Positions 1 to 64,000 are shown, counted from the stretch's first letter. The stretch is DNA of 64,000 bases from Desulfobacteraceae bacterium (GCA_003599865.1 QZKS01000047.1:62001-126000); one strand, 5' to 3'. Notes: generated from the sequence alone by a model not told the origin. Program-made: numbers and translations.

Positions 1-2
1 TT

Positions 3-755
3 CGGAAGGATGAAGACGCCGAATCGCTCAAACGGGAAGCATCCAAAAATCTGGTTCCTCTCATGATCGATATGAATGACACCGATTCAATGGAAAACGC
101 CTTTAAACAGGTTTCCGCATTTGCCGGTTCGGAAGGGCTGGCTGGTTTAGTGAACAATGCCGCCATTCCCATGGGCGGCCCCCTGGAATTTTTTAATCCG
201 GATCAGCTTCAAAAAGGACTGGAAGTAAATCTGCTGGGCCACATCCGGATGATCCAACTGTTTCTGCCTCTCATCAGAAAAAAGAAAGGACGCATTATCA
301 ATATCGGCTCCATCGGCGGTATATTCCCGGCACCTTTCACTGCGCCTTACAGCGCCTCAAAAGCAGCCATGCACGCCCTTACCCATGCTCTTCGCAGGGA
401 GCTGTTGCCGGAAGGGATTCATGTTGTCCTGATCATTCCCGGCAATATCAAAACGTCAATCTGGAAAAAGGTACAGGACAGCACCAAGCCGGCGTCCCAT
501 GCAGTGGAAGCCCTTTATGGAAGCGCCCTTGAATCCATGGAAAAATTAACCAAAAAAATGAGCTCTCAAGGGATTCCGCCGGAAAGCGTAGCAAAGGTGG
601 TGGAAAAAGCATTGACCCTGAAGCGCCCGAAACCAACATATATTGTCGGGACTGATGCAAAGCTGCAGAACATTGCGGCTGTTGTTCTCCCCAATCGCTG
701 GATTGATCGTCTGTTTTTGTTCGCATTGGGAATCCGATCATCCGCCCGAAAGTAG
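3..755 (+). CDS. Short-chain dehydrogenase/reductase, 5' end outside window
   Basis: This is the C-terminal part of an SDR-family NAD(P)-dependent oxidoreductase. The reading frame is open from base 3, so the N-terminal glycine-rich nucleotide-binding loop lies upstream of the window; the ATG at 63 is internal. The visible part has the NNA motif after strand beta-4 (NNAAIPMGG), a conserved Ser region (IGSIGG) and the catalytic YSASK (YxxxK) followed by the usual alanine-rich helix. After it comes a PG-N-T segment (IIPGNIKTSIW) that shapes the cofactor/substrate pocket. The substrate cannot be told from sequence. The next gene, a START-domain protein, lies 120 bp downstream in the same direction, so lipid or sterol-like substrates are possible, but this is inference only. 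Confidence 0.9.
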   Translation, partial: RKDEDAESLKREASKNLVPLMIDMNDTDSMENAFKQVSAFAGSEGLAGLVNNAAIPMGGPLEFFNPDQLQKGLEVNLLGHIRMIQLFLPLIRKKKGRIINIGSIGGIFPAPFTAPYSASKAAMHALTHALRRELLPEGIHVVLIIPGNIKTSIWKKVQDSTKPASHAVEALYGSALESMEKLTKKMSSQGIPPESVAKVVEKALTLKRPKPTYIVGTDAKLQNIAAVVLPNRWIDRLFLFALGIRSSARK

Positions 756-875
756 TTATCATTATACTTTCATGCGCAGGAATAGGAAGTTGCTTTTCTG
801 GCCCATACCTATAGCAAGGCCGGTTTCACTTCCAAAGGACGCTTCTATCAGCAGGGAATCATTGAACAGGAAAAA

Positions 876-1577
876 ATGAATTACCGTCAGAAAGTTTTCA
901 TCGCATTTGTCTTTATGGGTGTGTTTTCTTCAATGGCATGGCCTGAAGAATGGAAGAAAATCGGTGAATCGGATGGCATCACCGGATACACCATGATCAC
1001 GAGCGAAAGCGGACCTCAAGCGGTCAAAGCGGCAGGAATGGTGGATGCACCCGTGGCCGTTATCGAGGCGGTCCTCCGTGACGTACCGGCTTTAACCGAG
1101 TTCATTCTCGATTGCAAAGAATCCTCTTTTGTCAATGCCCCGGAATTTACAAATAAGGCTGACAGTTACCATACCTATATGGTCACCGCCATGCCGTTTC
1201 CGCTGAATGACCGCGATGCGGTCAACCGGACCGACTATACCATCGACCGGGCAACCGGCACGGTCTACGTCGATATCAACGGGATCAAGACCGATTATAA
1301 GCGGAGCCGGGATATGATCAGGATGCCCATGATCAAAGTCGATTATATTCTGACGCCCAGGGGCCCCGATCAGACCGAAGTGGTCTTTACGACCGTAGCG
1401 GATCCTGACGGGGCCATTCCAAACTTCATCGCCGACATGTTCACCAAAAACCTGGGTATCAAGACCATCGAAGGTTTGCGCACCATGGCGGGAAAAGACA
1501 AATACAAGGGCTGCAGGACCGTCATGACCAAAACACCACATGAACCCTTGCCGGAAAAACAATGTTTTTCAAAATAA
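876..1577 (+). CDS. Secreted START-domain (lipid-binding) protein
   Basis: The 233-residue protein begins with a hydrophobic signal peptide (about residues 1-23, ending near AWPEEW). The rest matches the START fold used to bind lipids or polyketides in a deep cavity. Recognisable family features are the opening EEWKKIGESDGI, the TMPFPLNDRDAV-type turn (here MPFPLNDRD) and the C-terminal helix that closes the cavity (IPNFIADMFTKNLGIKTIEGLR). Bacterial proteins of this kind are usually periplasmic and of unknown ligand. An AGGA stretch lies about 8 bases before the ATG. It follows the SDR gene by 120 bp and may be co-transcribed with it. The assignment to START is good; the function is not known. 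Confidence 0.85.
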   Translation: MNYRQKVFIAFVFMGVFSSMAWPEEWKKIGESDGITGYTMITSESGPQAVKAAGMVDAPVAVIEAVLRDVPALTEFILDCKESSFVNAPEFTNKADSYHTYMVTAMPFPLNDRDAVNRTDYTIDRATGTVYVDINGIKTDYKRSRDMIRMPMIKVDYILTPRGPDQTEVVFTTVADPDGAIPNFIADMFTKNLGIKTIEGLRTMAGKDKYKGCRTVMTKTPHEPLPEKQCFSK

Positions 1578-1626
1578 AGGGGCGGCAACCCGTTTCCCGT
1601 TACCGGGAACCGCTTCCCCTTTTTTT
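1577..1626. terminator. Bidirectional terminator between convergent genes
   Basis: A GC-rich stem-loop begins directly after the START-gene stop codon (AAGGGGCGG, 1577-1585) and pairs with CCGCTTCCCCTT; it is followed by a run of T. It extends into the last codons of the convergent FliG-like gene, so one hairpin can serve both transcripts. Confidence 0.65.
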
Positions 1627-2304
1627 ATTCATCAGGGCCTTCATAACCGCATTTTGCGCCTCATCAATCTGATCAACTGTCAGTGACTCAATATTTTGCA
1701 GATCATCTGAAACCATTTCCCGAATCCGCCGGGGCATGTTTTCCATAATCTTGGTTTTGATGGCCTCATCCGCCTCTTTTACAGCGATTGCGATTTTTCG
1801 TGTATCCACGTCCTGAATTCGATCCCTCAAGTCTTCGTCGGGAAACGACAGAATATCTTCAAAAAAACAGATCTCATGTTTTTCCTTGTATTCAATTATT
1901 TTTTTCCGGATCTGACCGAAAGCCGTCTTTTTTTTGTCCCTGATTAAATCCAAAACGGCAATCCGCTGGGAACTTTGAAAATGGCAGATCAATTCCGCAA
2001 GTCTTTCATTGATATCAATGGAATCATAATGGGTTGCCAGAACCTTCAGGATTTCCTTTTCAACCTTCTCGAGAACCTGATGCTGAATAGTTTCTTCCGC
2101 GCTTTCCAGATCAATCAGGCATTGCACCATCCGATCTCTCTTTTTTTGCGAAAGCATCCGGATCATGTCAAGGGAGTCCCTTGACTCCAGATTCATCAAG
2201 ACCACAGCGCCGCCGGCATCGGACATCTGCTCCAGAAGAAGTAACAATTTTTTTGCCGGAATATCCCGAATGGCCAGGTATGTCGTCAAGTTAAGCTTTT
2301 TCAT
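1600..2304 (-). CDS. Stand-alone FliG-like protein
   Basis: A 234-residue, highly charged, all-helical protein. Its second half (about residues 130-225) follows the FliG middle/C-terminal pattern closely: CFFEDILSFPDEDLRD, then VDTRKIAIAVKEADE, then IMENMPRRIREMVSDDL and IDEAQNAVMKAL. In FliG these segments form ARM-like helical repeats of the flagellar switch. No other flagellar gene is present in the window, and the N-terminal half is only loosely FliG-like. It could be a stray motor paralogue or a repurposed scaffold. AAAGGGA precedes the ATG. It is 101 bp downstream of the LOG-domain gene on the same strand and may share its transcript. Confidence 0.7.
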   Translation of the reverse strand: MKKLNLTTYLAIRDIPAKKLLLLLEQMSDAGGAVVLMNLESRDSLDMIRMLSQKKRDRMVQCLIDLESAEETIQHQVLEKVEKEILKVLATHYDSIDINERLAELICHFQSSQRIAVLDLIRDKKKTAFGQIRKKIIEYKEKHEICFFEDILSFPDEDLRDRIQDVDTRKIAIAVKEADEAIKTKIMENMPRRIREMVSDDLQNIESLTVDQIDEAQNAVMKALMNKKRGSGSR

Positions 2305-2405
2305 AATTTCCCTTTATGATGTGTATGGAAAAAAACGACCCATTGAGCGACATCACCGAAGATGGAAAATAGTTGCATACCAAGGACCCAACAGAGCGAT
2401 CTTTG

Positions 2406-4385
2406 CTAAAACAGCTGAAGCCTTTTCCGATAGATCTCCACAACCGTTTGAGGATTATCCGTTATGATGATGTTATCCTCAATCCATGACGGTGCCCTTC
2501 CTCTTTGTACCATTGTTTTGATCTGATGTTCGATTCCTTTCCAGAAATCCAATCCGCCTTCCGTGTCAAAAAGAATGATGGGAACCGGCTCCATAATGGA
2601 CAGTTTCATATTGCAGAGTGTGATTCCCAGCTCCTCCAGGGAACCGAGTCCCCCGATGTTGAATATGGGGAAGGAGGTTACCTCAAACCATTTCTGGCGG
2701 CTGTGACGGCAGGTTGCCTGAAAAACCTGGCAAAAATCGACATCGGTTGTCATGGATTGATCGGTGATATCCAGAAAATTGGCTCCGGATAGAATTCCCC
2801 GGCTCCGGGCCTGCCTGTTGGCCTCTCCCATCACTCCACTTCCGCCGCCGGTCACGATTCCGATATTTTTCCCCCAGAATCCGATCAAGGCATCCATCAG
2901 GTCACCTAACCGTTTCACGCCGTTTGGTGACAATTCCAGCGTCGACCCATAAAATGCAAAAAACATGGATTTATGGAAATCGGCCAGCCTTTCGGGAACC
3001 ACAAAATATCCCATGTTGTCTCTCATGGTATGAACCATGATGCGGTTGTTCAATCCGCACACCCAGTAGATCGTAATCCCGAACTTGTCATATTCCTGCA
3101 ACCGATGATGATCCTTCTGGGAAAGAAACGGCCCGTGCTCACATGACGGATGATAAAAATAAATGGTATTGATTTTTCCATCACAGGCCAGATTGACAAT
3201 ATCCCGGTGCTCCATCATGTTGGGAAAGTATTTCAAAACCAGCGTGACCGGCTTGTCCATCCGGGCAGGGTTGAATTTTGATGTCGCATATACATGCTTG
3301 CACGGGCTTTTGAATGAAAAATCGCGACGTGCGGATGTGCATTCGGCTTTGGAAACCTTGCATGGTTTTTCCGGACCATTGGAAAATATCCGGGCACTTT
3401 CAAGATCATTGCTGCCCGCCGGAAGAATCGCAACAGGCTTGCTCAGGTAGTGACATTGGGAAGACGTTACACCCGAAAGCCGGGTCTCGAAATTTCTCAT
3501 ATCCTGATAGGAAAAGAAAAGAGACGACCCTTTTACACTTTTTCGGCGTTCCTTGTCTCCATGTTTGGATTTTCCATAAACACGTGCCGATATCAGAGGA
3601 TTGACAATCGGCTGACGGCTTCCGTTCACAATCTCAAGATATATTCGAATGCCGCGCGTCTTGATCGGATCCAGAACCGTTGCCGGCAAATTTCTTCCCA
3701 GTGAGTACCCGCTTTGCAGCACCACATAATGTTCATTCAGATACATGGAGCAGGTCGTAATCACTCCTTTTTCCGGCGGAATGGTCACGGCCTTGACAGG
3801 CCGCTGTATCTGATACCGGTTCAGCATTTCCCGGCCGTCTTCGCGCATCAGAATCCTTGCCAGCGACTCCTTGTCAATGCCCTTTTTCAGCTCATAGACC
3901 ACCCGGTGAGGGGCAATCACAATACTTCCGTCGCTTGAAATCGAAGTGGATGCCGGCAATTTGAGTTCCGCCCGTTCAATGGCAATTAAAACCTCTTCCG
4001 CCGTCAGGAGCTCCTGCGGGTCACAAAACACCATCCGGCCGACAGGAAGGCCGACATCAAAGAACTCCCCCAGAATATCCATTCCGGGATAGCCGGTTAT
4101 GACAGGTGAAGCGACCTGCACCAAAGTCAGCACCCCATCCTTGACATTTTTGATGGATGGCTGCTCACATGTAATCTGAAATCCCAGGCGGGCAATCCTG
4201 GATCGCTCACTGAACACAATATGCTCCGGCTGATTCCGAAGCTGCTCAATAAAATTCTGAGAAAGCCCGAACTCGGTTTCAAAGGTGATCTTCCGCCCCT
4301 TTGATTCCGTAATCCTTTTAATGATCCCGTCATCAGATTGAAGGACGCCGCGGTAGGACCTGTTGTCTTTTCCTTCTCTGGTCAT
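2406..4385 (-). CDS. Large protein with C-terminal LOG-family Rossmann domain
   Basis: The 659-residue protein has two parts. The last 170 residues or so form a LOG (lysine-decarboxylase-like) Rossmann domain: AFYGSTLEL, VTGGGSGVMGEANRQA, and a shifted version of the PGGxGTxxE motif that reads IGGLGSLEEL. LOG proteins hydrolyse nucleotide 5'-monophosphate N-glycosidic bonds (cytokinin ribotides in plants, AMP/GMP-type substrates in bacteria). The first 480 residues match no family I recognise; residues 100-250 look like alternating strands and include a tract near residue 120 that might be a PilZ-like or beta-barrel module. The change of Pro-Gly-Gly to Ile-Gly-Gly and of Thr to Ser in the signature may mean an altered or lost phosphoribosyl hydrolase activity. 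Confidence 0.7.
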   Translation of the reverse strand: MTREGKDNRSYRGVLQSDDGIIKRITESKGRKITFETEFGLSQNFIEQLRNQPEHIVFSERSRIARLGFQITCEQPSIKNVKDGVLTLVQVASPVITGYPGMDILGEFFDVGLPVGRMVFCDPQELLTAEEVLIAIERAELKLPASTSISSDGSIVIAPHRVVYELKKGIDKESLARILMREDGREMLNRYQIQRPVKAVTIPPEKGVITTCSMYLNEHYVVLQSGYSLGRNLPATVLDPIKTRGIRIYLEIVNGSRQPIVNPLISARVYGKSKHGDKERRKSVKGSSLFFSYQDMRNFETRLSGVTSSQCHYLSKPVAILPAGSNDLESARIFSNGPEKPCKVSKAECTSARRDFSFKSPCKHVYATSKFNPARMDKPVTLVLKYFPNMMEHRDIVNLACDGKINTIYFYHPSCEHGPFLSQKDHHRLQEYDKFGITIYWVCGLNNRIMVHTMRDNMGYFVVPERLADFHKSMFFAFYGSTLELSPNGVKRLGDLMDALIGFWGKNIGIVTGGGSGVMGEANRQARSRGILSGANFLDITDQSMTTDVDFCQVFQATCRHSRQKWFEVTSFPIFNIGGLGSLEELGITLCNMKLSIMEPVPIILFDTEGGLDFWKGIEHQIKTMVQRGRAPSWIEDNIIITDNPQTVVEIYRKRLQLF

Positions 4386-4990
4386 AATGATTCCTTCCCA
4401 TGATCATCAGGGTATAAAGAGAGATAAGTGTTCGTAGAAAATTTGGTATTATGAACAAATGAGATCCGGATGGTCACACAAAAGACCTCTTTCTGAAAAA
4501 ATCTCTTCTGCCGGAACACCGGCTTTCACTTACTATGCCCAAAAGCGGTAAGAGTGTCAAGGGCTTGGAAATATCTCTTTGGTTTTTATCTTGACTTTTT
4601 CAACCGATCTCATTAAAATCGGAGAAAATTGTGGGGTATGAAGTCTATTCAGCATTTAACGTTCACGTTTTATTCCGGTATGCCGAAAACGCCAGCCAAT
4701 ATTCATCAGGTGTTTGAATCGAAATCAAAGAAAGCTGAAGACTTTCGATAAGATCGTTATTTTCAAAAATCGGGAAAAGAAGGATTTTTCGACTATCCGT
4801 AACAGAAGATCCCACCGATTCAATTAAATCCCCATTGTCTTGATACGAAAATACGAATGTATATTATCATGGTTCAAGCCTGTCTAAAATGCATTCACAT
4901 TCCCCTTATCCGGGGATTCAACACAAATGTTCCATTCGTGGCAACATTTATAACTTATAACCATTATTTGGGAAGGAGGAGGTCAGGGTT
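4386..4990. other. 605-bp intergenic leader region of the cold-shock gene
   Basis: AT-rich and without a convincing gene. It holds a good sigma-70-type promoter (4591-4619) and a 37-codon open frame at 4638-4751 that starts too close to that promoter to be trusted. The rest probably serves as a long 5' leader for the csp gene, as is usual for cspA-type mRNAs. Confidence 0.5.
4591..4619 (+). promoter_or_regulatory. Candidate sigma-70 promoter upstream of csp
   Basis: TTGACT, a 17-bp spacer and TAAAAT make a near-consensus promoter. The start codon of the cold-shock gene is about 365 bp downstream, which would give a long untranslated leader, a known feature of temperature-controlled csp genes. 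Confidence 0.5.
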
Positions 4991-5194
4991 ATGGCAGAAG
5001 GAATCGTAAAATGGTTTAATGACAAAAAAGGTTTTGGTTTTATAGAACAGGATGCCGGAGGCGATGTATTTGTTCATCATTCCTCCATTAATATGAACGG
5101 TTTCAGGACACTGGCCGAAGGAGAAAAGGTGATCTTTGATGTTGAATTCGGCAATAAGGGCCCTGCTGCGAAAAACGTCGTACGCTCGCAATAG
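4991..5194 (+). CDS. Cold-shock protein, CspA family
   Basis: A 67-residue single cold-shock domain. Both RNA-binding motifs are intact: RNP1 as KGFGFIEQ (residues 13-20) and RNP2 as DVFVHHSSI (about residues 26-34), together with the opening G-x-VKWFN. Such proteins bind single-stranded RNA and DNA and melt secondary structure after a temperature drop; some members are constitutive. The ribosome-binding site GGAAGGAGGAGG is unusually strong. The gene is monocistronic: a long AT-rich leader precedes it and a hairpin follows 15 bp after the stop codon. Confidence 0.95.
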
Positions 5195-5208
5195 CGTTCA
5201 TCCCGAAA

Positions 5209-5242
5209 GGCAGGGGTCCCTTTCAAAAAGAAGACCCCTGCC
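5209..5242 (+). terminator. Hairpin after csp
   Basis: GGCAGGGGTC (5209-5218) pairs perfectly with GACCCCTGCC (5233-5242) around a 14-base loop. There is no T tract behind it, so it may act as an mRNA-stabilising hairpin or a weak terminator. Confidence 0.55.
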
Positions 5243-5375
5243 CGGCTTGACACATTGATACAGAAAAAACGCTATTTCCACGGATATGCCCTGCATATCA
5301 GCCGGCCGGTCGATTCACCTCCCTGAGACCCAACTCAGGACCTAAATCAGGGCCCAACTCAGGAATGAACTTTCC

Positions 5376-6938
5376 ATGCTTTTCAGGCGTGCGCCAACAA
5401 ATCTCCATGATTTCCAGTTCCGTATCATTTTTTTATCCATCGTCCTTCTCTGTGCCGTCCTGATTTCGTGCGGAACCGATGATCCGGGTCCCCCAAAATC
5501 AGGAACAGAACGGCTGGTTGGGCCGGAAGGGGGAATGTTGGAAATTACCGATCCGGACCATTCTTTATTCGGAGCAGCAATCAATGTCCCGGCCAATGCG
5601 CTGACCGAAAACACCCTTCTTTCGATTCAAACATCCAATCATCCCGAGGAGACTCCGCCCGATACCTTTCCTGCCGGAGCAGCCATCAGCTTCCTTCCGG
5701 ACGGAACCCTGTTCAACCAAGCGGTAACCATTTCCCTCCCCTATCAGGACATGGATAACGATGGTTATATTGACGGCACGGCCATCCCGGAAAACCAGGT
5801 AAGTGCCATGGTCTTTAACCGGCAGAGTAATCTGTGGCAGGATATCCGGGTAACCGGCCTGGACACGGAAAAAAATATTCTTCAGATCCGGACAACCCAT
5901 TTCACGGATTATGAAGCCATCCTGTATTTGACGGAAAAATGTGAATCCCTCGACCCACTGATTCAAGCAGGTCCTTTTTACTTTACCCTTTATTTTGATT
6001 TCCGGTCCTCATCGAACATTTACAAAGCTTCCGTATCCGATGTCGGAGCGGATTTGAATGCCGGGAACGCCACTTTGATCGATAACGAATCCGCTGTGAT
6101 CACGGAAGAAAATTTCCAGGATATGTTTGCCCAGGTGGTTGATGCAACCAAATGGGCCTGGACATGGGAAATCGTGACGGAACTGACCGATCTGGTGAAC
6201 AAGGTCGGTCTTGCAGACGAGGAAATCGAGACAACCGTTCGTGCAATATCACCAAAAAATATCGAATTTACATGGAATTTTGATTACCATCAAATGGCCC
6301 CCTATGAAATGCTGGTCGTCAAATTTTATGGCACCACGGATACGGTCTGCACCTTGCTGGACAGGACCCCCATTTCTCCCACGAACCTGACGATTGAACA
6401 GGCAACAGACACCGGCATCCGAATTTCCTGGGATGAGATTGTCAATATCTTTGGAACCATACAGTACAACCTGTATATCAGTGAAGATAACGGCGCCACC
6501 TTCCGTCTGGTCTCCAGAAACAATACCGCCACGGGTATCGCCACCGGTCTTGCCCCCCTGACAAGCTATTCGTTTCAAGTCACAACGGTTTATGATAACG
6601 GGCTGGAATCCGATTTCAGCAGTATCCTGACCGGATCGACCATAGCCGCAAATATCCCCCCGTCATCGCCATCCAACCTGGCCGCATCATCGGTTACGAA
6701 TCAATCCATTGTCCTGACATGGGACAACTCCGTCGATGACGACGGAACGATTTTGAATTATATCGTTTATATCAGCAGCGATGATGAAACCTATTCCATC
6801 TACTCCACCGTGACCAGCAACTCTGCGAATATCACCGGCCTGCCGTCTCAAACCACTTATTTTTTTAAAATTTCCGCTGTGGACAACCAGGGGGAATCAT
6901 CATCGCAAAGTGACGCGATTTCCGTCACAACCCTGTAA
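5376..6938 (+). CDS. Lipoprotein with ZU5-like region and two fibronectin type III domains
   Basis: A 520-residue surface or periplasmic lipoprotein. The N-terminus has a basic stretch, a hydrophobic segment and a lipobox (LISC, Cys near residue 32). Residues 45-180 resemble ZU5-type beta domains (GPEGGMLEI, VPANALTENTLLSI). The C-terminal 190 residues hold two fibronectin type III repeats, starting at PTNLTIEQATDTGIRISW and at PSNLAASSVTNQSIVLTW, each with the YxxYIS core and the L-x-P-x-T-x-Y-x-F strand. Proteins of this make-up usually mediate adhesion or binding at the cell surface. Short direct repeats (CCCAACTCAGGA-like) lie just before the start codon. There is no obvious operon partner. 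The domain reading is solid; the ligand is unknown. Confidence 0.8.
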   Translation: MLFRRAPTNLHDFQFRIIFLSIVLLCAVLISCGTDDPGPPKSGTERLVGPEGGMLEITDPDHSLFGAAINVPANALTENTLLSIQTSNHPEETPPDTFPAGAAISFLPDGTLFNQAVTISLPYQDMDNDGYIDGTAIPENQVSAMVFNRQSNLWQDIRVTGLDTEKNILQIRTTHFTDYEAILYLTEKCESLDPLIQAGPFYFTLYFDFRSSSNIYKASVSDVGADLNAGNATLIDNESAVITEENFQDMFAQVVDATKWAWTWEIVTELTDLVNKVGLADEEIETTVRAISPKNIEFTWNFDYHQMAPYEMLVVKFYGTTDTVCTLLDRTPISPTNLTIEQATDTGIRISWDEIVNIFGTIQYNLYISEDNGATFRLVSRNNTATGIATGLAPLTSYSFQVTTVYDNGLESDFSSILTGSTIAANIPPSSPSNLAASSVTNQSIVLTWDNSVDDDGTILNYIVYISSDDETYSIYSTVTSNSANITGLPSQTTYFFKISAVDNQGESSSQSDAISVTTL

Positions 6939-7068
6939 GGGATCAAAACGAACACAATGCGGCGTAAACCGGATCAGGAACAATTGACATCCCCTTCCCG
7001 GTTATTTATAGTCATCCCATTATCCATGAGCCGTTTTCGCAACCATTATATTAACCAGGGAGATATGC

Positions 7069-8415
7069 ATGTCGGAAACCAGACACCACCCTGCAACATA
7101 CCGTTTGACCAGAAGAGAGTTCCTTCATATCACAGCCTTGTCCGCCGCCGGTTTCGCAGCCGGATGTGCCGTCAATCCGGTAACCGGGAAATCGCAGCTG
7201 ATCTTGGTCTCGGAAGGTAAGGAAATCCAGATGGACCAACAAAGCTCTCCATACCAGCTTTCAGCGGATTTCGGCAAAATTCAGGATTCTTCTCTAAACG
7301 ATTATTTAAACCGCACCGGAAAGGCCATCGCAGCAAAAACCCACCGGCCCGGCATGCCCTATTCATTCCAGGGGGTCAATGCAACATATGTCAATGCATA
7401 TGCGTTTCCCGGGGGTACGATTGCCGCAACTAGGGGCATCCTGCTGAGCCTGGACAATGAGGCCGAACTGGCCGCTCTTTTCGGGCATGAGCTGGGTCAT
7501 GTCAATGCCAGGCATACGGCACAGCAAATGTCAAAATCCATGCTGACACAGGCGGTTGTGGGAGGACTTGCCGTATATGCCGGAACCCGCGATCCGGCAT
7601 ATTCTCAGGTAGCATCCACGCTCGGGATGCTCGGTGCCGGAGCGCTTCTGGCTTCCTACAGCAGGGACAATGAACGGCAGGCCGATTCCCTTGCCTTGGA
7701 ATATATGACCAAATCAGGTTACAATCCGGATGGGTGTACGGGGTTGATGGATATGCTGAGAAGCATGTCCAAGCAAAAGCCCAATGTCCTGGAGCTGATG
7801 TTTTCGACCCATCCCATGAGCGATGAACGGTACCGCGATACCGTAGAGGAAATCGGGGCGAAATATCCGGCCGATCAGAATAAACCGGTCTACCGTGAAC
7901 GATATATGGACCATACGGCCGGATTGCGGAAAATAAAATCCGCCATTGAATCCATGCAGAATGGTGAGCGGCAGATGGCCGGTCAGAAATACGGCGAAGC
8001 TGAAGAATCGTTTACCAGAGCCCTGTCAGCGGCGCCGGATGATTATGCCGGGTTGATGATGATGGCGCAATGTCAGATCATGATGAAAAACGACACCCGC
8101 GCGGAACAATTTGCAGAAAAAGCCGGACATGTCTATCCGCAGGAGCCCGGTTCACATTACCTGAACGGGCTTTCGAAACTGAACCGGAAAAAATTCGATC
8201 AGGCGTATGCTCAATTTGAACAATACGATCAGAAACTGCCCGGAAATCCCAATCTGACCTTTTTTAAAGGGTTTTGTCTGGAAAAAACAGGCCGGGAAAG
8301 AACCGCTGCCGGTCATTACCAGACCTATCTTCAGGCGGTGAATCAGGGAGAAAAAGCACAATATGCCTATCAGAAATTGATAGACTGGGGATACATCAAA
8401 CCGCCGGCCAAATAA
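7069..8415 (+). CDS. Tat-exported M48 metalloprotease with C-terminal TPRs (BepA-like)
   Basis: A 448-residue zinc protease. The N-terminus carries a twin-arginine motif (TRREFL) before a hydrophobic stretch ending in a lipobox-like AAGC, so it may be a Tat-translocated lipoprotein. The catalytic HExxH is HELGH (about residue 141) and the third ligand Glu falls in the NERQADSLALEYM segment. The C-terminal 130 residues are TPR-like helices (YGEAEESFTRALSAAPDDYAG and following). This is the layout of BepA/YfgC, which checks and degrades misassembled outer-membrane proteins such as LptD and BamA. CAGGGAG precedes the ATG. It lies 130 bp after the fibronectin-type lipoprotein. A weak stem followed by T7 (8423-8453) may end the transcript. 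Confidence 0.88.
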   Translation: MSETRHHPATYRLTRREFLHITALSAAGFAAGCAVNPVTGKSQLILVSEGKEIQMDQQSSPYQLSADFGKIQDSSLNDYLNRTGKAIAAKTHRPGMPYSFQGVNATYVNAYAFPGGTIAATRGILLSLDNEAELAALFGHELGHVNARHTAQQMSKSMLTQAVVGGLAVYAGTRDPAYSQVASTLGMLGAGALLASYSRDNERQADSLALEYMTKSGYNPDGCTGLMDMLRSMSKQKPNVLELMFSTHPMSDERYRDTVEEIGAKYPADQNKPVYRERYMDHTAGLRKIKSAIESMQNGERQMAGQKYGEAEESFTRALSAAPDDYAGLMMMAQCQIMMKNDTRAEQFAEKAGHVYPQEPGSHYLNGLSKLNRKKFDQAYAQFEQYDQKLPGNPNLTFFKGFCLEKTGRERTAAGHYQTYLQAVNQGEKAQYAYQKLIDWGYIKPPAK

Positions 8416-8648
8416 ACAGATCCGGAAGGCAAATTTTCCGATGGCATTTTTTTACCAATTCTGTTATTAAATGAACATGAATATCCGGTCATGCTATCGG
8501 AACAGACAGCGTCAATCATATTACCCCACAGAAAAAAAGTAATTTTACATTTTACCGGTTTAACCGTTGCAGACTGAACAAATCGCAATCACGATAATTT
8601 CCGTTACAGTGCATGAATACAGGAAAAGCAGTTTACACAGGAGGAAAT

Positions 8649-10709
8649 ATGGCCATCAAAGTGAATCCCAGTCTCCAGAACCACCTCAACGCGGTGAAGG
8701 AGGGAACCCGAAAATTTGAGAACGCCTTTCAAGGCGTCTCCCGCATGATCCTGGAAAAGAAAATCGAAAAGGTAGTCGTCAATGGAAAAACCACCTATGA
8801 CTTTCAGATTTTTCGCACAGGCAAAAAGCATATCATCGGCATGTATGATGAGCTGAACAGTTTTGTCTCCTATGTAAAAGACGCTGCTGAAGGAGGCTCA
8901 TCAAAAGAGATGGCCTATGTTCTGGTGGGAGAGCCCGGCAATGGAAAAACCTTCTTTGTGGATTATCTCTGTGCAAAATACAGGGAGTTTTTATCCATCC
9001 CCGTCAATAAAAAATATACGTTCAAGTTTACGAATTTAGACAAACTGGGAACCTACGGCAGGATCACGTCCATTGAATCCCAAACCTATGAAGATCCGAT
9101 GATCCTCGGAATGAATCTGTTTGAAGATATGGATGAAAACAAAAAATTCCTCTCCCAGAAAATCGGTTTTACCGACCCTGAAATCGAAACCCTGTATGAA
9201 AACTACCGGCCCCTGGGAGCCTGCAGCGGATACATCTGGAATGACATCCGCAACCTGACCGACGGCAAGATCGCACAGATGCTCAACCTCATAGAAATTG
9301 TTCCGGTTCCGCTCACGGAAAGCCTGGGCACGATTACCGGAAAGTATCCGGCAAAAGACAAAATCACTTCTTCGGCCGTAGATCTTCTGGGAGAAGAATC
9401 CATTCAGCGACTGCTGCATATTTCCGATACCAACAATCCTTACCGGTTTGATTTGCGAAGAGGCGCGCTGGCGCGTGTGGCCGGAGGCGGCATTCACTTC
9501 AGCGATGAAATCTATAAAAACAAAAAGGATCTGGTTCAGGTTTATCTTGGGGTGATCCAGAACCGGAACATCGAAATGGACGGTTTTAAATGGCCCATTG
9601 ATACACTGATTATCGCAACCAGCAACAATTCGGAATTCAACCGGTTCCTCGAAGAAAAGGAAGAAGCGCCGATTGTAGACCGTTGCCGCATCTGTTATGT
9701 TTCCCACAATACAAACTATAAACTGCAAAAAGAATTAACGGAATACGCCATCGGCAGTGATTCCAAAACCACCCTGAACATGGAAGCGCTTCACCAGGAC
9801 CCCAATCTGAATTATGCTTCATCCGTGGCGATTGTCCTGTCCCGGCTTCCCCGATCGGAAAAGATTACCCCCATTGAAGCGATGAAACTGGCTGCCGGTG
9901 AGGTTGCCGGAGAAAAAAGCATCAAAACACTGGCGGAAGTGATCGATACACTGAACCAGGAGCCGGATATCACCAAGCGATTCGGACAAAAAGGACTGGG
10001 TCAGCGGAATCTGGGCAGAGCCATTCAGCTCATGATTGAAAGCTCGGAAACCAACGAAGGCAAATGCATGTTTGCCTATGATATTTATCGAACCATCGAA
10101 CGCATCATCCTGGACTATGTCAACGATGTCAATGATCGCAACAAATATCTGGAAGATCTGAAAACGGCAAAAGGGCTGTACCGTGAACGCATTATGACGG
10201 AAATGTTCAACGCTTACATGGATGAACCGCTCGCCATCACCAAAGACGTCATGAGTTACGTCAATATGATTATCGGGATCGATGCGGAAAATCTGGGCCC
10301 GGACAAAATGTGGAAATTCAAAGACCCGCAAACCGGAGAACTGAAAGCGATCAAGATCGATAAACGATACATCAACAGCGTTGAGGAAAGACTGGGATTA
10401 AAGACAGATGAGCAGCGGGAGACATTCCGGACATCCATTCGGAAAATATACGGCCAGAAAATCTCCCAGGACCCGAACTATGACTTTATGGACAACCTGG
10501 AACTGGTAAAAGCCGTCACCGACGTTCGCCTCAAATCGGATATTGCCGGAGCCGGAAGCCTGATCGGTGCGCTGGCAAACCGGACAAACGAAGAGAACAA
10601 GCAGCTGTATGACCGGATGATCAATACCATGCTGAACAAGCTGGGATATTGCAGGACCTGTGCGCAAAAAACAATCGAATATTTCTGTACCCAGGAAGAT
10701 GAGAAGTAG
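8649..10709 (+). CDS. prkA: PrkA/YeaG-family serine protein kinase (AAA-type)
   Basis: A 686-residue member of the PrkA family. The N-terminal two thirds form an AAA-type ATPase with a Walker A loop VGEPGNGKT (residues 93-101), a Walker B-like IHFSDEIYKN and a sensor-1-like IIATSN; the C-terminal third is the PrkA-specific domain. PrkA phosphorylates proteins on serine and, in enteric bacteria, works with YeaH and SpoVR/YcgB in stress and stationary phase. The start at 8649 was chosen because AGGAGG lies 8 bases before it; an upstream ATG at 8613 lacks such a site. It opens a tight operon: the stop codon is 7 bp from yeaH, and spoVR follows 3 bp after yeaH. A second, divergent PrkA-like gene ends the cluster. 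Confidence 0.93.
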   Translation: MAIKVNPSLQNHLNAVKEGTRKFENAFQGVSRMILEKKIEKVVVNGKTTYDFQIFRTGKKHIIGMYDELNSFVSYVKDAAEGGSSKEMAYVLVGEPGNGKTFFVDYLCAKYREFLSIPVNKKYTFKFTNLDKLGTYGRITSIESQTYEDPMILGMNLFEDMDENKKFLSQKIGFTDPEIETLYENYRPLGACSGYIWNDIRNLTDGKIAQMLNLIEIVPVPLTESLGTITGKYPAKDKITSSAVDLLGEESIQRLLHISDTNNPYRFDLRRGALARVAGGGIHFSDEIYKNKKDLVQVYLGVIQNRNIEMDGFKWPIDTLIIATSNNSEFNRFLEEKEEAPIVDRCRICYVSHNTNYKLQKELTEYAIGSDSKTTLNMEALHQDPNLNYASSVAIVLSRLPRSEKITPIEAMKLAAGEVAGEKSIKTLAEVIDTLNQEPDITKRFGQKGLGQRNLGRAIQLMIESSETNEGKCMFAYDIYRTIERIILDYVNDVNDRNKYLEDLKTAKGLYRERIMTEMFNAYMDEPLAITKDVMSYVNMIIGIDAENLGPDKMWKFKDPQTGELKAIKIDKRYINSVEERLGLKTDEQRETFRTSIRKIYGQKISQDPNYDFMDNLELVKAVTDVRLKSDIAGAGSLIGALANRTNEENKQLYDRMINTMLNKLGYCRTCAQKTIEYFCTQEDEK

Positions 10710-10716
10710 ATACCCT

Positions 10717-11928
10717 ATGGAATCAAAACCATATCAATACTATCAGAAGCCTCCCCTGCATTCCTTTGCATCCGCCCTACGCTCTCTGGATGAACTTCTG
10801 GAACGGGACAAGCAGCGTGAAGAGGATAATTTCCCCCGAAAAATCAGGGTCGGGCGGCTGGTCAAGCCGGGAAAAGGCGGCAAGAACAATGTCATCATTG
10901 TGCCGACAACGGTTGAGGAAAAATTCATCCATGACCCTTCCTTTGGCAAAGAGGAAGAAGACACCATGGGAGGCGCCGGTGAAGGAGAAGAAGGCGATAT
11001 TCTCGGTGAACAGCCGCTTCGGCCTGAAGACGGCCAGGATGCAAGCGGGCCCGGCGAAGGCGAGGGTGGTGCCCATGAAATCGAATCCAGCGCATATGAC
11101 CTTGGCAGAATTCTGAGCGAGCAGTTCGAACTCCCCAACCTGAAGGATAAAGGAAAGAAAAGATCCCTGACCCGGTACAACTATGACATGACGGATAAAA
11201 ACAGGGGATTCGGCCAGATTCTGGACAAAAAAGCAACCCTCCGTAAGGTTCTGGAGACCAATATCGCTCTCGGCAACCTTCCGGATCCATCGAATATTGA
11301 TCCTACCCGGTTTATCATTGCACCAAGCGATAAGGTTTACCGTGTCCTCTCCAGGGAAAAGGATTATGAATCCCAGGCGATTGTTTTTTTCCTGCGGGAC
11401 TACTCCGGGTCCATGTCCGGAAAACCCACCAGCCTTGTCGTGGCCCAGCACGTTCTGATTTACAGCTGGCTGGTCTATCAATATGCCATGCAGGTGGAGT
11501 CCCGATATATCCTGCATGATACGGAAGCCAAGGAAGTGCCCGACTTTTACACCTATTACAACGCAAAGGTTGCGGGCGGAACCAAAGTATCGTCCGCATA
11601 CAAGCTCGTGAATGAAATCGTCGAAAAAGACAACCTTGCAAAGAATTATAATATTTATATCTTCCATGGCACGGATGGAGATGACTGGGATACGGACGGC
11701 AAGGAGTCCGTCCCGGAGCTCCAGAAAATGACAACCTATGCCAACCGGATCGGAATTACCATTGCCGAACGGTCCTATGGGTCTAAAAAAGAAAGCGAAG
11801 TTGAAAAATATATTAAAAAATCAAATATTCTCACACAGAAGCCGAAACTTGTCCGAATGGATGTCCTGCAGGAAGACGCAGATGAACCAAGGCTGATTGA
11901 GGGAATCAAACATCTTTTATCCGAGTAA
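10717..11928 (+). CDS. yeaH: YeaH/YhbH family (DUF444) protein with VWA domain
   Basis: A 403-residue protein of the DUF444/YeaH family. A low-complexity acidic, Gly-rich segment (about residues 85-125) separates an N-terminal helical part from a von Willebrand A-like domain whose metal-site motif reads RDYSGSMSG (DxSGS, about residue 225). The second metal-site region is HGTDGDDWDTDGK. In characterised bacteria YeaH is co-expressed with PrkA (YeaG) and SpoVR, and the three are thought to act together in stress adaptation. The start codon lies 7 bp after the prkA stop codon, and the next gene begins 3 bp after this one ends, so translational coupling is likely. Its in-frame upstream extension inside prkA has no support. 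Confidence 0.92.
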   Translation: MESKPYQYYQKPPLHSFASALRSLDELLERDKQREEDNFPRKIRVGRLVKPGKGGKNNVIIVPTTVEEKFIHDPSFGKEEEDTMGGAGEGEEGDILGEQPLRPEDGQDASGPGEGEGGAHEIESSAYDLGRILSEQFELPNLKDKGKKRSLTRYNYDMTDKNRGFGQILDKKATLRKVLETNIALGNLPDPSNIDPTRFIIAPSDKVYRVLSREKDYESQAIVFFLRDYSGSMSGKPTSLVVAQHVLIYSWLVYQYAMQVESRYILHDTEAKEVPDFYTYYNAKVAGGTKVSSAYKLVNEIVEKDNLAKNYNIYIFHGTDGDDWDTDGKESVPELQKMTTYANRIGITIAERSYGSKKESEVEKYIKKSNILTQKPKLVRMDVLQEDADEPRLIEGIKHLLSE

Positions 11929-11931
11929 AAA

Positions 11932-13584
11932 ATGGAACTGATCAACCAGCATACCAAACAAATCATGGAAGGCTGCAAAGTGCGGGCAAGGGCTGCCGGT
12001 CTTTCCTTTGATGATGAAACCCTTGAATATATCGTGACCAACCGGGACCTTCTGGAGCTTTCCCCAAAGGTCATGATACCGACTCTTTATGACTACTGGG
12101 TTCATGATGTCGAGGTTCTCAAAGAAAAGGGAAGATATGAACTGTACCCGGGCAATCCCTATGAGACGGTTATCAATACCCGGCCGGCCATCTCCTTTTA
12201 TAATGACAACAACCCGGACTGGCTGAATGTCATGATTTTTTATCATGTTCTGGCGCATATCGATTTTTTCCAGAACAATCTCTATTACCGCCATACATGG
12301 GACTATGATTTTACGGGTCAGGCGCTTTCGGACAAACGCATGATCGCAAGACTTCGATCGGAAAAAGGAAGATGGGTGGACTATACCATTGAATTCGCCC
12401 GGGGGATTGATAATATTGTCGGATATTTTAAAGAGCTGTCCCGGCAAACCAGCGCCATTAAACCCCGGAATCCTTCCCGGCTGGATTTTTATTTTGACGT
12501 CTTTCTTCAGACAGACAAGAAGATACCCGTACACGAATACATTCAGGAAATTGAACAATATAACAACTATACACGCAAAATCGGTGAGTTGGGCGAAAAG
12601 TCCTTTTTCGCTGCGGTTACGGCAAAATATCCGGAGTTTGAAGCCGTCTATGAAAAATATTGTGAGGAAAAACCAAAACCCTGTCTGGATCTGCTCCAGT
12701 TTCTGATGGATCATTCCCCATTTTTAAATAAAAACGAAAACCAGTGGATGAAATCCATTCTGCAGGTGGTACGCAAGACCTCCCTGTTTTTTCAGCCGCA
12801 GATCCGGACCAAAATTATGAATGAGGGATGGGCCAGCTACTGGCATGAGATGCTGTTTTTACAGGATGACCGCATTAACGGCCATGAAGTGGATTTTGCC
12901 CGTGTCAATGCCGGTGTGACGGCCATGCCCCGTGTCGGACTCAATCCGTATGCGCTGGGCATGCGTCTGTTTTATCAACTGGAGGAAATCGCGGATAAGG
13001 GAAAATACTCCATCCCCTTCCGCAGAATTCTGGATGCCCGGACCCGGGAGAAATATGATCTGAAAACCGGAAAAGGAAAGGAATTTATCTTCTCCATCCG
13101 GAAAAACATGGCTGACTTTTTGTTTATAAATACCTTCATCGATCAGGATTTTGTCGACAGGCACAAACTGTTTGTTGCCGGCAGGAGATTGAATCAGGCA
13201 AAAACAGCCTGGCAGTATTATGTCAAGAGTAAAAAAGCGGAGGATTATCGGAAAATGGTTACGGATGCACTATACCATCCCCCTCATATCGAGATCGATA
13301 ACGCCAAAAGTCATAATGGGTCCTTATATCTTGTGCATCATTTTGAAGAAAAACCGCTTGTGAAGGATTATATCCAGAACACCATGCTCGGGATCGAGTA
13401 TTTATGGGGCGGGCCTGTTCATCTGGAGACAACGGAACCGGCTGTAATTCCGCCGCCGAAATGGAGTCTTTCCATTCCCTTCATGGGAAATCCCTTGCAG
13501 GAAGAAGACCAGGGACTGGGACTGAAACTTTCACGCGTATTGTACACGATGGAAAAACGGAAACTGACCAGAAGAGTTTTATAA
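11932..13584 (+). CDS. spoVR: SpoVR/YcgB family protein
   Basis: A 550-residue SpoVR-family protein. Typical signatures are YPGNPYETVINTRPAISFYNDN-type beginning (here split over residues 65-85), the histidine-rich MIFYHVLAHIDFFQNN segment, and MNEGWASYWHEMLF, whose Glu and His residues recall a metal-binding site. The family takes its name from a Bacillus cortex-formation gene but occurs widely in non-sporulating bacteria, always near PrkA and YeaH. It completes the prkA-yeaH-spoVR trio; the ATG is only 3 bp beyond the yeaH stop codon. A 119-bp palindromic element sits between it and the second prkA-like gene. Biochemical activity of the family is unknown. Confidence 0.93.
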   Translation: MELINQHTKQIMEGCKVRARAAGLSFDDETLEYIVTNRDLLELSPKVMIPTLYDYWVHDVEVLKEKGRYELYPGNPYETVINTRPAISFYNDNNPDWLNVMIFYHVLAHIDFFQNNLYYRHTWDYDFTGQALSDKRMIARLRSEKGRWVDYTIEFARGIDNIVGYFKELSRQTSAIKPRNPSRLDFYFDVFLQTDKKIPVHEYIQEIEQYNNYTRKIGELGEKSFFAAVTAKYPEFEAVYEKYCEEKPKPCLDLLQFLMDHSPFLNKNENQWMKSILQVVRKTSLFFQPQIRTKIMNEGWASYWHEMLFLQDDRINGHEVDFARVNAGVTAMPRVGLNPYALGMRLFYQLEEIADKGKYSIPFRRILDARTREKYDLKTGKGKEFIFSIRKNMADFLFINTFIDQDFVDRHKLFVAGRRLNQAKTAWQYYVKSKKAEDYRKMVTDALYHPPHIEIDNAKSHNGSLYLVHHFEEKPLVKDYIQNTMLGIEYLWGGPVHLETTEPAVIPPPKWSLSIPFMGNPLQEEDQGLGLKLSRVLYTMEKRKLTRRVL

Positions 13585-13720
13585 TCATCCTTGATGAAGT
13601 CGAAAATACTCTTTTTTGTCATTCTGACGAAAGTCAGAATCCAGTAATTTCAGAATCTTCTGGATGCCGGATCCAGTCCGGCATGACGGAGATGAGACTT
13701 TTTACGGTTTCATCATCCTT
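13584..13720 (+). repeat. MITE-like palindromic element, copy 1
   Basis: The core (13593-13711) is flanked by the 9-bp direct repeat ATCATCCTT (13584-13592 and 13712-13720). Inside are two hairpins, ATTCTGAC-GAAA-GTCAGAAT and TGCCGGA-N5-TCCGGCA, and the right end carries GACTTTTTACGGTTTC. The left terminal repeat is shortened. It separates spoVR from the second prkA-like gene and may act as a processing or termination signal. Confidence 0.75.
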
Positions 13721-13737
13721 AGAGATAGTAAAAAAAT

Positions 13738-16035
13738 ATGAGCAATCTAGAAAAAGCATTTTCAAATCTAAATACCAGTATGGGCGAAAGGGATCAGCGG
13801 GATTCCATACCCTTCAAAGACTTCCTGAAAATACTATCGGAAAGGCCCGCCTTGATCATCCGCAATATTTTCCATGCGTTTCACGATATGGTCATATCCT
13901 ATGTGGAGAGAGATGAAGATGAATATCCCGATGATCCGGAATCCATTCACTATGTCGGGTATGACTGCTCCAAGCTCTTTATTGAAAATGTCGACAATCC
14001 GTTTTTTGCCGACCGCCTTTTCGCCAACCGTCTGATCAATCTGGCAGAGGCGCTTCGCCATGGCGCGCAGCAAAATAAAATCTACATCTTTGAAGGACCG
14101 CCGGGATGCGGAAAAAGCACCTTTCTCAACAACATCCTCCGAAAATTTGAAGAGTACTCCCATACGGAGCAAGGCCTGCGGTATGAAACCATCTGGAGAA
14201 TCAACCGGAAATTTTTTGAGCCTTTCAATGATTGCGAGACTTCCCCTGCGGCGGAAAAGCTGCTCCAGATTCTCATGAAGGCGACGGGAGAAACCGGGGG
14301 AAAAAACCATAACACTCATCCGCTCCATAACCATACGGATGAATTTATCGAAATACCATGCCCGAGCCATGACAATCCCATCATGATGATCCCCAAACAC
14401 TTCCGCAGGGCTTTTTTCGATGACATTTTCAAAAATGACGAATTCAAGTTTATTCTTTCTTCTGAAAAAGATTATGCCTGGGTGTTTCGGGAAATCCCTT
14501 GCACCATCTGCAGCTCCCTGTATAGTGCCCTTCTGGAAAAACTCAAGGACCCGGAAAAGGTTTTTGATATGATTTATGCCCAGCCTTACAAATTCAACAG
14601 ACGCCTGGGACAGGGAATTTCCATTTTCAATCCGGGTGACAAACCATTGAGCAGGCCGGTCATCACCAATGAGCTCTTGCAGCGGAAAATCAACATTATT
14701 CTGCGGGACAGCAATCAGGTGGAATATATCTACTCCCGTTATGCAAAAACCAATAACGGCATTTATGCATTGATGGATATCAAATCCCACAACACGGAAA
14801 GACTCATTGAACTTCATAATATCATCAGCGAAGGGGTTCACAAGATCGAAGATCTGGAGGAAAATGTCAATTCCCTTTTCCTGGCGGTCATGAATCCGGA
14901 AGACAAGGCCAACCTGAAGGATTCCCGATCCTTCCTGGACCGTATTGAATATATCAATATTCCCTATGTGATGGATCTGAATACGGAAGTTAAAATTTAT
15001 CGAAATACCTTCGGGCGGCATATTGACGGCAACTTTCTTCCGCACGTCATTACCAATTTTGCCAGGGTGATCATTTCCACAAGACTCAATCAGGAATCCA
15101 AACCCCTTCTCGAATGGATCGGCTCTCCTGCAAAATACATTCTGTATTGCGATCAATACCTCATGCTCCTTAAAATGGAAATTTATCGTGGGGTTATACC
15201 GACATGGCTCACGGGGGAAGACCGAAAACGGTTTACCGCCAAGCGAAGACGAACCATCATCGAAGAATCGAACAAGGAAGGCTCCAAAGGAATTTCCGGA
15301 AGAGACTCCATTAACCTGTTCAATGAATTCTACTCCATATACGCCAAGGAAGACAAACTCATTAACATGACCATGCTGTGTAAATTCTTCACCCATCATC
15401 AAAAGGAAAAAGGCGCCATGATACCGGAAGGTTTCCTGGATTCACTGGTTTGCATGTATGATTACACCATCCTCCAGGAGGTCAAGGAATCCCTTTACCT
15501 GTATAATGAGGAACGGATTTCCACCAATATTCAGAACTATCTCTTTGCCATCAACTTTGAGCCCGGTGCAAATGCAAAATGTCATTATACCGGAGAATTT
15601 CTGGAAATCACCGAAGAGTATTTCCGGCGGATTGAAAATTACCTGCTGGAAAAAAAGATCGATGACCGATCCAGGCTCACCTTCCGAAGGGATACCCAGA
15701 AAGAATATACCTCCAAAACACTGACCCAGGAAATTCTGGCGGAAGAAAAACCGATCCGGGAAACCGATCTGTACCGGAAACTGCTGGAACGGTATATCTA
15801 CAACCTGAAAGAAAAGGTATTGGATCCCTTTCTGGAAAATGAAAACTTCCGCAGAGCCATTAAGGACTTTGGCGAAGAGGATTTTAAAACCTATGACAAG
15901 AAGATACGAGACGATGTCACGCTGTTGATGAACAACCTGTATACCCGGTTTAACTACTCCAAAAAAGGCGCCAAAGAAATATGCATGTATGTGATCGACA
16001 AGGATCTTACCCGGAAATATGCCGCCGCTCCATAG
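13738..16035 (+). CDS. Second, divergent PrkA-like AAA kinase
   Basis: A 765-residue relative of PrkA. The P-loop is GPPGCGKST (residues 120-128), and a PrkA-like C-terminal region contains FTAKRRRTIIEES, DYTILQEVKESLYLYNEERIS and a last helical part rich in Lys and Glu. It is longer than the first PrkA, and much of its ATPase domain differs, for example a His-rich insert (NTHPLHNHTDEF, about residue 195). It lies 153 bp after spoVR on the same strand with a palindromic repeat in between, so it may be part of the same operon or separately processed. A paralogue beside the canonical trio suggests a hetero-complex or a kinase with another target. A kinase role is inferred from family only. Confidence 0.82.
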   Translation: MSNLEKAFSNLNTSMGERDQRDSIPFKDFLKILSERPALIIRNIFHAFHDMVISYVERDEDEYPDDPESIHYVGYDCSKLFIENVDNPFFADRLFANRLINLAEALRHGAQQNKIYIFEGPPGCGKSTFLNNILRKFEEYSHTEQGLRYETIWRINRKFFEPFNDCETSPAAEKLLQILMKATGETGGKNHNTHPLHNHTDEFIEIPCPSHDNPIMMIPKHFRRAFFDDIFKNDEFKFILSSEKDYAWVFREIPCTICSSLYSALLEKLKDPEKVFDMIYAQPYKFNRRLGQGISIFNPGDKPLSRPVITNELLQRKINIILRDSNQVEYIYSRYAKTNNGIYALMDIKSHNTERLIELHNIISEGVHKIEDLEENVNSLFLAVMNPEDKANLKDSRSFLDRIEYINIPYVMDLNTEVKIYRNTFGRHIDGNFLPHVITNFARVIISTRLNQESKPLLEWIGSPAKYILYCDQYLMLLKMEIYRGVIPTWLTGEDRKRFTAKRRRTIIEESNKEGSKGISGRDSINLFNEFYSIYAKEDKLINMTMLCKFFTHHQKEKGAMIPEGFLDSLVCMYDYTILQEVKESLYLYNEERISTNIQNYLFAINFEPGANAKCHYTGEFLEITEEYFRRIENYLLEKKIDDRSRLTFRRDTQKEYTSKTLTQEILAEEKPIRETDLYRKLLERYIYNLKEKVLDPFLENENFRRAIKDFGEEDFKTYDKKIRDDVTLLMNNLYTRFNYSKKGAKEICMYVIDKDLTRKYAAAP

Positions 16036-16080
16036 CCTTTTCATCTCAGGCCGGCCATACCTGCCCTATTGTTTTTTCCT

Positions 16081-16110
16081 TTGACACCCGCCATGCTGAA
16101 ATAGTATAAA
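16081..16110 (+). promoter_or_regulatory. Sigma-70-type promoter of the PstS-like gene
   Basis: TTGACA (16081-16086), an 18-bp spacer and TATAAA (16105-16110) form a strong promoter about 110 bp upstream of the start codon. The predicted leader contains a perfect 10-bp stem (CGGCCGGATG-AAG-CATCCGGCCG, 16140-16162) without a T tract, which may stabilise or regulate the mRNA. Confidence 0.65.
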
Positions 16111-16219
16111 ACATCCTGTATACTATACCCCGCTACTGTCGGCCGGATGAAGCATCCGGCCGGACCGGATAAATAAAAAACAATCTGAAATCTTCATTTC
16201 AGCCATACAAGGAGGAAAC

Positions 16220-17038
16220 ATGAAGTTTACAATCGGCAGACTTTCTTTTCTATTCTGGATGATCCTGTTCTGCCTGTTTTCAACCGCACCGGCACTTGCC
16301 CAGGAGACTCTGCGGGTCAGCGTATCCTCTCAGGTGGCGGAAGCGTACGGCAAAGGGATTCTGCCTCTGTTTGAACAAAGAACCGGTATATCCGTCCAGC
16401 TGTATGTCGGGCCTTCGGAAACCGCGATCCAGAGACTGGAAAACGGTGTCAGCGATATCGCGATTACAACGATCCGGCTGCCCAATATTTTAAAGGAAAG
16501 CGGATACGTCGAGATCCCGTTTTGCCGCGGTTCCATTGCGGTGATCACCAACACGCAGTGTACACTTACCCAGCCCTGCAATATCAATAACCTGTCCATT
16601 CAACAGCTGCGGGATGTTTTCAGCGGCCGCATATCCAACTGGAAAGATCTGGGAGGACCGGACCAGAGAATCATCACCTTCGTACCCGGGCTGGAAACAG
16701 GAGCCTATCGGAACTTCAAACAGCTTGTCATGAGGGTCAAGGAAATCAAATATGATTTCCTGACATATCAATCGACCATGGCCATCGAAGGCGTCCGGAA
16801 CATCCCCGGTGCCATATCCATTGTGGATCAGGGAGCGCTTCCCAGGGATAACTCCGTAAAAATCATCACCGTGGACGGGCTGTCTCCGACCGAAAAGGCG
16901 TACCCCATTTACCAGATCTTTTCGTTTGCCACAAAAGGAACTCCCGGCCCGCTCGCGCAGGCGACGATCAATTTTGGTCTGTCTGAAGACGGGATCCGGT
17001 ATATGAAAGACAAAGGAATGTTTCCGATTGTTGAATAA
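16220..17038 (+). CDS. PstS-like phosphate/anion-binding periplasmic protein
   Basis: A 272-residue protein with a Sec signal peptide (cleavage near ALAQE, about residue 28) followed by a type II periplasmic binding protein fold. Features of the PstS group are the early SSQVAEAYGKGILPLFEQ, a G-x-SD-I-A segment (NGVSDIAITT), LRDVFSGRISNWKDLGG and ETGAYRNFKQLV. It may bind phosphate or another oxyanion. No permease or ATPase gene is nearby, so it is an orphan binding protein and may serve sensing or scavenging instead of classical ABC uptake. AAGGAGG sits 8 bases before the ATG, and a strong promoter lies upstream. A palindromic repeat follows the stop codon within 2 bp. Confidence 0.85.
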   Translation: MKFTIGRLSFLFWMILFCLFSTAPALAQETLRVSVSSQVAEAYGKGILPLFEQRTGISVQLYVGPSETAIQRLENGVSDIAITTIRLPNILKESGYVEIPFCRGSIAVITNTQCTLTQPCNINNLSIQQLRDVFSGRISNWKDLGGPDQRIITFVPGLETGAYRNFKQLVMRVKEIKYDFLTYQSTMAIEGVRNIPGAISIVDQGALPRDNSVKIITVDGLSPTEKAYPIYQIFSFATKGTPGPLAQATINFGLSEDGIRYMKDKGMFPIVE

Positions 17039-17039
17039 T

Positions 17040-17189
17040 ATCAATGATTGATGAACCCGTAAAAAGTCTCATCTCCGTCATGCCGGACCTGATCCGGCAT
17101 CCAGAAACTTCCGAAATTGCTGGATTCCGGGTCAAGCCCGGAATGACAAAAAAGGTGATTTTTGACTTTTTTCGAAAGCATCAGTGATT
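17040..17189 (-). repeat. MITE-like palindromic element, copy 2
   Basis: The core (17050-17179) lies in the opposite orientation to copy 1 and is flanked by a near-perfect direct repeat (ATCAATGATT at 17040-17049, ATCAGTGATT at 17180-17189). Its ends carry CCCGTAAAAAGTC and GACTTTTTTCG. Internal hairpins are TGCCGGA-N6-TCCGGCA and ATTCCGGG-N5-CCCGGAAT. Confidence 0.8.
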
Positions 17190-17213
17190 CAGACCGCCGA
17201 AGAAGGATGGGAA

Positions 17214-17927
17214 ATGAACAAAATAAATACGATATTGATCTTATGCCTGATTGCACTGCACACCATCACAGGATGCGCAACCTTGTCCGGTCAACCGGAA
17301 AACGCGGAAACCCGCACTGAAGCGGAAACCCGCATCGAACAAGTCAAAGAAAAGCTCCATGAAACGCAACAGAAACTGGATGCCGCTGCGGACAAATATT
17401 TTCCGCAGGTTCCGGAAAAACATCTGGGCAAAAGCATGCCCGGGGTGCGGGTCGGCTATGCATATGATTTTATCCGGCAGCCGGATACCCATCATCATGT
17501 ATTGCTGAAAATCCCCATGTGCCTGGAGAAAAGGGATGAAATCATCTCCTACACGGATCGGGCGAGCAATGCGGCAGGGGTCGCCGCTGTTCTGGCAACG
17601 CCGCTGGTGCTGTCCTTCCCGGTTCTGGTAGATCCGGTTTATTTTATTGACAAAGGTATGGCCAAAAGCCGCATCAAAACCATTGAAAAAACCGGTACGC
17701 TGACAACCGGCCGGGCGATGCTCTGTGGCGAAAAAGAGCCGGCTCCCGGAGAAACCCTGATTGTTCAATCCGCTGAGGACATGGAGCTCATTTATTTACA
17801 GACCGACAGGCAAGGAAAATTTTCCCTGAAGGACATTTTTTCCAAAGCCGGCGATTCATCCTCTCTGAATATTTTTATCCGTCAGGAGGGTTCTGCGTAT
17901 TATCTTACGACCATATTTGCCGAATAG
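17214..17927 (+). CDS. Lipoprotein of unknown function
   Basis: A 237-residue lipoprotein with a short signal peptide and lipobox ITGC (Cys near residue 21). A charged helical stretch (about residues 30-70, rich in E, K and R) is followed by a middle part with a hydrophobic, Ala/Val/Pro-rich segment (ASNAAGVAAVLATPLVLSFP) that may be membrane-associated. The C-terminal 70 residues resemble a beta-sandwich (GETLIVQSAEDMELIYLQTD, then a GKFSLKDIF strand), as in carboxypeptidase-regulatory or surface modules. I do not recognise a family. The start at 17214 is preceded by AGGATGGGAA. It is convergent with a receiver-domain gene 18 bp away. Confidence 0.6.
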   Translation: MNKINTILILCLIALHTITGCATLSGQPENAETRTEAETRIEQVKEKLHETQQKLDAAADKYFPQVPEKHLGKSMPGVRVGYAYDFIRQPDTHHHVLLKIPMCLEKRDEIISYTDRASNAAGVAAVLATPLVLSFPVLVDPVYFIDKGMAKSRIKTIEKTGTLTTGRAMLCGEKEPAPGETLIVQSAEDMELIYLQTDRQGKFSLKDIFSKAGDSSSLNIFIRQEGSAYYLTTIFAE

Positions 17928-17945
17928 CGTTCCTGTTTCCGCAGC

Positions 17946-18410
17946 CTATTGATCAGGCTCTTGCGTTTCCTCCGGGAACGAAATCCAGGGCAAGGGAGCC
18001 CCGATGGCGTATCGGACTGCCGCCTTGATTTCCGACATGTTTGCCGGTTTGAATAATATTCCGGTGATCCCCTCCGGCAATTCATCTTGATCCAGCATGT
18101 CTTCCGAATATCCTGTGGAAAGGATAACCGGTATATCCGGGCGGATCGCAAAAATCTTCCGGGACAGCTCCAGGCCGTTCATATCCGGCATCATCAAATC
18201 GGTAACCATGAGATCAAAGCAATATGGCTTTTTGCCGAACAGATCAAAAGCATCCTCTGCGTTGTTCCGGATGGTGACCTGATATCCGAGACTTTCCAAT
18301 ACCCTTTTGCTGACATGGGCGATATCCTGGTCATCATCCACAAAAAGAATCCTGCCGTGATTCGAGAGGCCGCGTTCTTTCTTCCGGCTGTGTTGAAACG
18401 GTTTAAACAT
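17946..18410 (-). CDS. Stand-alone response-regulator receiver protein
   Basis: A 154-residue protein made of one receiver domain plus a basic N-terminal tail. The acidic pair (FVDDDQD), phospho-acceptor Asp (VTDLMMPDMNG), Thr/Ser (LSTGYSE, where Ser-Thr replace the usual position) and Lys (LFKPAN) are all present. Having no output domain, it probably passes a phosphoryl group on or acts through protein contacts. Its closest relatives tend to be the receiver parts of hybrid kinases. The start at 18410 was preferred over an upstream ATG because GGGGGAAA lies at ribosome-binding distance. The nearest kinases are more than 18 kb away, so its partner is unknown. Confidence 0.85.
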   Translation of the reverse strand: MFKPFQHSRKKERGLSNHGRILFVDDDQDIAHVSKRVLESLGYQVTIRNNAEDAFDLFGKKPYCFDLMVTDLMMPDMNGLELSRKIFAIRPDIPVILSTGYSEDMLDQDELPEGITGILFKPANMSEIKAAVRYAIGAPLPWISFPEETQEPDQ

Positions 18411-18553
18411 GCAGTTTCCCCCATCCAGGTAATGCCATTCCGTAACATGGTTTCCGCATGTCCATATCATCAATAAATTGCCGATCTGTCAAACACCTTT
18501 TACATGAATCATTTGTTTACAAAACAGAAATTGACGGCTCCCGAGAAATCTAT

Positions 18554-18603
18554 TTGACAAAACACGGTCGATTAAGTAAGTGTTACTCACTTATTTAATC
18601 GAC
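18554..18603 (+). promoter_or_regulatory. Promoter with overlapping 16-bp palindromic operator
   Basis: A TTGACA -35 box (18554-18559) is followed by an inverted repeat with 16-bp arms (18567-18582 and 18588-18603), 15 of 16 positions matching, around TTACT. The likely -10 region lies inside the left arm. The size and position fit an auto-repressing TetR operator for the next gene. Confidence 0.7.
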
Positions 18604-18658
18604 ATCTTGGATATGCGTTCTGCTCTTGATCCAAAAAATTGCAGGACAACCAAAGAAT

Positions 18659-19261
18659 ATGACCAAAGTGAATATCAAAAAAATACCGCCGGGACGCCTG
18701 AAGATCACCCGGTCACTCAAAACACTCCTGGGAGAAAAGGATTTCAATTCCATTACCACCGCAGAAATCGCAAAAACAGCCGGGGTAACGGAAGGCCTGA
18801 TCTATAAATACTTTGCCGATAAACGGGACCTTTTATTCAAGGTGCTGCTGGAGCTTTTTGAACAGTTCCTGCTGCAGATGGGAAAAGATCTCAAAGGCGT
18901 TGAGGGGTCTTTGAACAAGCTGCGTTCGATCATGCAGACGACCCTTTCCTGGTATGACCGGCAACGGGTTTTCACCAGAATTCTGCTGGTTGAGGTCCGG
19001 AATTCCCCGGATTTTTTCAAAAGCGAAGCCTACCAGCAATGTGTCCGGAATTACAGCAGGATCATCATGGATATCATTCATGAGGGAATGGATCATGGGG
19101 AAATCCGGAAGGATATCAAACCGTCCGTCATTCGGCAGGTAATCCAGGGGTCCATTGAGCATGTCTGTCTCCCGGCCATTATCTTTCATCGGGAGATCGA
19201 AGTCGAACCCGCAACAGAAGATCTCTGTCGCACAATATTTATGGGTATTCAACAATCGTAA
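18659..19261 (+). CDS. TetR-family transcriptional regulator
   Basis: A 200-residue regulator. The N-terminal 60 residues form the TetR helix-turn-helix: LLGEKDFNSITTAEIAKTAG followed by VTEGLIYKYFADKRDLL, with the invariant Tyr-Lys-Tyr-Phe. The rest is the helical ligand-binding and dimerisation domain. Its gene sits 22 bp upstream of an acyl-CoA dehydrogenase, so it probably controls acyl-CoA or fatty-acid metabolism and answers to an acyl-CoA. A large palindrome overlapping the promoter is the expected operator. An earlier TTG at 18626 is in frame, but the ATG at 18659 has an AGGA stretch upstream and starts just before the conserved region. Confidence 0.88.
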   Translation: MTKVNIKKIPPGRLKITRSLKTLLGEKDFNSITTAEIAKTAGVTEGLIYKYFADKRDLLFKVLLELFEQFLLQMGKDLKGVEGSLNKLRSIMQTTLSWYDRQRVFTRILLVEVRNSPDFFKSEAYQQCVRNYSRIIMDIIHEGMDHGEIRKDIKPSVIRQVIQGSIEHVCLPAIIFHREIEVEPATEDLCRTIFMGIQQS

Positions 19262-19283
19262 AACAATAAGGAGGAAAAAAATT

Positions 19284-21137
19284 ATGGCACAATCCATTGC
19301 AGATCGACGGGATATTGATTTTGTTCTTTATGAGCAGCTGGAGGCGGAAGACCTGATCAAGCTGGAGCGGTATCGAGAACTGAACAAAAAAATGTTTGAT
19401 ATGGTCGTTACGGAAGCCAGAAATTTTGCAATCAAGGAAATTCTCCCCCTGAATGAAGAAGGCGACAAGATCGGCCTCACATTTGAAAACAATCAGGTAA
19501 AGGTACCGGAATGCTTCCATAAGCCGTTCAAGCTGTTCCGGGAGGGAGAATGGATCGCCATGAACGAAGATCCCGAAGTCGGCGGACAGGGATTTCCCCA
19601 TCTGATCACGCAGGCCTGCATGGAATATATTATGGGTGCCGACTTCTCCTTTTCCGCTTTTGGAATGGTATGCCATGGCGCCGCGAAAATGATTGAACTG
19701 TTCGGGACCGAGAAGCAGAAAGCGCTTTTCCTGAAAAAAGTCTATTCCGGCGAATGGGGCGGTTCCATGGTTCTGACCGAACCCGGAGCCGGTTCCGATG
19801 TCGGATCTCTTACCACAACAGCGGTCAAAAATGCCGACGGCACCTATTCCATTTCCGGGAATAAAATTTTCATCACCTGCGGCGAGCACAACATGCAGGA
19901 AAACATCATTCATCCGGTCCTGGCCCGGATCGAAGGCGCACCTGCCGGCACCAAAGGGATCTCCATCTTTATCGTTCCCAAATTCTGGGTCAATGACGAC
20001 GGCAGCCTCGGCGAGCACAACGATATTGTCTGCACCGGAATCGAAGAAAAAATGGGTCTTCATGCCAGCCCCACAACCGCACTGACCTTTGGCGGAAAAG
20101 GCAAATGCCGCGGCCTCCTCCTCGGAGAGGAAAACAAGGGAATGAAAGTCATGTTCCACATGATGAACGAAGCCCGCCTCGGCGTCGGCGCCCTGGGCCT
20201 GTTCAATTCATCCTGCGCCTACCTGTATGCCGTCAACTATGCCAAAGAGCGTATCCAGGGAAGGGATCTGGCTGATTTTGCCAATAAAGATGCCCAACCC
20301 GTTTCCATCATCCGCCATCCGGATGTGCGAAGAATGCTGCTGAATATGAAATCCTACATGGAGGGCATGCGAAGCCTGGTCTACTACACGGCCTATCTTT
20401 TTGACAAGGAAGCCAATCTCAAAGACGAAAAGGAAAAGGAAATCGTCACCGGTCTGATCGAGCTGCTGACCCCGATCATCAAATCCTATTGTACGGACCG
20501 GGGTTTCGAGTGCACGGTTCAGGCCATGCAGGTTTACGGCGGATACGGCTATACCGCAGACTACCCGGTTGAGCGCCTGATGCGGGATTCGAAAATCAAC
20601 TCCATTTATGAAGGAACCAACGGCATCCAGGCCATGGACCTCCTGGCCCGCAAACTGGGCATGAAAAAAGGAATGGTTTTCATGAGTTTTCTGGGAGAGA
20701 TTCAAAAAATTACCGCCAAAGCCAAAGAGATGGATGAACTGAAAGGTCTGGCCGGAAAGCTGGATGAAGCCCTGGGGCGCCTGGGTGAAGTGGCCATGCA
20801 TATCGGCAAAACCGCCATGTCCCCGAACATGAAGGTGGCCTTCTCCTTTGCAATGCCGTTCCTGGATGTCATGGGCGACGTGGTCATGGCATGGATGCTG
20901 CTGTGGAGAGCGGTCATATCCGCTCCCAAGCTGAACGGCATTATCGGCGATGCAACCGGTGAGGCGCGTCTTGAAAAGATCAACAAAAACAAGAACGCCG
21001 CTTTTTATGAAGGACAGATCCAGTCCGCCCGGCATTTCATTGAAACCGTTCTTCCGGTTACCATAGGAAGAATGAATTCCATCCGGAGCAACAGTTCCGC
21101 GGTCATTGATATCCCGGAAGCTGCATTCGGCGGATGA
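19284..21137 (+). CDS. Acyl-CoA dehydrogenase, long (about 600-residue) form
   Basis: A 617-residue flavoprotein of the extended acyl-CoA dehydrogenase group. It oxidises an acyl-CoA at the alpha-beta bond and passes electrons to ETF. Visible features are VLTEPGAGSDVGSLTT (FAD-binding), GNKIFITCGEHN, MQVYGGYGYTADYPVERLMRD and the catalytic-base region IYEGTNGIQAMDLL. The extra 150 C-terminal residues are the helical domain seen in this subfamily. AAGGAGG precedes the ATG at 19284. The TetR gene ends 22 bp upstream, so the two form an operon, and a strong terminator follows. The chain length of the substrate cannot be deduced; in anaerobes of this type such enzymes act in fatty-acid or aromatic breakdown. 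Confidence 0.93.
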   Translation: MAQSIADRRDIDFVLYEQLEAEDLIKLERYRELNKKMFDMVVTEARNFAIKEILPLNEEGDKIGLTFENNQVKVPECFHKPFKLFREGEWIAMNEDPEVGGQGFPHLITQACMEYIMGADFSFSAFGMVCHGAAKMIELFGTEKQKALFLKKVYSGEWGGSMVLTEPGAGSDVGSLTTTAVKNADGTYSISGNKIFITCGEHNMQENIIHPVLARIEGAPAGTKGISIFIVPKFWVNDDGSLGEHNDIVCTGIEEKMGLHASPTTALTFGGKGKCRGLLLGEENKGMKVMFHMMNEARLGVGALGLFNSSCAYLYAVNYAKERIQGRDLADFANKDAQPVSIIRHPDVRRMLLNMKSYMEGMRSLVYYTAYLFDKEANLKDEKEKEIVTGLIELLTPIIKSYCTDRGFECTVQAMQVYGGYGYTADYPVERLMRDSKINSIYEGTNGIQAMDLLARKLGMKKGMVFMSFLGEIQKITAKAKEMDELKGLAGKLDEALGRLGEVAMHIGKTAMSPNMKVAFSFAMPFLDVMGDVVMAWMLLWRAVISAPKLNGIIGDATGEARLEKINKNKNAAFYEGQIQSARHFIETVLPVTIGRMNSIRSNSSAVIDIPEAAFGG

Positions 21138-21156
21138 TCCGCCGGTTGACGTAAAC

Positions 21157-21202
21157 AAAAGAGGCCTTTTTTCCGATATCCGGAAAAAAGGCCTCTTTTT
21201 CG
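21157..21202 (+). terminator. Strong intrinsic terminator
   Basis: AAAAGAGGCCTTTTTTCCG (21157-21175) pairs with CGGAAAAAAGGCCTCTTTT after a short ATATC loop, and a T run completes it. It closes the TetR/acyl-CoA dehydrogenase operon; symmetrical A and T tracts allow action on both strands. Confidence 0.9.
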
Positions 21203-21260
21203 TTCCCGATCCTTCCTTTTCCCTTGACTCAGATCAATCGGTATTCTACGTTTCGGCGCT

Positions 21261-22049
21261 ATGATTTCTCCTGTTCAAAAATATTTCCTGATCCTCATCC
21301 TGCTGAGCCTGCTGTTTCCCTGTGAGCCGGCCTTGGCGGAGGAGGACTGGTTTGTCAGCATCTACGCCGGAAAGGCCTCCAATAACAATCTGGCGGATAT
21401 CTTCCGGGGAGAAACCAAATGGGTGCATGCCCAAATCCTGGTGCTGGCGGTCGGGAAAAAGCTATGGGCCTATGAAGACTGCCTGACCCTTGAAGCCGAA
21501 GGCCAGGTTGCCTGGAAATGGGGATACGAGATCTATTCGGACGAAAAGCACAAGGACAGATCCAGTTCCAATCCGGGATGGGGCTGGGCGGAAGGCTATT
21601 CCTATGAATCCCAGAACACCGGTTTTAACAAGCACAATGAATTCAACCTGCTGCTGGTATTGCGATGGCATGAATTCCCCTGGAACAGACATGTCAAGAC
21701 CACCTTCGGGTTCGGTGAAGGCCTCTCCTATGCCACGGAAAAACCACCCCTTGAAAAAGATCCTCATTATATCCTTCATCCGGCATTGTACGAAAATTCT
21801 CCCAATGACGAGCCTTATGAAACATCCCGGCTGCTCAACTATCTCATGTTCGATCTGACCTTTGCCCTGCCGGATTACCCGCAATACCAGGTCTTTTGTA
21901 GGCTTCATCACCGGTCCGGCGTCTTCGGGCTGATGAACGAACATACGGTCGGCTCCAACTATCTGACCGGCGGATTCCGGTATCAATTCTCGTGGCCGGA
22001 GTTTGACATCGCGGCATTCCGGGAGTTTGACCGGACGACAAAGTGGTAG
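21261..22049 (+). CDS. Outer-membrane beta-barrel protein (possibly PagL-like)
   Basis: A 262-residue secreted protein with a signal peptide (cleavage near ALAEED, about residue 27) and alternating aromatic strands, ending in a typical barrel terminus region (GGFRYQF, then FREFDRTTKW). The segment CRLHHRSGVFGLMNEHTVGSNYL holds a His-x-Ser and nearby Glu, reminiscent of the lipid A deacylase PagL, but the spacing between Ser and Glu is not the PagL one, so I do not assign that function. Homologues of this type are common, unnamed outer-membrane proteins in Desulfobacterota. Transcribed away from the preceding terminator with its own promoter; a palindromic element follows the stop codon. Confidence 0.6.
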   Translation: MISPVQKYFLILILLSLLFPCEPALAEEDWFVSIYAGKASNNNLADIFRGETKWVHAQILVLAVGKKLWAYEDCLTLEAEGQVAWKWGYEIYSDEKHKDRSSSNPGWGWAEGYSYESQNTGFNKHNEFNLLLVLRWHEFPWNRHVKTTFGFGEGLSYATEKPPLEKDPHYILHPALYENSPNDEPYETSRLLNYLMFDLTFALPDYPQYQVFCRLHHRSGVFGLMNEHTVGSNYLTGGFRYQFSWPEFDIAAFREFDRTTKW

Positions 22050-22072
22050 TCGCCATTCTTTTTGTATGGTTT

Positions 22073-22225
22073 CATCAAACCTTGATGAAACCGTACAAAG
22101 TCCCAATTCCGTCATGCCGGACCTGATCCGGCATCCAGAAGCTTCTGAAAAGACTGGATTCCGGGTCAAGCCCGGAATGACAAATCTTGATGTTTTCGAC
22201 TTTTTACGAAAGCATCAAACCTTGA
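22073..22225 (-). repeat. MITE-like palindromic element, copy 3
   Basis: The core (22086-22212) is flanked by a perfect 13-bp direct repeat, CATCAAACCTTGA (22073-22085 and 22213-22225). Orientation is the same as copy 2. Terminal repeats read TGAAACCGTACAAAGTC and GACTTTTTACGAAAG; the two internal GC-rich hairpins (CATGCCGGA and ATTCCGGG arms) are intact. Confidence 0.85.
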
Positions 22226-22276
22226 ATTAAACCGTATCCCGTGATAAGAGTTCTCATTAACTCAAAAAACAGGAGT

Positions 22277-22843
22277 ATGGATGTGGAGAATTATACGGTA
22301 AAAGACCTGATGGTCCCGATTTCCGAATATGCAACGGTTTCCGAAGATGCGACCCTGTATGATGCGGTCATGGCTCTGGAAAAGGCACAGGAAGAATTTG
22401 ACCATAATAAATACCGGCACAGGGCTGTCCTGATTCTGAACCATAAAAAACATGTTATCGGCAAACTCAGCCAGCTGGACGTGCTTCGCGCCATCGAACC
22501 CAGGGATGCAAAGATTGACGAAATCGATGATATCACCCGTTTCGGCTTCAGTGAGCCCTTTGTCAACGCCATGAGGGAAAAATACCGGCTGACGGGTCCT
22601 CTGATCAAAAACGCTCTGGATACCGCCATGAAGATCAAGGTAATCGACTGCATGCAGGCACCTTCCGAAGGGGAGTATGTGGGGGAAACCGCATCACTGG
22701 ATACCGCCATTCACCAGCTGGTCATGGGAACCCATCTGTCTCTTCTGGTAACCCGGAAAAATGAAATTGTTGGAATATTGCGGATGTCCGATGTCTTTGC
22801 TGCCGTATTCCATGCCATGAAACAATCCGAAAAAAAAGAATAA
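22277..22843 (+). CDS. CBS-domain protein
   Basis: A 188-residue cytosolic protein with a pair of CBS motifs: the first around VKDLMVPISEYATVSEDATLYDA and GKLSQLDVLRAI, the second around VIDCMQAPSEGEYV and EIVGILRMSDVFAA. The two are separated by a 60-residue helical insert. CBS pairs bind adenosyl ligands such as AMP or ATP and act as energy sensors. CAGGAG precedes the ATG at 22277, which is why I chose it over an earlier ATG at 22241. The next gene, a beta-helix protein, starts 14 bp later, so the two are almost certainly co-transcribed and may act together. Confidence 0.85.
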   Translation: MDVENYTVKDLMVPISEYATVSEDATLYDAVMALEKAQEEFDHNKYRHRAVLILNHKKHVIGKLSQLDVLRAIEPRDAKIDEIDDITRFGFSEPFVNAMREKYRLTGPLIKNALDTAMKIKVIDCMQAPSEGEYVGETASLDTAIHQLVMGTHLSLLVTRKNEIVGILRMSDVFAAVFHAMKQSEKKE

Positions 22844-22857
22844 AACAAGGATCAATC

Positions 22858-24279
22858 ATGAAAGAACTGGAAAAACTTTACGACAGGATTATCCAGCGGG
22901 TGAACATCAATCTGCGGGAACTGGAATTTGATGTCAAACCATTTGTCTGGACGCTCATCCCGCCGGAACAGATGTCCAAATTCTACGCTTTTTACGGCAT
23001 TTCACCGGACCACCCCCTGAGCCTGCAATTCCGGCATTGCGGACTGGCCGGCAGCTATTTTCTCGGCCGTTGCAGCCTGACCAACTCCCTTCTCTACAAA
23101 AGCGATATCCGGGGTGACGAGCTTAAAAAAAAGGGCGATATCTTTCATTTTAAAAACTTTAAAATCTCTGTTTCCAAAGATGAGGAGATTGAGATTGAAG
23201 ACAGCGCACTGATCAAGACACTGGTTCACAATTATTCCCATGATCCGGAAACACCGGAGAAATTTTTCATCAAGGATACGGTTTCCACCCATTATGCCAA
23301 TATCCACGGTTCCCCTTCCGAAGGATGTTTTCTGGGACCGTTTGCCACGATCGATCTGACCACCATGCATGACTGCGTGATCGGTTCCTTTTCCTATGTG
23401 CAGGCCGGAGAAATCAACCATCTGAAAATCAAGCCCGGAACCATATGGGTCCGCAATCCCGGTCAGTTTAATTTTTTGTATCGCCACCCGGTTGAAAAAC
23501 TGCATCAATATATTTACTTTACACCCGGCAATCAGCCGCAGGGACTGCTCATCGATTTTATGGAAGACCGCAAGGAGGCCTTTCAGCGGATATTCGATCT
23601 TGTCCATGTCGACCATGGGGTGGAGGTCCCCAAAAGTGCTTCTCTGGACCGCTATGCCGTAACCAAGCCCACCACGACCATCAGCGAAAACGTGCTGGTT
23701 GCCCAGCGCGCCTTTATCCAGAATTCATTTCTGGGAAGGGGTGCCAATGCCCAGGAGAATTGTTTTATCATCAATTCCCATCTGGAGGGATATGATATAA
23801 CGGCTCATGGCGCAAAAATCATTGAAGCGGATATGGGGCGAAATGTATTTGTGGGATTCAACAGCTTTTTGCGGGGACGTCCGAACTGCCGCCTGACCAT
23901 CGGAAAAGAAAGCATTGTCATGCCCCACACCATCATTGATAGCCGAAAGCCGTTATCCATTCCGGCAGGGCATATCGTCTGGGGGATGATTCAGGACCAA
24001 AACGACCTGGAAGCCAACAGTCTTCCCATCAATACCTTTTCCAAAATCGAAAACCGATTCTCAAAGGGCGACCTGTATTTTGAAGGCAGCGGTCAGGCAT
24101 TCGTATCAGCTTTTCAAAACCGGATTCAGCATATTCTGGAGGCCAACGGCGCCCTGTTTGATGGAAGCAAAAACATGGGGCATGCCCAGAAAAACCAGAA
24201 TATCTCTTTCAACACCATCCAGCCGTATCCCAAAGGAGACCTCAAGGGTTTATACCCGACGATTGTTATTCAGCCATAG
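22858..24279 (+). CDS. Left-handed beta-helix (hexapeptide-type) transferase-like protein
   Basis: A 473-residue protein. From about residue 130 onwards it has irregular hexapeptide-type turns (for example GPFATIDLTTMHDCVIGSF, IINSHLEGYDITAHGAKIIE and NVFVGFNSFL), the pattern of a left-handed parallel beta-helix as in acyl- and nucleotidyl-transferases. No nucleotidyltransferase motif is visible in the N-terminal 120 residues. It is the second gene of an operon with a CBS protein 14 bp upstream. Proteins of this size and layout are unnamed in anaerobic bacteria; a sugar- or acyl-transferase role is a guess. It runs convergently into the RND exporter gene, which ends 7 bp beyond. Confidence 0.65.
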   Translation: MKELEKLYDRIIQRVNINLRELEFDVKPFVWTLIPPEQMSKFYAFYGISPDHPLSLQFRHCGLAGSYFLGRCSLTNSLLYKSDIRGDELKKKGDIFHFKNFKISVSKDEEIEIEDSALIKTLVHNYSHDPETPEKFFIKDTVSTHYANIHGSPSEGCFLGPFATIDLTTMHDCVIGSFSYVQAGEINHLKIKPGTIWVRNPGQFNFLYRHPVEKLHQYIYFTPGNQPQGLLIDFMEDRKEAFQRIFDLVHVDHGVEVPKSASLDRYAVTKPTTTISENVLVAQRAFIQNSFLGRGANAQENCFIINSHLEGYDITAHGAKIIEADMGRNVFVGFNSFLRGRPNCRLTIGKESIVMPHTIIDSRKPLSIPAGHIVWGMIQDQNDLEANSLPINTFSKIENRFSKGDLYFEGSGQAFVSAFQNRIQHILEANGALFDGSKNMGHAQKNQNISFNTIQPYPKGDLKGLYPTIVIQP

Positions 24280-24286
24280 CCGGATA

Positions 24287-26752
24287 TTAATCCGTGCCCC
24301 CGTTCCGCGGATGGGTAACAAGCGTCATGATCGCCGGTGCAAGAAGAAAATCCGCCAGCAGGGCAAAAACGATGGCCATGCCGGTATAAAAACCGAATGT
24401 GACGGAATTTCGCAGGGTGGCTGTCATGAGAATGAAAAAACTGGAACTCAGGATAATGGATGTGAACAGCATGGCTCTTCCGGCTCCCAGAAGGGTTGCC
24501 TGAACAGACTGCACAACGTTTCCGGTAAGGCTGAAATACTTCCGGAAATTATACATGAAATGCATGGTGTCATCGACAACCAGCCCGATGGCAATGCTTC
24601 CGATCATCAGCGCCGTGAGATCCATCATGACCCCGGCCATGCCCATGATGCCGATTACCATAAAGATCGGCAGCAGATTGGGGACCATGCTGAGAAGCCC
24701 CAGTTTCAGATCACCGACCAGAAGAATCATCAGAATGGAAATCACAACAAACGCAATGATATAACTTTTTGCCATACTGTGCATGGCCTCGGTCATGGTT
24801 TTTCCCATGATGGGGGTGAGGCCGGTTATGGACACATTCACTTCCTCTGGAAATTCCTTCCGGAACTCCTCCCTTACCTCTTTTACAAACCGGTCGATAA
24901 CGACAAGGTCAACCCACGGGATCTTGATGGTCATCCGGGTTTTGGAAAACCGGCTGTCCACAATATGCGCAAGGTCGTCGGCCCCGCTGTTCTCAAACAG
25001 CAGAAACTCCTGTGCAATGATTTCCCGGTCCCGGGGAATGACATAATATTGCGGATCATTCCCATGAAGGGCCTGATGGGTTTCCTTGAGAATATCATTG
25101 ATGGAAAAGACCTTGCCCACAAAAAGTTCATTCCGCTCAACCTGCTCCAGCCATCCTGCCATCCGTTCAATGCGGTCGAGCAGCTCCGGATCATAAATGC
25201 CGTTTTCTCTTTTGGTGTCCACCACCACCTCGATCGTAAGGATTCCCCTCATTTCATGATCGATCAGGATCGCATTCTGTCTGACGGCAAAGGATTCGGG
25301 AAAATAGTGGATGATGTGGTGCGTGAGTTCCAGCCGGTAGATAAAAAAGACCGAAAACCCGAACAAAAAAGGACAGATCCAGACAATTTTTTTCGGATGC
25401 GTTGTGGAGAAATTCGCAAAAAACAGCAGAAACCGGTCCATGAGCGCTGATTTTTTTTCCTCCTGCCCGGTTTTTTTCTGCTTGATCGGTATCACGGCAA
25501 GAAAGGCCGGCAGCATGGTGATGGTATACACCAGTGCCAGAACAACCCCTATCGCGGCAAAAATACCCAGATTCCCGATGGCGGACAATTCCGACCATGC
25601 AAAGGACAAAAGGCCCGCCGCTGTTGTCAGGCTGGTCAATACAACCGCCAGGCCGGAATGTCCCATGGCATAAGAGACGGCATCCTCCTTGCTGTCTCCC
25701 TGCTGGAAGCGGCGATAAAAAATCGCCAGGATGTGTATGGAATCCGCAATGCCGACAGACATCAGGAAACTGGGCAGCACCACCGTCATCAGGGTGATAT
25801 AGATATCAAAAATCGCCATCAGTCCCAGGGTGGATGCCAGGGCGGAGTAGACAATGATAAAGGGCAGGATTACGCCGGAAATCCGCTGAAACAGGATCGC
25901 GATAAAAAAGACAATGACCCCCGAAGCCAGCAGAAAAAGGAATTTCATATCCGATAAGGTGTAGCGGTTAAAAATATCCACCACTACCGGTCCGCCGGTG
26001 ACGGCTACGGAAAAATTCTCTGCATCATGCCGGCTGACAACCCGGGTCAGCTCATCCACCAGCTCCATGTTTTCCTTCTGGGAAAAATAGCGCTGCCGGG
26101 GGGGCTCTTTTGGGTCCTGTGAGGAAGGTTCGGAAAAATCATCCTGAAAATCGGACAGGTCCCCGGATGAATCTGTTTTTTCTTCCGCAAATGCCGCGGT
26201 TTCGATCACAATTGCCGCAAGGTTCCCGTCTCCGGAAATGATATTGTTCCGGTAAACCGGATTGTTCATCACCTGTTTTTTCAGGACCGCCAAGTCCACG
26301 TACTTCTCCGGCCAGTCCTGAAGAAGCTCGTCCACATAAAGGACATCATTTTCGCCGCGGGTGTTTCGGGCATTGATCAGACTGTTTACTTCCTGGACAT
26401 AGGGCAAATTCTTTTCCAGGTCATGATGAAGCGCCTTCAGTCCGGTCAAAAACTCATAGCTGAAAATCTCCGGCGCCCGCACACCGACGATAATCATGTT
26501 GGCGCCGCCGAACTGGTCCCGGAATGCATCGTATTCCATCCGGCTGGGATCATCCTCATGGAGCATGGCCTCGGATGATGTGTCGATGGTGATATCCGGT
26601 ATCTGATACACCAGCGCACCAATGAAGAAAAACACGAGAAACAGGGTCTTGAGCGGATTTCGGAAAAAAAGACGCCCGAGGTGTTCAAAAAAATGTTCGA
26701 TTCTTCTTTTCAGCCTTGACATATGGGTTCCCGACAGATTTTTCCTTGCCAT
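24287..26752 (-). CDS. RND-superfamily (MMPL-type) exporter
   Basis: An 821-residue inner-membrane protein with the RND duplication: each half has one transmembrane helix, a large periplasmic loop and a bundle of five or six helices (first bundle near residues 265-425 with LPSFLMSVGIADSIHIL, second near 660-810 with IGSIAIGLVVDDTMHF). The GxxxDD-type motif in the second half fits proton-driven transport. Such MMPL/hopanoid-type RND proteins move hydrophobic substrates or lipids. The start at 26752 has no clear ribosome site; the in-frame ATG at 26722 (GGGAA 8 bases before) is a real alternative. Divergent from an OmpA-type lipoprotein gene, whose products may be partners at the outer membrane. 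Confidence 0.88.
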   Translation of the reverse strand: MARKNLSGTHMSRLKRRIEHFFEHLGRLFFRNPLKTLFLVFFFIGALVYQIPDITIDTSSEAMLHEDDPSRMEYDAFRDQFGGANMIIVGVRAPEIFSYEFLTGLKALHHDLEKNLPYVQEVNSLINARNTRGENDVLYVDELLQDWPEKYVDLAVLKKQVMNNPVYRNNIISGDGNLAAIVIETAAFAEEKTDSSGDLSDFQDDFSEPSSQDPKEPPRQRYFSQKENMELVDELTRVVSRHDAENFSVAVTGGPVVVDIFNRYTLSDMKFLFLLASGVIVFFIAILFQRISGVILPFIIVYSALASTLGLMAIFDIYITLMTVVLPSFLMSVGIADSIHILAIFYRRFQQGDSKEDAVSYAMGHSGLAVVLTSLTTAAGLLSFAWSELSAIGNLGIFAAIGVVLALVYTITMLPAFLAVIPIKQKKTGQEEKKSALMDRFLLFFANFSTTHPKKIVWICPFLFGFSVFFIYRLELTHHIIHYFPESFAVRQNAILIDHEMRGILTIEVVVDTKRENGIYDPELLDRIERMAGWLEQVERNELFVGKVFSINDILKETHQALHGNDPQYYVIPRDREIIAQEFLLFENSGADDLAHIVDSRFSKTRMTIKIPWVDLVVIDRFVKEVREEFRKEFPEEVNVSITGLTPIMGKTMTEAMHSMAKSYIIAFVVISILMILLVGDLKLGLLSMVPNLLPIFMVIGIMGMAGVMMDLTALMIGSIAIGLVVDDTMHFMYNFRKYFSLTGNVVQSVQATLLGAGRAMLFTSIILSSSFFILMTATLRNSVTFGFYTGMAIVFALLADFLLAPAIMTLVTHPRNGGTD

Positions 26753-26810
26753 GCAACTATATTATTGATAGATTTCCGTCAAATTGATTCTATCGTAAAG
26801 GGAGCTGATT

Positions 26811-28286
26811 ATGAAAGAGAAAAAAATATTTCTGGCCATTATCCTGTTATTCGGCATGACCGCCTGCAGTCAGATGATCAAACCCACTGAAAAAGAAATT
26901 TATGAACAATACGGGACCATCCATGAGCTGAACCAGGCCATCCTGACGGCAAGATCCAACGCTGCCGACCTGTATGCCCCCAAGGGATTTACAAACGCCC
27001 AAAATGCCCTGAATGAGGCGATTGTACTTGCCCAGGCAGAGGAGAAGGAAAAGGCGCTTGCGGTTTCCGCAGAAGGCCTGAATACCATCCGGCAGGCAGA
27101 AGAAAACACCCTGCGCGCAAAGAAAATCATGTGGGAAGTGAGCGACCTCCGCCAGAGAGCCATCAAGGCAGGAGCCTCTTCCGTTTCAAAGGAAAGCTTC
27201 GATGATGCGGAAACTAAATTTCAGAAAACAAACGCTTTGATCGAAACCGGGAATGCTGAAAAAGCCAAGGAAAATACACCGGACCTTCTTCGGGCTTACA
27301 GTGACCTGGAAAAAATTGCCCTGGAAAAAGGGGTGATCGAATTGGCCCAACTGGCATTTGAACAGGCCAAGGAACTGGAAGCCGAGAAATATGCTCCCCA
27401 GTATTTTGACAAAGCCAAAAAAGAACTGAACCTGGCCCTGGAAATTCTGGAGACAGACCGCACCCGGACGGAAAAGGCGAATGAGCACGCACGGCTGGCA
27501 TCCAAATGGGCCAAAAACGCCGGTCAGATTTCCGAGTTATCCAAAAGCTTTACATTACGGAATTTTTCCTATGAGGATACGGTTGTGTGGTACTGGCAGC
27601 AGCTGGAATTAATCAATGAACCGTTTCAGGATACCATTGATTTCGAGCAGCCCAACCATATCGTGATCCAGTCCCTGCAGACGAAAATCAGCACCCTGAA
27701 GGAAGATCTCCGGAAAATTTCCATGGAGTCTCAACTGCTGGCCAGAAAACAACAGGATTTTATTGCCCAGCTTCAGGAAAACCATAAAAAGGAACTATCC
27801 GAATTAAACAGCACGCTGACCGCCCGTCAGCAGGATCAGGATGCAAAGGACCGTGCCGAGCGGGAAAACCGGCAGAAATTTATTTACACCCAGTCGTTGT
27901 TCCGGCCGGATGAAGCCCAGGTTTTCCGCACCGGCGATAATATCCTGATTTCCGCCAATGGCTTCTATTTCGCTTCGGGCGAAGATGAAATCCAGGCTTC
28001 CAATTTTGCATTGCTCAATAAGCTGTTAGGTTCGATCAACCAGTTCCCGAATGCCAAAGTAGTGATATCCGGCCATACCGACGCTACCGGAACCGCTGAA
28101 TTGAACATGGCATTATCCGAAAGACGGGCAAAGAATGTAGCGGATTTTATTGTGAATGTAGGAAAGATTTCCCCTGAAAACGTCACGTTCAAAGGTTATG
28201 GCGATACAAAGCCGATTGCCGGCAATAAGACAAAAGAAGGAAGAGACCAGAACCGGCGCATCGAGGTCATGATCGTCAACGAATAA
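26811..28286 (+). CDS. OmpA-family lipoprotein with DUF4398-like helical repeats
   Basis: A 491-residue protein. Residues 1-20 form a lipoprotein signal with lipobox (TACS). Residues 30-340 are helical repeats, each beginning like YAPKGFTNAQNALNEA or YAPQYFDKAKKELNLA, the pattern of DUF4398. The C-terminal 110 residues are an OmpA peptidoglycan-binding domain: FYFASGEDEIQ, ISGHTDATGTAELNMALSERRAKNVADF and GYGDTKPIAGNKTKEGRDQNRRIEV, with the diaminopimelate-contacting Asp and Arg present. It should tie the outer membrane to the cell wall. AAGGGAG precedes the ATG. The intergenic region of 58 bp with the divergent RND gene is probably a shared promoter. Confidence 0.88.
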   Translation: MKEKKIFLAIILLFGMTACSQMIKPTEKEIYEQYGTIHELNQAILTARSNAADLYAPKGFTNAQNALNEAIVLAQAEEKEKALAVSAEGLNTIRQAEENTLRAKKIMWEVSDLRQRAIKAGASSVSKESFDDAETKFQKTNALIETGNAEKAKENTPDLLRAYSDLEKIALEKGVIELAQLAFEQAKELEAEKYAPQYFDKAKKELNLALEILETDRTRTEKANEHARLASKWAKNAGQISELSKSFTLRNFSYEDTVVWYWQQLELINEPFQDTIDFEQPNHIVIQSLQTKISTLKEDLRKISMESQLLARKQQDFIAQLQENHKKELSELNSTLTARQQDQDAKDRAERENRQKFIYTQSLFRPDEAQVFRTGDNILISANGFYFASGEDEIQASNFALLNKLLGSINQFPNAKVVISGHTDATGTAELNMALSERRAKNVADFIVNVGKISPENVTFKGYGDTKPIAGNKTKEGRDQNRRIEVMIVNE

Positions 28287-28460
28287 CTCGTGAGACCAAG
28301 ATGAAAAATGGAGGTGAAAAACGCCCCGAACCCCGTGTTTCGGCTTTATAAATTTCTTGACACACCCGATTGCCTGATGTACGTTCAGCGCCGTAAACAG
28401 GTTTTTGAACTCCTCATTGGATTGATATTCTTAAACAGGCGACACAGGTGATTTGGTCTC

Positions 28461-29966
28461 ATGCGACTTCCTGCTTATTCGACCGCCATTCTGATTCTGA
28501 TTTTTTTATGCGCCGTAACCGGCGTAACCCCCTTACAGGTATCTCTTGCCGCGCAGGAATCCGCAGTTTCCCAGACCGATCCGGAAGAAGAAGCGTCTGA
28601 AGAGCTTTCGGAAGAAACCGAAGAAGAGAGCGACGAATCCTCCCTGTTGCAATACAACGGATTCATCGAGTTCCAATCCTTTCTCAATACCTACCGGGAC
28701 CAGGACTTTTCCGATGCCGCCAAAAAAAACGAGCTGCGCTCCCGCTTTGAATCCCGGTACGGCGAAGACAATCTCCATCTGTTTGTCGCGGCGGATCTTT
28801 TCTATCAGTTCCAGTCCTGGAAAGATGACGAGGAAAAGGACTACCGCTATGCCCATGATTCAAGGGTCAAACGCAACCTGAGAATTACGTCCGAAGATGC
28901 CGAATTCGCCTTCAATGAATTGTATCTCAATTTCGGCCGGGAAGGCTACCGTCTGCGTCTCGGAAACCAGATTTTCAGTTGGGGCACGGCTGACGGCATC
29001 AACGCCACCTCTTATTTCAACCCCTATGACCTGCGGGAATTTATTTTCCGGGAAGACGATGAGTTCCGGTTCGGGGTTCCCGCCCTGTCCGGAATGGTGT
29101 TCCGGAACAACTATACCGTGGAGCTGGTGTTCGTGCCCGTCAATATCCCCATGCGACTTGCCCCGGAAAACAATTACTGGTCCATCCGTCAGGATGAAAT
29201 CCTGTACAATCTCCATTTTGAAGAAACCGATGGAATGGACATAAAGGTCCGGAATTTTGCCTACGGTGCAAGAATTTCCAGCAGCCTGAAGGGAAATGAT
29301 TTTTCCTTCAGCCTCTATCACGGCCCGGACCGCGAGCCGGTTCTGATTCCCATGGCGGTTGAGGTCCGGCCGAACCTGCCGGTAAACGTCAATATCGAAC
29401 ATCGATATTATGTGGTGGATTATATCGGCATGGATTTCAGCAGAACCATCGATGACTTTGTGGTCCAGGCAGAGGTTGCCTATTCACCGAACAAGGCCAA
29501 TATCATGGAACAGGACGTTCCTTTCATGGAGGTCCGGTTCCCCTATGAGGTAGAGCGGTCTTCCTATATTTCCTATGCCGTGGGGTTCAACTATTTCATA
29601 CCCCTTCACCATCTGCTGGAAGATCATGAAGGCGAATCCGTCTTCACCTTTGAATGGTTCCAATCCCGATTTCTGGAAGCCGGCGTATCACAACCCTATC
29701 TGTTCAAAAACTGGCTGACGTTCAAATATAAGGACACTTTTTACCACGGCCATATCCCGGTTGCCCTGACGACGCTGATAGAGACGGACCATGGCGGAAT
29801 CATCTTCCGTCCGGAGATCGGCTGGGATTTTCTGAACGGGATGAGCGTGGAATTGTCCTATGCCGGAATCTCCGGCAAAAAGGAAGCCGGAGAACTGGTC
29901 CAGAACTCCTATTACAACTATCGCAACAACGATATGGTGATGCTCACGTTACGCTATGAATACTAA
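28461..29966 (+). CDS. Outer-membrane beta-barrel protein, DUF1302-like porin
   Basis: A 501-residue outer-membrane protein. The signal peptide (about residues 1-31, ending SLAAQE) is followed by an acidic Glu-rich stretch and then by alternating strands that run to a C-terminal aromatic end (MVMLTLRYEY). The motif LRLGNQIFSWGTADGINATSYFNP and SGMVFRNNYTVELVFVP are those of DUF1302-like barrels, which often occur beside RND exporters and are thought to give substrates passage through the outer membrane. The stop codon overlaps the start of the next lipoprotein gene by 11 bp, so the two are coupled. With the OmpA lipoprotein and the RND protein it forms a plausible export unit. Confidence 0.75.
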   Translation: MRLPAYSTAILILIFLCAVTGVTPLQVSLAAQESAVSQTDPEEEASEELSEETEEESDESSLLQYNGFIEFQSFLNTYRDQDFSDAAKKNELRSRFESRYGEDNLHLFVAADLFYQFQSWKDDEEKDYRYAHDSRVKRNLRITSEDAEFAFNELYLNFGREGYRLRLGNQIFSWGTADGINATSYFNPYDLREFIFREDDEFRFGVPALSGMVFRNNYTVELVFVPVNIPMRLAPENNYWSIRQDEILYNLHFEETDGMDIKVRNFAYGARISSSLKGNDFSFSLYHGPDREPVLIPMAVEVRPNLPVNVNIEHRYYVVDYIGMDFSRTIDDFVVQAEVAYSPNKANIMEQDVPFMEVRFPYEVERSSYISYAVGFNYFIPLHHLLEDHEGESVFTFEWFQSRFLEAGVSQPYLFKNWLTFKYKDTFYHGHIPVALTTLIETDHGGIIFRPEIGWDFLNGMSVELSYAGISGKKEAGELVQNSYYNYRNNDMVMLTLRYEY

Positions 29967-30774
29967 CCGATGGATATGGATACTGATCAGTATGATGCCG
30001 GCCCTCCTGCTCGGATGCGGCGAGCCGTCCCCTTCTTCCAATGTTATTATTTCCGGTTCGGTCAGCGGTACGGTCCTTGAAGAGTATCCGGACCAGCCGG
30101 TGATTGTACTTATTTCCCATGATGCGGATATGAATGCCATCCGGAACGACCCCATGAATACCCTGATCGCTTATGCCGGGGTTGATCCGTCCACCCGCTC
30201 CTTCCGTCTGGATTTGCAGGACAGCGGCCTTTTACCGGGCGATACGGTGTTCATCGCGGCCTTTATCGACCTCAGCCCCGCGGACCGGGCTCCCTATCCG
30301 GACACCGGAGACTGGATCGGGTTCTGGATGAATCCCCTGAACTTTTCCACCATGTACACGGTTACAGCCGGTGAAAACAATATCACGGATATCCGGATTA
30401 CCCGCGAAATTTTTGATTTTCAAGCTGCCGTCACCGGAACCGTCCAGACAGATGAAATTGGCGGAATGCTCCTGTTCGCCTATGTCGGCCCCCTTACCTC
30501 CCTGAACCCGGCCGCTCTTGACCCGGACCGGATTATCGGCTACACCAGCCTGATCATGACCGGATCCCCGGTTGAATATTTTCTGCCCATCCTGCCCTTT
30601 GGCTTTGACACCCCCATCGAAAACGTCCTGATTCTATCCATACTGGACAGCAACCAAAACGGCCTCCCGGATGCCGAAGACAAAATCGGTTACCATACCG
30701 CAGCACCCCCAAATCCCACAGCCGTGACCATCACCGAAGGCCTGCTAACGGACGTGGATGTCTGGTTTTTTTAA
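29956..30774 (+). CDS. Lipoprotein of unknown function coupled to the barrel gene
   Basis: A 272-residue lipoprotein with signal peptide and lipobox LLGC (Cys near residue 21). The remainder looks all-beta, with repeated SGSVSGTVLEE- and VTGTVQTDE-type openings as in carboxypeptidase-regulatory or Ig-like folds, and one Ca-binding-like stretch DSNQNGLPDAEDKIG that resembles a thrombospondin/EF-hand type loop. Its start codon lies within the last codons of the barrel gene (11-bp overlap), which is strong evidence for co-translation and a joint role at the outer membrane. No named family was recognised. Behind it begins an AT-rich region. Confidence 0.7.
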   Translation: MNTNRWIWILISMMPALLLGCGEPSPSSNVIISGSVSGTVLEEYPDQPVIVLISHDADMNAIRNDPMNTLIAYAGVDPSTRSFRLDLQDSGLLPGDTVFIAAFIDLSPADRAPYPDTGDWIGFWMNPLNFSTMYTVTAGENNITDIRITREIFDFQAAVTGTVQTDEIGGMLLFAYVGPLTSLNPAALDPDRIIGYTSLIMTGSPVEYFLPILPFGFDTPIENVLILSILDSNQNGLPDAEDKIGYHTAAPPNPTAVTITEGLLTDVDVWFF

Positions 30775-30829
30775 CGTGTCATATCGGGGATCTAATTAAG
30801 CTCTTTTCTTTGCCGAAGCAATCAACTAC

Positions 30830-30965
30830 AACTATTTATTTTAATACAATAAATTTAAATTATATCAACTATTTTTATAAAAATGCGATGATAAAACTTG
30901 TAAAATAGCGGGGACTAAAATATAAAAATAGCGGGACATAATATTATCATATCGCGGAAGGCGGA
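30830..30965. promoter_or_regulatory. AT-rich segment with direct repeats before the DUF4143 gene
   Basis: The base composition drops sharply here compared with both flanks. It contains a repeated word, TAAAATAGCGGGG and AAAAATAGCGGGA (about 30902-30940). It may hold the promoter and operator of the following gene and marks the left edge of an acquired islet. Confidence 0.4.
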
Positions 30966-30971
30966 TTGATC

Positions 30972-32204
30972 ATGGCAGAACGCTACCCAAGATGGCAAAA
31001 GACAACAATCGAACAGATGCTGGTGGAAAGACGCGTGCTGCTGTTGACCGGCCCCCGGCAAAGCGGCAAAACCACACTGGCTCGTGAATTGGAATCAGAT
31101 CAGACAGAATACCGAACCCTTGATGACAGCACACTCAGAGAAGCCGCAGAAAATGACCCGCAGGGTTTCATTAAACGCAGTACTAATACTCTTATTATCG
31201 ATGAGATACAACGCACCCCTTCCCTTCTTCCGGCAATTAAAAAAGCCGTTGACGAAAATACTGGACCCGGGCAGTATTTATTGACCGGTTCAGCGAACAT
31301 TCAATCGCTTCCGGCAGCCACTGAGTCCCTTGCCGGACGGATAGCCAAAATCCGCCTGCGCCCTCTCACACAAGGTGAAATAAGAAATAAACCGCCTCTA
31401 TTTATTGAATCTGCGTATCAGCAGTTGTTCCCGCGGAATCATGCGCATTATGACCGCGATGCCCTGTTGGAAATCGCATTCAGAGGCGGATTTCCGGAAC
31501 CGATGATATTGCAGGTCCGTGGTCGAAAACGGTGGCATACCGATTATATTGACGCCATCCTGGAAAGAGACCTGAAAGATATCACTAAAATTTATCGGAA
31601 AAATGCCCTTCGTGAACTGTTGAACTCGCTTGCAGCATGGTCAGGCAAATTCATGGATCTGTCCGCTATCGGCTCCGGCCTGTCCATCCATCGCCCCACA
31701 ATCGAAAGTTATATCAATGCACTGGAAACGCTTTATCTGGTGGAGCGTGTCTATCCCTGGACAAAAACAGACTATGCCCGTATCAGTAAACAAAGCAAGC
31801 TCTTCATGGCAGACAGTGGTTTGATGTGCTCCCTGCTCAAGTGGAAAATGGATCAGGTCCGCCTGGATTCCGACCGATCCGGCAAACTCATGGAAACGTT
31901 TGCTTTTCATGAAATCATGGCACAGGTGGACGCTGGAGATGGACGCTATGAACTGTTTCACTATCGCGACCGGGAAAAACGTGAAATTGATTTCCTGATA
32001 GAGCGGGAAGACAATGCATTACTTGGCATTGAAATCAAAACCGGATCATCTGTGAACCATAATGATTTTAAACATATGAAATGGTTCCGCCAAAATCCAG
32101 CGAAAAACCGGGAATTTATCGGAGTCATTCTGTATACGGGAGAATTCCCTGCCTCTTTCGGCAACAACCTGTGGGCTGTTCCTTTCGGCCTGTTGTGGTC
32201 ATAG
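30972..32204 (+). CDS. AAA ATPase with DUF4143 domain
   Basis: A 410-residue protein of the AAA_14/DUF4143 family. It has a Walker A loop (GPRQSGKTT, near residue 28), Walker B (NTLIIDEIQR) and a sensor-like LLTGSANIQ. The C-terminal DUF4143 part (ISKQSKLFMADSGLMCSLL, then EIDFLIEREDNALLGIEIKTG) has the E-x-D and E-x-K positions of a restriction-endonuclease-like fold. Members occur in many copies in accessory regions and have no firm function. It sits in an AT-rich islet beside a split antitoxin gene. The ATG at 30972 has GGAAGG 12 bases upstream. Confidence 0.9.
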   Translation: MAERYPRWQKTTIEQMLVERRVLLLTGPRQSGKTTLARELESDQTEYRTLDDSTLREAAENDPQGFIKRSTNTLIIDEIQRTPSLLPAIKKAVDENTGPGQYLLTGSANIQSLPAATESLAGRIAKIRLRPLTQGEIRNKPPLFIESAYQQLFPRNHAHYDRDALLEIAFRGGFPEPMILQVRGRKRWHTDYIDAILERDLKDITKIYRKNALRELLNSLAAWSGKFMDLSAIGSGLSIHRPTIESYINALETLYLVERVYPWTKTDYARISKQSKLFMADSGLMCSLLKWKMDQVRLDSDRSGKLMETFAFHEIMAQVDAGDGRYELFHYRDREKREIDFLIEREDNALLGIEIKTGSSVNHNDFKHMKWFRQNPAKNREFIGVILYTGEFPASFGNNLWAVPFGLLWS

Positions 32205-32322
32205 TATCTGAATGTGAAATTGCCCATAAATTCCAGAGCCACTCATACCTTAATTAAAGAACAGAACATTATCTTTACCGCCTCACCTAAAATCATCAGT
32301 ATCGAAGAGGTGAAAAAAAGAA

Positions 32323-32657
32323 ATGAGCATACTTACTAAAGTACAGATCATTGAAAAAAACGGAAAGCCGATTTTTGCCGTTATCCCGTATGAAGATTAT
32401 ATTGCCCTGCTTCCGGAAACGAATCGCGAGACCATCCCTCACGAAGTGGTTGGTCTAGTCATCAAAAAAAAATGAACCTTGTCAAGGCCTCGCGAACCTA
32501 CCTGAAAATGAGCCAAAAGGATGTTGCCAAGCAGGCCGGCATCACCCAGGCAGCGCTTTCTCAAATGGAAAAAGCGGACAACAACAAACACCGGACCGCA
32601 ACCCTCGAAAAACTCGCAAATGCCATGGGCGTATCCGTGGATCAATTGAAAGACTGA
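32323..32657 (+). pseudogene. Xre-type antitoxin split by a frame change at an A9 tract
   Basis: Two overlapping frames encode parts of one known antitoxin type. The first (32323-32475, 50 codons) has the N-terminal QIIEKNGKPIFAVIPYEDY-like part and PHEVVGLVI. The second (32472-32657, 61 codons) gives the Xre helix-turn-helix: MSQKDVAKQAGITQAALSQM. In relatives these are one protein. The break lies at nine A residues (32464-32472); one more A would join the frames. The stop and start overlap as ATGA, so translational coupling or -1 slippage on the A tract could still give both pieces. No toxin gene was found beside it. A pseudogene is the simplest reading. Confidence 0.65.
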
Positions 32658-33157
32658 TCCGAAACAAGCAAAAGCCCTCCCCCCGTCGTCATGCCGGGTC
32701 CTGATCAGGCATCCAGGATTTTCCGGAATCCTGAAACGATCCGCATTTCAGATTCCATCGTCATTCTTCTCATTTCTCTTCCACTTTCACTATTTACGAT
32801 GCCATCATTATTGATGGCGTAAAAAAGGGAATTAGGTAACATCTATTTAATATGGGTAATAAATTAGGTAATAAGTCATCGTTTCATCCTGAGACAATTT
32901 ACGGTTTTTTCTTCCCTTGCTTTGAGGCATTGTCCATGATAATGATCCATCATAATTTTTATCGTTACCATGCCTTGCAAATAGCCCTTAACCCCACGCA
33001 TGGGCTGAATATAAGAAAAATACGATTCAGGTTAACATCTTAATTTTCCGGCCTTTATACGGGCTTTGGCCGGAATGGGACGACACAGAACGCCAAGATC
33101 CGACAAGCCCAAACGTTGTGATATGGCAGTCTGCTTTCCCGGACCGAGGAGACATAC
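32658..33157. other. Intergenic region with a degenerate repeat fragment
   Basis: 500 bp without a supported gene. At about 32690-32715 there is a fragment of the palindromic repeat family (GTCATGCCGGG ... GGCATCCAGG), without the terminal repeats. A 63-codon open frame at 32852-33043 has no ribosome site or family resemblance. The rest is the upstream region of the CheB-CheR gene. Confidence 0.5.
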
Positions 33158-36100
33158 ATGACGGCCAAAAAACAGAAAAAATCGCGCAAACCTGAAAATC
33201 CTGACGATGCCGAAATCGATGACATCCCGAAAACCGTGGAGGAATCCGCCGCGGCTTTCCCCATCGTGGGAATCGGCGCATCGGCCGGAGGCCTGGCGGC
33301 CATCGAAGCCTTTTTTTCCGCAATGCCTGCCGATCCCGACATGGCCTTTGTCCTGGTGCAGCACCTGGCCCCGGACCACAAAAGCATGCTCACGGATCTG
33401 ATCAAACGATACACAAAAATGAAGGTCTTTGAAGTCGAGGACGGTATGGTGGTTCAGCCCAACTGCGCCTACATCATACCACCCAACCGGGATATGGCCT
33501 TTTTGAACGGCACACTGCAATTGCTGGAGCCCAATACGCCTCGCGGACAGCGTCTGCCCATCGATTTTTTCTTTCGCTCCCTGGCCCAGGATCAAAACAA
33601 CCGGGCTATCTGCATCATCCTGTCGGGAACCGGCAGCGACGGAACCCATGGCCTGAAAGCCATCAAGGGCGAAGGCGGCATGGCCATGGCACAGGTTCCG
33701 GAATCCACTGAATACGACGGCATGCCCCGCAGCGCAATTGCCACCGGCATGGTGGACTATATCCTGCCGCCGGCCGAAATGCCTGCCCAGTTGATTTCCT
33801 ATGTTACCCATGCCTTTGGGCAAAGACCCCGGATAACATCGAAACCATCCTTCAACGCGGATGACGCTCTGAAAAAAATTTTCATTCTGCTGCGAGCCAA
33901 AACCGGACATGATTTTTCCCATTATAAACCAAACACCATTAACCGCCGCATTGAAAGACGCATGGCCGTACACAAGATCGAACGGCTGGACGAGTATGTA
34001 CGCTATCTCCAACAGTCCCCGGATGAGGTGAATGAACTGTTTCGCGACCTGTTGATCGGAGTCACCAATTTTTTCCGTGATCCTGAGGCCTACAAAATTC
34101 TCGAGGAAACCATTCTCCCCCGCCTTTTTAAGAACAAAAAAACCGATGCCGGATTCCGCATCTGGGTACCCGGCTGTTCCACCGGCGAAGAAGCGTATTC
34201 CATAGCCATCCTGATCCAGGAAAAACTGGACGCGATGAAACACGGGGTAAAGGTGCAGATATTTGCGACCGATATCGACAGCCGGGCCATTGATACGGCC
34301 CGTACCGGCATCTATTCTGCCGGTATCGCGGGTGACATCTCCCCGGAACGGCTGGCGCGTTTTTTCATCCGGGAGCCGAGCGGCGATGCCTACCGCATCC
34401 AGAAAAGCATCCGCGACATGATGGTCTTTTCCGAGCAGGACGTGATCAAGGACCCGCCGTTTTCCAGACTTGATCTCATCAGCTGCCGCAACCTCCTGAT
34501 TTACATGGGAGGAGAACTTCAGAAAAAACTCATCCCCCTGTTTCATTATGCCCTGAAACCCGGCGGGTTTATGTTCCTTGGCACGTCCGAAACCATTGGC
34601 GACTATATGGATCTTTTTGCCGTCATTGATCGCAAGTCCAAGCTGTTTCAACGCAAAGCGGATCTTCGCGGCGCTCTTCATCCGAAAATGACGGAATTTA
34701 TGCCGCCCCTGACAGAGGCTGGAAAAATCACCAGGCTTGCCGCGAAACCGTCCGGCGAAAACAAACCGTCTCTGCGTGAAATAACCGAAAACGCCCTGCT
34801 GCAACACTGGGCTCCTGTCGGTGCGCTGATCAACGAACGGGGAGACATCCTTTATCTTCATGGCCGGGCCGGACTTTACCTGGAACCATGCCCGGGAGAA
34901 GCGGGTGTAAACAACATCCTGAAGATGGCCCGCGATGGATTGCGAAGAGAATTGACCACCGCCGTACACAAAGTTGCAACCCATCAGGAATCGATTCACC
35001 GTCCGAACCTGAAAATCAAAACCAATGGCCATTTCACCTATGCCCATCTGACCGTACGGCCGATACATTGCAACCCTTCCGTTGATATGCCCCGTCTTTT
35101 GCTGGTTGTGCTGGAAGAATCAAGGGTACAGGACCGGAAAAATCCCAGGAAGGCCCCTGACACGGCTGAACCGGTAAGCGCCGCCGATATTGATGGACGG
35201 ATCACGGCTTTGAAACAGGAACTCCGAAACAAGGAGGAATATCTTCAGTCCTCCAACGAAGAACTGGAAACCTCCAATGAAGAGCTCAAATCCGCCAACG
35301 AGGAACTGCAATCGGTCAATGAGGAGCTTCAGTCAACCAATGAAGAACTGGAGACCTCCAAGGAGGAACAGCAATCGGTCAACGAAGAGTTGTCAACGGT
35401 CAACGCCGAACTTCAAGCCAAGGTAGCGGATCTGGCCCGCGCCAACAACGACATGAAAAACCTGCTGGCCGGCACCGGCATCGGCACCATTTTCGTTGAC
35501 CATCAACTGCGGATATTGCGCTTCACACCAGCCGTCACCCAGATCATCAACCTGATTGCGACGGACGTGGGGCGGCCGGTGAGTCATATCGTATCCAACC
35601 TGACAGGGTATGACCGCCTGACAGAGGATGTGCATACCGTACTGAATGACCTGGCACCCAAGGAGATCGAGGTGCAGACCCACGCCGGTGTGTGGTATCT
35701 GATGCGCATCTGCCCCTATCGCACGCTTGAAAACGTCATTGAAGGCGCGGTCATCACCTTTGTGGATATCACGGAAACAAAGCAGGCTCAGATGGTGCTG
35801 AGAGACGCCGAGAACCTGCGCCGTCTGGCTGTGGTTGTCCGGGATGCCTACGACGCCATCACGGTATTTGGTCCGGATGGCAGCATCCTGGCATGGAATC
35901 CGTCTGCGGAAAGAATGTACGGCTGGAGTGAATCCGAGGCATTGAAGATGAACATCAGGGATATGCTCCCCAAAAATCAGCGAACAAAGGAATTCAACAC
36001 CTTGCAGAAACTCGGACAATCGCACACCCTTGCGCCCTATAGCACCCGCCGGGTTTCCAAAGACGGCATCCTGATCAAAATTATTCTCACTGCTTCCGCA

Positions 36101-36160
36101 TTGATGGATGGCAATGGTAAATTATATGCCATTGCCACTACGGAAAGGGTGGTAGCATGA
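33158..36160 (+). CDS. CheB-CheR fusion with coiled coil and PAS domains
   Basis: A 1000-residue signalling protein. Residues 30-220 form a CheB methylesterase domain with Ser42 (GASAGG), His69 (VQHLAPDH) and Asp in LSGTGSDGTHG. Residues 235-500 form a CheR methyltransferase (VPGCSTGEEAYSIAILIQE, the AdoMet loop). A long heptad coiled coil (about 700-755, repeats of the SNEELET type) leads to a PAS domain in the PAS_10 style and a second PAS domain near the end. In chemotaxis CheB and CheR demethylate and methylate receptors; fused forms act in other pathways and often precede kinases. No receptor or CheA is present. The stop codon overlaps the next start by ATGA, so it is co-translated with a hybrid kinase. 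Confidence 0.92.
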   Translation: MTAKKQKKSRKPENPDDAEIDDIPKTVEESAAAFPIVGIGASAGGLAAIEAFFSAMPADPDMAFVLVQHLAPDHKSMLTDLIKRYTKMKVFEVEDGMVVQPNCAYIIPPNRDMAFLNGTLQLLEPNTPRGQRLPIDFFFRSLAQDQNNRAICIILSGTGSDGTHGLKAIKGEGGMAMAQVPESTEYDGMPRSAIATGMVDYILPPAEMPAQLISYVTHAFGQRPRITSKPSFNADDALKKIFILLRAKTGHDFSHYKPNTINRRIERRMAVHKIERLDEYVRYLQQSPDEVNELFRDLLIGVTNFFRDPEAYKILEETILPRLFKNKKTDAGFRIWVPGCSTGEEAYSIAILIQEKLDAMKHGVKVQIFATDIDSRAIDTARTGIYSAGIAGDISPERLARFFIREPSGDAYRIQKSIRDMMVFSEQDVIKDPPFSRLDLISCRNLLIYMGGELQKKLIPLFHYALKPGGFMFLGTSETIGDYMDLFAVIDRKSKLFQRKADLRGALHPKMTEFMPPLTEAGKITRLAAKPSGENKPSLREITENALLQHWAPVGALINERGDILYLHGRAGLYLEPCPGEAGVNNILKMARDGLRRELTTAVHKVATHQESIHRPNLKIKTNGHFTYAHLTVRPIHCNPSVDMPRLLLVVLEESRVQDRKNPRKAPDTAEPVSAADIDGRITALKQELRNKEEYLQSSNEELETSNEELKSANEELQSVNEELQSTNEELETSKEEQQSVNEELSTVNAELQAKVADLARANNDMKNLLAGTGIGTIFVDHQLRILRFTPAVTQIINLIATDVGRPVSHIVSNLTGYDRLTEDVHTVLNDLAPKEIEVQTHAGVWYLMRICPYRTLENVIEGAVITFVDITETKQAQMVLRDAENLRRLAVVVRDAYDAITVFGPDGSILAWNPSAERMYGWSESEALKMNIRDMLPKNQRTKEFNTLQKLGQSHTLAPYSTRRVSKDGILIKIILTASALMDGNGKLYAIATTERVVA
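35249..35417 (+). repeat. 21-bp tandem repeats coding for a heptad coiled coil
   Basis: About eight imperfect copies of a 21-bp unit in frame with the CheB-CheR gene encode SNEELET/SANEELQ heptads. The repeat forms the rigid coiled coil between the CheR and PAS domains and is expected to vary in copy number between strains. Confidence 0.8.
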
Positions 36161-37899
36161 AGACGGAATCCACATCCCCTGAAGATTCTTCTTCAAACCC
36201 GGAAAAGGAGTTACGCCGCCGGGCCGAGGAAAGGTTTCAAGCAAGCGAGGAAGCCATCCAGGCTTCTTTTTCCTCCGAAGAAACCAAGCGGCTGTTCAAT
36301 GAGCTGCGGGTGTATCAAATCGAACTCGATATGCAGAACGAGGAGCTGAGACGCACACAGGCGGAACTGGAGGCTTCCCGGATTCGGTACTTCAATCTGT
36401 ATGACCTTGCTCCCGTAGGCTATTGCACCATTACCGGTAATGGCCTGATCCTGGAGGCCAATCTCACTGCAGCCGCCCTGTTGAACCTGACGCGGACCGA
36501 TCTGCTCAACCGGCCCATTACGAACTTTATCCTTCCCGAAGACCAGGACATATACTACCGGCACCGGAACCTGCTTTTTGAAACCGGCGCTCCACAGGTC
36601 TGTGAACTGCGGATGCGGCGCACGAACGCCGATCCTTTCTGGGCGAGGGTGGAAGCGACGATTCAGGACATTGACGGAACCGCCTTATGCCAGGCTGCAA
36701 TCAGCGATATCACCGATCACATACTATCGGAAGTGGAGAAAACCAAGATCGACGCCCAAAGCCAGCAAATCCGCAAAACGGAAAGTCTGGGGCGCATGGC
36801 CGGAGCGGTTGCCCACCATTTCAATAACCTGCTGACCGTAGTGATCGGCAACCTGGAGCTGGCCCTGGAAAATCAGACCCATCATACTGCCGGCAGTCTG
36901 ACGGACGCACTGAAGGCGGCCGAAAAGGCCGCGGAACTCAGCGGGCTGATGCTGACCTACCTGGGCAAATCCTCCTGCAAGCATGAGACACTGGACCTGT
37001 CCGAAGCCTGCCGCCGGATTTTGCCCATGCTGCAAGCACTCTTCCCCAAGGACATTGCACTGAAAATCGACCTGCCCTCCCCCGGTCCGATCATCCGGGT
37101 GAATACCAGCCAGATCCAGCAGATTCTTACCAACCTGATCACCAATGCCTGGGAAGCAATCGGCGACAACCACGGCACCATCGAATTGACGGTTAAAACG
37201 ATTGAATCGTTGACCACAGGCATCACTTACCATTATCCAATCGACTGGCGTCCCCGGGACATTCCCTATGCCTGCCTGGAGGTATCGGACACCGGTTTCG
37301 GAATTCCCCGAAAAGATTTTGAAAATCTTTTCGATCCGTTTTTTTCCAGCAAATTCACCGGACGGGGCATGGGCCTGGCCGTCATCCTTGGCATCACGCG
37401 GATGCATCATGGGGTCATATCCGTGGAAAGCATTCCGGAACAAGGCAGTACCTTCAGGGTTTATTTTCCCATAACCGACAAGGAGACACGGCAGCAAACA
37501 GAAGCACGCGTGACTCCGGCAATGGAAGGCTTTGGTCAGGTGCTGGTGGTTGACGATGACGGCGATGTCCGCAATTTGACCGAAACCATGCTGGCCCACC
37601 TCGGGTTTACAGTGCTCCAGGCAAAAGACGGCATGGAAGCCCTGAAGGTGTTCAGACATCACAAGGAGAACATCCGTTTCGTTGTCTGCGATTTGACCAT
37701 GCCGCAGATGGATGGATGGGAAACCCTGGCAGGACTTCGCAGAATCGACCCAGGCATCAGGGTGATTCTGGCCAGCGGGTACAGCGAGGGGGAGGCCATG
37801 AAAGGCGAACATGCCGATCGGCCCCAGGCCTTTCTTAAAAAGCCTTTCACCCTGAACAGCCTCATCGCCAAGGTGAAGGAGGTGTTGGATGCAGACTAA
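36157..37899 (+). CDS. PAS hybrid histidine kinase with C-terminal receiver
   Basis: A 580-residue soluble hybrid kinase. An N-terminal helical region is followed by a PAS domain (about residues 85-195), then the dimerisation/phospho-acceptor segment (MAGAVAHHFNNLLTVVIG, the H-box), the ATPase domain with N box NLITNAWEAIGD, G1 DTGFGIP and G2 GRGMGLAVILG, and a receiver with DDDGDV, phospho-Asp in CDLTMPQMDG, and FLKKPF. It has no transmembrane helix, so the signal is probably cytosolic or passed from the CheB-CheR-PAS protein whose gene it overlaps by 4 bp. The next kinase gene begins 11 bp before this one ends. The two kinases share a 43-bp stretch of identical DNA in their PAS domains. Confidence 0.93.
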   Translation: MKTESTSPEDSSSNPEKELRRRAEERFQASEEAIQASFSSEETKRLFNELRVYQIELDMQNEELRRTQAELEASRIRYFNLYDLAPVGYCTITGNGLILEANLTAAALLNLTRTDLLNRPITNFILPEDQDIYYRHRNLLFETGAPQVCELRMRRTNADPFWARVEATIQDIDGTALCQAAISDITDHILSEVEKTKIDAQSQQIRKTESLGRMAGAVAHHFNNLLTVVIGNLELALENQTHHTAGSLTDALKAAEKAAELSGLMLTYLGKSSCKHETLDLSEACRRILPMLQALFPKDIALKIDLPSPGPIIRVNTSQIQQILTNLITNAWEAIGDNHGTIELTVKTIESLTTGITYHYPIDWRPRDIPYACLEVSDTGFGIPRKDFENLFDPFFSSKFTGRGMGLAVILGITRMHHGVISVESIPEQGSTFRVYFPITDKETRQQTEARVTPAMEGFGQVLVVDDDGDVRNLTETMLAHLGFTVLQAKDGMEALKVFRHHKENIRFVVCDLTMPQMDGWETLAGLRRIDPGIRVILASGYSEGEAMKGEHADRPQAFLKKPFTLNSLIAKVKEVLDAD

Positions 37900-39247
37900 A
37901 AATGATGATTATTCCGCGCTGCGTCTGCATGCGGAAAAAAAAATACAGGAAGCCCAGAAGGCTAACAAAGCATTGCCTCAGAGCGACGAAGCCAGGCAGT
38001 TGATCCACGAGCTGCAGGTGCATCAGATCGAACTGGAGATGCAGAATGAAGAACTTCGGCGGGTCCAGGCGGAACTGGCAATTTCGCACGCCAGATACTT
38101 CGACCTGTACGACCAGGCGCCGGTGGGTTATGTAACCATAGATGCCGGCGGACTGATTCTGCAAGCCAATCTCACCGCATCCACCTTATTGAACCGGGCG
38201 CGGACCGTTCTGCTCAACCGGCCTCTTACGAACTTTATCCTTCCCGAAGACCAGGACATATACTACCGACACCGCAAACAGGTTTTGAAAACCGGCGGGT
38301 CTGCGGCATGCGAGCTGCGCATGATGAAAAACGACCGGACTCCTTTCTGGACAAGGCTGGATTGCGCCATGGCGCAGGATGCCCACGGTGACCCCGTCTT
38401 CCGCGTGACCATGGTTGACATCACCGATCGCATGCAGGCCAAAGAAGCCTTTCAAATAGCCCATGATAAACTGGAAGCCCAATTCTACCAGGCCCAGAAA
38501 ATGGAAGCCGTGGGTGAACTCGCCGGCGGGGTGGCCCATGATTTCAACAACATGCTCAATGTCATTATGGCGTATGCGCAAATGGCGATGGATACCGTTG
38601 CGCTTTCCGATCCATTGCATAGCGACATCACGGAGATCATGACCGCCTGCCACCGCGCCACGGACATCGTTCATCAGCTTCTATCCTTTGCCGGCAAGAG
38701 AACCATTGCCCCGAAAATATTGGACCTTAACGAAGCCTTGTCCGGAATGATCAATATGCTCCAGCAGTTGGTCGGTCGCAATATCAAACTGGTCTGGCAG
38801 CCGGGACAAAACCTCTGGAAAATAAAAATAGCCCCCTCCCTGATCAACCAGATTCTGGCCAACCTGACCATCAATGCCCGCGATGCCATCGCCGGAAAGG
38901 GAAAGCTGACCATCCGGACACAAAACACGACCGTTGAGAAACCCAATCCTGAATCTCAAGCAGCTCCTAAACCAGGCCGGTATGTCCTGCTGGCGGTTGA
39001 GGATAAGGGCTGCGGTATGGATAAAGCCACCCTGGCAAGAATCTTCGAGCCTTTTTTTACCACCAAGGAGCCTGGAAAAGGTACAGGGTTAGGTCTTGCG
39101 ACGGTATATGCCATAGTGAAAAAGCATAACGGCGGGATCACGGTAGACAGCGAACCGGGAAAAGGCACAACCTTCAACCTCTTTCTGCCTCGAGAGAAGG
39201 CGGAAGAAGACTCCGGACCAGGTCCGGTCCTGAATCAAGCGTCCTGA
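37889..39247 (+). CDS. PAS histidine kinase
   Basis: A 452-residue soluble histidine kinase. A helical N-terminus and a PAS domain (about residues 75-190) lead to the H-box AGGVAHDFNNMLNVI, N box LTINARDAI, G1 DKGCGMD and G2 GKGTGLGLATVYAI. It lacks the receiver domain of its upstream neighbour but is otherwise a close paralogue of it. The ATG lies 11 bp inside the upstream gene, so the three genes CheB-CheR-PAS, hybrid kinase and kinase form one translationally coupled unit. It overlaps the convergent sulfotransferase gene tail to tail by 13 bp. Its partner receiver may be the one in the hybrid kinase. Confidence 0.92.
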   Translation: MQTKNDDYSALRLHAEKKIQEAQKANKALPQSDEARQLIHELQVHQIELEMQNEELRRVQAELAISHARYFDLYDQAPVGYVTIDAGGLILQANLTASTLLNRARTVLLNRPLTNFILPEDQDIYYRHRKQVLKTGGSAACELRMMKNDRTPFWTRLDCAMAQDAHGDPVFRVTMVDITDRMQAKEAFQIAHDKLEAQFYQAQKMEAVGELAGGVAHDFNNMLNVIMAYAQMAMDTVALSDPLHSDITEIMTACHRATDIVHQLLSFAGKRTIAPKILDLNEALSGMINMLQQLVGRNIKLVWQPGQNLWKIKIAPSLINQILANLTINARDAIAGKGKLTIRTQNTTVEKPNPESQAAPKPGRYVLLAVEDKGCGMDKATLARIFEPFFTTKEPGKGTGLGLATVYAIVKKHNGGITVDSEPGKGTTFNLFLPREKAEEDSGPGPVLNQAS

Positions 39248-40365
39248 CGGCCTTTTGACCGAAGCCCGAAAGGGTCATCCGTATATAAAAACGCAAAATC
39301 CTTTCGAACCCGGTCGATACTGATGCCGAAGTCGGCAAGGGTGCTCATTGCGTGTTTCCGCTCATACGACCGCTGCTTTCCGGCCTGAAGGGCTACTGCA
39401 TTACGCAGCTTCGCGCTCGGTTTGATTCCCGTAAACGCGACAATCTCCTCAAACACGGGCATCAGCTCCCGTCGAAGTCTCTTGTACGGAACGATCAGTA
39501 TTCTTTCCCTGTCCAGTTCATGGTTGTGCCACAGGTCATAAAAATAACGGTACAGTTCCAGGCTCGCCTCATACCGGCGGTTGTAGTAATTGGCTTTCTG
39601 CCGACCGGAAAACCGGTGCATTCCCCACAGGGCATCCAGGGTATGAAAATTCAATGACAGATAGGACGGCAGGGTTTCTTCGGGCATGCGGTGCATATAA
39701 ATAAATTTTGCATCCGGAAACACCTCCATCAGGGTTTTGATCCGGTGGGTGGAAAAATGGGTCTGAGCAAAAATCCGGGTTTTGCCGGTATCATAAATAT
39801 GACGCTGAAAAATGGATTGTAAAAACAGGGCGGAGCGGATTCTCTGTTTTTTCGGCTGGAGGTCATGGAACCGGATTTCCCGGTAATCCTTTTCGGCAAA
39901 GCCCAGCGGTGTTCCGATGATCGTAAACTGGGTGTCATGATTGTGCAGGAACAGCATCTCCTCTTCTTCCACCGCGTCCAGGGCGATCTGGTGTCCGGTT
40001 GTCTCGGGAATCAGCACAGCCTGGCTTTGTCCAGTCAGCAGCCGGACAATGGGTCTGACAAGGATGCGCGCAGTAAGGGCCGGAAACAACAACTGCCAGG
40101 TGGCAAAAGAGGCCATCTCGCCTGTCCGGGTAAACAGGTGATGTATAAAGGTGGTTCCGCTCCGGGGATGGCCGATGATAAACACCGGCTGACGCACTTT
40201 CACCTTCCGGAATTTCGGGAAAAAGAAACGGTCCAGGAAAAGGGTTGCGGCAGTAAACGCACTATGGGTCATAAAAAACAGGATCACACCCAGAAAAAAC
40301 ACAAAGTTCCGGCTGAGACCGAACAACTTCCAGCTCACCGCCAGACCCTCTTTATACAACCGCAT
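39235..40365 (-). CDS. Sulfotransferase-family protein
   Basis: A 376-residue protein with the PAPS 5'-phosphosulfate loop IIGHPRSGTTFIHHLF (about residues 62-77) and the 3'-phosphate region (FPDAKFIYMHRMPEETLPSYLS). The N-terminus contains a hydrophobic helix (FVFFLGVILFFMTHSAFT), so the enzyme is probably bound to the inner membrane. Such sulfotransferases transfer sulfate from PAPS to hydroxyls of lipids, sterols or glycans. It is the last gene of an operon with an RND exporter and a LolA-like protein, which suggests that the substrate is a lipid or lipid-linked molecule moved by that system; this is inference. The start is close to the LolA-like gene's stop (34 bp). Confidence 0.85.
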   Translation of the reverse strand: MRLYKEGLAVSWKLFGLSRNFVFFLGVILFFMTHSAFTAATLFLDRFFFPKFRKVKVRQPVFIIGHPRSGTTFIHHLFTRTGEMASFATWQLLFPALTARILVRPIVRLLTGQSQAVLIPETTGHQIALDAVEEEEMLFLHNHDTQFTIIGTPLGFAEKDYREIRFHDLQPKKQRIRSALFLQSIFQRHIYDTGKTRIFAQTHFSTHRIKTLMEVFPDAKFIYMHRMPEETLPSYLSLNFHTLDALWGMHRFSGRQKANYYNRRYEASLELYRYFYDLWHNHELDRERILIVPYKRLRRELMPVFEEIVAFTGIKPSAKLRNAVALQAGKQRSYERKHAMSTLADFGISIDRVRKDFAFLYTDDPFGLRSKGRQDA

Positions 40366-40399
40366 TCCCGTTCCCTTTAGAATTTGAAATCATTTTTTT

Positions 40400-41140
40400 T
40401 CAGCGAATGGCCTCTTTGTTGAAGGCCGAATCATTGATATCCTTGTCATACTCGACCGCATTGACTTTCAGTTCGGTTTTCCCCTTGCCGTCGGAAAGGG
40501 ACATGACCAGCTGATGTGCGGTAAGAATGCCGGACACGGGCCGGATATCAAAATACTCTATGTATTTATGGAATTCATCCTTTTTATGAAGATCCACCCG
40601 GATCACAAAAAAATCGGATTTGCGGACATACAGAACCGACTTGCTGTATACCCGGTCCTTTTTTTTAATTCCTTCCACCTTGTAACAGTCGACACCATTC
40701 AGGCTCTCGTCCCCGATATAGGTATAATCAAATTTATCAATGTCGCGGGAGGTCAGGTCCTCATAGTAAAAATGAGAATTCACAAACGATTTGCCTTTAT
40801 CCGAAGAGGCGATACGCTTGATCTTTCCCGAGGACAGCCGCAGCCACTGGTCATCGTCCCGGTCCTTATGGGAATGAGTGAGCAGCTTGATCTGGGTGGG
40901 CCGGGTAAAGGTGATCAGGGTCTTGTCCTCATCGTTTTCATATTTTTTGGATTTGATCTCAAATTCCTTTTCAACCACCTTGCTGCCCTGATGAATCAGC
41001 ATCAGCACCTGGCTGACAGCGGTTTTGGCTTCCGGCAGGGCATCGTTTTTCTCCATGATTTCCCTGCCGGTCAAGGCAAAGGCAGTTGATGTGAGCAGCA
41101 GCATACATCCGAAAATGACAATCATACGCTTACAAATCAT
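40400..41140 (-). CDS. LolA-like outer-membrane lipoprotein-sorting protein
   Basis: A 246-residue secreted protein with a signal peptide (cleavage near AFALTG, about residue 23). The half-barrel pattern is that of the LolA/LppX-like 'outer membrane lipoprotein-sorting protein' group (for example DDDQWLRLSSGKIKRIASS, SHFYYEDLTSRD and VLYVRKSDFFVIRVDLH). These proteins are typically encoded with MMPL-type RND exporters and may ferry the lipid cargo across the periplasm. AAAGGAGATC precedes the ATG. The RND gene ends 42 bp upstream and the sulfotransferase follows 34 bp downstream on the same strand. Confidence 0.85.
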   Translation of the reverse strand: MICKRMIVIFGCMLLLTSTAFALTGREIMEKNDALPEAKTAVSQVLMLIHQGSKVVEKEFEIKSKKYENDEDKTLITFTRPTQIKLLTHSHKDRDDDQWLRLSSGKIKRIASSDKGKSFVNSHFYYEDLTSRDIDKFDYTYIGDESLNGVDCYKVEGIKKKDRVYSKSVLYVRKSDFFVIRVDLHKKDEFHKYIEYFDIRPVSGILTAHQLVMSLSDGKGKTELKVNAVEYDKDINDSAFNKEAIR

Positions 41141-41182
41141 GACCGATCTCCTTTACAGTTGGGTATATAAAAATGTTCCTGA

Positions 41183-43861
41183 TCAGGCTGTTGTTTCATT
41201 GGTTTTTTCTGTCTCCAGACCGAAAAATCGGCCGATGTCGATATGTCGCCAGAACCAGGACTCCGTCTCCCGGATGCTGAGATCGACCTGGGTCAGCTTG
41301 ATGACGGAGGGCAGAATCAGCAAGGCGCCAAGGGTGGTGGCTGTCATGGTGATGCCCATGAGCGCCCCGAAAAAAATCACCGGCTTGAAGCTGGAAATGG
41401 TCAGCACGGAAAAGCCAAGGACAAGGGCCAGCGAGGTGAAGATAATGGCTTTCCCTGTAACCTGCAGGGTTTTCCGGATGGATTCATCGATACTGTGCCC
41501 ATTCCGGTAAAAATGCCGATAGGAATTCAGAAAATGGATGGTATCATCCACACCGATGCCGATGGTGATGGAAGCGATGATGGAAGTGACCGTATCCAGA
41601 TTGATGCCGAAAAATCCCATGATCCCGAAATTGAACATGACCGCCGTGCTCATGGGGATAAGTGAGAGAAGTCCGGCGCTGATTCGCTTAAAGAGCAGGG
41701 TGACGATGATGGCAATGATGACCAGAGAGGACAGCAGGCTCTGCATCTGACCGGAAATGATGTATTCGGCCATTTTCACGTTCATCACCGGAAAGCCGGT
41801 GATCCGGGCGGTCAGGTTTTCGGGCAGATTCGCGTCCAGGTATTCGGTCAGTTGGCCGAATATCCGTTTGATGTGGTTGGTTCCGATGGAATAATCCTCT
41901 TTCTGGCACAGCCGCGCCAGCAGTCCGCAGGTCCGGTAATCCGCATCCACATAAGGTTCAAAGTCATCCACTCGCCCGTCCGAATCATTATCGTCACCGG
42001 AATAGATTTCGAGGTAATCCAGAATATCCAACGGATTGTCCGGAACGCGGTAATACTCCATCTTGTCCTCGTTCATGGCAAAATGCATGGTCTTGATATA
42101 GTCTGTGAAGGCATCGGTCCTTCCGATATTCAGGTGCTTGTTTTCCGGAGCAGTCATCCAGGCGCGGATGGTTTCAATGGTATTGAGGACCTGCGGTGAC
42201 TTGGCGCCGTCAGCCATACCGGTATCGATGATCAGGTTAAAACCCCATCTGCCGCCGAATTTTTTTTCGATTTCCAGTGAACTGGTCCGGACAATATCAT
42301 CCTCCTTGAAATACTGCATGAAGTCTGATTCCACATTCAGCCGGGACAGGCCGACGGCGGATATGGCCAGAATTACCCCTACCAGCAGAAGGACCATCCT
42401 GTGATGACGGGTAGTAAGAAGAATGGACAGTTCAATAATATGGTCAATGATGGTTTTTTTCACCTCCTTCTTTTTCATCATCAGGCGCGGCCGGCGGTGG
42501 GGCATGATGGCCAGGGCAGCCGGAATCAGGGTGCAGGAAACCACCAGGGCAAACAGTACGCCGATGCCGGAAAAAATCCCCCATTCATGCATGGCGGTAA
42601 GCTGGCTGGTCGCCAGGGTGGCAAAAGAGGCAAATGTCGTTATGGCCGCCAGAAGAACGGTCGTGCTGATATGGGACATGGACTGATGCAGACCGATTTT
42701 GAAACCCAACCTGCTGATCTTGTCAAAATCATTGTAATATTGATTCAGAATATGAATTCCATAGGAACTGCCCACGGCGATCATCAGGGGCGGCAGGGAG
42801 ATTCCCAGCGCCGTGATCTTGATCCCGCAATGTCCCATCAGCCCGAGAACCCAGAGCGTCGACAGGCTGAGGGTAATGGCCGGCAGAAAGATACCGCGAA
42901 ACGACCGGAAATTGAAAAAGAAAATAATGATGACCGCCAGAAGGGTAACGGGCAGGAATGTGCCCATATCCCGTCGCAGATAGTTGTTAAAATAAATATT
43001 GGACACCGGCGCCCCCTGGGGCACGATCACAAGCTCCTGATGGCTCTGGATCAATTCCAGCATTTCCCGGGAGATGGGGTCCTGATCCTTGAGATTGATG
43101 AATTTGACGATCACTCCAAAATCACTGATTTTACCGGTTTGGGGATCACGGGTATAAATGCCGTTTTCATAGGAGGGATTGCGGGTCAGTTTCTTCCGGA
43201 ATTCCGAAAAGTCGGCTTCATCAACCGGCAGAATGCGTTTCCCGTCATCATCTTTCGGAATCAGATCCGTGGTTTCAAGGGTGTCGTCCTGGCCGGTAAT
43301 GTCCTTGGTGGTAAACGGTGAAATAATTTTATCAATGGTTTCCTGCTGCTTTAAGTCCTTCGACAGATTAACCGCCGCTCTCAGTTTCTGAAGATCTTTA
43401 CGTTCCAGCACCGGCTTGTCGCCCAGTTTTGTATGGATCTTTCGTTTCAGCAGGCGCGCAAAAGAAGGATCGTCCGCAAATTGTTCCAGGAGGCGTTTGG
43501 ATTCCACGGGTTCGTCAGCCGTCACCTCGTCCAGGCGTTTCAGACGATTTTCCTCACGGGTTTTTTCGTATTCCTTGTATTCGTCGATATCCGTGATCAG
43601 TCCCTCGATCATCCGAAAGGCTTCCGTCGACCAGAGCTGCGGATGGGTCACACTCATGATGATGAAACGGCCATTGTCGCCGTAAATATCCTTGCTCTCA
43701 TTGTAAAAGGCATATTCGCTGTCGTTCTGCGGCATGAATACTTCAACGGAGTTATCAAAACGCAACTTGGAGAGGCCACCGGCCAGACCGATCGTCACAA
43801 TCAGAAGAACCAACAGAACCATCTTGGGCCATTCCAGAACAAAATCGATACAGCGATTCAT
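41183..43861 (-). CDS. RND-superfamily (MMPL-type) exporter
   Basis: An 892-residue inner-membrane transporter with two repeats, each of one N-terminal helix, a periplasmic domain and a bundle of helices. The first bundle contains LPPLMIAVGSSYGIHILNQYYND and the second IASITIGIGVDDTIHFLNSYRHF, the conserved motif with the proton-relay Asp pair. The periplasmic loops are long and charged, with an acidic stretch GDDNDSDGRVDDFEP that resembles a calcium-binding loop. Together with the LolA-like and sulfotransferase genes downstream it forms an operon. Transport of a lipid is likely from family context. A second RND protein of the same type is encoded at 24.3-26.8 kb. AAGGACG precedes the ATG. 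Confidence 0.9.
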   Translation of the reverse strand: MNRCIDFVLEWPKMVLLVLLIVTIGLAGGLSKLRFDNSVEVFMPQNDSEYAFYNESKDIYGDNGRFIIMSVTHPQLWSTEAFRMIEGLITDIDEYKEYEKTREENRLKRLDEVTADEPVESKRLLEQFADDPSFARLLKRKIHTKLGDKPVLERKDLQKLRAAVNLSKDLKQQETIDKIISPFTTKDITGQDDTLETTDLIPKDDDGKRILPVDEADFSEFRKKLTRNPSYENGIYTRDPQTGKISDFGVIVKFINLKDQDPISREMLELIQSHQELVIVPQGAPVSNIYFNNYLRRDMGTFLPVTLLAVIIIFFFNFRSFRGIFLPAITLSLSTLWVLGLMGHCGIKITALGISLPPLMIAVGSSYGIHILNQYYNDFDKISRLGFKIGLHQSMSHISTTVLLAAITTFASFATLATSQLTAMHEWGIFSGIGVLFALVVSCTLIPAALAIMPHRRPRLMMKKKEVKKTIIDHIIELSILLTTRHHRMVLLLVGVILAISAVGLSRLNVESDFMQYFKEDDIVRTSSLEIEKKFGGRWGFNLIIDTGMADGAKSPQVLNTIETIRAWMTAPENKHLNIGRTDAFTDYIKTMHFAMNEDKMEYYRVPDNPLDILDYLEIYSGDDNDSDGRVDDFEPYVDADYRTCGLLARLCQKEDYSIGTNHIKRIFGQLTEYLDANLPENLTARITGFPVMNVKMAEYIISGQMQSLLSSLVIIAIIVTLLFKRISAGLLSLIPMSTAVMFNFGIMGFFGINLDTVTSIIASITIGIGVDDTIHFLNSYRHFYRNGHSIDESIRKTLQVTGKAIIFTSLALVLGFSVLTISSFKPVIFFGALMGITMTATTLGALLILPSVIKLTQVDLSIRETESWFWRHIDIGRFFGLETEKTNETTA

Positions 43862-44221
43862 TTTCTTCGTCCTTATTTTAGGGTGGGAGGATTGTCATGG
43901 CAATTCCGGACATCGTTGACTTTTTGCATTTCAATAAGCCGCTTTCGCTATTCATCGCTTCATGAATGATAAGAACTTTCTTTTCAAGTGTTTTTATATA
44001 GTCGAAACAAAATGCCGTGTCAATAAATGGAATTATGCCTTTTTGTCCTTCCGGGTCGGCCGGATAAAAAAAAATGGAGGCCCCCTCTTGTAAAAGAAAT
44101 TCCGTGCATTACCTTATCTCATCCTAAATAAGGACGATGGATCAAACCATTCCATGGCATTTTTAATGTCTCTGAATAACAACACCTTAAAAAATGGAAA
44201 AACACAACAGGAGGACGGATC
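43862..44221. other. Divergent intergenic region, RND operon and groES
   Basis: 360 bp without a gene. It must carry two promoters. I looked for a CIRCE element (TTAGCACTC-N9-GAGTGCTAA) and for a heat-shock sigma-32 promoter and found no convincing match. A small inverted repeat CCTTAT-N10-ATAAGG (44112-44133) lies 90 bp before groES and might be a regulator site. Confidence 0.5.
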
Positions 44222-44509
44222 ATGAACATCAGGCCAATGAATGACAGGGTGCTGGTCGCCCGGATGGAAGAGGAGAAAAAAACAGCCGGAGGGATTATCA
44301 TACCGGATACAGCCAAGGAAAAACCCCTGGAAGGAACGATCGTAGCGGTCGGGCCGGGTAAACGAGACGAAAAAGGCAACCGTATCCCGCTGGAGGTTAA
44401 AAAGGGCGATCGCATCCTTTTTTCCCGGTATGCCGGAACCGAAATCAAGGTCAATAATGAAGAGCGGCTGTTCATGAAGGAAGAGGATATTCTGGGAATT
44501 CTGAATTAA
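44222..44509 (+). CDS. groES: Co-chaperonin GroES
   Basis: A 95-residue GroES (10 kDa chaperonin). The opening [12 protein letters not shown], the mobile loop [20 protein letters not shown] and the conserved [15 protein letters not shown] are intact. Seven subunits cap GroEL and assist folding of cytosolic proteins. CAGGAGG lies 7 bases before the ATG, and groEL starts 18 bp after the stop codon. The expected CIRCE operator is missing, so HrcA control is doubtful here. Confidence 0.97.
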
Positions 44510-46156
<1,647 letters not shown>

Positions 46157-46178
46157 TCCAGCCCTGAAAACACCCCTT

Positions 46179-46205
46179 CTGTCCCTGCATCCTGTGCAGG
46201 GACAG
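46179..46205 (+). terminator. Hairpin after groEL
   Basis: CTGTCCCTGCA (46179-46189) pairs perfectly with TGCAGGGACAG (46195-46205) around TCCTG. It lacks a T tract, so termination may need Rho or the stem may stabilise the mRNA. Confidence 0.65.
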
Positions 46206-46321
46206 GGACCGGATCATGGGTTCCTTCACCTGCCCCCGCCACTGCCGCAAATCAGACTAAATTCCATAACAAATTCAAATTGTCACTTGCAATTCCCGGA
46301 TAAAAATTGATAAGCTCGGTC

Positions 46322-46493
46322 CATCAATTCATGATGCTCTCGTAAAAAGTCGAAAATATCACCCTTTGTCATTCCGGGCTTGACCCGGACACGCAGTGAA
46401 GCGTAGCGCTATCCCGGCTTTTCAAAGGCTTCTGGATGCCGGATCAGGTCCGGCATGACGGAATTGGGACTTTTTACGGTTTCATCAATTCAT
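46322..46493 (+). repeat. MITE-like palindromic element, copy 4
   Basis: The core (46333-46482) is flanked by the perfect 11-bp direct repeat CATCAATTCAT (46322-46332 and 46483-46493). Ends carry CTCGTAAAAAGTC and GACTTTTTACGG. This copy is about 20-30 bp longer than the others because of an insertion (GACACGCAGTGAAGCGTAGC, about 46390-46409) in the first hairpin. Confidence 0.85.
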
Positions 46494-46542
46494 ATCGCGT
46501 TTGTAAAATGGATTACAACCTGAAGGGAAAAAAGGTGTGATT

Positions 46543-47754
46543 ATGTTCTGGACAATGAAGAAAAAACTGTATCGCATGCAGCACCAGGTGATGAAGGTGG
46601 CCTCTGCCGTTTTGCCGTTCCCCATACCGGTTCTGCTGACCGGTCCCGGCAGCGTGGGAAAGCTTGCTGAAAATATCCGGATAAGAGGCCTTAAGCATGT
46701 GATGATCGTGACGGATAAGATTCTGATGGGATTGCACCTGCCGGACGGCCTGCTGAAATCCCTGACCGAAAACAACATCAAGTATACTATTTACGACAAA
46801 GTGCAGCCCAATCCCACCATTCAAAATGTGGAAGACGGGCGGACCCTGTACAAACAGAAAAAATGCGATTCCCTGATCGGTTTTGGCGGCGGATCGCCCA
46901 TTGATTGCGCCAAAATCATCGGCGCCCGGCTTTCCAACCCCTATCTGTCCGTAAGGAGGATGAAGGGGCTGTTCCGGGTGATCCTGCCGACACCGCCGCT
47001 GTTCTGTGTGCCCACAACCGCCGGCACCGGCTCGGAAACCACGGTTGCCGCCGTCATATCCGATCCGGACACCCATGAAAAATTCGCCATCAGCGATCTC
47101 AAGCTGATTCCCAAAATTGCCGTACTGGACCCCGAACTGATGGTCGGCCTTCCGCCGCACATCACCTCCACGACCGGCATGGACGCCCTTACCCATGCGG
47201 TGGAAGCCTATATCGGCCTGAACGGAAACAAGTTTACCGATGAAAACGCGGAAAACGCCACCCGGCTGATTTTTGAAAACCTGGAAAAGGCCTACAAAAA
47301 AGGGACGGACCTCACGGCGCGCAACAATATGGCGCTGGCGTCCTTTTACGGCGGCTCGGCGTTTACCCGGGCATATGTGGGATATGTGCATGCCATCGCC
47401 CATACCCTGGGAGGAATGTACGGTGTACCGCACGGGCTTGCCAATGCGGTTATCCTGCCCCATGTGCTGGAATTCTGCCGCAAGGAAGCGGAGAAAAAAC
47501 TGGCCCAGCTCGCCATTGCCGGCGGCATCGGCGAAAAAGGGGAATCGGACAAGGAATTATCCAAACGGTTTATTGAAAAAGTAAAATCCATGAACAAAAA
47601 AATGAAAATCCCGGCATACATCAAAGAGCTCAGGGAAGAAGATATCCCGCACATCGCCGGGAAAGCCCTGGATGAAGCCCATCCGGATTATCCCGTCCCC
47701 CGCATCATGACACAGGAGGAATGCGAAGCCCTGATCCGGAAACTGCTGCCGTAA
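46543..47754 (+). CDS. Iron-containing alcohol dehydrogenase (group III)
   Basis: A 403-residue enzyme that oxidises alcohols or reduces aldehydes with NAD(P). The nucleotide loop is GFGGGSPIDCAK (about residue 110); metal ligands fall in STTGMDALTHAVEAY (Asp and His) and HAIAHTLGGMYGVPHGLANA (two His). This places it with lactaldehyde/butanol-type dehydrogenases; the natural substrate cannot be told. The ATG at 46543 has AAGG 8 bases before it, and a GTG at 46537 is in frame. The gene lies directly behind a MITE-like element. Confidence 0.93.
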   Translation: MFWTMKKKLYRMQHQVMKVASAVLPFPIPVLLTGPGSVGKLAENIRIRGLKHVMIVTDKILMGLHLPDGLLKSLTENNIKYTIYDKVQPNPTIQNVEDGRTLYKQKKCDSLIGFGGGSPIDCAKIIGARLSNPYLSVRRMKGLFRVILPTPPLFCVPTTAGTGSETTVAAVISDPDTHEKFAISDLKLIPKIAVLDPELMVGLPPHITSTTGMDALTHAVEAYIGLNGNKFTDENAENATRLIFENLEKAYKKGTDLTARNNMALASFYGGSAFTRAYVGYVHAIAHTLGGMYGVPHGLANAVILPHVLEFCRKEAEKKLAQLAIAGGIGEKGESDKELSKRFIEKVKSMNKKMKIPAYIKELREEDIPHIAGKALDEAHPDYPVPRIMTQEECEALIRKLLP

Positions 47755-47814
47755 TGAACGTCCGGCTGCCATTGAAATGAATAAAGGCAAAAAAGATGGA
47801 GAGGAGAATGTGAC

Positions 47815-48618
47815 ATGGCGATTATCACCATTTCAAGAGGTTCCTTCAGCCATGGCAGGGATGTGGCGGAGATGGTATCGGAAGAGCTGGGTTATCAGTG
47901 TGTCGGCCGGGAAATGATTCTGGAGGCATCCCGGGAATTCAATATTCCGGATATCCGCCTGGAAAGAGCCATCCATGATGCCCCTTCCATTCTGGACAGC
48001 TTCACATATGGCCGGGAGCGGTATATCGCCTATTTTGAGGCTGCATTTCTCAAATACCTCAAACGCGACAATGTGGTTTATCATGGTCTGGCCGGTCATT
48101 TTTTTCTCAAAGGGGTTGCACATGCCCTGAAGGTCCGGATTATAGCGGACCCGGAGGAACGGGCCGGCCTTGAGGCGGCAAGGGAAAACATAAGCCCGGA
48201 AGCCGCCCTGAAGATGCTCAAGAAGGATGACCAGGAAAGGCAGAAATGGAGCAAAAGCCTCTATGGAATCGATACCGGTGATTCCAGCCTCTATGATCTG
48301 GTGATTCATATCCGTAAAATAGGAAAAAAAGAAGCAGCCGAAATTATCTGCCATACCGCCGGACTGGAAAACTTTCAAACCACTTACGATTCCCAGAAAG
48401 CCCTTGAAAATCTGGCAATGGCCGCGGAGGTGAAGGCGGCCCTCATTGATCTCAAACCCGATCTGCGGGTAACCGCCGCCAATGGCAATGTGCGGATCGA
48501 AACCAAAAACGCCGACAACCCGGAAATCCTTGCGGAGATGGAGGAAATCGCCCGCCGTGTCCCCGGTGTTGAAAATGTGGAAATCAAATTCATTCGCAAG
48601 GTGGATTGGACGGATTGA
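47815..48618 (+). CDS. Cytidylate-kinase-like protein with C-terminal BON-like domain
   Basis: A 267-residue protein. Residues 1-190 follow the 'cytidylate kinase-like' family: ITISRGSFSHGRDVAEMVSEELG replaces the normal Walker loop, and LERAIHDAP, YHGLAGHFFL and YDLVIHIRKIGKKEAAEII are family features. Residues 205-262 look like a BON domain (AAEVKAALIDL, VTAANGNVRIETK, VPGVENVEIKFI), usually involved in membrane or lipid contact. True CMP-kinase activity is uncertain. AGGAG precedes the ATG. The gene is 60 bp after the alcohol dehydrogenase and only 6 bp from the end of the convergent lon-type gene. Confidence 0.8.
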   Translation: MAIITISRGSFSHGRDVAEMVSEELGYQCVGREMILEASREFNIPDIRLERAIHDAPSILDSFTYGRERYIAYFEAAFLKYLKRDNVVYHGLAGHFFLKGVAHALKVRIIADPEERAGLEAARENISPEAALKMLKKDDQERQKWSKSLYGIDTGDSSLYDLVIHIRKIGKKEAAEIICHTAGLENFQTTYDSQKALENLAMAAEVKAALIDLKPDLRVTAANGNVRIETKNADNPEILAEMEEIARRVPGVENVEIKFIRKVDWTD

Positions 48619-48624
48619 CAGCGG

Positions 48625-50661
48625 TCAGTCGGCGGCGCCGGCCTCCAGCAGAACCAGTTCCTGAAGGCTCTTCACCTCCTCTGCCGTGACAATCGTCATG
48701 CTGCTTTTCAGATCCGGGTCCAGGTTGCCGATATCCACCTCGTTCCCCTTGGGCAGGATGACCGTGCGGATGCCTGCCCGCTGTGCAGCCAGCAGTTTCT
48801 CCCGGATACCGCTGACCGCTAAAATCCTGCCGCTCAGCGTAATCTCACCGGTCAAGGCCACATCCCGCCTGGCCGGTTTTTTCGTGATCAGGGAAAGCAG
48901 TGCCACCATAATCGTTACCCCTGCGGAGGGACCGTCTTTGGATACCGCACCGGCGGGGATGTGAATGTGAATGTCGCTGTTTTCAAAAAAATCCGGATCA
49001 ATCCCCAGTTGCAGAGCATTGCTGCGAAGATAACTCAGGGCGGTCTGGGCGGACTCCCGCAGAACATCCCCCAGGGAGCCGGTGAGAATCAGATGCTGGC
49101 TTCCTTTCATGAGAGCCGCTTCCACAAAAATAATTTCTCCTCCGAATTCCGTCCATACCAGACCGGTGGACACCCCGATCCGGTGGCCGGATGAGGCGAT
49201 CTGGTGTTCATATTTCGGCGGCCCGAGGAGACGCTCCGTCAACTGCGAATCGATTTTCATCGGCTTGGCCGATCCGGCATCCAGATTTTGCAGGCTGATA
49301 CGGGCGATCTTTCGGCAGATGGTTGCGATTTCCCGGTCCAGATTCCTCAACCCCGCTTCCATGGTATAGTTTCGAATGATTTGAAGGACCGTATCAGGGG
49401 TGAAGCTTACATTACGGGACAGAAGCGCATGTTCCTTCAACTGGCGGGGAATCATATACCGGGCTGCGATCACCTGCTTTTCCTTCTCCGTATAACCGGG
49501 AAAATGAATGTTTTCCATGCGGTCAAGCAACGGCCCGGGCAGTCGCTCCACGACATTGGCCGTAGCGATGAACATCACCGCAGACAGATCAAAGGGGAGA
49601 TCCAGATAATGATCGGTGAATCGGCTGTTCTGTTCCGGGTCCAGAATTTCCAGCAATACCGAGGCTGGATCACCCCGAAAATCCTGACCGATCTTGTCGA
49701 TTTCATCCAGCATGAACACCGGATTTTTCACGCCCAGCCGCTTGATCTCATTGATGATACGGCCCGGCATGGCCCCTACGTACGTGCGGCGATGTCCGCG
49801 CAATTCCGCTTCGTCGCGGAGACCGCCGACTGAAATGCGCACGAATTTCCGCTGCAAGGTTTCGGCAATAGCCTGCCCCAGTGATGTTTTACCGGTTCCC
49901 GGCGGACCGGAAAATAAAAGAATGGGGCTGCGGGTCAGACGCAGAACCTTTTTTCGTTCCCGGAGCTGCTTGACCATGATACGGAGTTCATTCAGATCCA
50001 CTGGTTTGGCCAGGTAGTTGGTTGCCCCTTTCTGGAGCGCATCCACGGCGCTGCTGACAGTGGCATATCCCGTAATCATGATAAATTCAGTATGCGGTGC
50101 GATTTTACGGGCAGCCTCCAGCAGCTGGATGCCGTCCATTTTTTCCATTTTCAGATCCGTGAGCACCAGTTCAAATTCCTGCCCCTCCATGATATGGAGT
50201 GCCTCCACCCCATTGGCGGCGGTAGAAACCCGATACCCTTCCTTGCTCAGCACATGCTCCAGGTTGGACCGGGCGATGGGTTCATCGTCCACCACCAGAA
50301 TACGAAATTCCCGGAGCGAGGAAAGCGCCCGTACCGCCAGGAATTCCAGAATTCTTTCCTTGACATGTCCAAGGCCGTGATGCTGTTTTTCCAGGACGAC
50401 CTCCGCCCTTTTCAGATCCAGGTTGTCCTCGGTAAAATGGTTCCAGGGAAGTGACAGGATATATTCAACATAGTCCAGCCCTATACCGTATTCCGGAACG
50501 GTGCTGTCCATATTTTCAAGTCGCTCCAGTTGCGTTTCCACCACGGCAGCGATGGCCTCCGGCAGTTCGGCTTTTTTGGCCTGGGCACGCAGTTCTGAAA
50601 AATCCTGTTTACCGGAAGACGTTCCGTCTTTTGATTTCGATGGTTTTCTGAAAAGGGACAT
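48625..50661 (-). CDS. lon: Lon protease with an inserted response-regulator receiver domain
   Basis: A 678-residue ATP-dependent protease with an unusual layout. Residues 50-115 are the Lon helical linker that precedes the ATPase (YVEYILSLPWNHFTEDNLDL, HHGLGHVKERILEFLAVR). Then, exactly before the ATPase core, comes a complete receiver domain (about 119-238) with acidic pair D125-D126, phospho-acceptor D169 (LTDLKM), T197 and K219. The ATPase follows (Walker A GPPGTGKTS, 252-260; Walker B FMLDEIDK) and the S16 protease domain, with catalytic Ser579 (KDGPSAG) and Lys622, 43 residues apart as in E. coli Lon. The usual 200-residue N-terminal substrate domain is missing. Start chosen at 50661 because GGGAGGG lies just upstream. 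Phosphorylation probably gates proteolysis. It is divergent from the stress operon. Confidence 0.95.
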   Translation of the reverse strand: MSLFRKPSKSKDGTSSGKQDFSELRAQAKKAELPEAIAAVVETQLERLENMDSTVPEYGIGLDYVEYILSLPWNHFTEDNLDLKRAEVVLEKQHHGLGHVKERILEFLAVRALSSLREFRILVVDDEPIARSNLEHVLSKEGYRVSTAANGVEALHIMEGQEFELVLTDLKMEKMDGIQLLEAARKIAPHTEFIMITGYATVSSAVDALQKGATNYLAKPVDLNELRIMVKQLRERKKVLRLTRSPILLFSGPPGTGKTSLGQAIAETLQRKFVRISVGGLRDEAELRGHRRTYVGAMPGRIINEIKRLGVKNPVFMLDEIDKIGQDFRGDPASVLLEILDPEQNSRFTDHYLDLPFDLSAVMFIATANVVERLPGPLLDRMENIHFPGYTEKEKQVIAARYMIPRQLKEHALLSRNVSFTPDTVLQIIRNYTMEAGLRNLDREIATICRKIARISLQNLDAGSAKPMKIDSQLTERLLGPPKYEHQIASSGHRIGVSTGLVWTEFGGEIIFVEAALMKGSQHLILTGSLGDVLRESAQTALSYLRSNALQLGIDPDFFENSDIHIHIPAGAVSKDGPSAGVTIMVALLSLITKKPARRDVALTGEITLSGRILAVSGIREKLLAAQRAGIRTVILPKGNEVDIGNLDPDLKSSMTIVTAEEVKSLQELVLLEAGAAD

Positions 50662-50673
50662 TATGGGAAACCC

Positions 50674-50701
50674 TCCCGTTGTTACAAATTGCAACAGACC
50701 C
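50674..50701. promoter_or_regulatory. Degenerate second enhancer-type dyad near lon
   Basis: The sequence starting TCCCGTTGTTACAA and ending in TTGCAACAGA matches the perfect dyad at 50763-50793 at 18 or more of 28 positions and lies exactly 90 bp from it. It is just upstream of the lon start and is read as a weaker binding site for the same regulator. Confidence 0.5.
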
Positions 50702-50762
50702 GACAATCTGAAACAGCAATCGTGATATTCATTAAAATTAGTGAGATAAAAGAATCATAAAA

Positions 50763-50793
50763 ATCCCGTTATTGCAATATGCAATAACGGGAT
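50763..50793. promoter_or_regulatory. Perfect dyad, candidate enhancer site of the NtrC-type regulator
   Basis: ATCCCGTTATTGCA (50763-50776) and TGCAATAACGGGAT (50780-50793) are perfect inverted repeats around ATA. It lies between lon and the stress operon, about 100 bp upstream of a sigma-54-like promoter. On the minus strand a short T tract follows the stem, so it could also work as an attenuator in the lon leader. Confidence 0.6.
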
Positions 50794-50861
50794 TGCGGAA
50801 AAGAATGCTGCTGTTTTCATACATGCTTGAATTTACAAGGCGGAAAAGGGCCGATAGCTCC

Positions 50862-50877
50862 TGGCATGGTCCTTGAT
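50862..50877 (+). promoter_or_regulatory. Sigma-54-like promoter before the stress operon
   Basis: TGGCATGGTCCTTGAT has the -24 GG and the TTG of the -12 box at correct spacing, but GA replaces GC at -12. The start codon of the first gene lies 55 bp downstream. It agrees with an NtrC-type activator encoded at the other end of the locus, but the -12 mismatch lowers confidence. Confidence 0.4.
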
Positions 50878-50931
50878 AAGCAATACCCCATCCTGGAAAA
50901 GAAAAGGAAACCAATAAGGAGGTGGACAAGC

Positions 50932-51705
50932 ATGATGGCCGAAGACGTCTTGATGAAAAATTCGAAAACCCAAAGCAGTATGAAGCGAAAAATACTTGTT
51001 TTGGATGATCAAGGCTCCTTCCCGGAAGACCTCATGGAGTATGCGGTCCATCTGGCGGAGAGACTCCGTCATGATTTGCTTGTGCTGAGCGCAGATACGG
51101 CATGGGAAGGAGAAGGATTCAGAAAACGGGCCGGAGACATGGCAAAGGCTTTCAGGACCAAGGCCGAGGCCAATGGTATCGGCTGTGAATCCATGGTCCG
51201 GAAAGGCGATCTGGGAGCGGTCATCCAGGAGATCAAGGAAAAAGAGAAGCGGATCGGTTTTATTCTGACGGATGCCGGCATTGACCGACGGATCATTGCC
51301 GAACACATCCCCCTCCCGATTTTCAGCATGGAATCTAAACATCATCGTAATGGAGGTATGCTTATGACAAAAAGGGCAACAGACCAAAAGAAAAAAACGG
51401 CAATGAAAACTGCCGGGTTCGGCGTGATCACTGCGATTCTGTATGCCGCTGTATTCATGAACGCGGACACGGTCATGAACTATTTTACCCGGGGCGGCTG
51501 GTATGCTGCTTTACCCGTGGCTTCCGTATTCATTTTTTCCTTTGCGCACGGCGCATTCGCAGGAAACCTGTGGTCGCTGCTGGGCATCGAAGCCGTTCAA
51601 AAGGATGCACTGCGGGAGGTGGAACGAAAGGTAATACAGAAAAAACAGAAAATCGCCAAGAAACCCCGCGCGTATTCGTATGTCAACCCATTTCATCGCA
51701 TTTAA
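50932..51705 (+). CDS. Universal-stress-like domain fused to a small membrane module
   Basis: A 257-residue protein. Residues 17-140 resemble a universal stress protein (KRKILVLDDQGSFPEDLMEYAVHLAERL, then VQEIKEKEKRIGFILTDA-like region). From about residue 143 a separate module follows with two transmembrane helices (TAGFGVITAILYAAVFMN and AALPVASVFIFSFAHGAFAG) and a basic tail. AAGGAGGTGG precedes the ATG at 50932. Inside, an ATG at 51358 is preceded by GGAGG at the right distance, so a 115-residue membrane protein may also be made alone. The next gene, a TauE-type exporter, follows 60 bp later; membrane module, exporter and stress proteins form an operon. Confidence 0.75.
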   Translation: MMAEDVLMKNSKTQSSMKRKILVLDDQGSFPEDLMEYAVHLAERLRHDLLVLSADTAWEGEGFRKRAGDMAKAFRTKAEANGIGCESMVRKGDLGAVIQEIKEKEKRIGFILTDAGIDRRIIAEHIPLPIFSMESKHHRNGGMLMTKRATDQKKKTAMKTAGFGVITAILYAAVFMNADTVMNYFTRGGWYAALPVASVFIFSFAHGAFAGNLWSLLGIEAVQKDALREVERKVIQKKQKIAKKPRAYSYVNPFHRI

Positions 51706-51765
51706 AAATGGGAAACAAATACGGGAAAGCCAATAACGATTTACAAAATAAAGGAGATCAGTCAT

Positions 51766-52830
51766 ATGCATGACCTTGCACAACAGACCATTCAGTTCAT
51801 TGATTTGGACGCCTTTTCCATATTTTTCCTGTTTCTGGTGGGATTCATCGGAGGGCTTGTCAGCGGTTTCATCGGTTCCGGCGGCGCCTTTGTTCTGACG
51901 CCGGGCATGATGAGCCTCGGAGTTCCGGGAACGGTTGCAGTAGCGAGCAACATGTGTCATAAATTCCCCAAAGCCCTGGTCGGTGCTTACAAACGATTCA
52001 AATACGGACAGGTGGACATCAAGCTGGGACTGGTTATGGCCGCTTCCGCCGGTGTGGGTGTACAGGTGGGAATCCGAATCCAGCAATGGATTCTGGAAGC
52101 CTGGGGACAGGCCGGTTCCAACCTGTATGTGAGCGTTTCATTTGTTTTGATTCTGGTGATTGTGGGCGGATATGTTTTCCGGGATGCCTTGGGTTCCATA
52201 CGTTCCGGGGCTGCCGAAACGGTTTCCGCCCTGGCAAAAAAACTGCAGGCCATCAACCTGCCGCCGATGATCTACTTCAAGACCGCCAATGTTCGGATAT
52301 CACTGTGGTTTACGATTCCGGTCGGTTTTGCCACCGGCATGCTGGCCGCCACTATTGCCGTAGGCGGTTTTATCGGTGTGCCGGGCATGATCTATGTTAT
52401 GGGGGTTTCAAGCCTGATCGCCTCCGCCAGCGAGCTGGTGATCGCCTTTGTCATGGGATTTGGCGGAAGCATCAACTGGGCCATCCACGGCATGATAGAC
52501 ATCCGGCTGACACTCATCATCCTGGGCGGCTCTCTGCTCGGTGTGCAACTGGGTGCTATCGGGACGACCTATGTCAAGGATTATATGATTAAATTTGTGA
52601 TGGGTACCATCATGCTCATCGTGGCGATCAGCCGGGGACTGGCGATTCCGGAATACCTGCGCCAACTGGGACTGATGTCCATCAGCCCTGAAACGACCGG
52701 CATTCTGAACAAAGTCAGTTTTGTGTTCATGTGCCTTGCCCTCATTGTCGGTGCCGTGATTATTCTGGGCAGTATGTGGCAAGGGCGGCGGATGTCGGCG
52801 ACCATGAATGAAATACATGCAGAGACGTAA
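51766..52830 (+). CDS. TauE/SafE-family sulfite/sulfonate exporter
   Basis: A 354-residue membrane protein of the TauE/SafE (DUF81) family with about eight to nine transmembrane helices. Family signatures are GFIGGLVSGFIGSGGAFVLTP near the start and GFATGMLAATIAVGGFIGVP in the second half. Proteins of the group export sulfite, sulfoacetate or other organosulfur anions. A sulfite role would suit a sulfur-metabolising anaerobe, but the substrate is inferred. AAGGAGATC precedes the ATG. Its last 23 bp overlap the start of the next stress-protein gene, so translation is coupled. Confidence 0.9.
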   Translation: MHDLAQQTIQFIDLDAFSIFFLFLVGFIGGLVSGFIGSGGAFVLTPGMMSLGVPGTVAVASNMCHKFPKALVGAYKRFKYGQVDIKLGLVMAASAGVGVQVGIRIQQWILEAWGQAGSNLYVSVSFVLILVIVGGYVFRDALGSIRSGAAETVSALAKKLQAINLPPMIYFKTANVRISLWFTIPVGFATGMLAATIAVGGFIGVPGMIYVMGVSSLIASASELVIAFVMGFGGSINWAIHGMIDIRLTLIILGGSLLGVQLGAIGTTYVKDYMIKFVMGTIMLIVAISRGLAIPEYLRQLGLMSISPETTGILNKVSFVFMCLALIVGAVIILGSMWQGRRMSATMNEIHAET

Positions 52831-53578
52831 ACATTTTCTTGTGGCGTTAAACGGATCAGCGTCCGGGTACCACGCCCTGACCGAAGCGATACGGTTGGCC
52901 CAATGGAACAAGGGGGAGGTTACGGCGATCACCGTAACCCCGCCTTATCTGGGTGATTTAAACCTTACAGGGGTTAAGGACGTGCAATCCCTGATGGTCG
53001 GGTTTGCCGGCGAAATCCTTGATAAAGCCTACAAAGCCGGCTCATCCCTCGGCATGCGAATCAATATTCGATGCGAAGCAGGGGAACCGGAAACCGAAAT
53101 TGCCGCCTTTTATGCCCGCGGGCAATTTGATGCGGTCGTGCTGGGAGCGACACGGCGTTCCGGCATGGCCGGATTTCTGTTGGGAAATACGCGGTTAAAA
53201 ATCATCCGCAGCCTGGATGAGACCGAAGTCCTGATGATTCCGGAACAGGCATCTGTCGGCTGGGAAAAAATCCTTTTGGTAATGGACGAAACCGATCAGG
53301 ATGCAGAGATTCTAAAGCGCGCCGCTGAACTGGCCCGGTCCTATGGCGGAGAACTGACGATTCAAAGACTCTCTAACAATTTTTCTGCAAGGCGAAAAAA
53401 AACAGGGGCTCCCGATTCCGGCAAGGCGGATATGATTCTTCAGCGCATCCGCACGGAAAACTTTCAGATGGTCATTCTGAGCCGCAAGGTCGGTCGCAGA
53501 CGAAGCCTGATCCGCATCGGCCTGACGGACGGAATCATTGCGCAGAATCGTCCCGTATTGATTCTCCGCAAGCTGTAA
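52808..53578 (+). CDS. Tandem universal stress protein (UspA family)
   Basis: A 256-residue protein with two UspA-type domains. The first has the nucleotide-binding pattern GATRRSGMAGFLLGNTRLKIIRS (G-2x-G-9x-G-S/T type); the second is shorter and more divergent (KILLVMDETDQDAEILKRAAELARS, VILSRKVGRRRSLIRIG). Universal stress proteins bind ATP or AMP and support survival in stress. It is the last gene of the stress/TauE operon, overlapping TauE by 23 bp. A hairpin with an adjacent A tract lies 5 bp beyond and works for the opposite strand. Confidence 0.9.
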   Translation: MKYMQRRKHFLVALNGSASGYHALTEAIRLAQWNKGEVTAITVTPPYLGDLNLTGVKDVQSLMVGFAGEILDKAYKAGSSLGMRINIRCEAGEPETEIAAFYARGQFDAVVLGATRRSGMAGFLLGNTRLKIIRSLDETEVLMIPEQASVGWEKILLVMDETDQDAEILKRAAELARSYGGELTIQRLSNNFSARRKKTGAPDSGKADMILQRIRTENFQMVILSRKVGRRRSLIRIGLTDGIIAQNRPVLILRKL

Positions 53579-53602
53579 AAAAAGTCCGGCAGAACACCGG
53601 AC
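53577..53602 (-). terminator. Intrinsic terminator of the kinase/regulator operon
   Basis: Read on the minus strand, GTCCGG (53602-53597) and CCGGAC (53589-53584) form a stem around 7 bases, followed directly by T7 (53583-53577). It lies 28 bp beyond the regulator gene. Confidence 0.75.
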
Positions 53603-53630
53603 CACTTCCACGATCATCCCGCCGATACCA

Positions 53631-54974
53631 TCAGATCCGGTATCGCTTCAACTTCCGCCACAGAGAGACACGGTCGATTCCGAGAATTTCAGCCGCCTTG
53701 GTCTTGTTATCGTTGACCTGCTGCATGACCCATCCGATATAGTTCCTCTCATTTTCTTCCAGGGTAAGAAACTCCTGTGAACGCCGCGTGACCCTGTCCG
53801 CAAACGACTGCAGGTCAAAAGGCAGATGCCGGACTTCAATGGTTGAATCACCGGCGAGTGTGACGGCACGTTCCATGATGTTCTCAAGCTCCCGCACATT
53901 ACCCGGAAATTCATAAGACAGCAGTATGTCCATCACGGGTTCTGCAATCATCGCCGACTGCTTCCCCTGTGTTTCTGAAATTTTTTTCAAAAAATGCAGA
54001 CTCAGCGCCGGAATGTCATCCCTGCGGTCTGCCAGACGCGGAACGGGAATCGTGATCACATTCAGACGGTAGTAAAGATCTTTCCGGAAATGTCCGTTTT
54101 CCACTTCCTCCTTCAGATCCTTGTTCGTGGCCGCCAGTACCCGGATATCCACAGGAATCTCCTGGGTACCGCCGATGCGGAGCAGACTCCTTTCCTGCAG
54201 GACCCGCAGCAGCTTGACCTGCATGGCCAGGGGCATGTCGCCGATCTCATCCAGCAGGATCGTTCCGCCCTGAATGGACTCCAGCAATCCTTTCTTGATG
54301 CCGCGGGCTCCGGTAAAGGCTTCCCGCTCATGACCAAAGAGCTCATGGGCAAGCAGCTCCTCATTGAAGGCTCCGCAATTGATTGCCAGAAAACGCCGAT
54401 CCGCCCGCGGACTCAGATTGTGAATGGTTCTTGCCACCAGTTCCTTGCCGGTACCGGTTTCTCCCAGAATCAGAATATTGCAGTCTGTGGGCGCGACCTG
54501 ACGGATAACACCCTTCATGGCCTGCATGGACGGGCTGCTTCCAATCAGCAGATGGGTATCTGTTTTTCCGATATCGGCCTGACGACGAAGGTCGGCCACT
54601 TCGCGGCACAGCGACCTTTTCTCCATGGCGCGGCGCATGAGAAACCGTACCTCGTCGATCTGATACGGTTTGGAGATATAATAATAGGCTCCTTTCTGCA
54701 TGGCCTCTACGGCGGAGGAGACCGTTGCATAACCGGTGACGACAATCACTTCCATATCCGCATACAGCTCCTTGGCACGGCTCAGAACTTCCATGCCGTC
54801 CACAGGCTGCATGCGCAGATCGGTCACGACCAGATCAAACTCCCGTTGTTCCAGTTCACGGATTGCCATCATTCCGTTTTCAACCGCCACCACGGTGTGC
54901 CCTTCCCTGCGCAAGACATGCTCCAGGTTTTCGCGGGCAATCTGTTCATCTTCGGCGATCAGTATCAGGGCCAT
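53631..54974 (-). CDS. NtrC-type sigma-54-dependent response regulator
   Basis: A 447-residue enhancer-binding protein. The receiver domain (1-120; acidic AEDE, phospho-acceptor D52 in VTDLRM, VTGYAT, SKP) is followed by an AAA+ domain with Walker A GETGTGKE, Walker B GGTILLDEIGD and the sigma-54 contact loop. That loop reads EAFTGA where the consensus is GAFTGA. A Fis-type helix-turn-helix closes the protein (NKTKAAEILGIDRVSLWRKL). The receiver shares about half of its residues, by eye, with that inserted in Lon. GAAAGGGATG precedes the ATG at 54974. The histidine kinase gene ends 16 bp upstream. It faces the stress operon tail to tail and probably activates it from the dyads upstream. Confidence 0.93.
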   Translation of the reverse strand: MALILIAEDEQIARENLEHVLRREGHTVVAVENGMMAIRELEQREFDLVVTDLRMQPVDGMEVLSRAKELYADMEVIVVTGYATVSSAVEAMQKGAYYYISKPYQIDEVRFLMRRAMEKRSLCREVADLRRQADIGKTDTHLLIGSSPSMQAMKGVIRQVAPTDCNILILGETGTGKELVARTIHNLSPRADRRFLAINCGAFNEELLAHELFGHEREAFTGARGIKKGLLESIQGGTILLDEIGDMPLAMQVKLLRVLQERSLLRIGGTQEIPVDIRVLAATNKDLKEEVENGHFRKDLYYRLNVITIPVPRLADRRDDIPALSLHFLKKISETQGKQSAMIAEPVMDILLSYEFPGNVRELENIMERAVTLAGDSTIEVRHLPFDLQSFADRVTRRSQEFLTLEENERNYIGWVMQQVNDNKTKAAEILGIDRVSLWRKLKRYRI

Positions 54975-54990
54975 GCGAAATTCATCCCTT

Positions 54991-56448
54991 TCAACAAACG
55001 TTCTCAATGGGCAGGTGAATGGTAAAACGGGAACCTTCCCCTTCCCTGCTTTCAACGGATATGGAACCAAAATGCTTCTGGATAATACCGTATACAATGG
55101 AAAGTCCCAGCCCCGTACCGGCTCCGACTTCCTTTGTGGTATAAAAAGGATCGAAAATATGGGGCCGAACTTTTTCCGGAATGCCTTTTCCGGTATCCTC
55201 CACAGTGATAATCACCGAATTTCCGGATAATGACGTTTCGGCGCCGATCCGGATCTCTCCCATGGCGTCTTTCATGGAATGGACGGCATTTTCAATCAGG
55301 TTCAGAAAGACCTGCTGCATCCTCTGGGAATCCATTTTCAGTGTCAGATCCGGCGGTATGTTGTGGACAATCTGAATTCCGGGAGGGATTTGGCTCGATA
55401 TCAGCCTGACGGAACGTTCCACTACCTGACCCAGGAAGATCGGTGTCAGGCAGAATTCCCTTTCCCTTGAAAACTCCAGCAATCCTTTGACGATATCCTT
55501 TGCCCGGTGAACTTCCTGTTCGATATTCCCGAGCATTTTTTCCGTGAACTGTCTATCGGATTCCGTCAGGCTGTTCAGCAGAGGAATCAGTTCCTCGATC
55601 AGAATCTGGCAGGAAGTGGAGATATTGTTCAATGGATTGTTCAACTGATGGGCAATACCGGAAGTCAGCGTGCCCAGGGAGGACAGCTTTTTGGCCTGCA
55701 CCAGTTGATCCTGCCGCTTTTCAAGCTCGGACACCATGCGGTTAAAGGCCTGGATCACCCGCTGGGTTTCGTCACGGGCGCTGGTTACCGGAATCGGTGT
55801 AAAATTTCCCTCTGCAATTCGAAGTGTTGTTTTTTCTATGATTTTCAGCGGTTTTATAATTTTAAAAAGAACAATAGTGCCCAGAAATACATTCAGGGCA
55901 ATGAAGATACCGAGAGCTGTCAACAGATTGGCTTTCAGGTTTTTGATGATCCGCAGAATGGTATCCCGCTCAAAAGATACCAGCTCGCTGGAAAGCGCCA
56001 GCACATTTTTGCCGTGATCGCGCAAATCCTCTTCCACCCGGACAGGATCCAATTGTTTGTTCCAGGCATCCCGGGTCGACAGTAAAATCATAATGCGCTC
56101 GTATTCCAAAAGTTCCCTGCTGATGATATCGAGCAGCGGTTTTACCCTTAAATCCTTCACATCCGGATAGATCCGTTCCAGCACATTCAGGCTCCTCTGG
56201 ATATATTTGCGGTTTTCCTCCAGGTCTTCCGGGGATCCATACAGGAGATAGTTCTTTTCATAGCGCCGTATTTCCAGGATCATATTGCTCAAATCATCGG
56301 CGATGACAACGAAATGCTGCTTCTGTTCGATACGGAGGAGGGAGTTGAATGAAATAGCGGCAATAATCAGCATCACAATGGAGAGCAATAACAATACCAG
56401 AATGACCTTCTGCCGGATGTTCAACGGAAAAACGGATATCCGTTTCAT
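54991..56448 (-). CDS. Membrane-bound sensor histidine kinase
   Basis: A 485-residue sensor kinase. TM1 covers residues 15-38, a helical periplasmic sensor 39-172 (rich in charged, coiled residues), TM2 about 173-197, HAMP about 198-250 (IIKPLKIIEKTTLRIAEGNFTPI). The H-box is SGIAHQLNNPLNNI with His267; N box NLIENAVHSM, G1 DTGKGIP and G2 GTGLGLSIVYGIIQ complete the ATPase. AAGGAGAG lies before the ATG at 56448, in preference to an ATG at 56502. The regulator gene follows 16 bp later. The kinase likely phosphorylates the NtrC-type regulator and, because its receiver is so similar, also the receiver in Lon. A half-site TTATTGCA (56510-56517) of the dyad lies upstream. Confidence 0.92.
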   Translation of the reverse strand: MKRISVFPLNIRQKVILVLLLLSIVMLIIAAISFNSLLRIEQKQHFVVIADDLSNMILEIRRYEKNYLLYGSPEDLEENRKYIQRSLNVLERIYPDVKDLRVKPLLDIISRELLEYERIMILLSTRDAWNKQLDPVRVEEDLRDHGKNVLALSSELVSFERDTILRIIKNLKANLLTALGIFIALNVFLGTIVLFKIIKPLKIIEKTTLRIAEGNFTPIPVTSARDETQRVIQAFNRMVSELEKRQDQLVQAKKLSSLGTLTSGIAHQLNNPLNNISTSCQILIEELIPLLNSLTESDRQFTEKMLGNIEQEVHRAKDIVKGLLEFSREREFCLTPIFLGQVVERSVRLISSQIPPGIQIVHNIPPDLTLKMDSQRMQQVFLNLIENAVHSMKDAMGEIRIGAETSLSGNSVIITVEDTGKGIPEKVRPHIFDPFYTTKEVGAGTGLGLSIVYGIIQKHFGSISVESREGEGSRFTIHLPIENVC

Positions 56449-56612
56449 GATACTCTCCTTGCCTGAAATAATGCCTGCCGCTTCTCTTATGGAAACGAAC
56501 ATACCTTTATTATTGCAGACATATCAAGCTAAATTTCATCCCGGCGATCCGGATATCGATGCCGCAAAACCCACCGGCTGAAAATCGTGCAGGAGCGACC
56601 TTATGCATCTGC

Positions 56613-57143
56613 CTAAATGCGCAGCCGCTCCACATCGCCGGTGGCAAGGCCGACGTACATCATGATTTTGTTCTGCGGAACGTACAAAATGCCCTTGAGT
56701 CTGGTTTCGATCAGTTCCGTGATGATCCCGCATTGTGCCGTGGTATCGAGATAGGCATATCGCGTAATAGCGGCTCCCCGCGTGGTGATGGTGCCGGACT
56801 GGAGTACACTGATCCCGGCCTTTTCGACCTGATCGAGCTTTTCGTCCAAACCATGCACAACAGCCCCCATGTGATGAATGCCGCCGCCGTTTTTGCGAAG
56901 CATGTCGGAATAGATGCATTCATCGCCGCCTTTTACCTGAATCAGTTCGTATTCCATTCCGCCCCGGAAGGCGATCACGATATCCAGGTCCAGGTTGATG
57001 GGCTTCCCCCGGTAGGCAAGTTCATGCTTGACGGTTCTGGAGCGGAACCAGGGGCCGATGCCCAGAAGTTTCGAATAATACGCCGCAGCTTTTGGTATGT
57101 CTTTGACAAGGATACCGATCTGGTTCATTTTCGGAAAATTCAT
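56613..57143 (-). CDS. VOC-superfamily (glyoxalase-like) protein
   Basis: A 176-residue protein of the vicinal-oxygen-chelate fold. The first repeat begins NQIGILVKDIPKAAAYYSKLLGIGPW, and the second GGGIHHMGAVVHGLDEKLDQVEKAG. A His in each repeat and a Glu in LIET are likely metal ligands, as in methylmalonyl-CoA epimerases and glyoxalases; the closest feel is an epimerase-like lyase. AAGGAGA precedes the ATG at 57143. It is the last gene of the Ehr operon, 43 bp after the small subunit on the same strand; whether it helps the complex is unclear. Confidence 0.85.
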   Translation of the reverse strand: MNFPKMNQIGILVKDIPKAAAYYSKLLGIGPWFRSRTVKHELAYRGKPINLDLDIVIAFRGGMEYELIQVKGGDECIYSDMLRKNGGGIHHMGAVVHGLDEKLDQVEKAGISVLQSGTITTRGAAITRYAYLDTTAQCGIITELIETRLKGILYVPQNKIMMYVGLATGDVERLRI

Positions 57144-57186
57144 TTCCATTCTCCTTCCAACCCGGGTTGAGGTTTTAATTTGGCCG

Positions 57187-57930
57187 CTATTTAAAAAAGC
57201 GCAGCAATGCATGCAGGTTGGTCATGGGATGGGGCGGACAGCCGGGAATGAACAGATCCACGGGCAACAGGGTGTCCAGCCCCTCGGTGACTTCACCGCT
57301 TCCCCGGAAAGGCCCGCCCGTGATGGCACAGCTTCCGACCGCAATGACAACCTTGGGGGACGGTGTGGCCTCGTAGGTCTGAAGAAGTGCTGTTTTCATG
57401 TTCCGCGAAATGGGGCCGGTGACCACAATCGCGTCCGCATGGCGGGGTGAGGCCACGAAATTGATGCCGAACCTTGCCAGATCGAAAAACGGTGTTGCCA
57501 GTACGTTCAGATCCGCTTCACAGGCATTGCAGCCGGCAGCCGATACCTGACGCAATTGCAGGGAGCGGCCGAACAGCTTCTTGAAATGCTTTTTGGAGTG
57601 CTCGGCAAGGGATGGCAGTGTGCCGTCCGTGATCAGGTGCTTTTTTTCGGAAACGGATATTTCAAAATTGCCGGTAAAGGAAACAAACTTTCCTTTGGAC
57701 AGGCGCTCACAGGTTCCGCAGAAAATGCAGCGCCCCATGTCGATGACCTTTCTGTCCGCATCGATGGCATCCTGGGGACAGGCGGCGGCGCATTGCCGGG
57801 CCAGGTCATCCGGTGCATCCTGATGGATACTGGGCAGCCCCCGGTATCGCGGGAACAATGTAATCTTTTCTTTGGGATAGTTGTTTGTCCGGTACCCCTG
57901 TTCCAATCTGTTGAATAATATTTTCAGCAT
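57187..57930 (-). CDS. ehrS: Ehr complex small subunit (NuoB/HycG-like)
   Basis: A 247-residue soluble subunit. The N-terminal 90 residues form a ferredoxin-like part with CxxxCP (CAAACPQDAI) and CIFCGTC, which looks short of the ligands for two full 4Fe-4S clusters. The rest is the 20-kDa NuoB/hydrogenase small-subunit fold with the proximal cluster ligands in GCNACEADL, GSCAITGG and PGCPPHP. It passes electrons within an energy-converting hydrogenase-related complex. The gene follows the large subunit by 28 bp and precedes a VOC gene. I use the Ehr name because the neighbouring large subunit lacks nickel ligands. Confidence 0.85.
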   Translation of the reverse strand: MLKILFNRLEQGYRTNNYPKEKITLFPRYRGLPSIHQDAPDDLARQCAAACPQDAIDADRKVIDMGRCIFCGTCERLSKGKFVSFTGNFEISVSEKKHLITDGTLPSLAEHSKKHFKKLFGRSLQLRQVSAAGCNACEADLNVLATPFFDLARFGINFVASPRHADAIVVTGPISRNMKTALLQTYEATPSPKVVIAVGSCAITGGPFRGSGEVTEGLDTLLPVDLFIPGCPPHPMTNLHALLRFFK

Positions 57931-57958
57931 CGTGGTTTATCTTCCCATCCATGATTTT

Positions 57959-59473
57959 TTATAGATCAAACCCGCAGTAAGACAGGTTGAAACTTTTGTT
58001 GTTCAAGGGAAAATCGGAAATCCCCGTATTCCGCAAGGCCATGGAAAGACCGTTCCAGTTATGGAAGGAAGGGTCTTTGACCTTGTAGCGCAGAATCCTG
58101 CCGTCGGCATCGGTCAGCAGGCAATGGGAAACTTCCCCCCGCCAGGCTTCATTCAGCGAGACCGCAAAAGCAGATGGTTGCAGCGCGGGCACAGCCGCGG
58201 GAACCTCTTTTGATGCAATCGGTCCGGTCAGCAGGGACAGGATGATATCAATGGATTGAATCACCTCATCCGCGCGGATTTTTGCCCGGGCATACACATC
58301 GCCCGTGTGTTCCGCATGTTCCGGAATATTGAGTTTCCCATACTGTTCGGTGGGAAAAACGCGTCTGACATCATACGGGATACCGCTGGCCCGTCCGGCC
58401 GGTCCCACCAGCCCCAGATATTCCGCATCTGTTTTACCAACCTTTCCGCAGTCTTCAAAACGGGATCGGACACTCGGTGTGGAAATGAGCAGCAGATCAA
58501 TGACATTGATCATCTGGTTTTTCAGTTCGCCCAACCGGTTGATCAGGTTTTTGTTCATCTCCCCGTCGATGGAAAAACGGACACCGCCCGGCCGGACCAG
58601 TCCCTTGCCGAACCGGTTTCCGCAGATGAGAAGCGAAAGGTTCAGGAAATCCCCCCGCATGCGGCCGCAGTAGTTGGCCGGGGGCAGGAAGGCCACATCC
58701 CCGCTCAGCGCGCCCAGATCACCGGTGTGGTTGGCCAGCCGTTCCAGCTCCAGTGCAATGGTCCGGATGATTCCCGCACCCTGATCCGTCTCCATACCGG
58801 CAATCGCTTCCATGGCCTGGGCCATACACAGTGCATGGCCGATGGTGGTGTCTCCGGCGATGTTTTCGGCCAGAATGGGAAGCCGTTTGGGATCAGCCGT
58901 CTGAAGCAGGTTTTCCACGCCCCGGTGCTGGTATCCCAGCTGGATCTCCAGGTTCAACACCCGCTCGCCGATGCAGTTGAACCGGAAATGCCCGGGCTCG
59001 ATCACCCCTGCATGTACCGGTCCTACCGCGACTTCATGGATCTCTTCCCCTTGGACGGAGTAGTAATCATAGTTTCCGGGAATATCTTTTGTGTAATCGT
59101 TTCCGAACACATCCGGCCGGTCCTGGCAGTTGGGATGATACCGCACCATTCGGAGCCAGGGGTGTCCCTCGGGCCGGATACCATACTGCTCGGCGATCTC
59201 CCGTTCAAACATATGAAACGGCTCGCATTCCCGGCTCATGGAAGGATAGGATTCCGGGGCCTTGCATCCTGCCACATGAAGAAGGTGATCGGTGCGAAGG
59301 ACGGCCATCAGCCGGATGGCCTTGTTCTCTTCGTATGCAAAAAAGTGGACGACCTTGCCCTTGTTTTTGACGATTTCCATGGCCTGCTTCCGGAACTCAT
59401 CAAAAGACAGATCCGGAATCCTGTTGCGATCCACCGGCCGGCTGTGTCTGATCTGCAAAAAACCTGTTTTCAT
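57959..59473 (-). CDS. ehrL: Ehr complex large subunit without Ni-Fe site (NuoCD/HycE-like)
   Basis: A 504-residue fusion of a NuoC-like N-terminus (about 1-150; GHPWLRMVRYHPN) and a NuoD/hydrogenase-large-subunit core. In [NiFe] hydrogenases four cysteines (RxCGxC and DPCxxC) hold the metal. Here the first pair reads ENIAGDTT, so both are lost, and the last motif reads NLSYCGFDL, so only one Cys remains. It cannot hold a normal Ni-Fe centre and therefore belongs to the Ehr type, which links unknown redox chemistry to ion pumping. The ATG overlaps the preceding stop codon (TAATG), showing tight coupling. Confidence 0.9.
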   Translation of the reverse strand: MKTGFLQIRHSRPVDRNRIPDLSFDEFRKQAMEIVKNKGKVVHFFAYEENKAIRLMAVLRTDHLLHVAGCKAPESYPSMSRECEPFHMFEREIAEQYGIRPEGHPWLRMVRYHPNCQDRPDVFGNDYTKDIPGNYDYYSVQGEEIHEVAVGPVHAGVIEPGHFRFNCIGERVLNLEIQLGYQHRGVENLLQTADPKRLPILAENIAGDTTIGHALCMAQAMEAIAGMETDQGAGIIRTIALELERLANHTGDLGALSGDVAFLPPANYCGRMRGDFLNLSLLICGNRFGKGLVRPGGVRFSIDGEMNKNLINRLGELKNQMINVIDLLLISTPSVRSRFEDCGKVGKTDAEYLGLVGPAGRASGIPYDVRRVFPTEQYGKLNIPEHAEHTGDVYARAKIRADEVIQSIDIILSLLTGPIASKEVPAAVPALQPSAFAVSLNEAWRGEVSHCLLTDADGRILRYKVKDPSFHNWNGLSMALRNTGISDFPLNNKSFNLSYCGFDL

Positions 59474-60894
59474 TAAAATCCCCCGCCCATGAAAAATACG
59501 GCCTTGTTGATGGTCTGGTATAGGGTATCCGGAATCCAGATGCACAGCACCAGAGAAGTGAGAAGCAGTATATACTGGGGCCAGACCATGGATAATTTTT
59601 CATCCATCTGCGCCGTTACATTTGTGTCCTGAAATGAAATCTTCATGACGTGGTTGGCAAAACCGGCAAAGATGACGCACAGACTCAGGATAAAAAAACC
59701 GGCTCCCACATACTGGGCGCTGCGGAAGGCACCGATGATGATCAGGAGTTCCCCGATAAAGATGCCGAACGGCGGGAATCCGGAAATACCGGCAAATCCG
59801 CCGAAAAAGGCCACAAAGGTTTTGGGCATCACCCTGACCAGCCCCCCGGTTTTTTCGATCAGACGGGTTCCATACCCCAGCAGGATATTTCCGGAGGTTA
59901 AAAACAGAGAAGACTTGATCAGGCTGTGATGGATGAGACAGATCATGGCTCCGTAAGCGGCCAGCCCCCCGACACCGGTTCCAAAGGCAATGATCCCCAT
60001 GTTTTCAATGCTGGAATAGGCCAGAAGCCGCTTGTATTCCGTCTGTTTGAGTATAAAGGTCGCGGCAGCCAGAATGGAGGCGATACCAAACACCATCAGG
60101 ATGGTTCCGGAAAAGGTACCAAGACCGGCGGCACACATGATTTTATTGGTCTTGAATATGCCGAGGTAGGCGCAGTTGAGCAGCACGCCGGACAAAAGGG
60201 CCGAGGCCGGGCTGGGCGCTTCACTGTGCGCATCGGGAAGCCATGTGTGCATGGGCGCCAGACCCATTTTGGTGCCGTATCCCACGAGTATGAAGACAAA
60301 GCCGGCCTTGAGCCACTTGGGATCAAGCTGTCCTGCGGCATTGGTTAACGCGGAAAAAGAAACCTCCGCATCCACCTTTCCGATATCCATGGCAACGCTG
60401 ATCAGCACCGATCCCAGCAGCGCAAGGGCAATGCCCACCGAACAGATCAGCACATATTTCCAGGTGGCCTCGAGGGACGCCTTGGACCGATGGGTATAGA
60501 TCAAAGGAGCACTGGCCAGGGTGGTGGCTTCGATGGCAATCCACATCACCATGATATGATCGGACAGGGTCACCATGGTCATGGTGGACAGAAACAGCAG
60601 CATGAAACCGGTAAAGATTTTTTCCGACCGGATTTTTGCTGCGGCAAGATAGCCGGTTGTATAAATGGAAATCAGGAAGAACAGAAGGGATATCACCAGC
60701 AAAGACAGAAGGCCCTCCGGCGTCACGGCAAAATAGTCGCTGAATATCGGTTCCGGCCGGTTCATCCACAGCAGAACCGACAGAAACAGATGCAGGGCAC
60801 CGGTGATCACCAATAAAGGCCGACCGGCTGAAGGATTCAGGAAAAATGCCATGATGCCGGTCAAAAACGGAATGACAAAAAGGATCTCAACCAT
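59473..60894 (-). CDS. ehrD: Ehr complex antiporter-like subunit (HyfF/NuoN-type)
   Basis: A 473-residue membrane protein with about 14 transmembrane helices of the Mrp/complex I antiporter type. Conserved features are the Glu in MWIAIEATTLASAPLIYTH, the Lys-rich KASLEATWKYV, and the Lys in VGYGTKMGLAPMHTWLPDAHSEAPSPASALLSG (all as in NuoN/HyfF). It should carry the ion translocation channel. Stop and next start overlap as TAATG. It begins 11 bp after the HyfE-like gene and shows high similarity in layout to the antiporter at the window edge. Confidence 0.9.
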   Translation of the reverse strand: MVEILFVIPFLTGIMAFFLNPSAGRPLLVITGALHLFLSVLLWMNRPEPIFSDYFAVTPEGLLSLLVISLLFFLISIYTTGYLAAAKIRSEKIFTGFMLLFLSTMTMVTLSDHIMVMWIAIEATTLASAPLIYTHRSKASLEATWKYVLICSVGIALALLGSVLISVAMDIGKVDAEVSFSALTNAAGQLDPKWLKAGFVFILVGYGTKMGLAPMHTWLPDAHSEAPSPASALLSGVLLNCAYLGIFKTNKIMCAAGLGTFSGTILMVFGIASILAAATFILKQTEYKRLLAYSSIENMGIIAFGTGVGGLAAYGAMICLIHHSLIKSSLFLTSGNILLGYGTRLIEKTGGLVRVMPKTFVAFFGGFAGISGFPPFGIFIGELLIIIGAFRSAQYVGAGFFILSLCVIFAGFANHVMKISFQDTNVTAQMDEKLSMVWPQYILLLTSLVLCIWIPDTLYQTINKAVFFMGGGF

Positions 60895-60905
60895 GAACGA
60901 GCCAC

Positions 60906-61544
60906 CTATTCCTTTAGGGTTCTGAGATGCGCGGTATCCACATCGTCAAATGTCTGTTTGATATTCTGCAGGATAATGGCCATGATCATGACCCCTGCCA
61001 GAACATCCAGCAGGATCCCGAATTCAACAATATGATGGGCCCGGACGGAAAAGGTCGTGCCCACCAGATAGATGCCGTTTTCCATCATGATATAGCCGAG
61101 AACCATGGCAATGGCGTTCCGCCGGGTCATCAGCAGGAAGATACCGGTTATTAACAGTGTTATGGCCGAGGGCAGCAATAAGGGATGGGTGCTGGATGGT
61201 ATATTAAATTTATGGCTCCCGTAGGTTGCCGCCACAATCAGCACCAGACCGGCCAGCAAGGAAGCATGATATCCGATAATGGGTTCCACTTCACGGCGGA
61301 TGGCAACCTTTTTAATCACCAGATAAATGGACAAAGGGATGATCACTCCCCGGATGATCATGGTGGTCAGGGTAAAGGAAACGCCGCCGGATGTCATTTC
61401 ATGGCCGATGAAAAGGGGAACGAGCGAAACCGCCACCCCCTGAAAGGCCAGCACCTTGATCAGACCCGGCAGGCGGCTGGAAGCAAACGAAAATAAAGCC
61501 GACAGAATGACAAGGGATAAAGCAGTGTCAATGGGATGAATCAT
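60906..61544 (-). CDS. ehrC: Ehr complex HyfE/NuoK-like membrane subunit
   Basis: A 212-residue protein with about six hydrophobic helices, of the HyfE type (ILSALFSFASSRLPGLIKVLAFQGVAVSLVPLFIG; the last part is related to NuoK/MrpC). It probably forms part of the ion-translocating arm between the NuoH-like and antiporter-like subunits. The start overlaps the stop codon of the NuoH-like gene (ATGA), so the genes are coupled. Confidence 0.85.
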   Translation of the reverse strand: MIHPIDTALSLVILSALFSFASSRLPGLIKVLAFQGVAVSLVPLFIGHEMTSGGVSFTLTTMIIRGVIIPLSIYLVIKKVAIRREVEPIIGYHASLLAGLVLIVAATYGSHKFNIPSSTHPLLLPSAITLLITGIFLLMTRRNAIAMVLGYIMMENGIYLVGTTFSVRAHHIVEFGILLDVLAGVMIMAIILQNIKQTFDDVDTAHLRTLKE

Positions 61545-62461
61545 TGGATAAACTCCAGGGTGATAATGGCCGCAAAAAAGGCCAGGGCAAAAGACGTTAA
61601 AATGAATTTCGGCACCAGATCCATGCGATACCGCGCCATGACCGATTCCGTAACACCGACAACCTTGTATATGATCAAAAGGGAAAGCCAGAACAGACCG
61701 AAACCGGCGATGGGGGAGCCGAGATCAAAGGGAAACACCAGCCCGGCAACCATGGTTGCGTAAAAGAACAGTTTATAAAAAGCTCCGAGTTCGATGAGCG
61801 CAAAATCCGGCCCGCTGTGATCCAGCACCATGACCTCATGGATCATGGTCAGCTCCAGGTGAGTGGCCGGATCATCCACCGGCACCCTGGCATTTTCAGT
61901 CAGAAGGACAATGAAAAGGGCAATGATCACAAAGACCATCTGCGGTCCGGCGGCATGCCAGATTTCCATGGGGCTGCTTCCGGCAAAATAGGCGGACAGG
62001 CTCAGGCTGCCGGTGAGCTTGACAAACAGAACCAGGATCATGAACATGGTGGCTTCACAGATGATCGGGAAATAAGCTTCCCGGGCCGCTCCCATGCCTT
62101 CAAAAGGGGAAGCCGTATCCATGGCCGCGGCAATGGTGAAAAAACGCCCCAGCCCCAGAAGGTAGAGAACGAAAATCACATCCCCGTTAAAGGAAAGAAG
62201 GGGCTGTCTCCCGGCGATGGGCAGAAACATCAGGGCAATGACGGCAGCACACAGGGAAACCACCGGACCAAGCTTGAAAACGACCGTGGTGCTGGTGCTG
62301 TATACGGATCCTTTTTGAAACAGCTTGATCAGGGTATAGTAATTGATCAGAACCGGCGGTCCTTTTTTCCCGCCGAAAAACGCCTTGACCTTGAGGATCA
62401 CCCCGGAAAAAAACGGAGCCAGAAGAATTGCCATGATCCAGAGAATAAAAGATTCCATCAT
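61541..62461 (-). CDS. ehrB: Ehr complex NuoH/HyfC-like membrane subunit
   Basis: A 306-residue membrane protein with eight helices, homologous to NuoH, HycD and HyfC. Conserved stretches are the Q-site-like loop (KGPPVLINYYTLIKLFQKGSVYSTST), PFEGMGAAREAYFPIICEATMFMIL and ENARVPVDDPATHLELTMIHEVMVLDHSGPD, including the run of acidic residues that couples electron transfer to ion movement. It joins the soluble arm to the antiporters. Two Met codons stand side by side at the start (62461 or 62458). The antiporter gene ends 70 bp upstream on the same strand. Confidence 0.9.
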   Translation of the reverse strand: MMESFILWIMAILLAPFFSGVILKVKAFFGGKKGPPVLINYYTLIKLFQKGSVYSTSTTVVFKLGPVVSLCAAVIALMFLPIAGRQPLLSFNGDVIFVLYLLGLGRFFTIAAAMDTASPFEGMGAAREAYFPIICEATMFMILVLFVKLTGSLSLSAYFAGSSPMEIWHAAGPQMVFVIIALFIVLLTENARVPVDDPATHLELTMIHEVMVLDHSGPDFALIELGAFYKLFFYATMVAGLVFPFDLGSPIAGFGLFWLSLLIIYKVVGVTESVMARYRMDLVPKFILTSFALAFFAAIITLEFIQ

Positions 62462-62531
62462 CGTTTTCTCGTCTCATTTAAAAGTGACGCCGAATGCCGG
62501 CAGCATCCTTTGAAGGCCGCCGGAAGCGGTT

Positions 62532-64000
62532 CTAAACAAAAAACAGCAGTACAATAATCGCCAGCAGGATATAGCCGATATACAGATGGATATCCCCGTG
62601 CTGGATCCAGTGAAGCCGCTCAAATAAAAACAGTATCGGCCGGATAATCAGATTCCCCATATGAAGCTCGGCAATATCATGGATACTGCTGCGATAATGG
62701 GTCTTCTGGGGAAACCGTCCCCGGATCAGCGGATGATCTTCAAGTCTCGGTGCCACCGGCCGGAAGAAATCAAGAATGGAAGCCGCATAGGAAGAACCGG
62801 TATACTGCATTTTCACGGTCGGCTGGGTAAAACCGCACCCCCATGTTCCGGAACGGGAAACCGGCTTGTTCCGGTACAAAAAGGTCCGCAGGGCCAGAAC
62901 CAGAAAGAGAACGGCAAGGAAAAGCATGGCTGCCCGGGTGATGTTGCCGGTCATCTCCATAAACGGTTCCAGGGGAATCCGTCCATATCCCAGCTCCAGC
63001 GACGAGACCGCTTTAACGGCGCTCCGGATAAACACCTGGGGAAATACGCCGATCAGGATACAGAAAGCCGCCGGCACCAGCATGGAAATCAGCATGGTCG
63101 GTCCTTTTTCATCCCGGCCCACGGCTGCCGGACTTCTGGGTTCCCCCTGAAAAACAATGCCGACCACCCGTGAAAAACAGGCCAGGGACAACCCGCCGAT
63201 AACCGCCAGACTGACAATGCCCAGCAGGCTGAGCGCAAACGATGTTTTCTCCAGTGATACCCCTTTGAATCCGCCAAGGTAAATCAGAAACTCGCCGACA
63301 AAGCCGTTAAACGGCGGAAGCCCGCATATGGCCAGTGACCCGATCAGAAAGGTAGCTCCGCTGATTTTCATGTTCTTGAAAAGCCCGCCGAGTGCTTCAA
63401 TGGACCGGGTCCCGGTTTTTTGAAGGACGATTCCGGCGCCCAGGAACAACAGGGATTTGAATAGGGAATGATTCATCACATGGAGCAGCCCTCCGGCAAA
63501 CCCGAGGACCGCCATCACGGGCTGGTTGGAGGATACCCCGATCATGCCGATCCCGATTCCGATCAGGATAATGCCTATATTTTCAACGCTGGAATAGGCC
63601 AGCAATCGTTTCAGGTCGGACTGGCCAAGGGCGTACACGACACCCAGTATTCCGGAAACCATCCCGGCAATCAGCACCATCTCACCGAAAAGCGGTGTAT
63701 GGAAATGAAGTATGGAATAGATCCGGAGGATACCATATACACCGACCTTGATCATGACGCCGGACATGACGGCGGAAATATGGCTCGGAGCTGCCGGATG
63801 GGCATGGGGCAGCCAGACATGAAACGGGAACACACCGGCTTTGGAACCAAACCCGATGAATGCAAAGATGAATATCAGGATTTTTCCGGTATCGGTAATG
63901 GACCCGGCACCCGCAAACCCGAAACTTCCGGTATAGCCGTAGAGAATGCCGAATGCGGTAAGGATCGACATGGCCCCGATGTGGGAAAACACCAGGTACA
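62532..64000 (-). CDS. ehrA: Ehr complex antiporter-like subunit (HyfB/NuoL-type), N-terminus outside window
   Basis: At least 489 residues of a large antiporter-like membrane protein; the frame stays open to the window edge, so the N-terminus is missing. Helices with the Lys/His pattern KAGVFPFHVWLPHAHPAAPSHISAVMSGVMIKVG (NuoL/HyfB), an alternating SVENIGIILIGIG and NHSLFKSLLFLGAG motif with conserved Lys and His are present, and a long amphipathic C-terminal part of about 100 residues before a last helix. It starts the operon that runs down to the VOC gene. Confidence 0.9.
   Translation of the reverse strand, partial: YLVFSHIGAMSILTAFGILYGYTGSFGFAGAGSITDTGKILIFIFAFIGFGSKAGVFPFHVWLPHAHPAAPSHISAVMSGVMIKVGVYGILRIYSILHFHTPLFGEMVLIAGMVSGILGVVYALGQSDLKRLLAYSSVENIGIILIGIGIGMIGVSSNQPVMAVLGFAGGLLHVMNHSLFKSLLFLGAGIVLQKTGTRSIEALGGLFKNMKISGATFLIGSLAICGLPPFNGFVGEFLIYLGGFKGVSLEKTSFALSLLGIVSLAVIGGLSLACFSRVVGIVFQGEPRSPAAVGRDEKGPTMLISMLVPAAFCILIGVFPQVFIRSAVKAVSSLELGYGRIPLEPFMEMTGNITRAAMLFLAVLFLVLALRTFLYRNKPVSRSGTWGCGFTQPTVKMQYTGSSYAASILDFFRPVAPRLEDHPLIRGRFPQKTHYRSSIHDIAELHMGNLIIRPILFLFERLHWIQHGDIHLYIGYILLAIIVLLFFV

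Follow-up and report, generated by a model that had tools for sequence, protein, structure and literature searches.

An Ehr operon in Desulfobacteraceae probably encodes a redox-driven ion pump with an emptied Ni-Fe pocket and a shortened iron-sulfur wire

The six-gene operon at the right end of the window (the whole 64,000-nucleotide stretch of Desulfobacteraceae DNA analyzed here, 62001-126000 of a 152,557-base contig) is, judged from its sequence, a member of the Ehr (energy-converting-hydrogenase-related) family of complex-I-like complexes of hydrogenase descent. Ehr is an already known family whose reaction is functionally unsolved; its electron donor and acceptor are unknown (PMC10284858, PMC6349859, PMC7894505), as the initial annotation had also said, and we found no biochemistry for any Ehr complex in the accessible literature. 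With a probability of roughly 60%, we suggest that the operon encodes a working redox-driven ion pump and not a hydrogenase, in which a low-potential soluble donor would supply electrons to a small acceptor in an emptied Ni-Fe pocket. As far as the accessible literature shows, what is new here is a fully supported Ehr clade with one of two ferredoxin-domain clusters, so that the Ehr branch of sulfate reducers to which the window belongs appears to have lost one of three iron-sulfur clusters. We found no mention of such a clade-wide loss in the accessible Ehr literature, a scope that does not extend to older subscription papers.

The operon runs on the minus strand from 57187 to 64523 (Table 1), with its last 523 bases outside the window, and because the contig extends past the window end the flanking sequence supplied the rest of the truncated HyfB gene. 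Genes, order and strand are as first annotated, and domain matches agree with the order HyfB, NuoH/HyfC, HyfE, HyfF, EhrL (a NuoC-NuoD fusion) and EhrS (a ferredoxin-NuoB fusion). EhrL likely starts at the ATG at 59473 (M25), which touches the HyfF stop; residue numbers below are those of the full ORF. It had been suggested to look for a redox partner among the genes upstream of the window, but the genes beyond HyfB, one with a CBS domain and one for an SLC13-type transporter, are both oriented away from the operon, and no redox-partner gene was found beside the operon in the window flank or on the contig beyond. Downstream on the same strand are genes for a glyoxalase-type protein and a histidine kinase/sigma-54 response regulator pair. 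NuoEFG (the NADH module) was absent from the operon and its flanking 15 kb, no dedicated dehydrogenase stands beside the operon, and no HycB-like linker gene lies in it. Across 80 Ehr loci there was likewise no recurrent redox-partner neighbor, the only recurrent ones being a PTS-EIIA/HTH regulator, sigma-54-type regulators and an LCIB-like protein. Upstream of HyfB no sigma-54 promoter was found, and sigma-70-like and terminator-like matches were at chance level; Rfam gave no match and the plasmid search nothing relevant.

Table 1 Genes of the Ehr operon and positions of the two former Ni-Fe ligand motifs, in window coordinates.
Feature	Position	Strand	Evidence or remark
HyfB-like antiporter subunit	62532-64523 (in window to 64000)	-	663 aa; Proton_antipo_M; top match hydrogenase-4 subunit B
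NuoH/HyfC/HycD-like membrane anchor subunit	61541-62461	-	PF00146
HyfE-like (NuoK-type) membrane subunit	60906-61544	-	NF008556, PF00420
HyfF-like antiporter subunit	59473-60894	-	PF00361; hydrogenase-4 subunit F
EhrL: NuoC (30 kDa) + NuoD/hydrogenase-large (49 kDa) fusion	57959-59545	-	528-aa ORF; PF00346, PF00329
EhrS: HycF/NuoI-like ferredoxin domain (N-terminal) + NuoB/MbhJ-like domain	57187-57930	-	domain matches, Cys pattern
Former L1 motif	58835-58867	-	ENIAGDTTIGH replaces ERVCGICxxxH; ligand columns A230, T233
Former L2 motif	57959-57988	-	NLSYCGFDL-stop replaces DPCxxCxxR; ligand columns S522, G525

The Ni-Fe ligand columns of EhrL were set against E. coli HycE (FHL), which aligns gap-free over L1, and against the true [NiFe] sequences L022, L023 and L062_18, which carry RVCGIC and DPCxSC. 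The motifs ENIAGDTT and NLSYCGFDL stand where they were first reported, but the accompanying count of three lost cysteines out of four needs correction: A230, T233, S522 and G525 stand in the ligand columns, and therefore all four ligands are lost (0/4 kept). The supposedly retained cysteine, C524, occupies an x column one residue before ligand 4 (Ser in L062_18), and some other Ehr proteins have Ala or Ser there; the argument for a redox partner that was built on it fails on both counts. Column 524 is Cys in 90 of 105 large subunits and Ser or Ala in the other 15, with A524 (SYAG) in the true Ehr members L083, L093 and L108, S524 (SYSG) in L100 and L124, and Ser also in the type-2 Ehr proteins. 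EhrL ends 8 residues after N520, directly past L2, without a maturation tail, and it thus has neither the RxCGxC and DPCxxC ligands nor the C-terminal maturation extension of a group 4 [NiFe] hydrogenase. Sequence error, the caveat attached to the original observation, is ruled out as the source of the lost cysteines, since about 100 homologues spread over many phyla share the motifs, which recur at 45–81% identity.

Three other residues of EhrL, E183, R469 and D392, are identical in 105/105 large subunits. E183 aligns with MbhL E21, a Glu that transfers protons in MBH and is absent from MBS. The complex I residues Nqo4 H38 and Y87, taken as quinone-head ligands after PMC7684303, have no counterpart in EhrL, whose first loop is hydrogenase-type and whose Y87 column holds Ala/Cys. 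Single-chain structure prediction of EhrL gave a clear fold that matches HycE best, and the pocket could not be modeled because pLDDT was below 50 in the predicted pocket loops 174–185 and 508–528.

A normal NuoI/HycF domain has eight cysteines and two clusters. The ferredoxin domain of the window EhrS has only C47, C51, C68, C71 and C74, enough for one [4Fe-4S] cluster but not two; following the usual complex I ligand pattern, we take C51 with C68, C71 and C74 to bind the cluster adjoining N2 (N6b type), and the outer cluster (N6a type) is predicted to be unable to form. All proximal-cluster cysteines of the NuoB-like domain (C134, C137, C201 and C231) are kept, with hydrogenase-type CxxC spacing. 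The short ferredoxin motifs that had caught attention from the start are thus real, and they are a better clue than C524 since they mark a cluster loss across the whole clade: the one-cluster domain was found in 31/31 readable EhrS of the window clade, a set that includes a few repeats of the same genome. EhrS proteins of the sister clade mostly carry both ferredoxin-domain clusters, while L020 and L102 have lost motif 1 independently. In the Omnitrophota sequences L083 and L093 all ferredoxin-domain ligands are gone and the proximal-cluster cysteines are kept, so electron entry through the ferredoxin domain is not obligatory family-wide.

A search of one-genome-per-species data with a 15-sequence alignment gave at least 577 confirmed stretches, and the hosts among the matches listed include Desulfobacterota, Planctomycetota, Verrucomicrobiota, Omnitrophota, Kiritimatiellae, Synergistaceae and others. 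The HyfB-NuoH-HyfE-HyfF-EhrL-EhrS order is kept across many phyla. By FastTree, 102 Ehr large subunits, Geobacteraceae included, form one clade (support 1.0), outside which fall NuoD and the Ni-Fe hydrogenases L022, L023 and L062_18; together with gene order and the missing Ni ligands, this phylogeny supports the Ehr-type assignment first proposed. Within the family, type 2 is a small group of 7 sequences with SGDS/T and SYSG motifs, sometimes encoded near a type-1 set (L115, L116, L119). Type 1 (support 0.84) comprises the window clade and a larger clade with Geobacteraceae. The window clade has 33 sequences (support 1.0), mostly from sulfate reducers and their kin, cable bacteria included, and the nearest named relative among the matches listed is L035, from an assembly labeled Desulfocicer vacuolatum (80%).

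The key Glu/Lys residues expected of an antiporter-type pump are present. E150, K228, K259 and K356 of HyfB are identical in 70/70 homologues, K209 and K327 of HyfF in 65/65 (E122 in 63/65), and E155, E174 and D180 of HyfE are conserved. We obtained dN/dS of 0.08–0.14 at dS of 1.0–1.6, a dS that makes the ratio approximate. These near-invariant pump residues, the dN/dS of about 0.1 and the universal identity of E183, R469 and D392 argue for a working machine under purifying selection.

The redox pump is the best-grounded part of our reading and very probably correct, while for the donor, the acceptor, the direction and the ion we infer the following scheme. A soluble low-potential donor would dock on the ferredoxin domain of EhrS; reduced ferredoxin is the most likely candidate, though, judged purely by domain type, its chances are about even. 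A shortened wire of two [4Fe-4S] clusters, corresponding to N6b and N2 in complex I, would carry the electrons into the emptied Ni-Fe cavity, which would lie where EhrL meets the NuoB-like domain and the NuoH-like subunit. In this cavity the complex would reduce and protonate a small diffusible acceptor, with E183, at the MbhL E21 position, as the likely proton donor, and this redox chemistry would drive ion translocation via HyfB, HyfE and HyfF. Genome surveys and the pocket comparison together lead to a soluble low-potential donor and to menaquinone as the likeliest acceptor in this organism rather than family-wide. Menaquinone is favored in the window organism because UbiA homologues are present, as in all 39 Ehr-positive Desulfobacterota genomes of at least 90% completeness, and because the only 49-kDa-type (NuoD-like) gene of the genome is EhrL itself; the UbiA-family matches alone do not prove menaquinone synthesis, and we put this acceptor forward tentatively, at somewhat less than even odds. 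Some other Ehr hosts would have to use something else. Beyond the phylum, both MqnA/D-type genes and MenD are missing from 17 of 49 Ehr-positive genomes (completeness was not given, and single absences are weak), and five Ehr-positive genomes (G358, G376, G378, G379 and G411) have no UbiA at all, so quinone is not the family-wide acceptor. On these gene counts, neither quinone nor formate looks like a universal Ehr partner. Rnf was considered as a correlated partner and rejected: RnfC is present in the window genome, and within the order strong RnfC matches turn up in genomes with Ehr and in those without it, with no clear association.

Among other explanations, a dead or decaying hydrogenase relic would agree with the loss of all Ni ligands and with repeated cluster loss within the family, and a 2026 paper calls the Ehr of G. 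sulfurreducens KN400 nonfunctional (PMC13194489). It is nevertheless highly improbable given the low dN/dS, pocket and pump residues that are invariant across many phyla, a six-gene operon intact over the same breadth, and the detection of Ehr subunits by proteomics in Geobacter (PMC7894505). Less credible still is an atypical but functional site for Ni-Fe or another metal, built on C524 and C191. Both positions are Cys in 90/105 sequences, but family members with C191 and A524 or S524 exist, type 2 has A191 and S524, no ligand column holds Cys, and EhrL has no C-terminal maturation tail. Neither cysteine is needed throughout the family, which makes the pair a weak case for a metal site, and we reject both this site and a retained Ni ligand on the strength of the alignment and of members lacking these residues.

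The remaining alternatives concern what the complex reacts with. A soluble formate dehydrogenase could feed EhrS as FdhF does for FHL, an arrangement proposed for Margulis- and Saganbacteria (PMC6349859) and in keeping with the greater abundance of G. sulfurreducens Ehr on formate (PMC7894505), with several formate dehydrogenases in the window genome, and with HycE of FHL as the closest solved relative of EhrL. We regard this as unlikely, since no formate dehydrogenase gene adjoins the operon, the operon has no HycB-like linker gene, and 13 of 49 Ehr-positive genomes other than the window's, many of them drafts, have no FDH-alpha-like match. Somewhat less probable again is an MBS-like reductase of sulfur chains (polysulfide or disulfide) with catalysis at the proximal cluster. 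It would account for quinone-less hosts and for window-clade hosts being sulfur-cycle bacteria, and the architecture is shared with MBS, including lost Ni-Fe and missing canonical quinone ligands (PMC7684303); against it, the 3-Cys proximal cluster is absent (C134xxC137, C201 and C231 are all present with hydrogenase spacing), the E183 that is missing from MBS is invariant in Ehr, and many Ehr hosts are not known sulfur respirers. With a likelihood about as low as that of the formate link, Ehr could be a distinct redox-pump class whose acceptor would be neither protons, polysulfide nor a complex-I-style quinone but an undescribed carrier, either soluble or membrane-borne, present even in quinone-free bacteria. 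In parts of the family the wire would then be shortening stepwise, from three clusters to two (window clade) to one (Omnitrophota), because the donor would deliver electrons ever closer to the pocket.

We retain as the most likely reading a redox-driven pump that would take electrons from a soluble low-potential donor and pass them to a small acceptor in the emptied pocket. Ehr stands between hydrogenases and complex I and occurs in many phyla; the above analyses dispose of the supposed residual Ni ligand and show a machine under selection. They also make the acceptor question testable, as UbiA-less Ehr hosts, too, must contain whatever acceptor is proposed, and the clade with the shortened wire offers a natural comparison for the electron entry point.

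Compared with known systems, the Ehr of Geobacter sulfurreducens (GSU0739-0745) and its relatives has the same six core subunits in the same order and is likewise without Ni-Fe ligands, with an EhrL identity to the window of ~45–48% in Geobacteraceae (L090, L092, L098, L109, L111). Geobacteraceae Ehr differs in falling in the sister clade, in which a PTS-EIIA/HTH gene lies upstream at many loci, in having a two-cluster EhrS (L092, L111) in place of the single ferredoxin cluster of the window clade, and in a second HyfB-like gene (L092, L107) where the window clade has one HyfB. E. coli FHL/hydrogenase-4 (7z0s) is the best solved relative of EhrL (by sequence and fold) and of the NuoH-like and HyfB-like subunits, with HycD (7z0s_D), followed by MBH 6cfw_M, as the best match of the NuoH-like subunit. 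In FHL, however, HycE holds the Ni-Fe site and HycF both ferredoxin clusters, whereas EhrL lacks Ni ligands and maturation tail. The EhrS C-domain finds its best match in MbhJ of Pyrococcus MBH (6cfw), a complex in which MbhL E21 corresponds to E183 but the Ni-Fe site is present and the set of small antiporter subunits differs. Pyrococcus MBS (6u8y) resembles Ehr in having lost Ni-Fe and in lacking the complex I quinone ligands. One Fe of its 3-Cys proximal cluster has no Cys ligand and performs catalysis (PMC7684303). Two Ni-ligand cysteines survive in MBS, whereas none does in Ehr, whose proximal cluster has four Cys. Complex I (Nqo/Nuo), like Ehr, consists of NuoB, C, D, H, I, K and L/M/N-type parts with zero Ni ligands. 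Ehr differs from it in having no NuoEFG in the operon, a Glu on a hydrogenase-type loop in place of the quinone His, Ala/Cys in the Y87 column, and no C-C-type N2 motif.

Within the window clade, C47 of the small subunit EhrS, the third cysteine of the degenerate first ferredoxin motif, was retained in all members despite the loss of its cluster partners. In two Omnitrophota homologs (loci L083 and L093), the proximal cluster is the only cluster able to form in EhrS, because the ferredoxin cluster-binding loop is deleted. In the large subunit EhrL of a Kiritimatiellae genome (L061_11), the first Ni-ligand column is Cys (LCGDTTIGH) and the remaining three columns are lost. Type-1 and divergent type-2 Ehr operons were found no more than ~8-15 kb apart in the same genome at loci L115, L116 and L119.

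In 28 of the 80 Ehr loci, a gene upstream of HyfB encodes a protein with HTH and PTS EIIA-2 domains. This arrangement occurs in many genomes that do not belong to the window clade, and suggests that Ehr is under phosphotransferase-linked control. Histidine kinase/response regulator pairs comparable to that of the window lie upstream of Ehr in L051, L052 and L053 (response regulator identity of 37-38%). The region upstream of the window HyfB showed no sigma-54 promoter.

Coordinates of Ehr-associated features
Feature	Location	Remark
Histidine kinase and sigma-54-type response regulator	window 53631-56502	same strand as Ehr operon, downstream of it
EhrS C47	window 57790-57792	
HTH/PTS EIIA-2 protein	L081:4213-4932	
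Omnitrophota EhrS	L083:4675-5352	
Omnitrophota EhrS	L093:3289-3966	
LCIB-like protein	L044:12648-13829	PF18599 match weak, just under cut-off

A gene whose product weakly resembles LCIB-type carbonic anhydrases adjoins the Ehr operon, upstream or downstream, in several Desulfobulbales-type genomes (L044, L046, L047 and L052) and lies in its vicinity in L039; a search of the window genome found no such protein. Cyanobacterial NDH-1MS is a complex-I-like, CO2-hydrating system, and the pairing of an LCIB-like gene with an Ehr operon may, as a lead only, be reminiscent of it.
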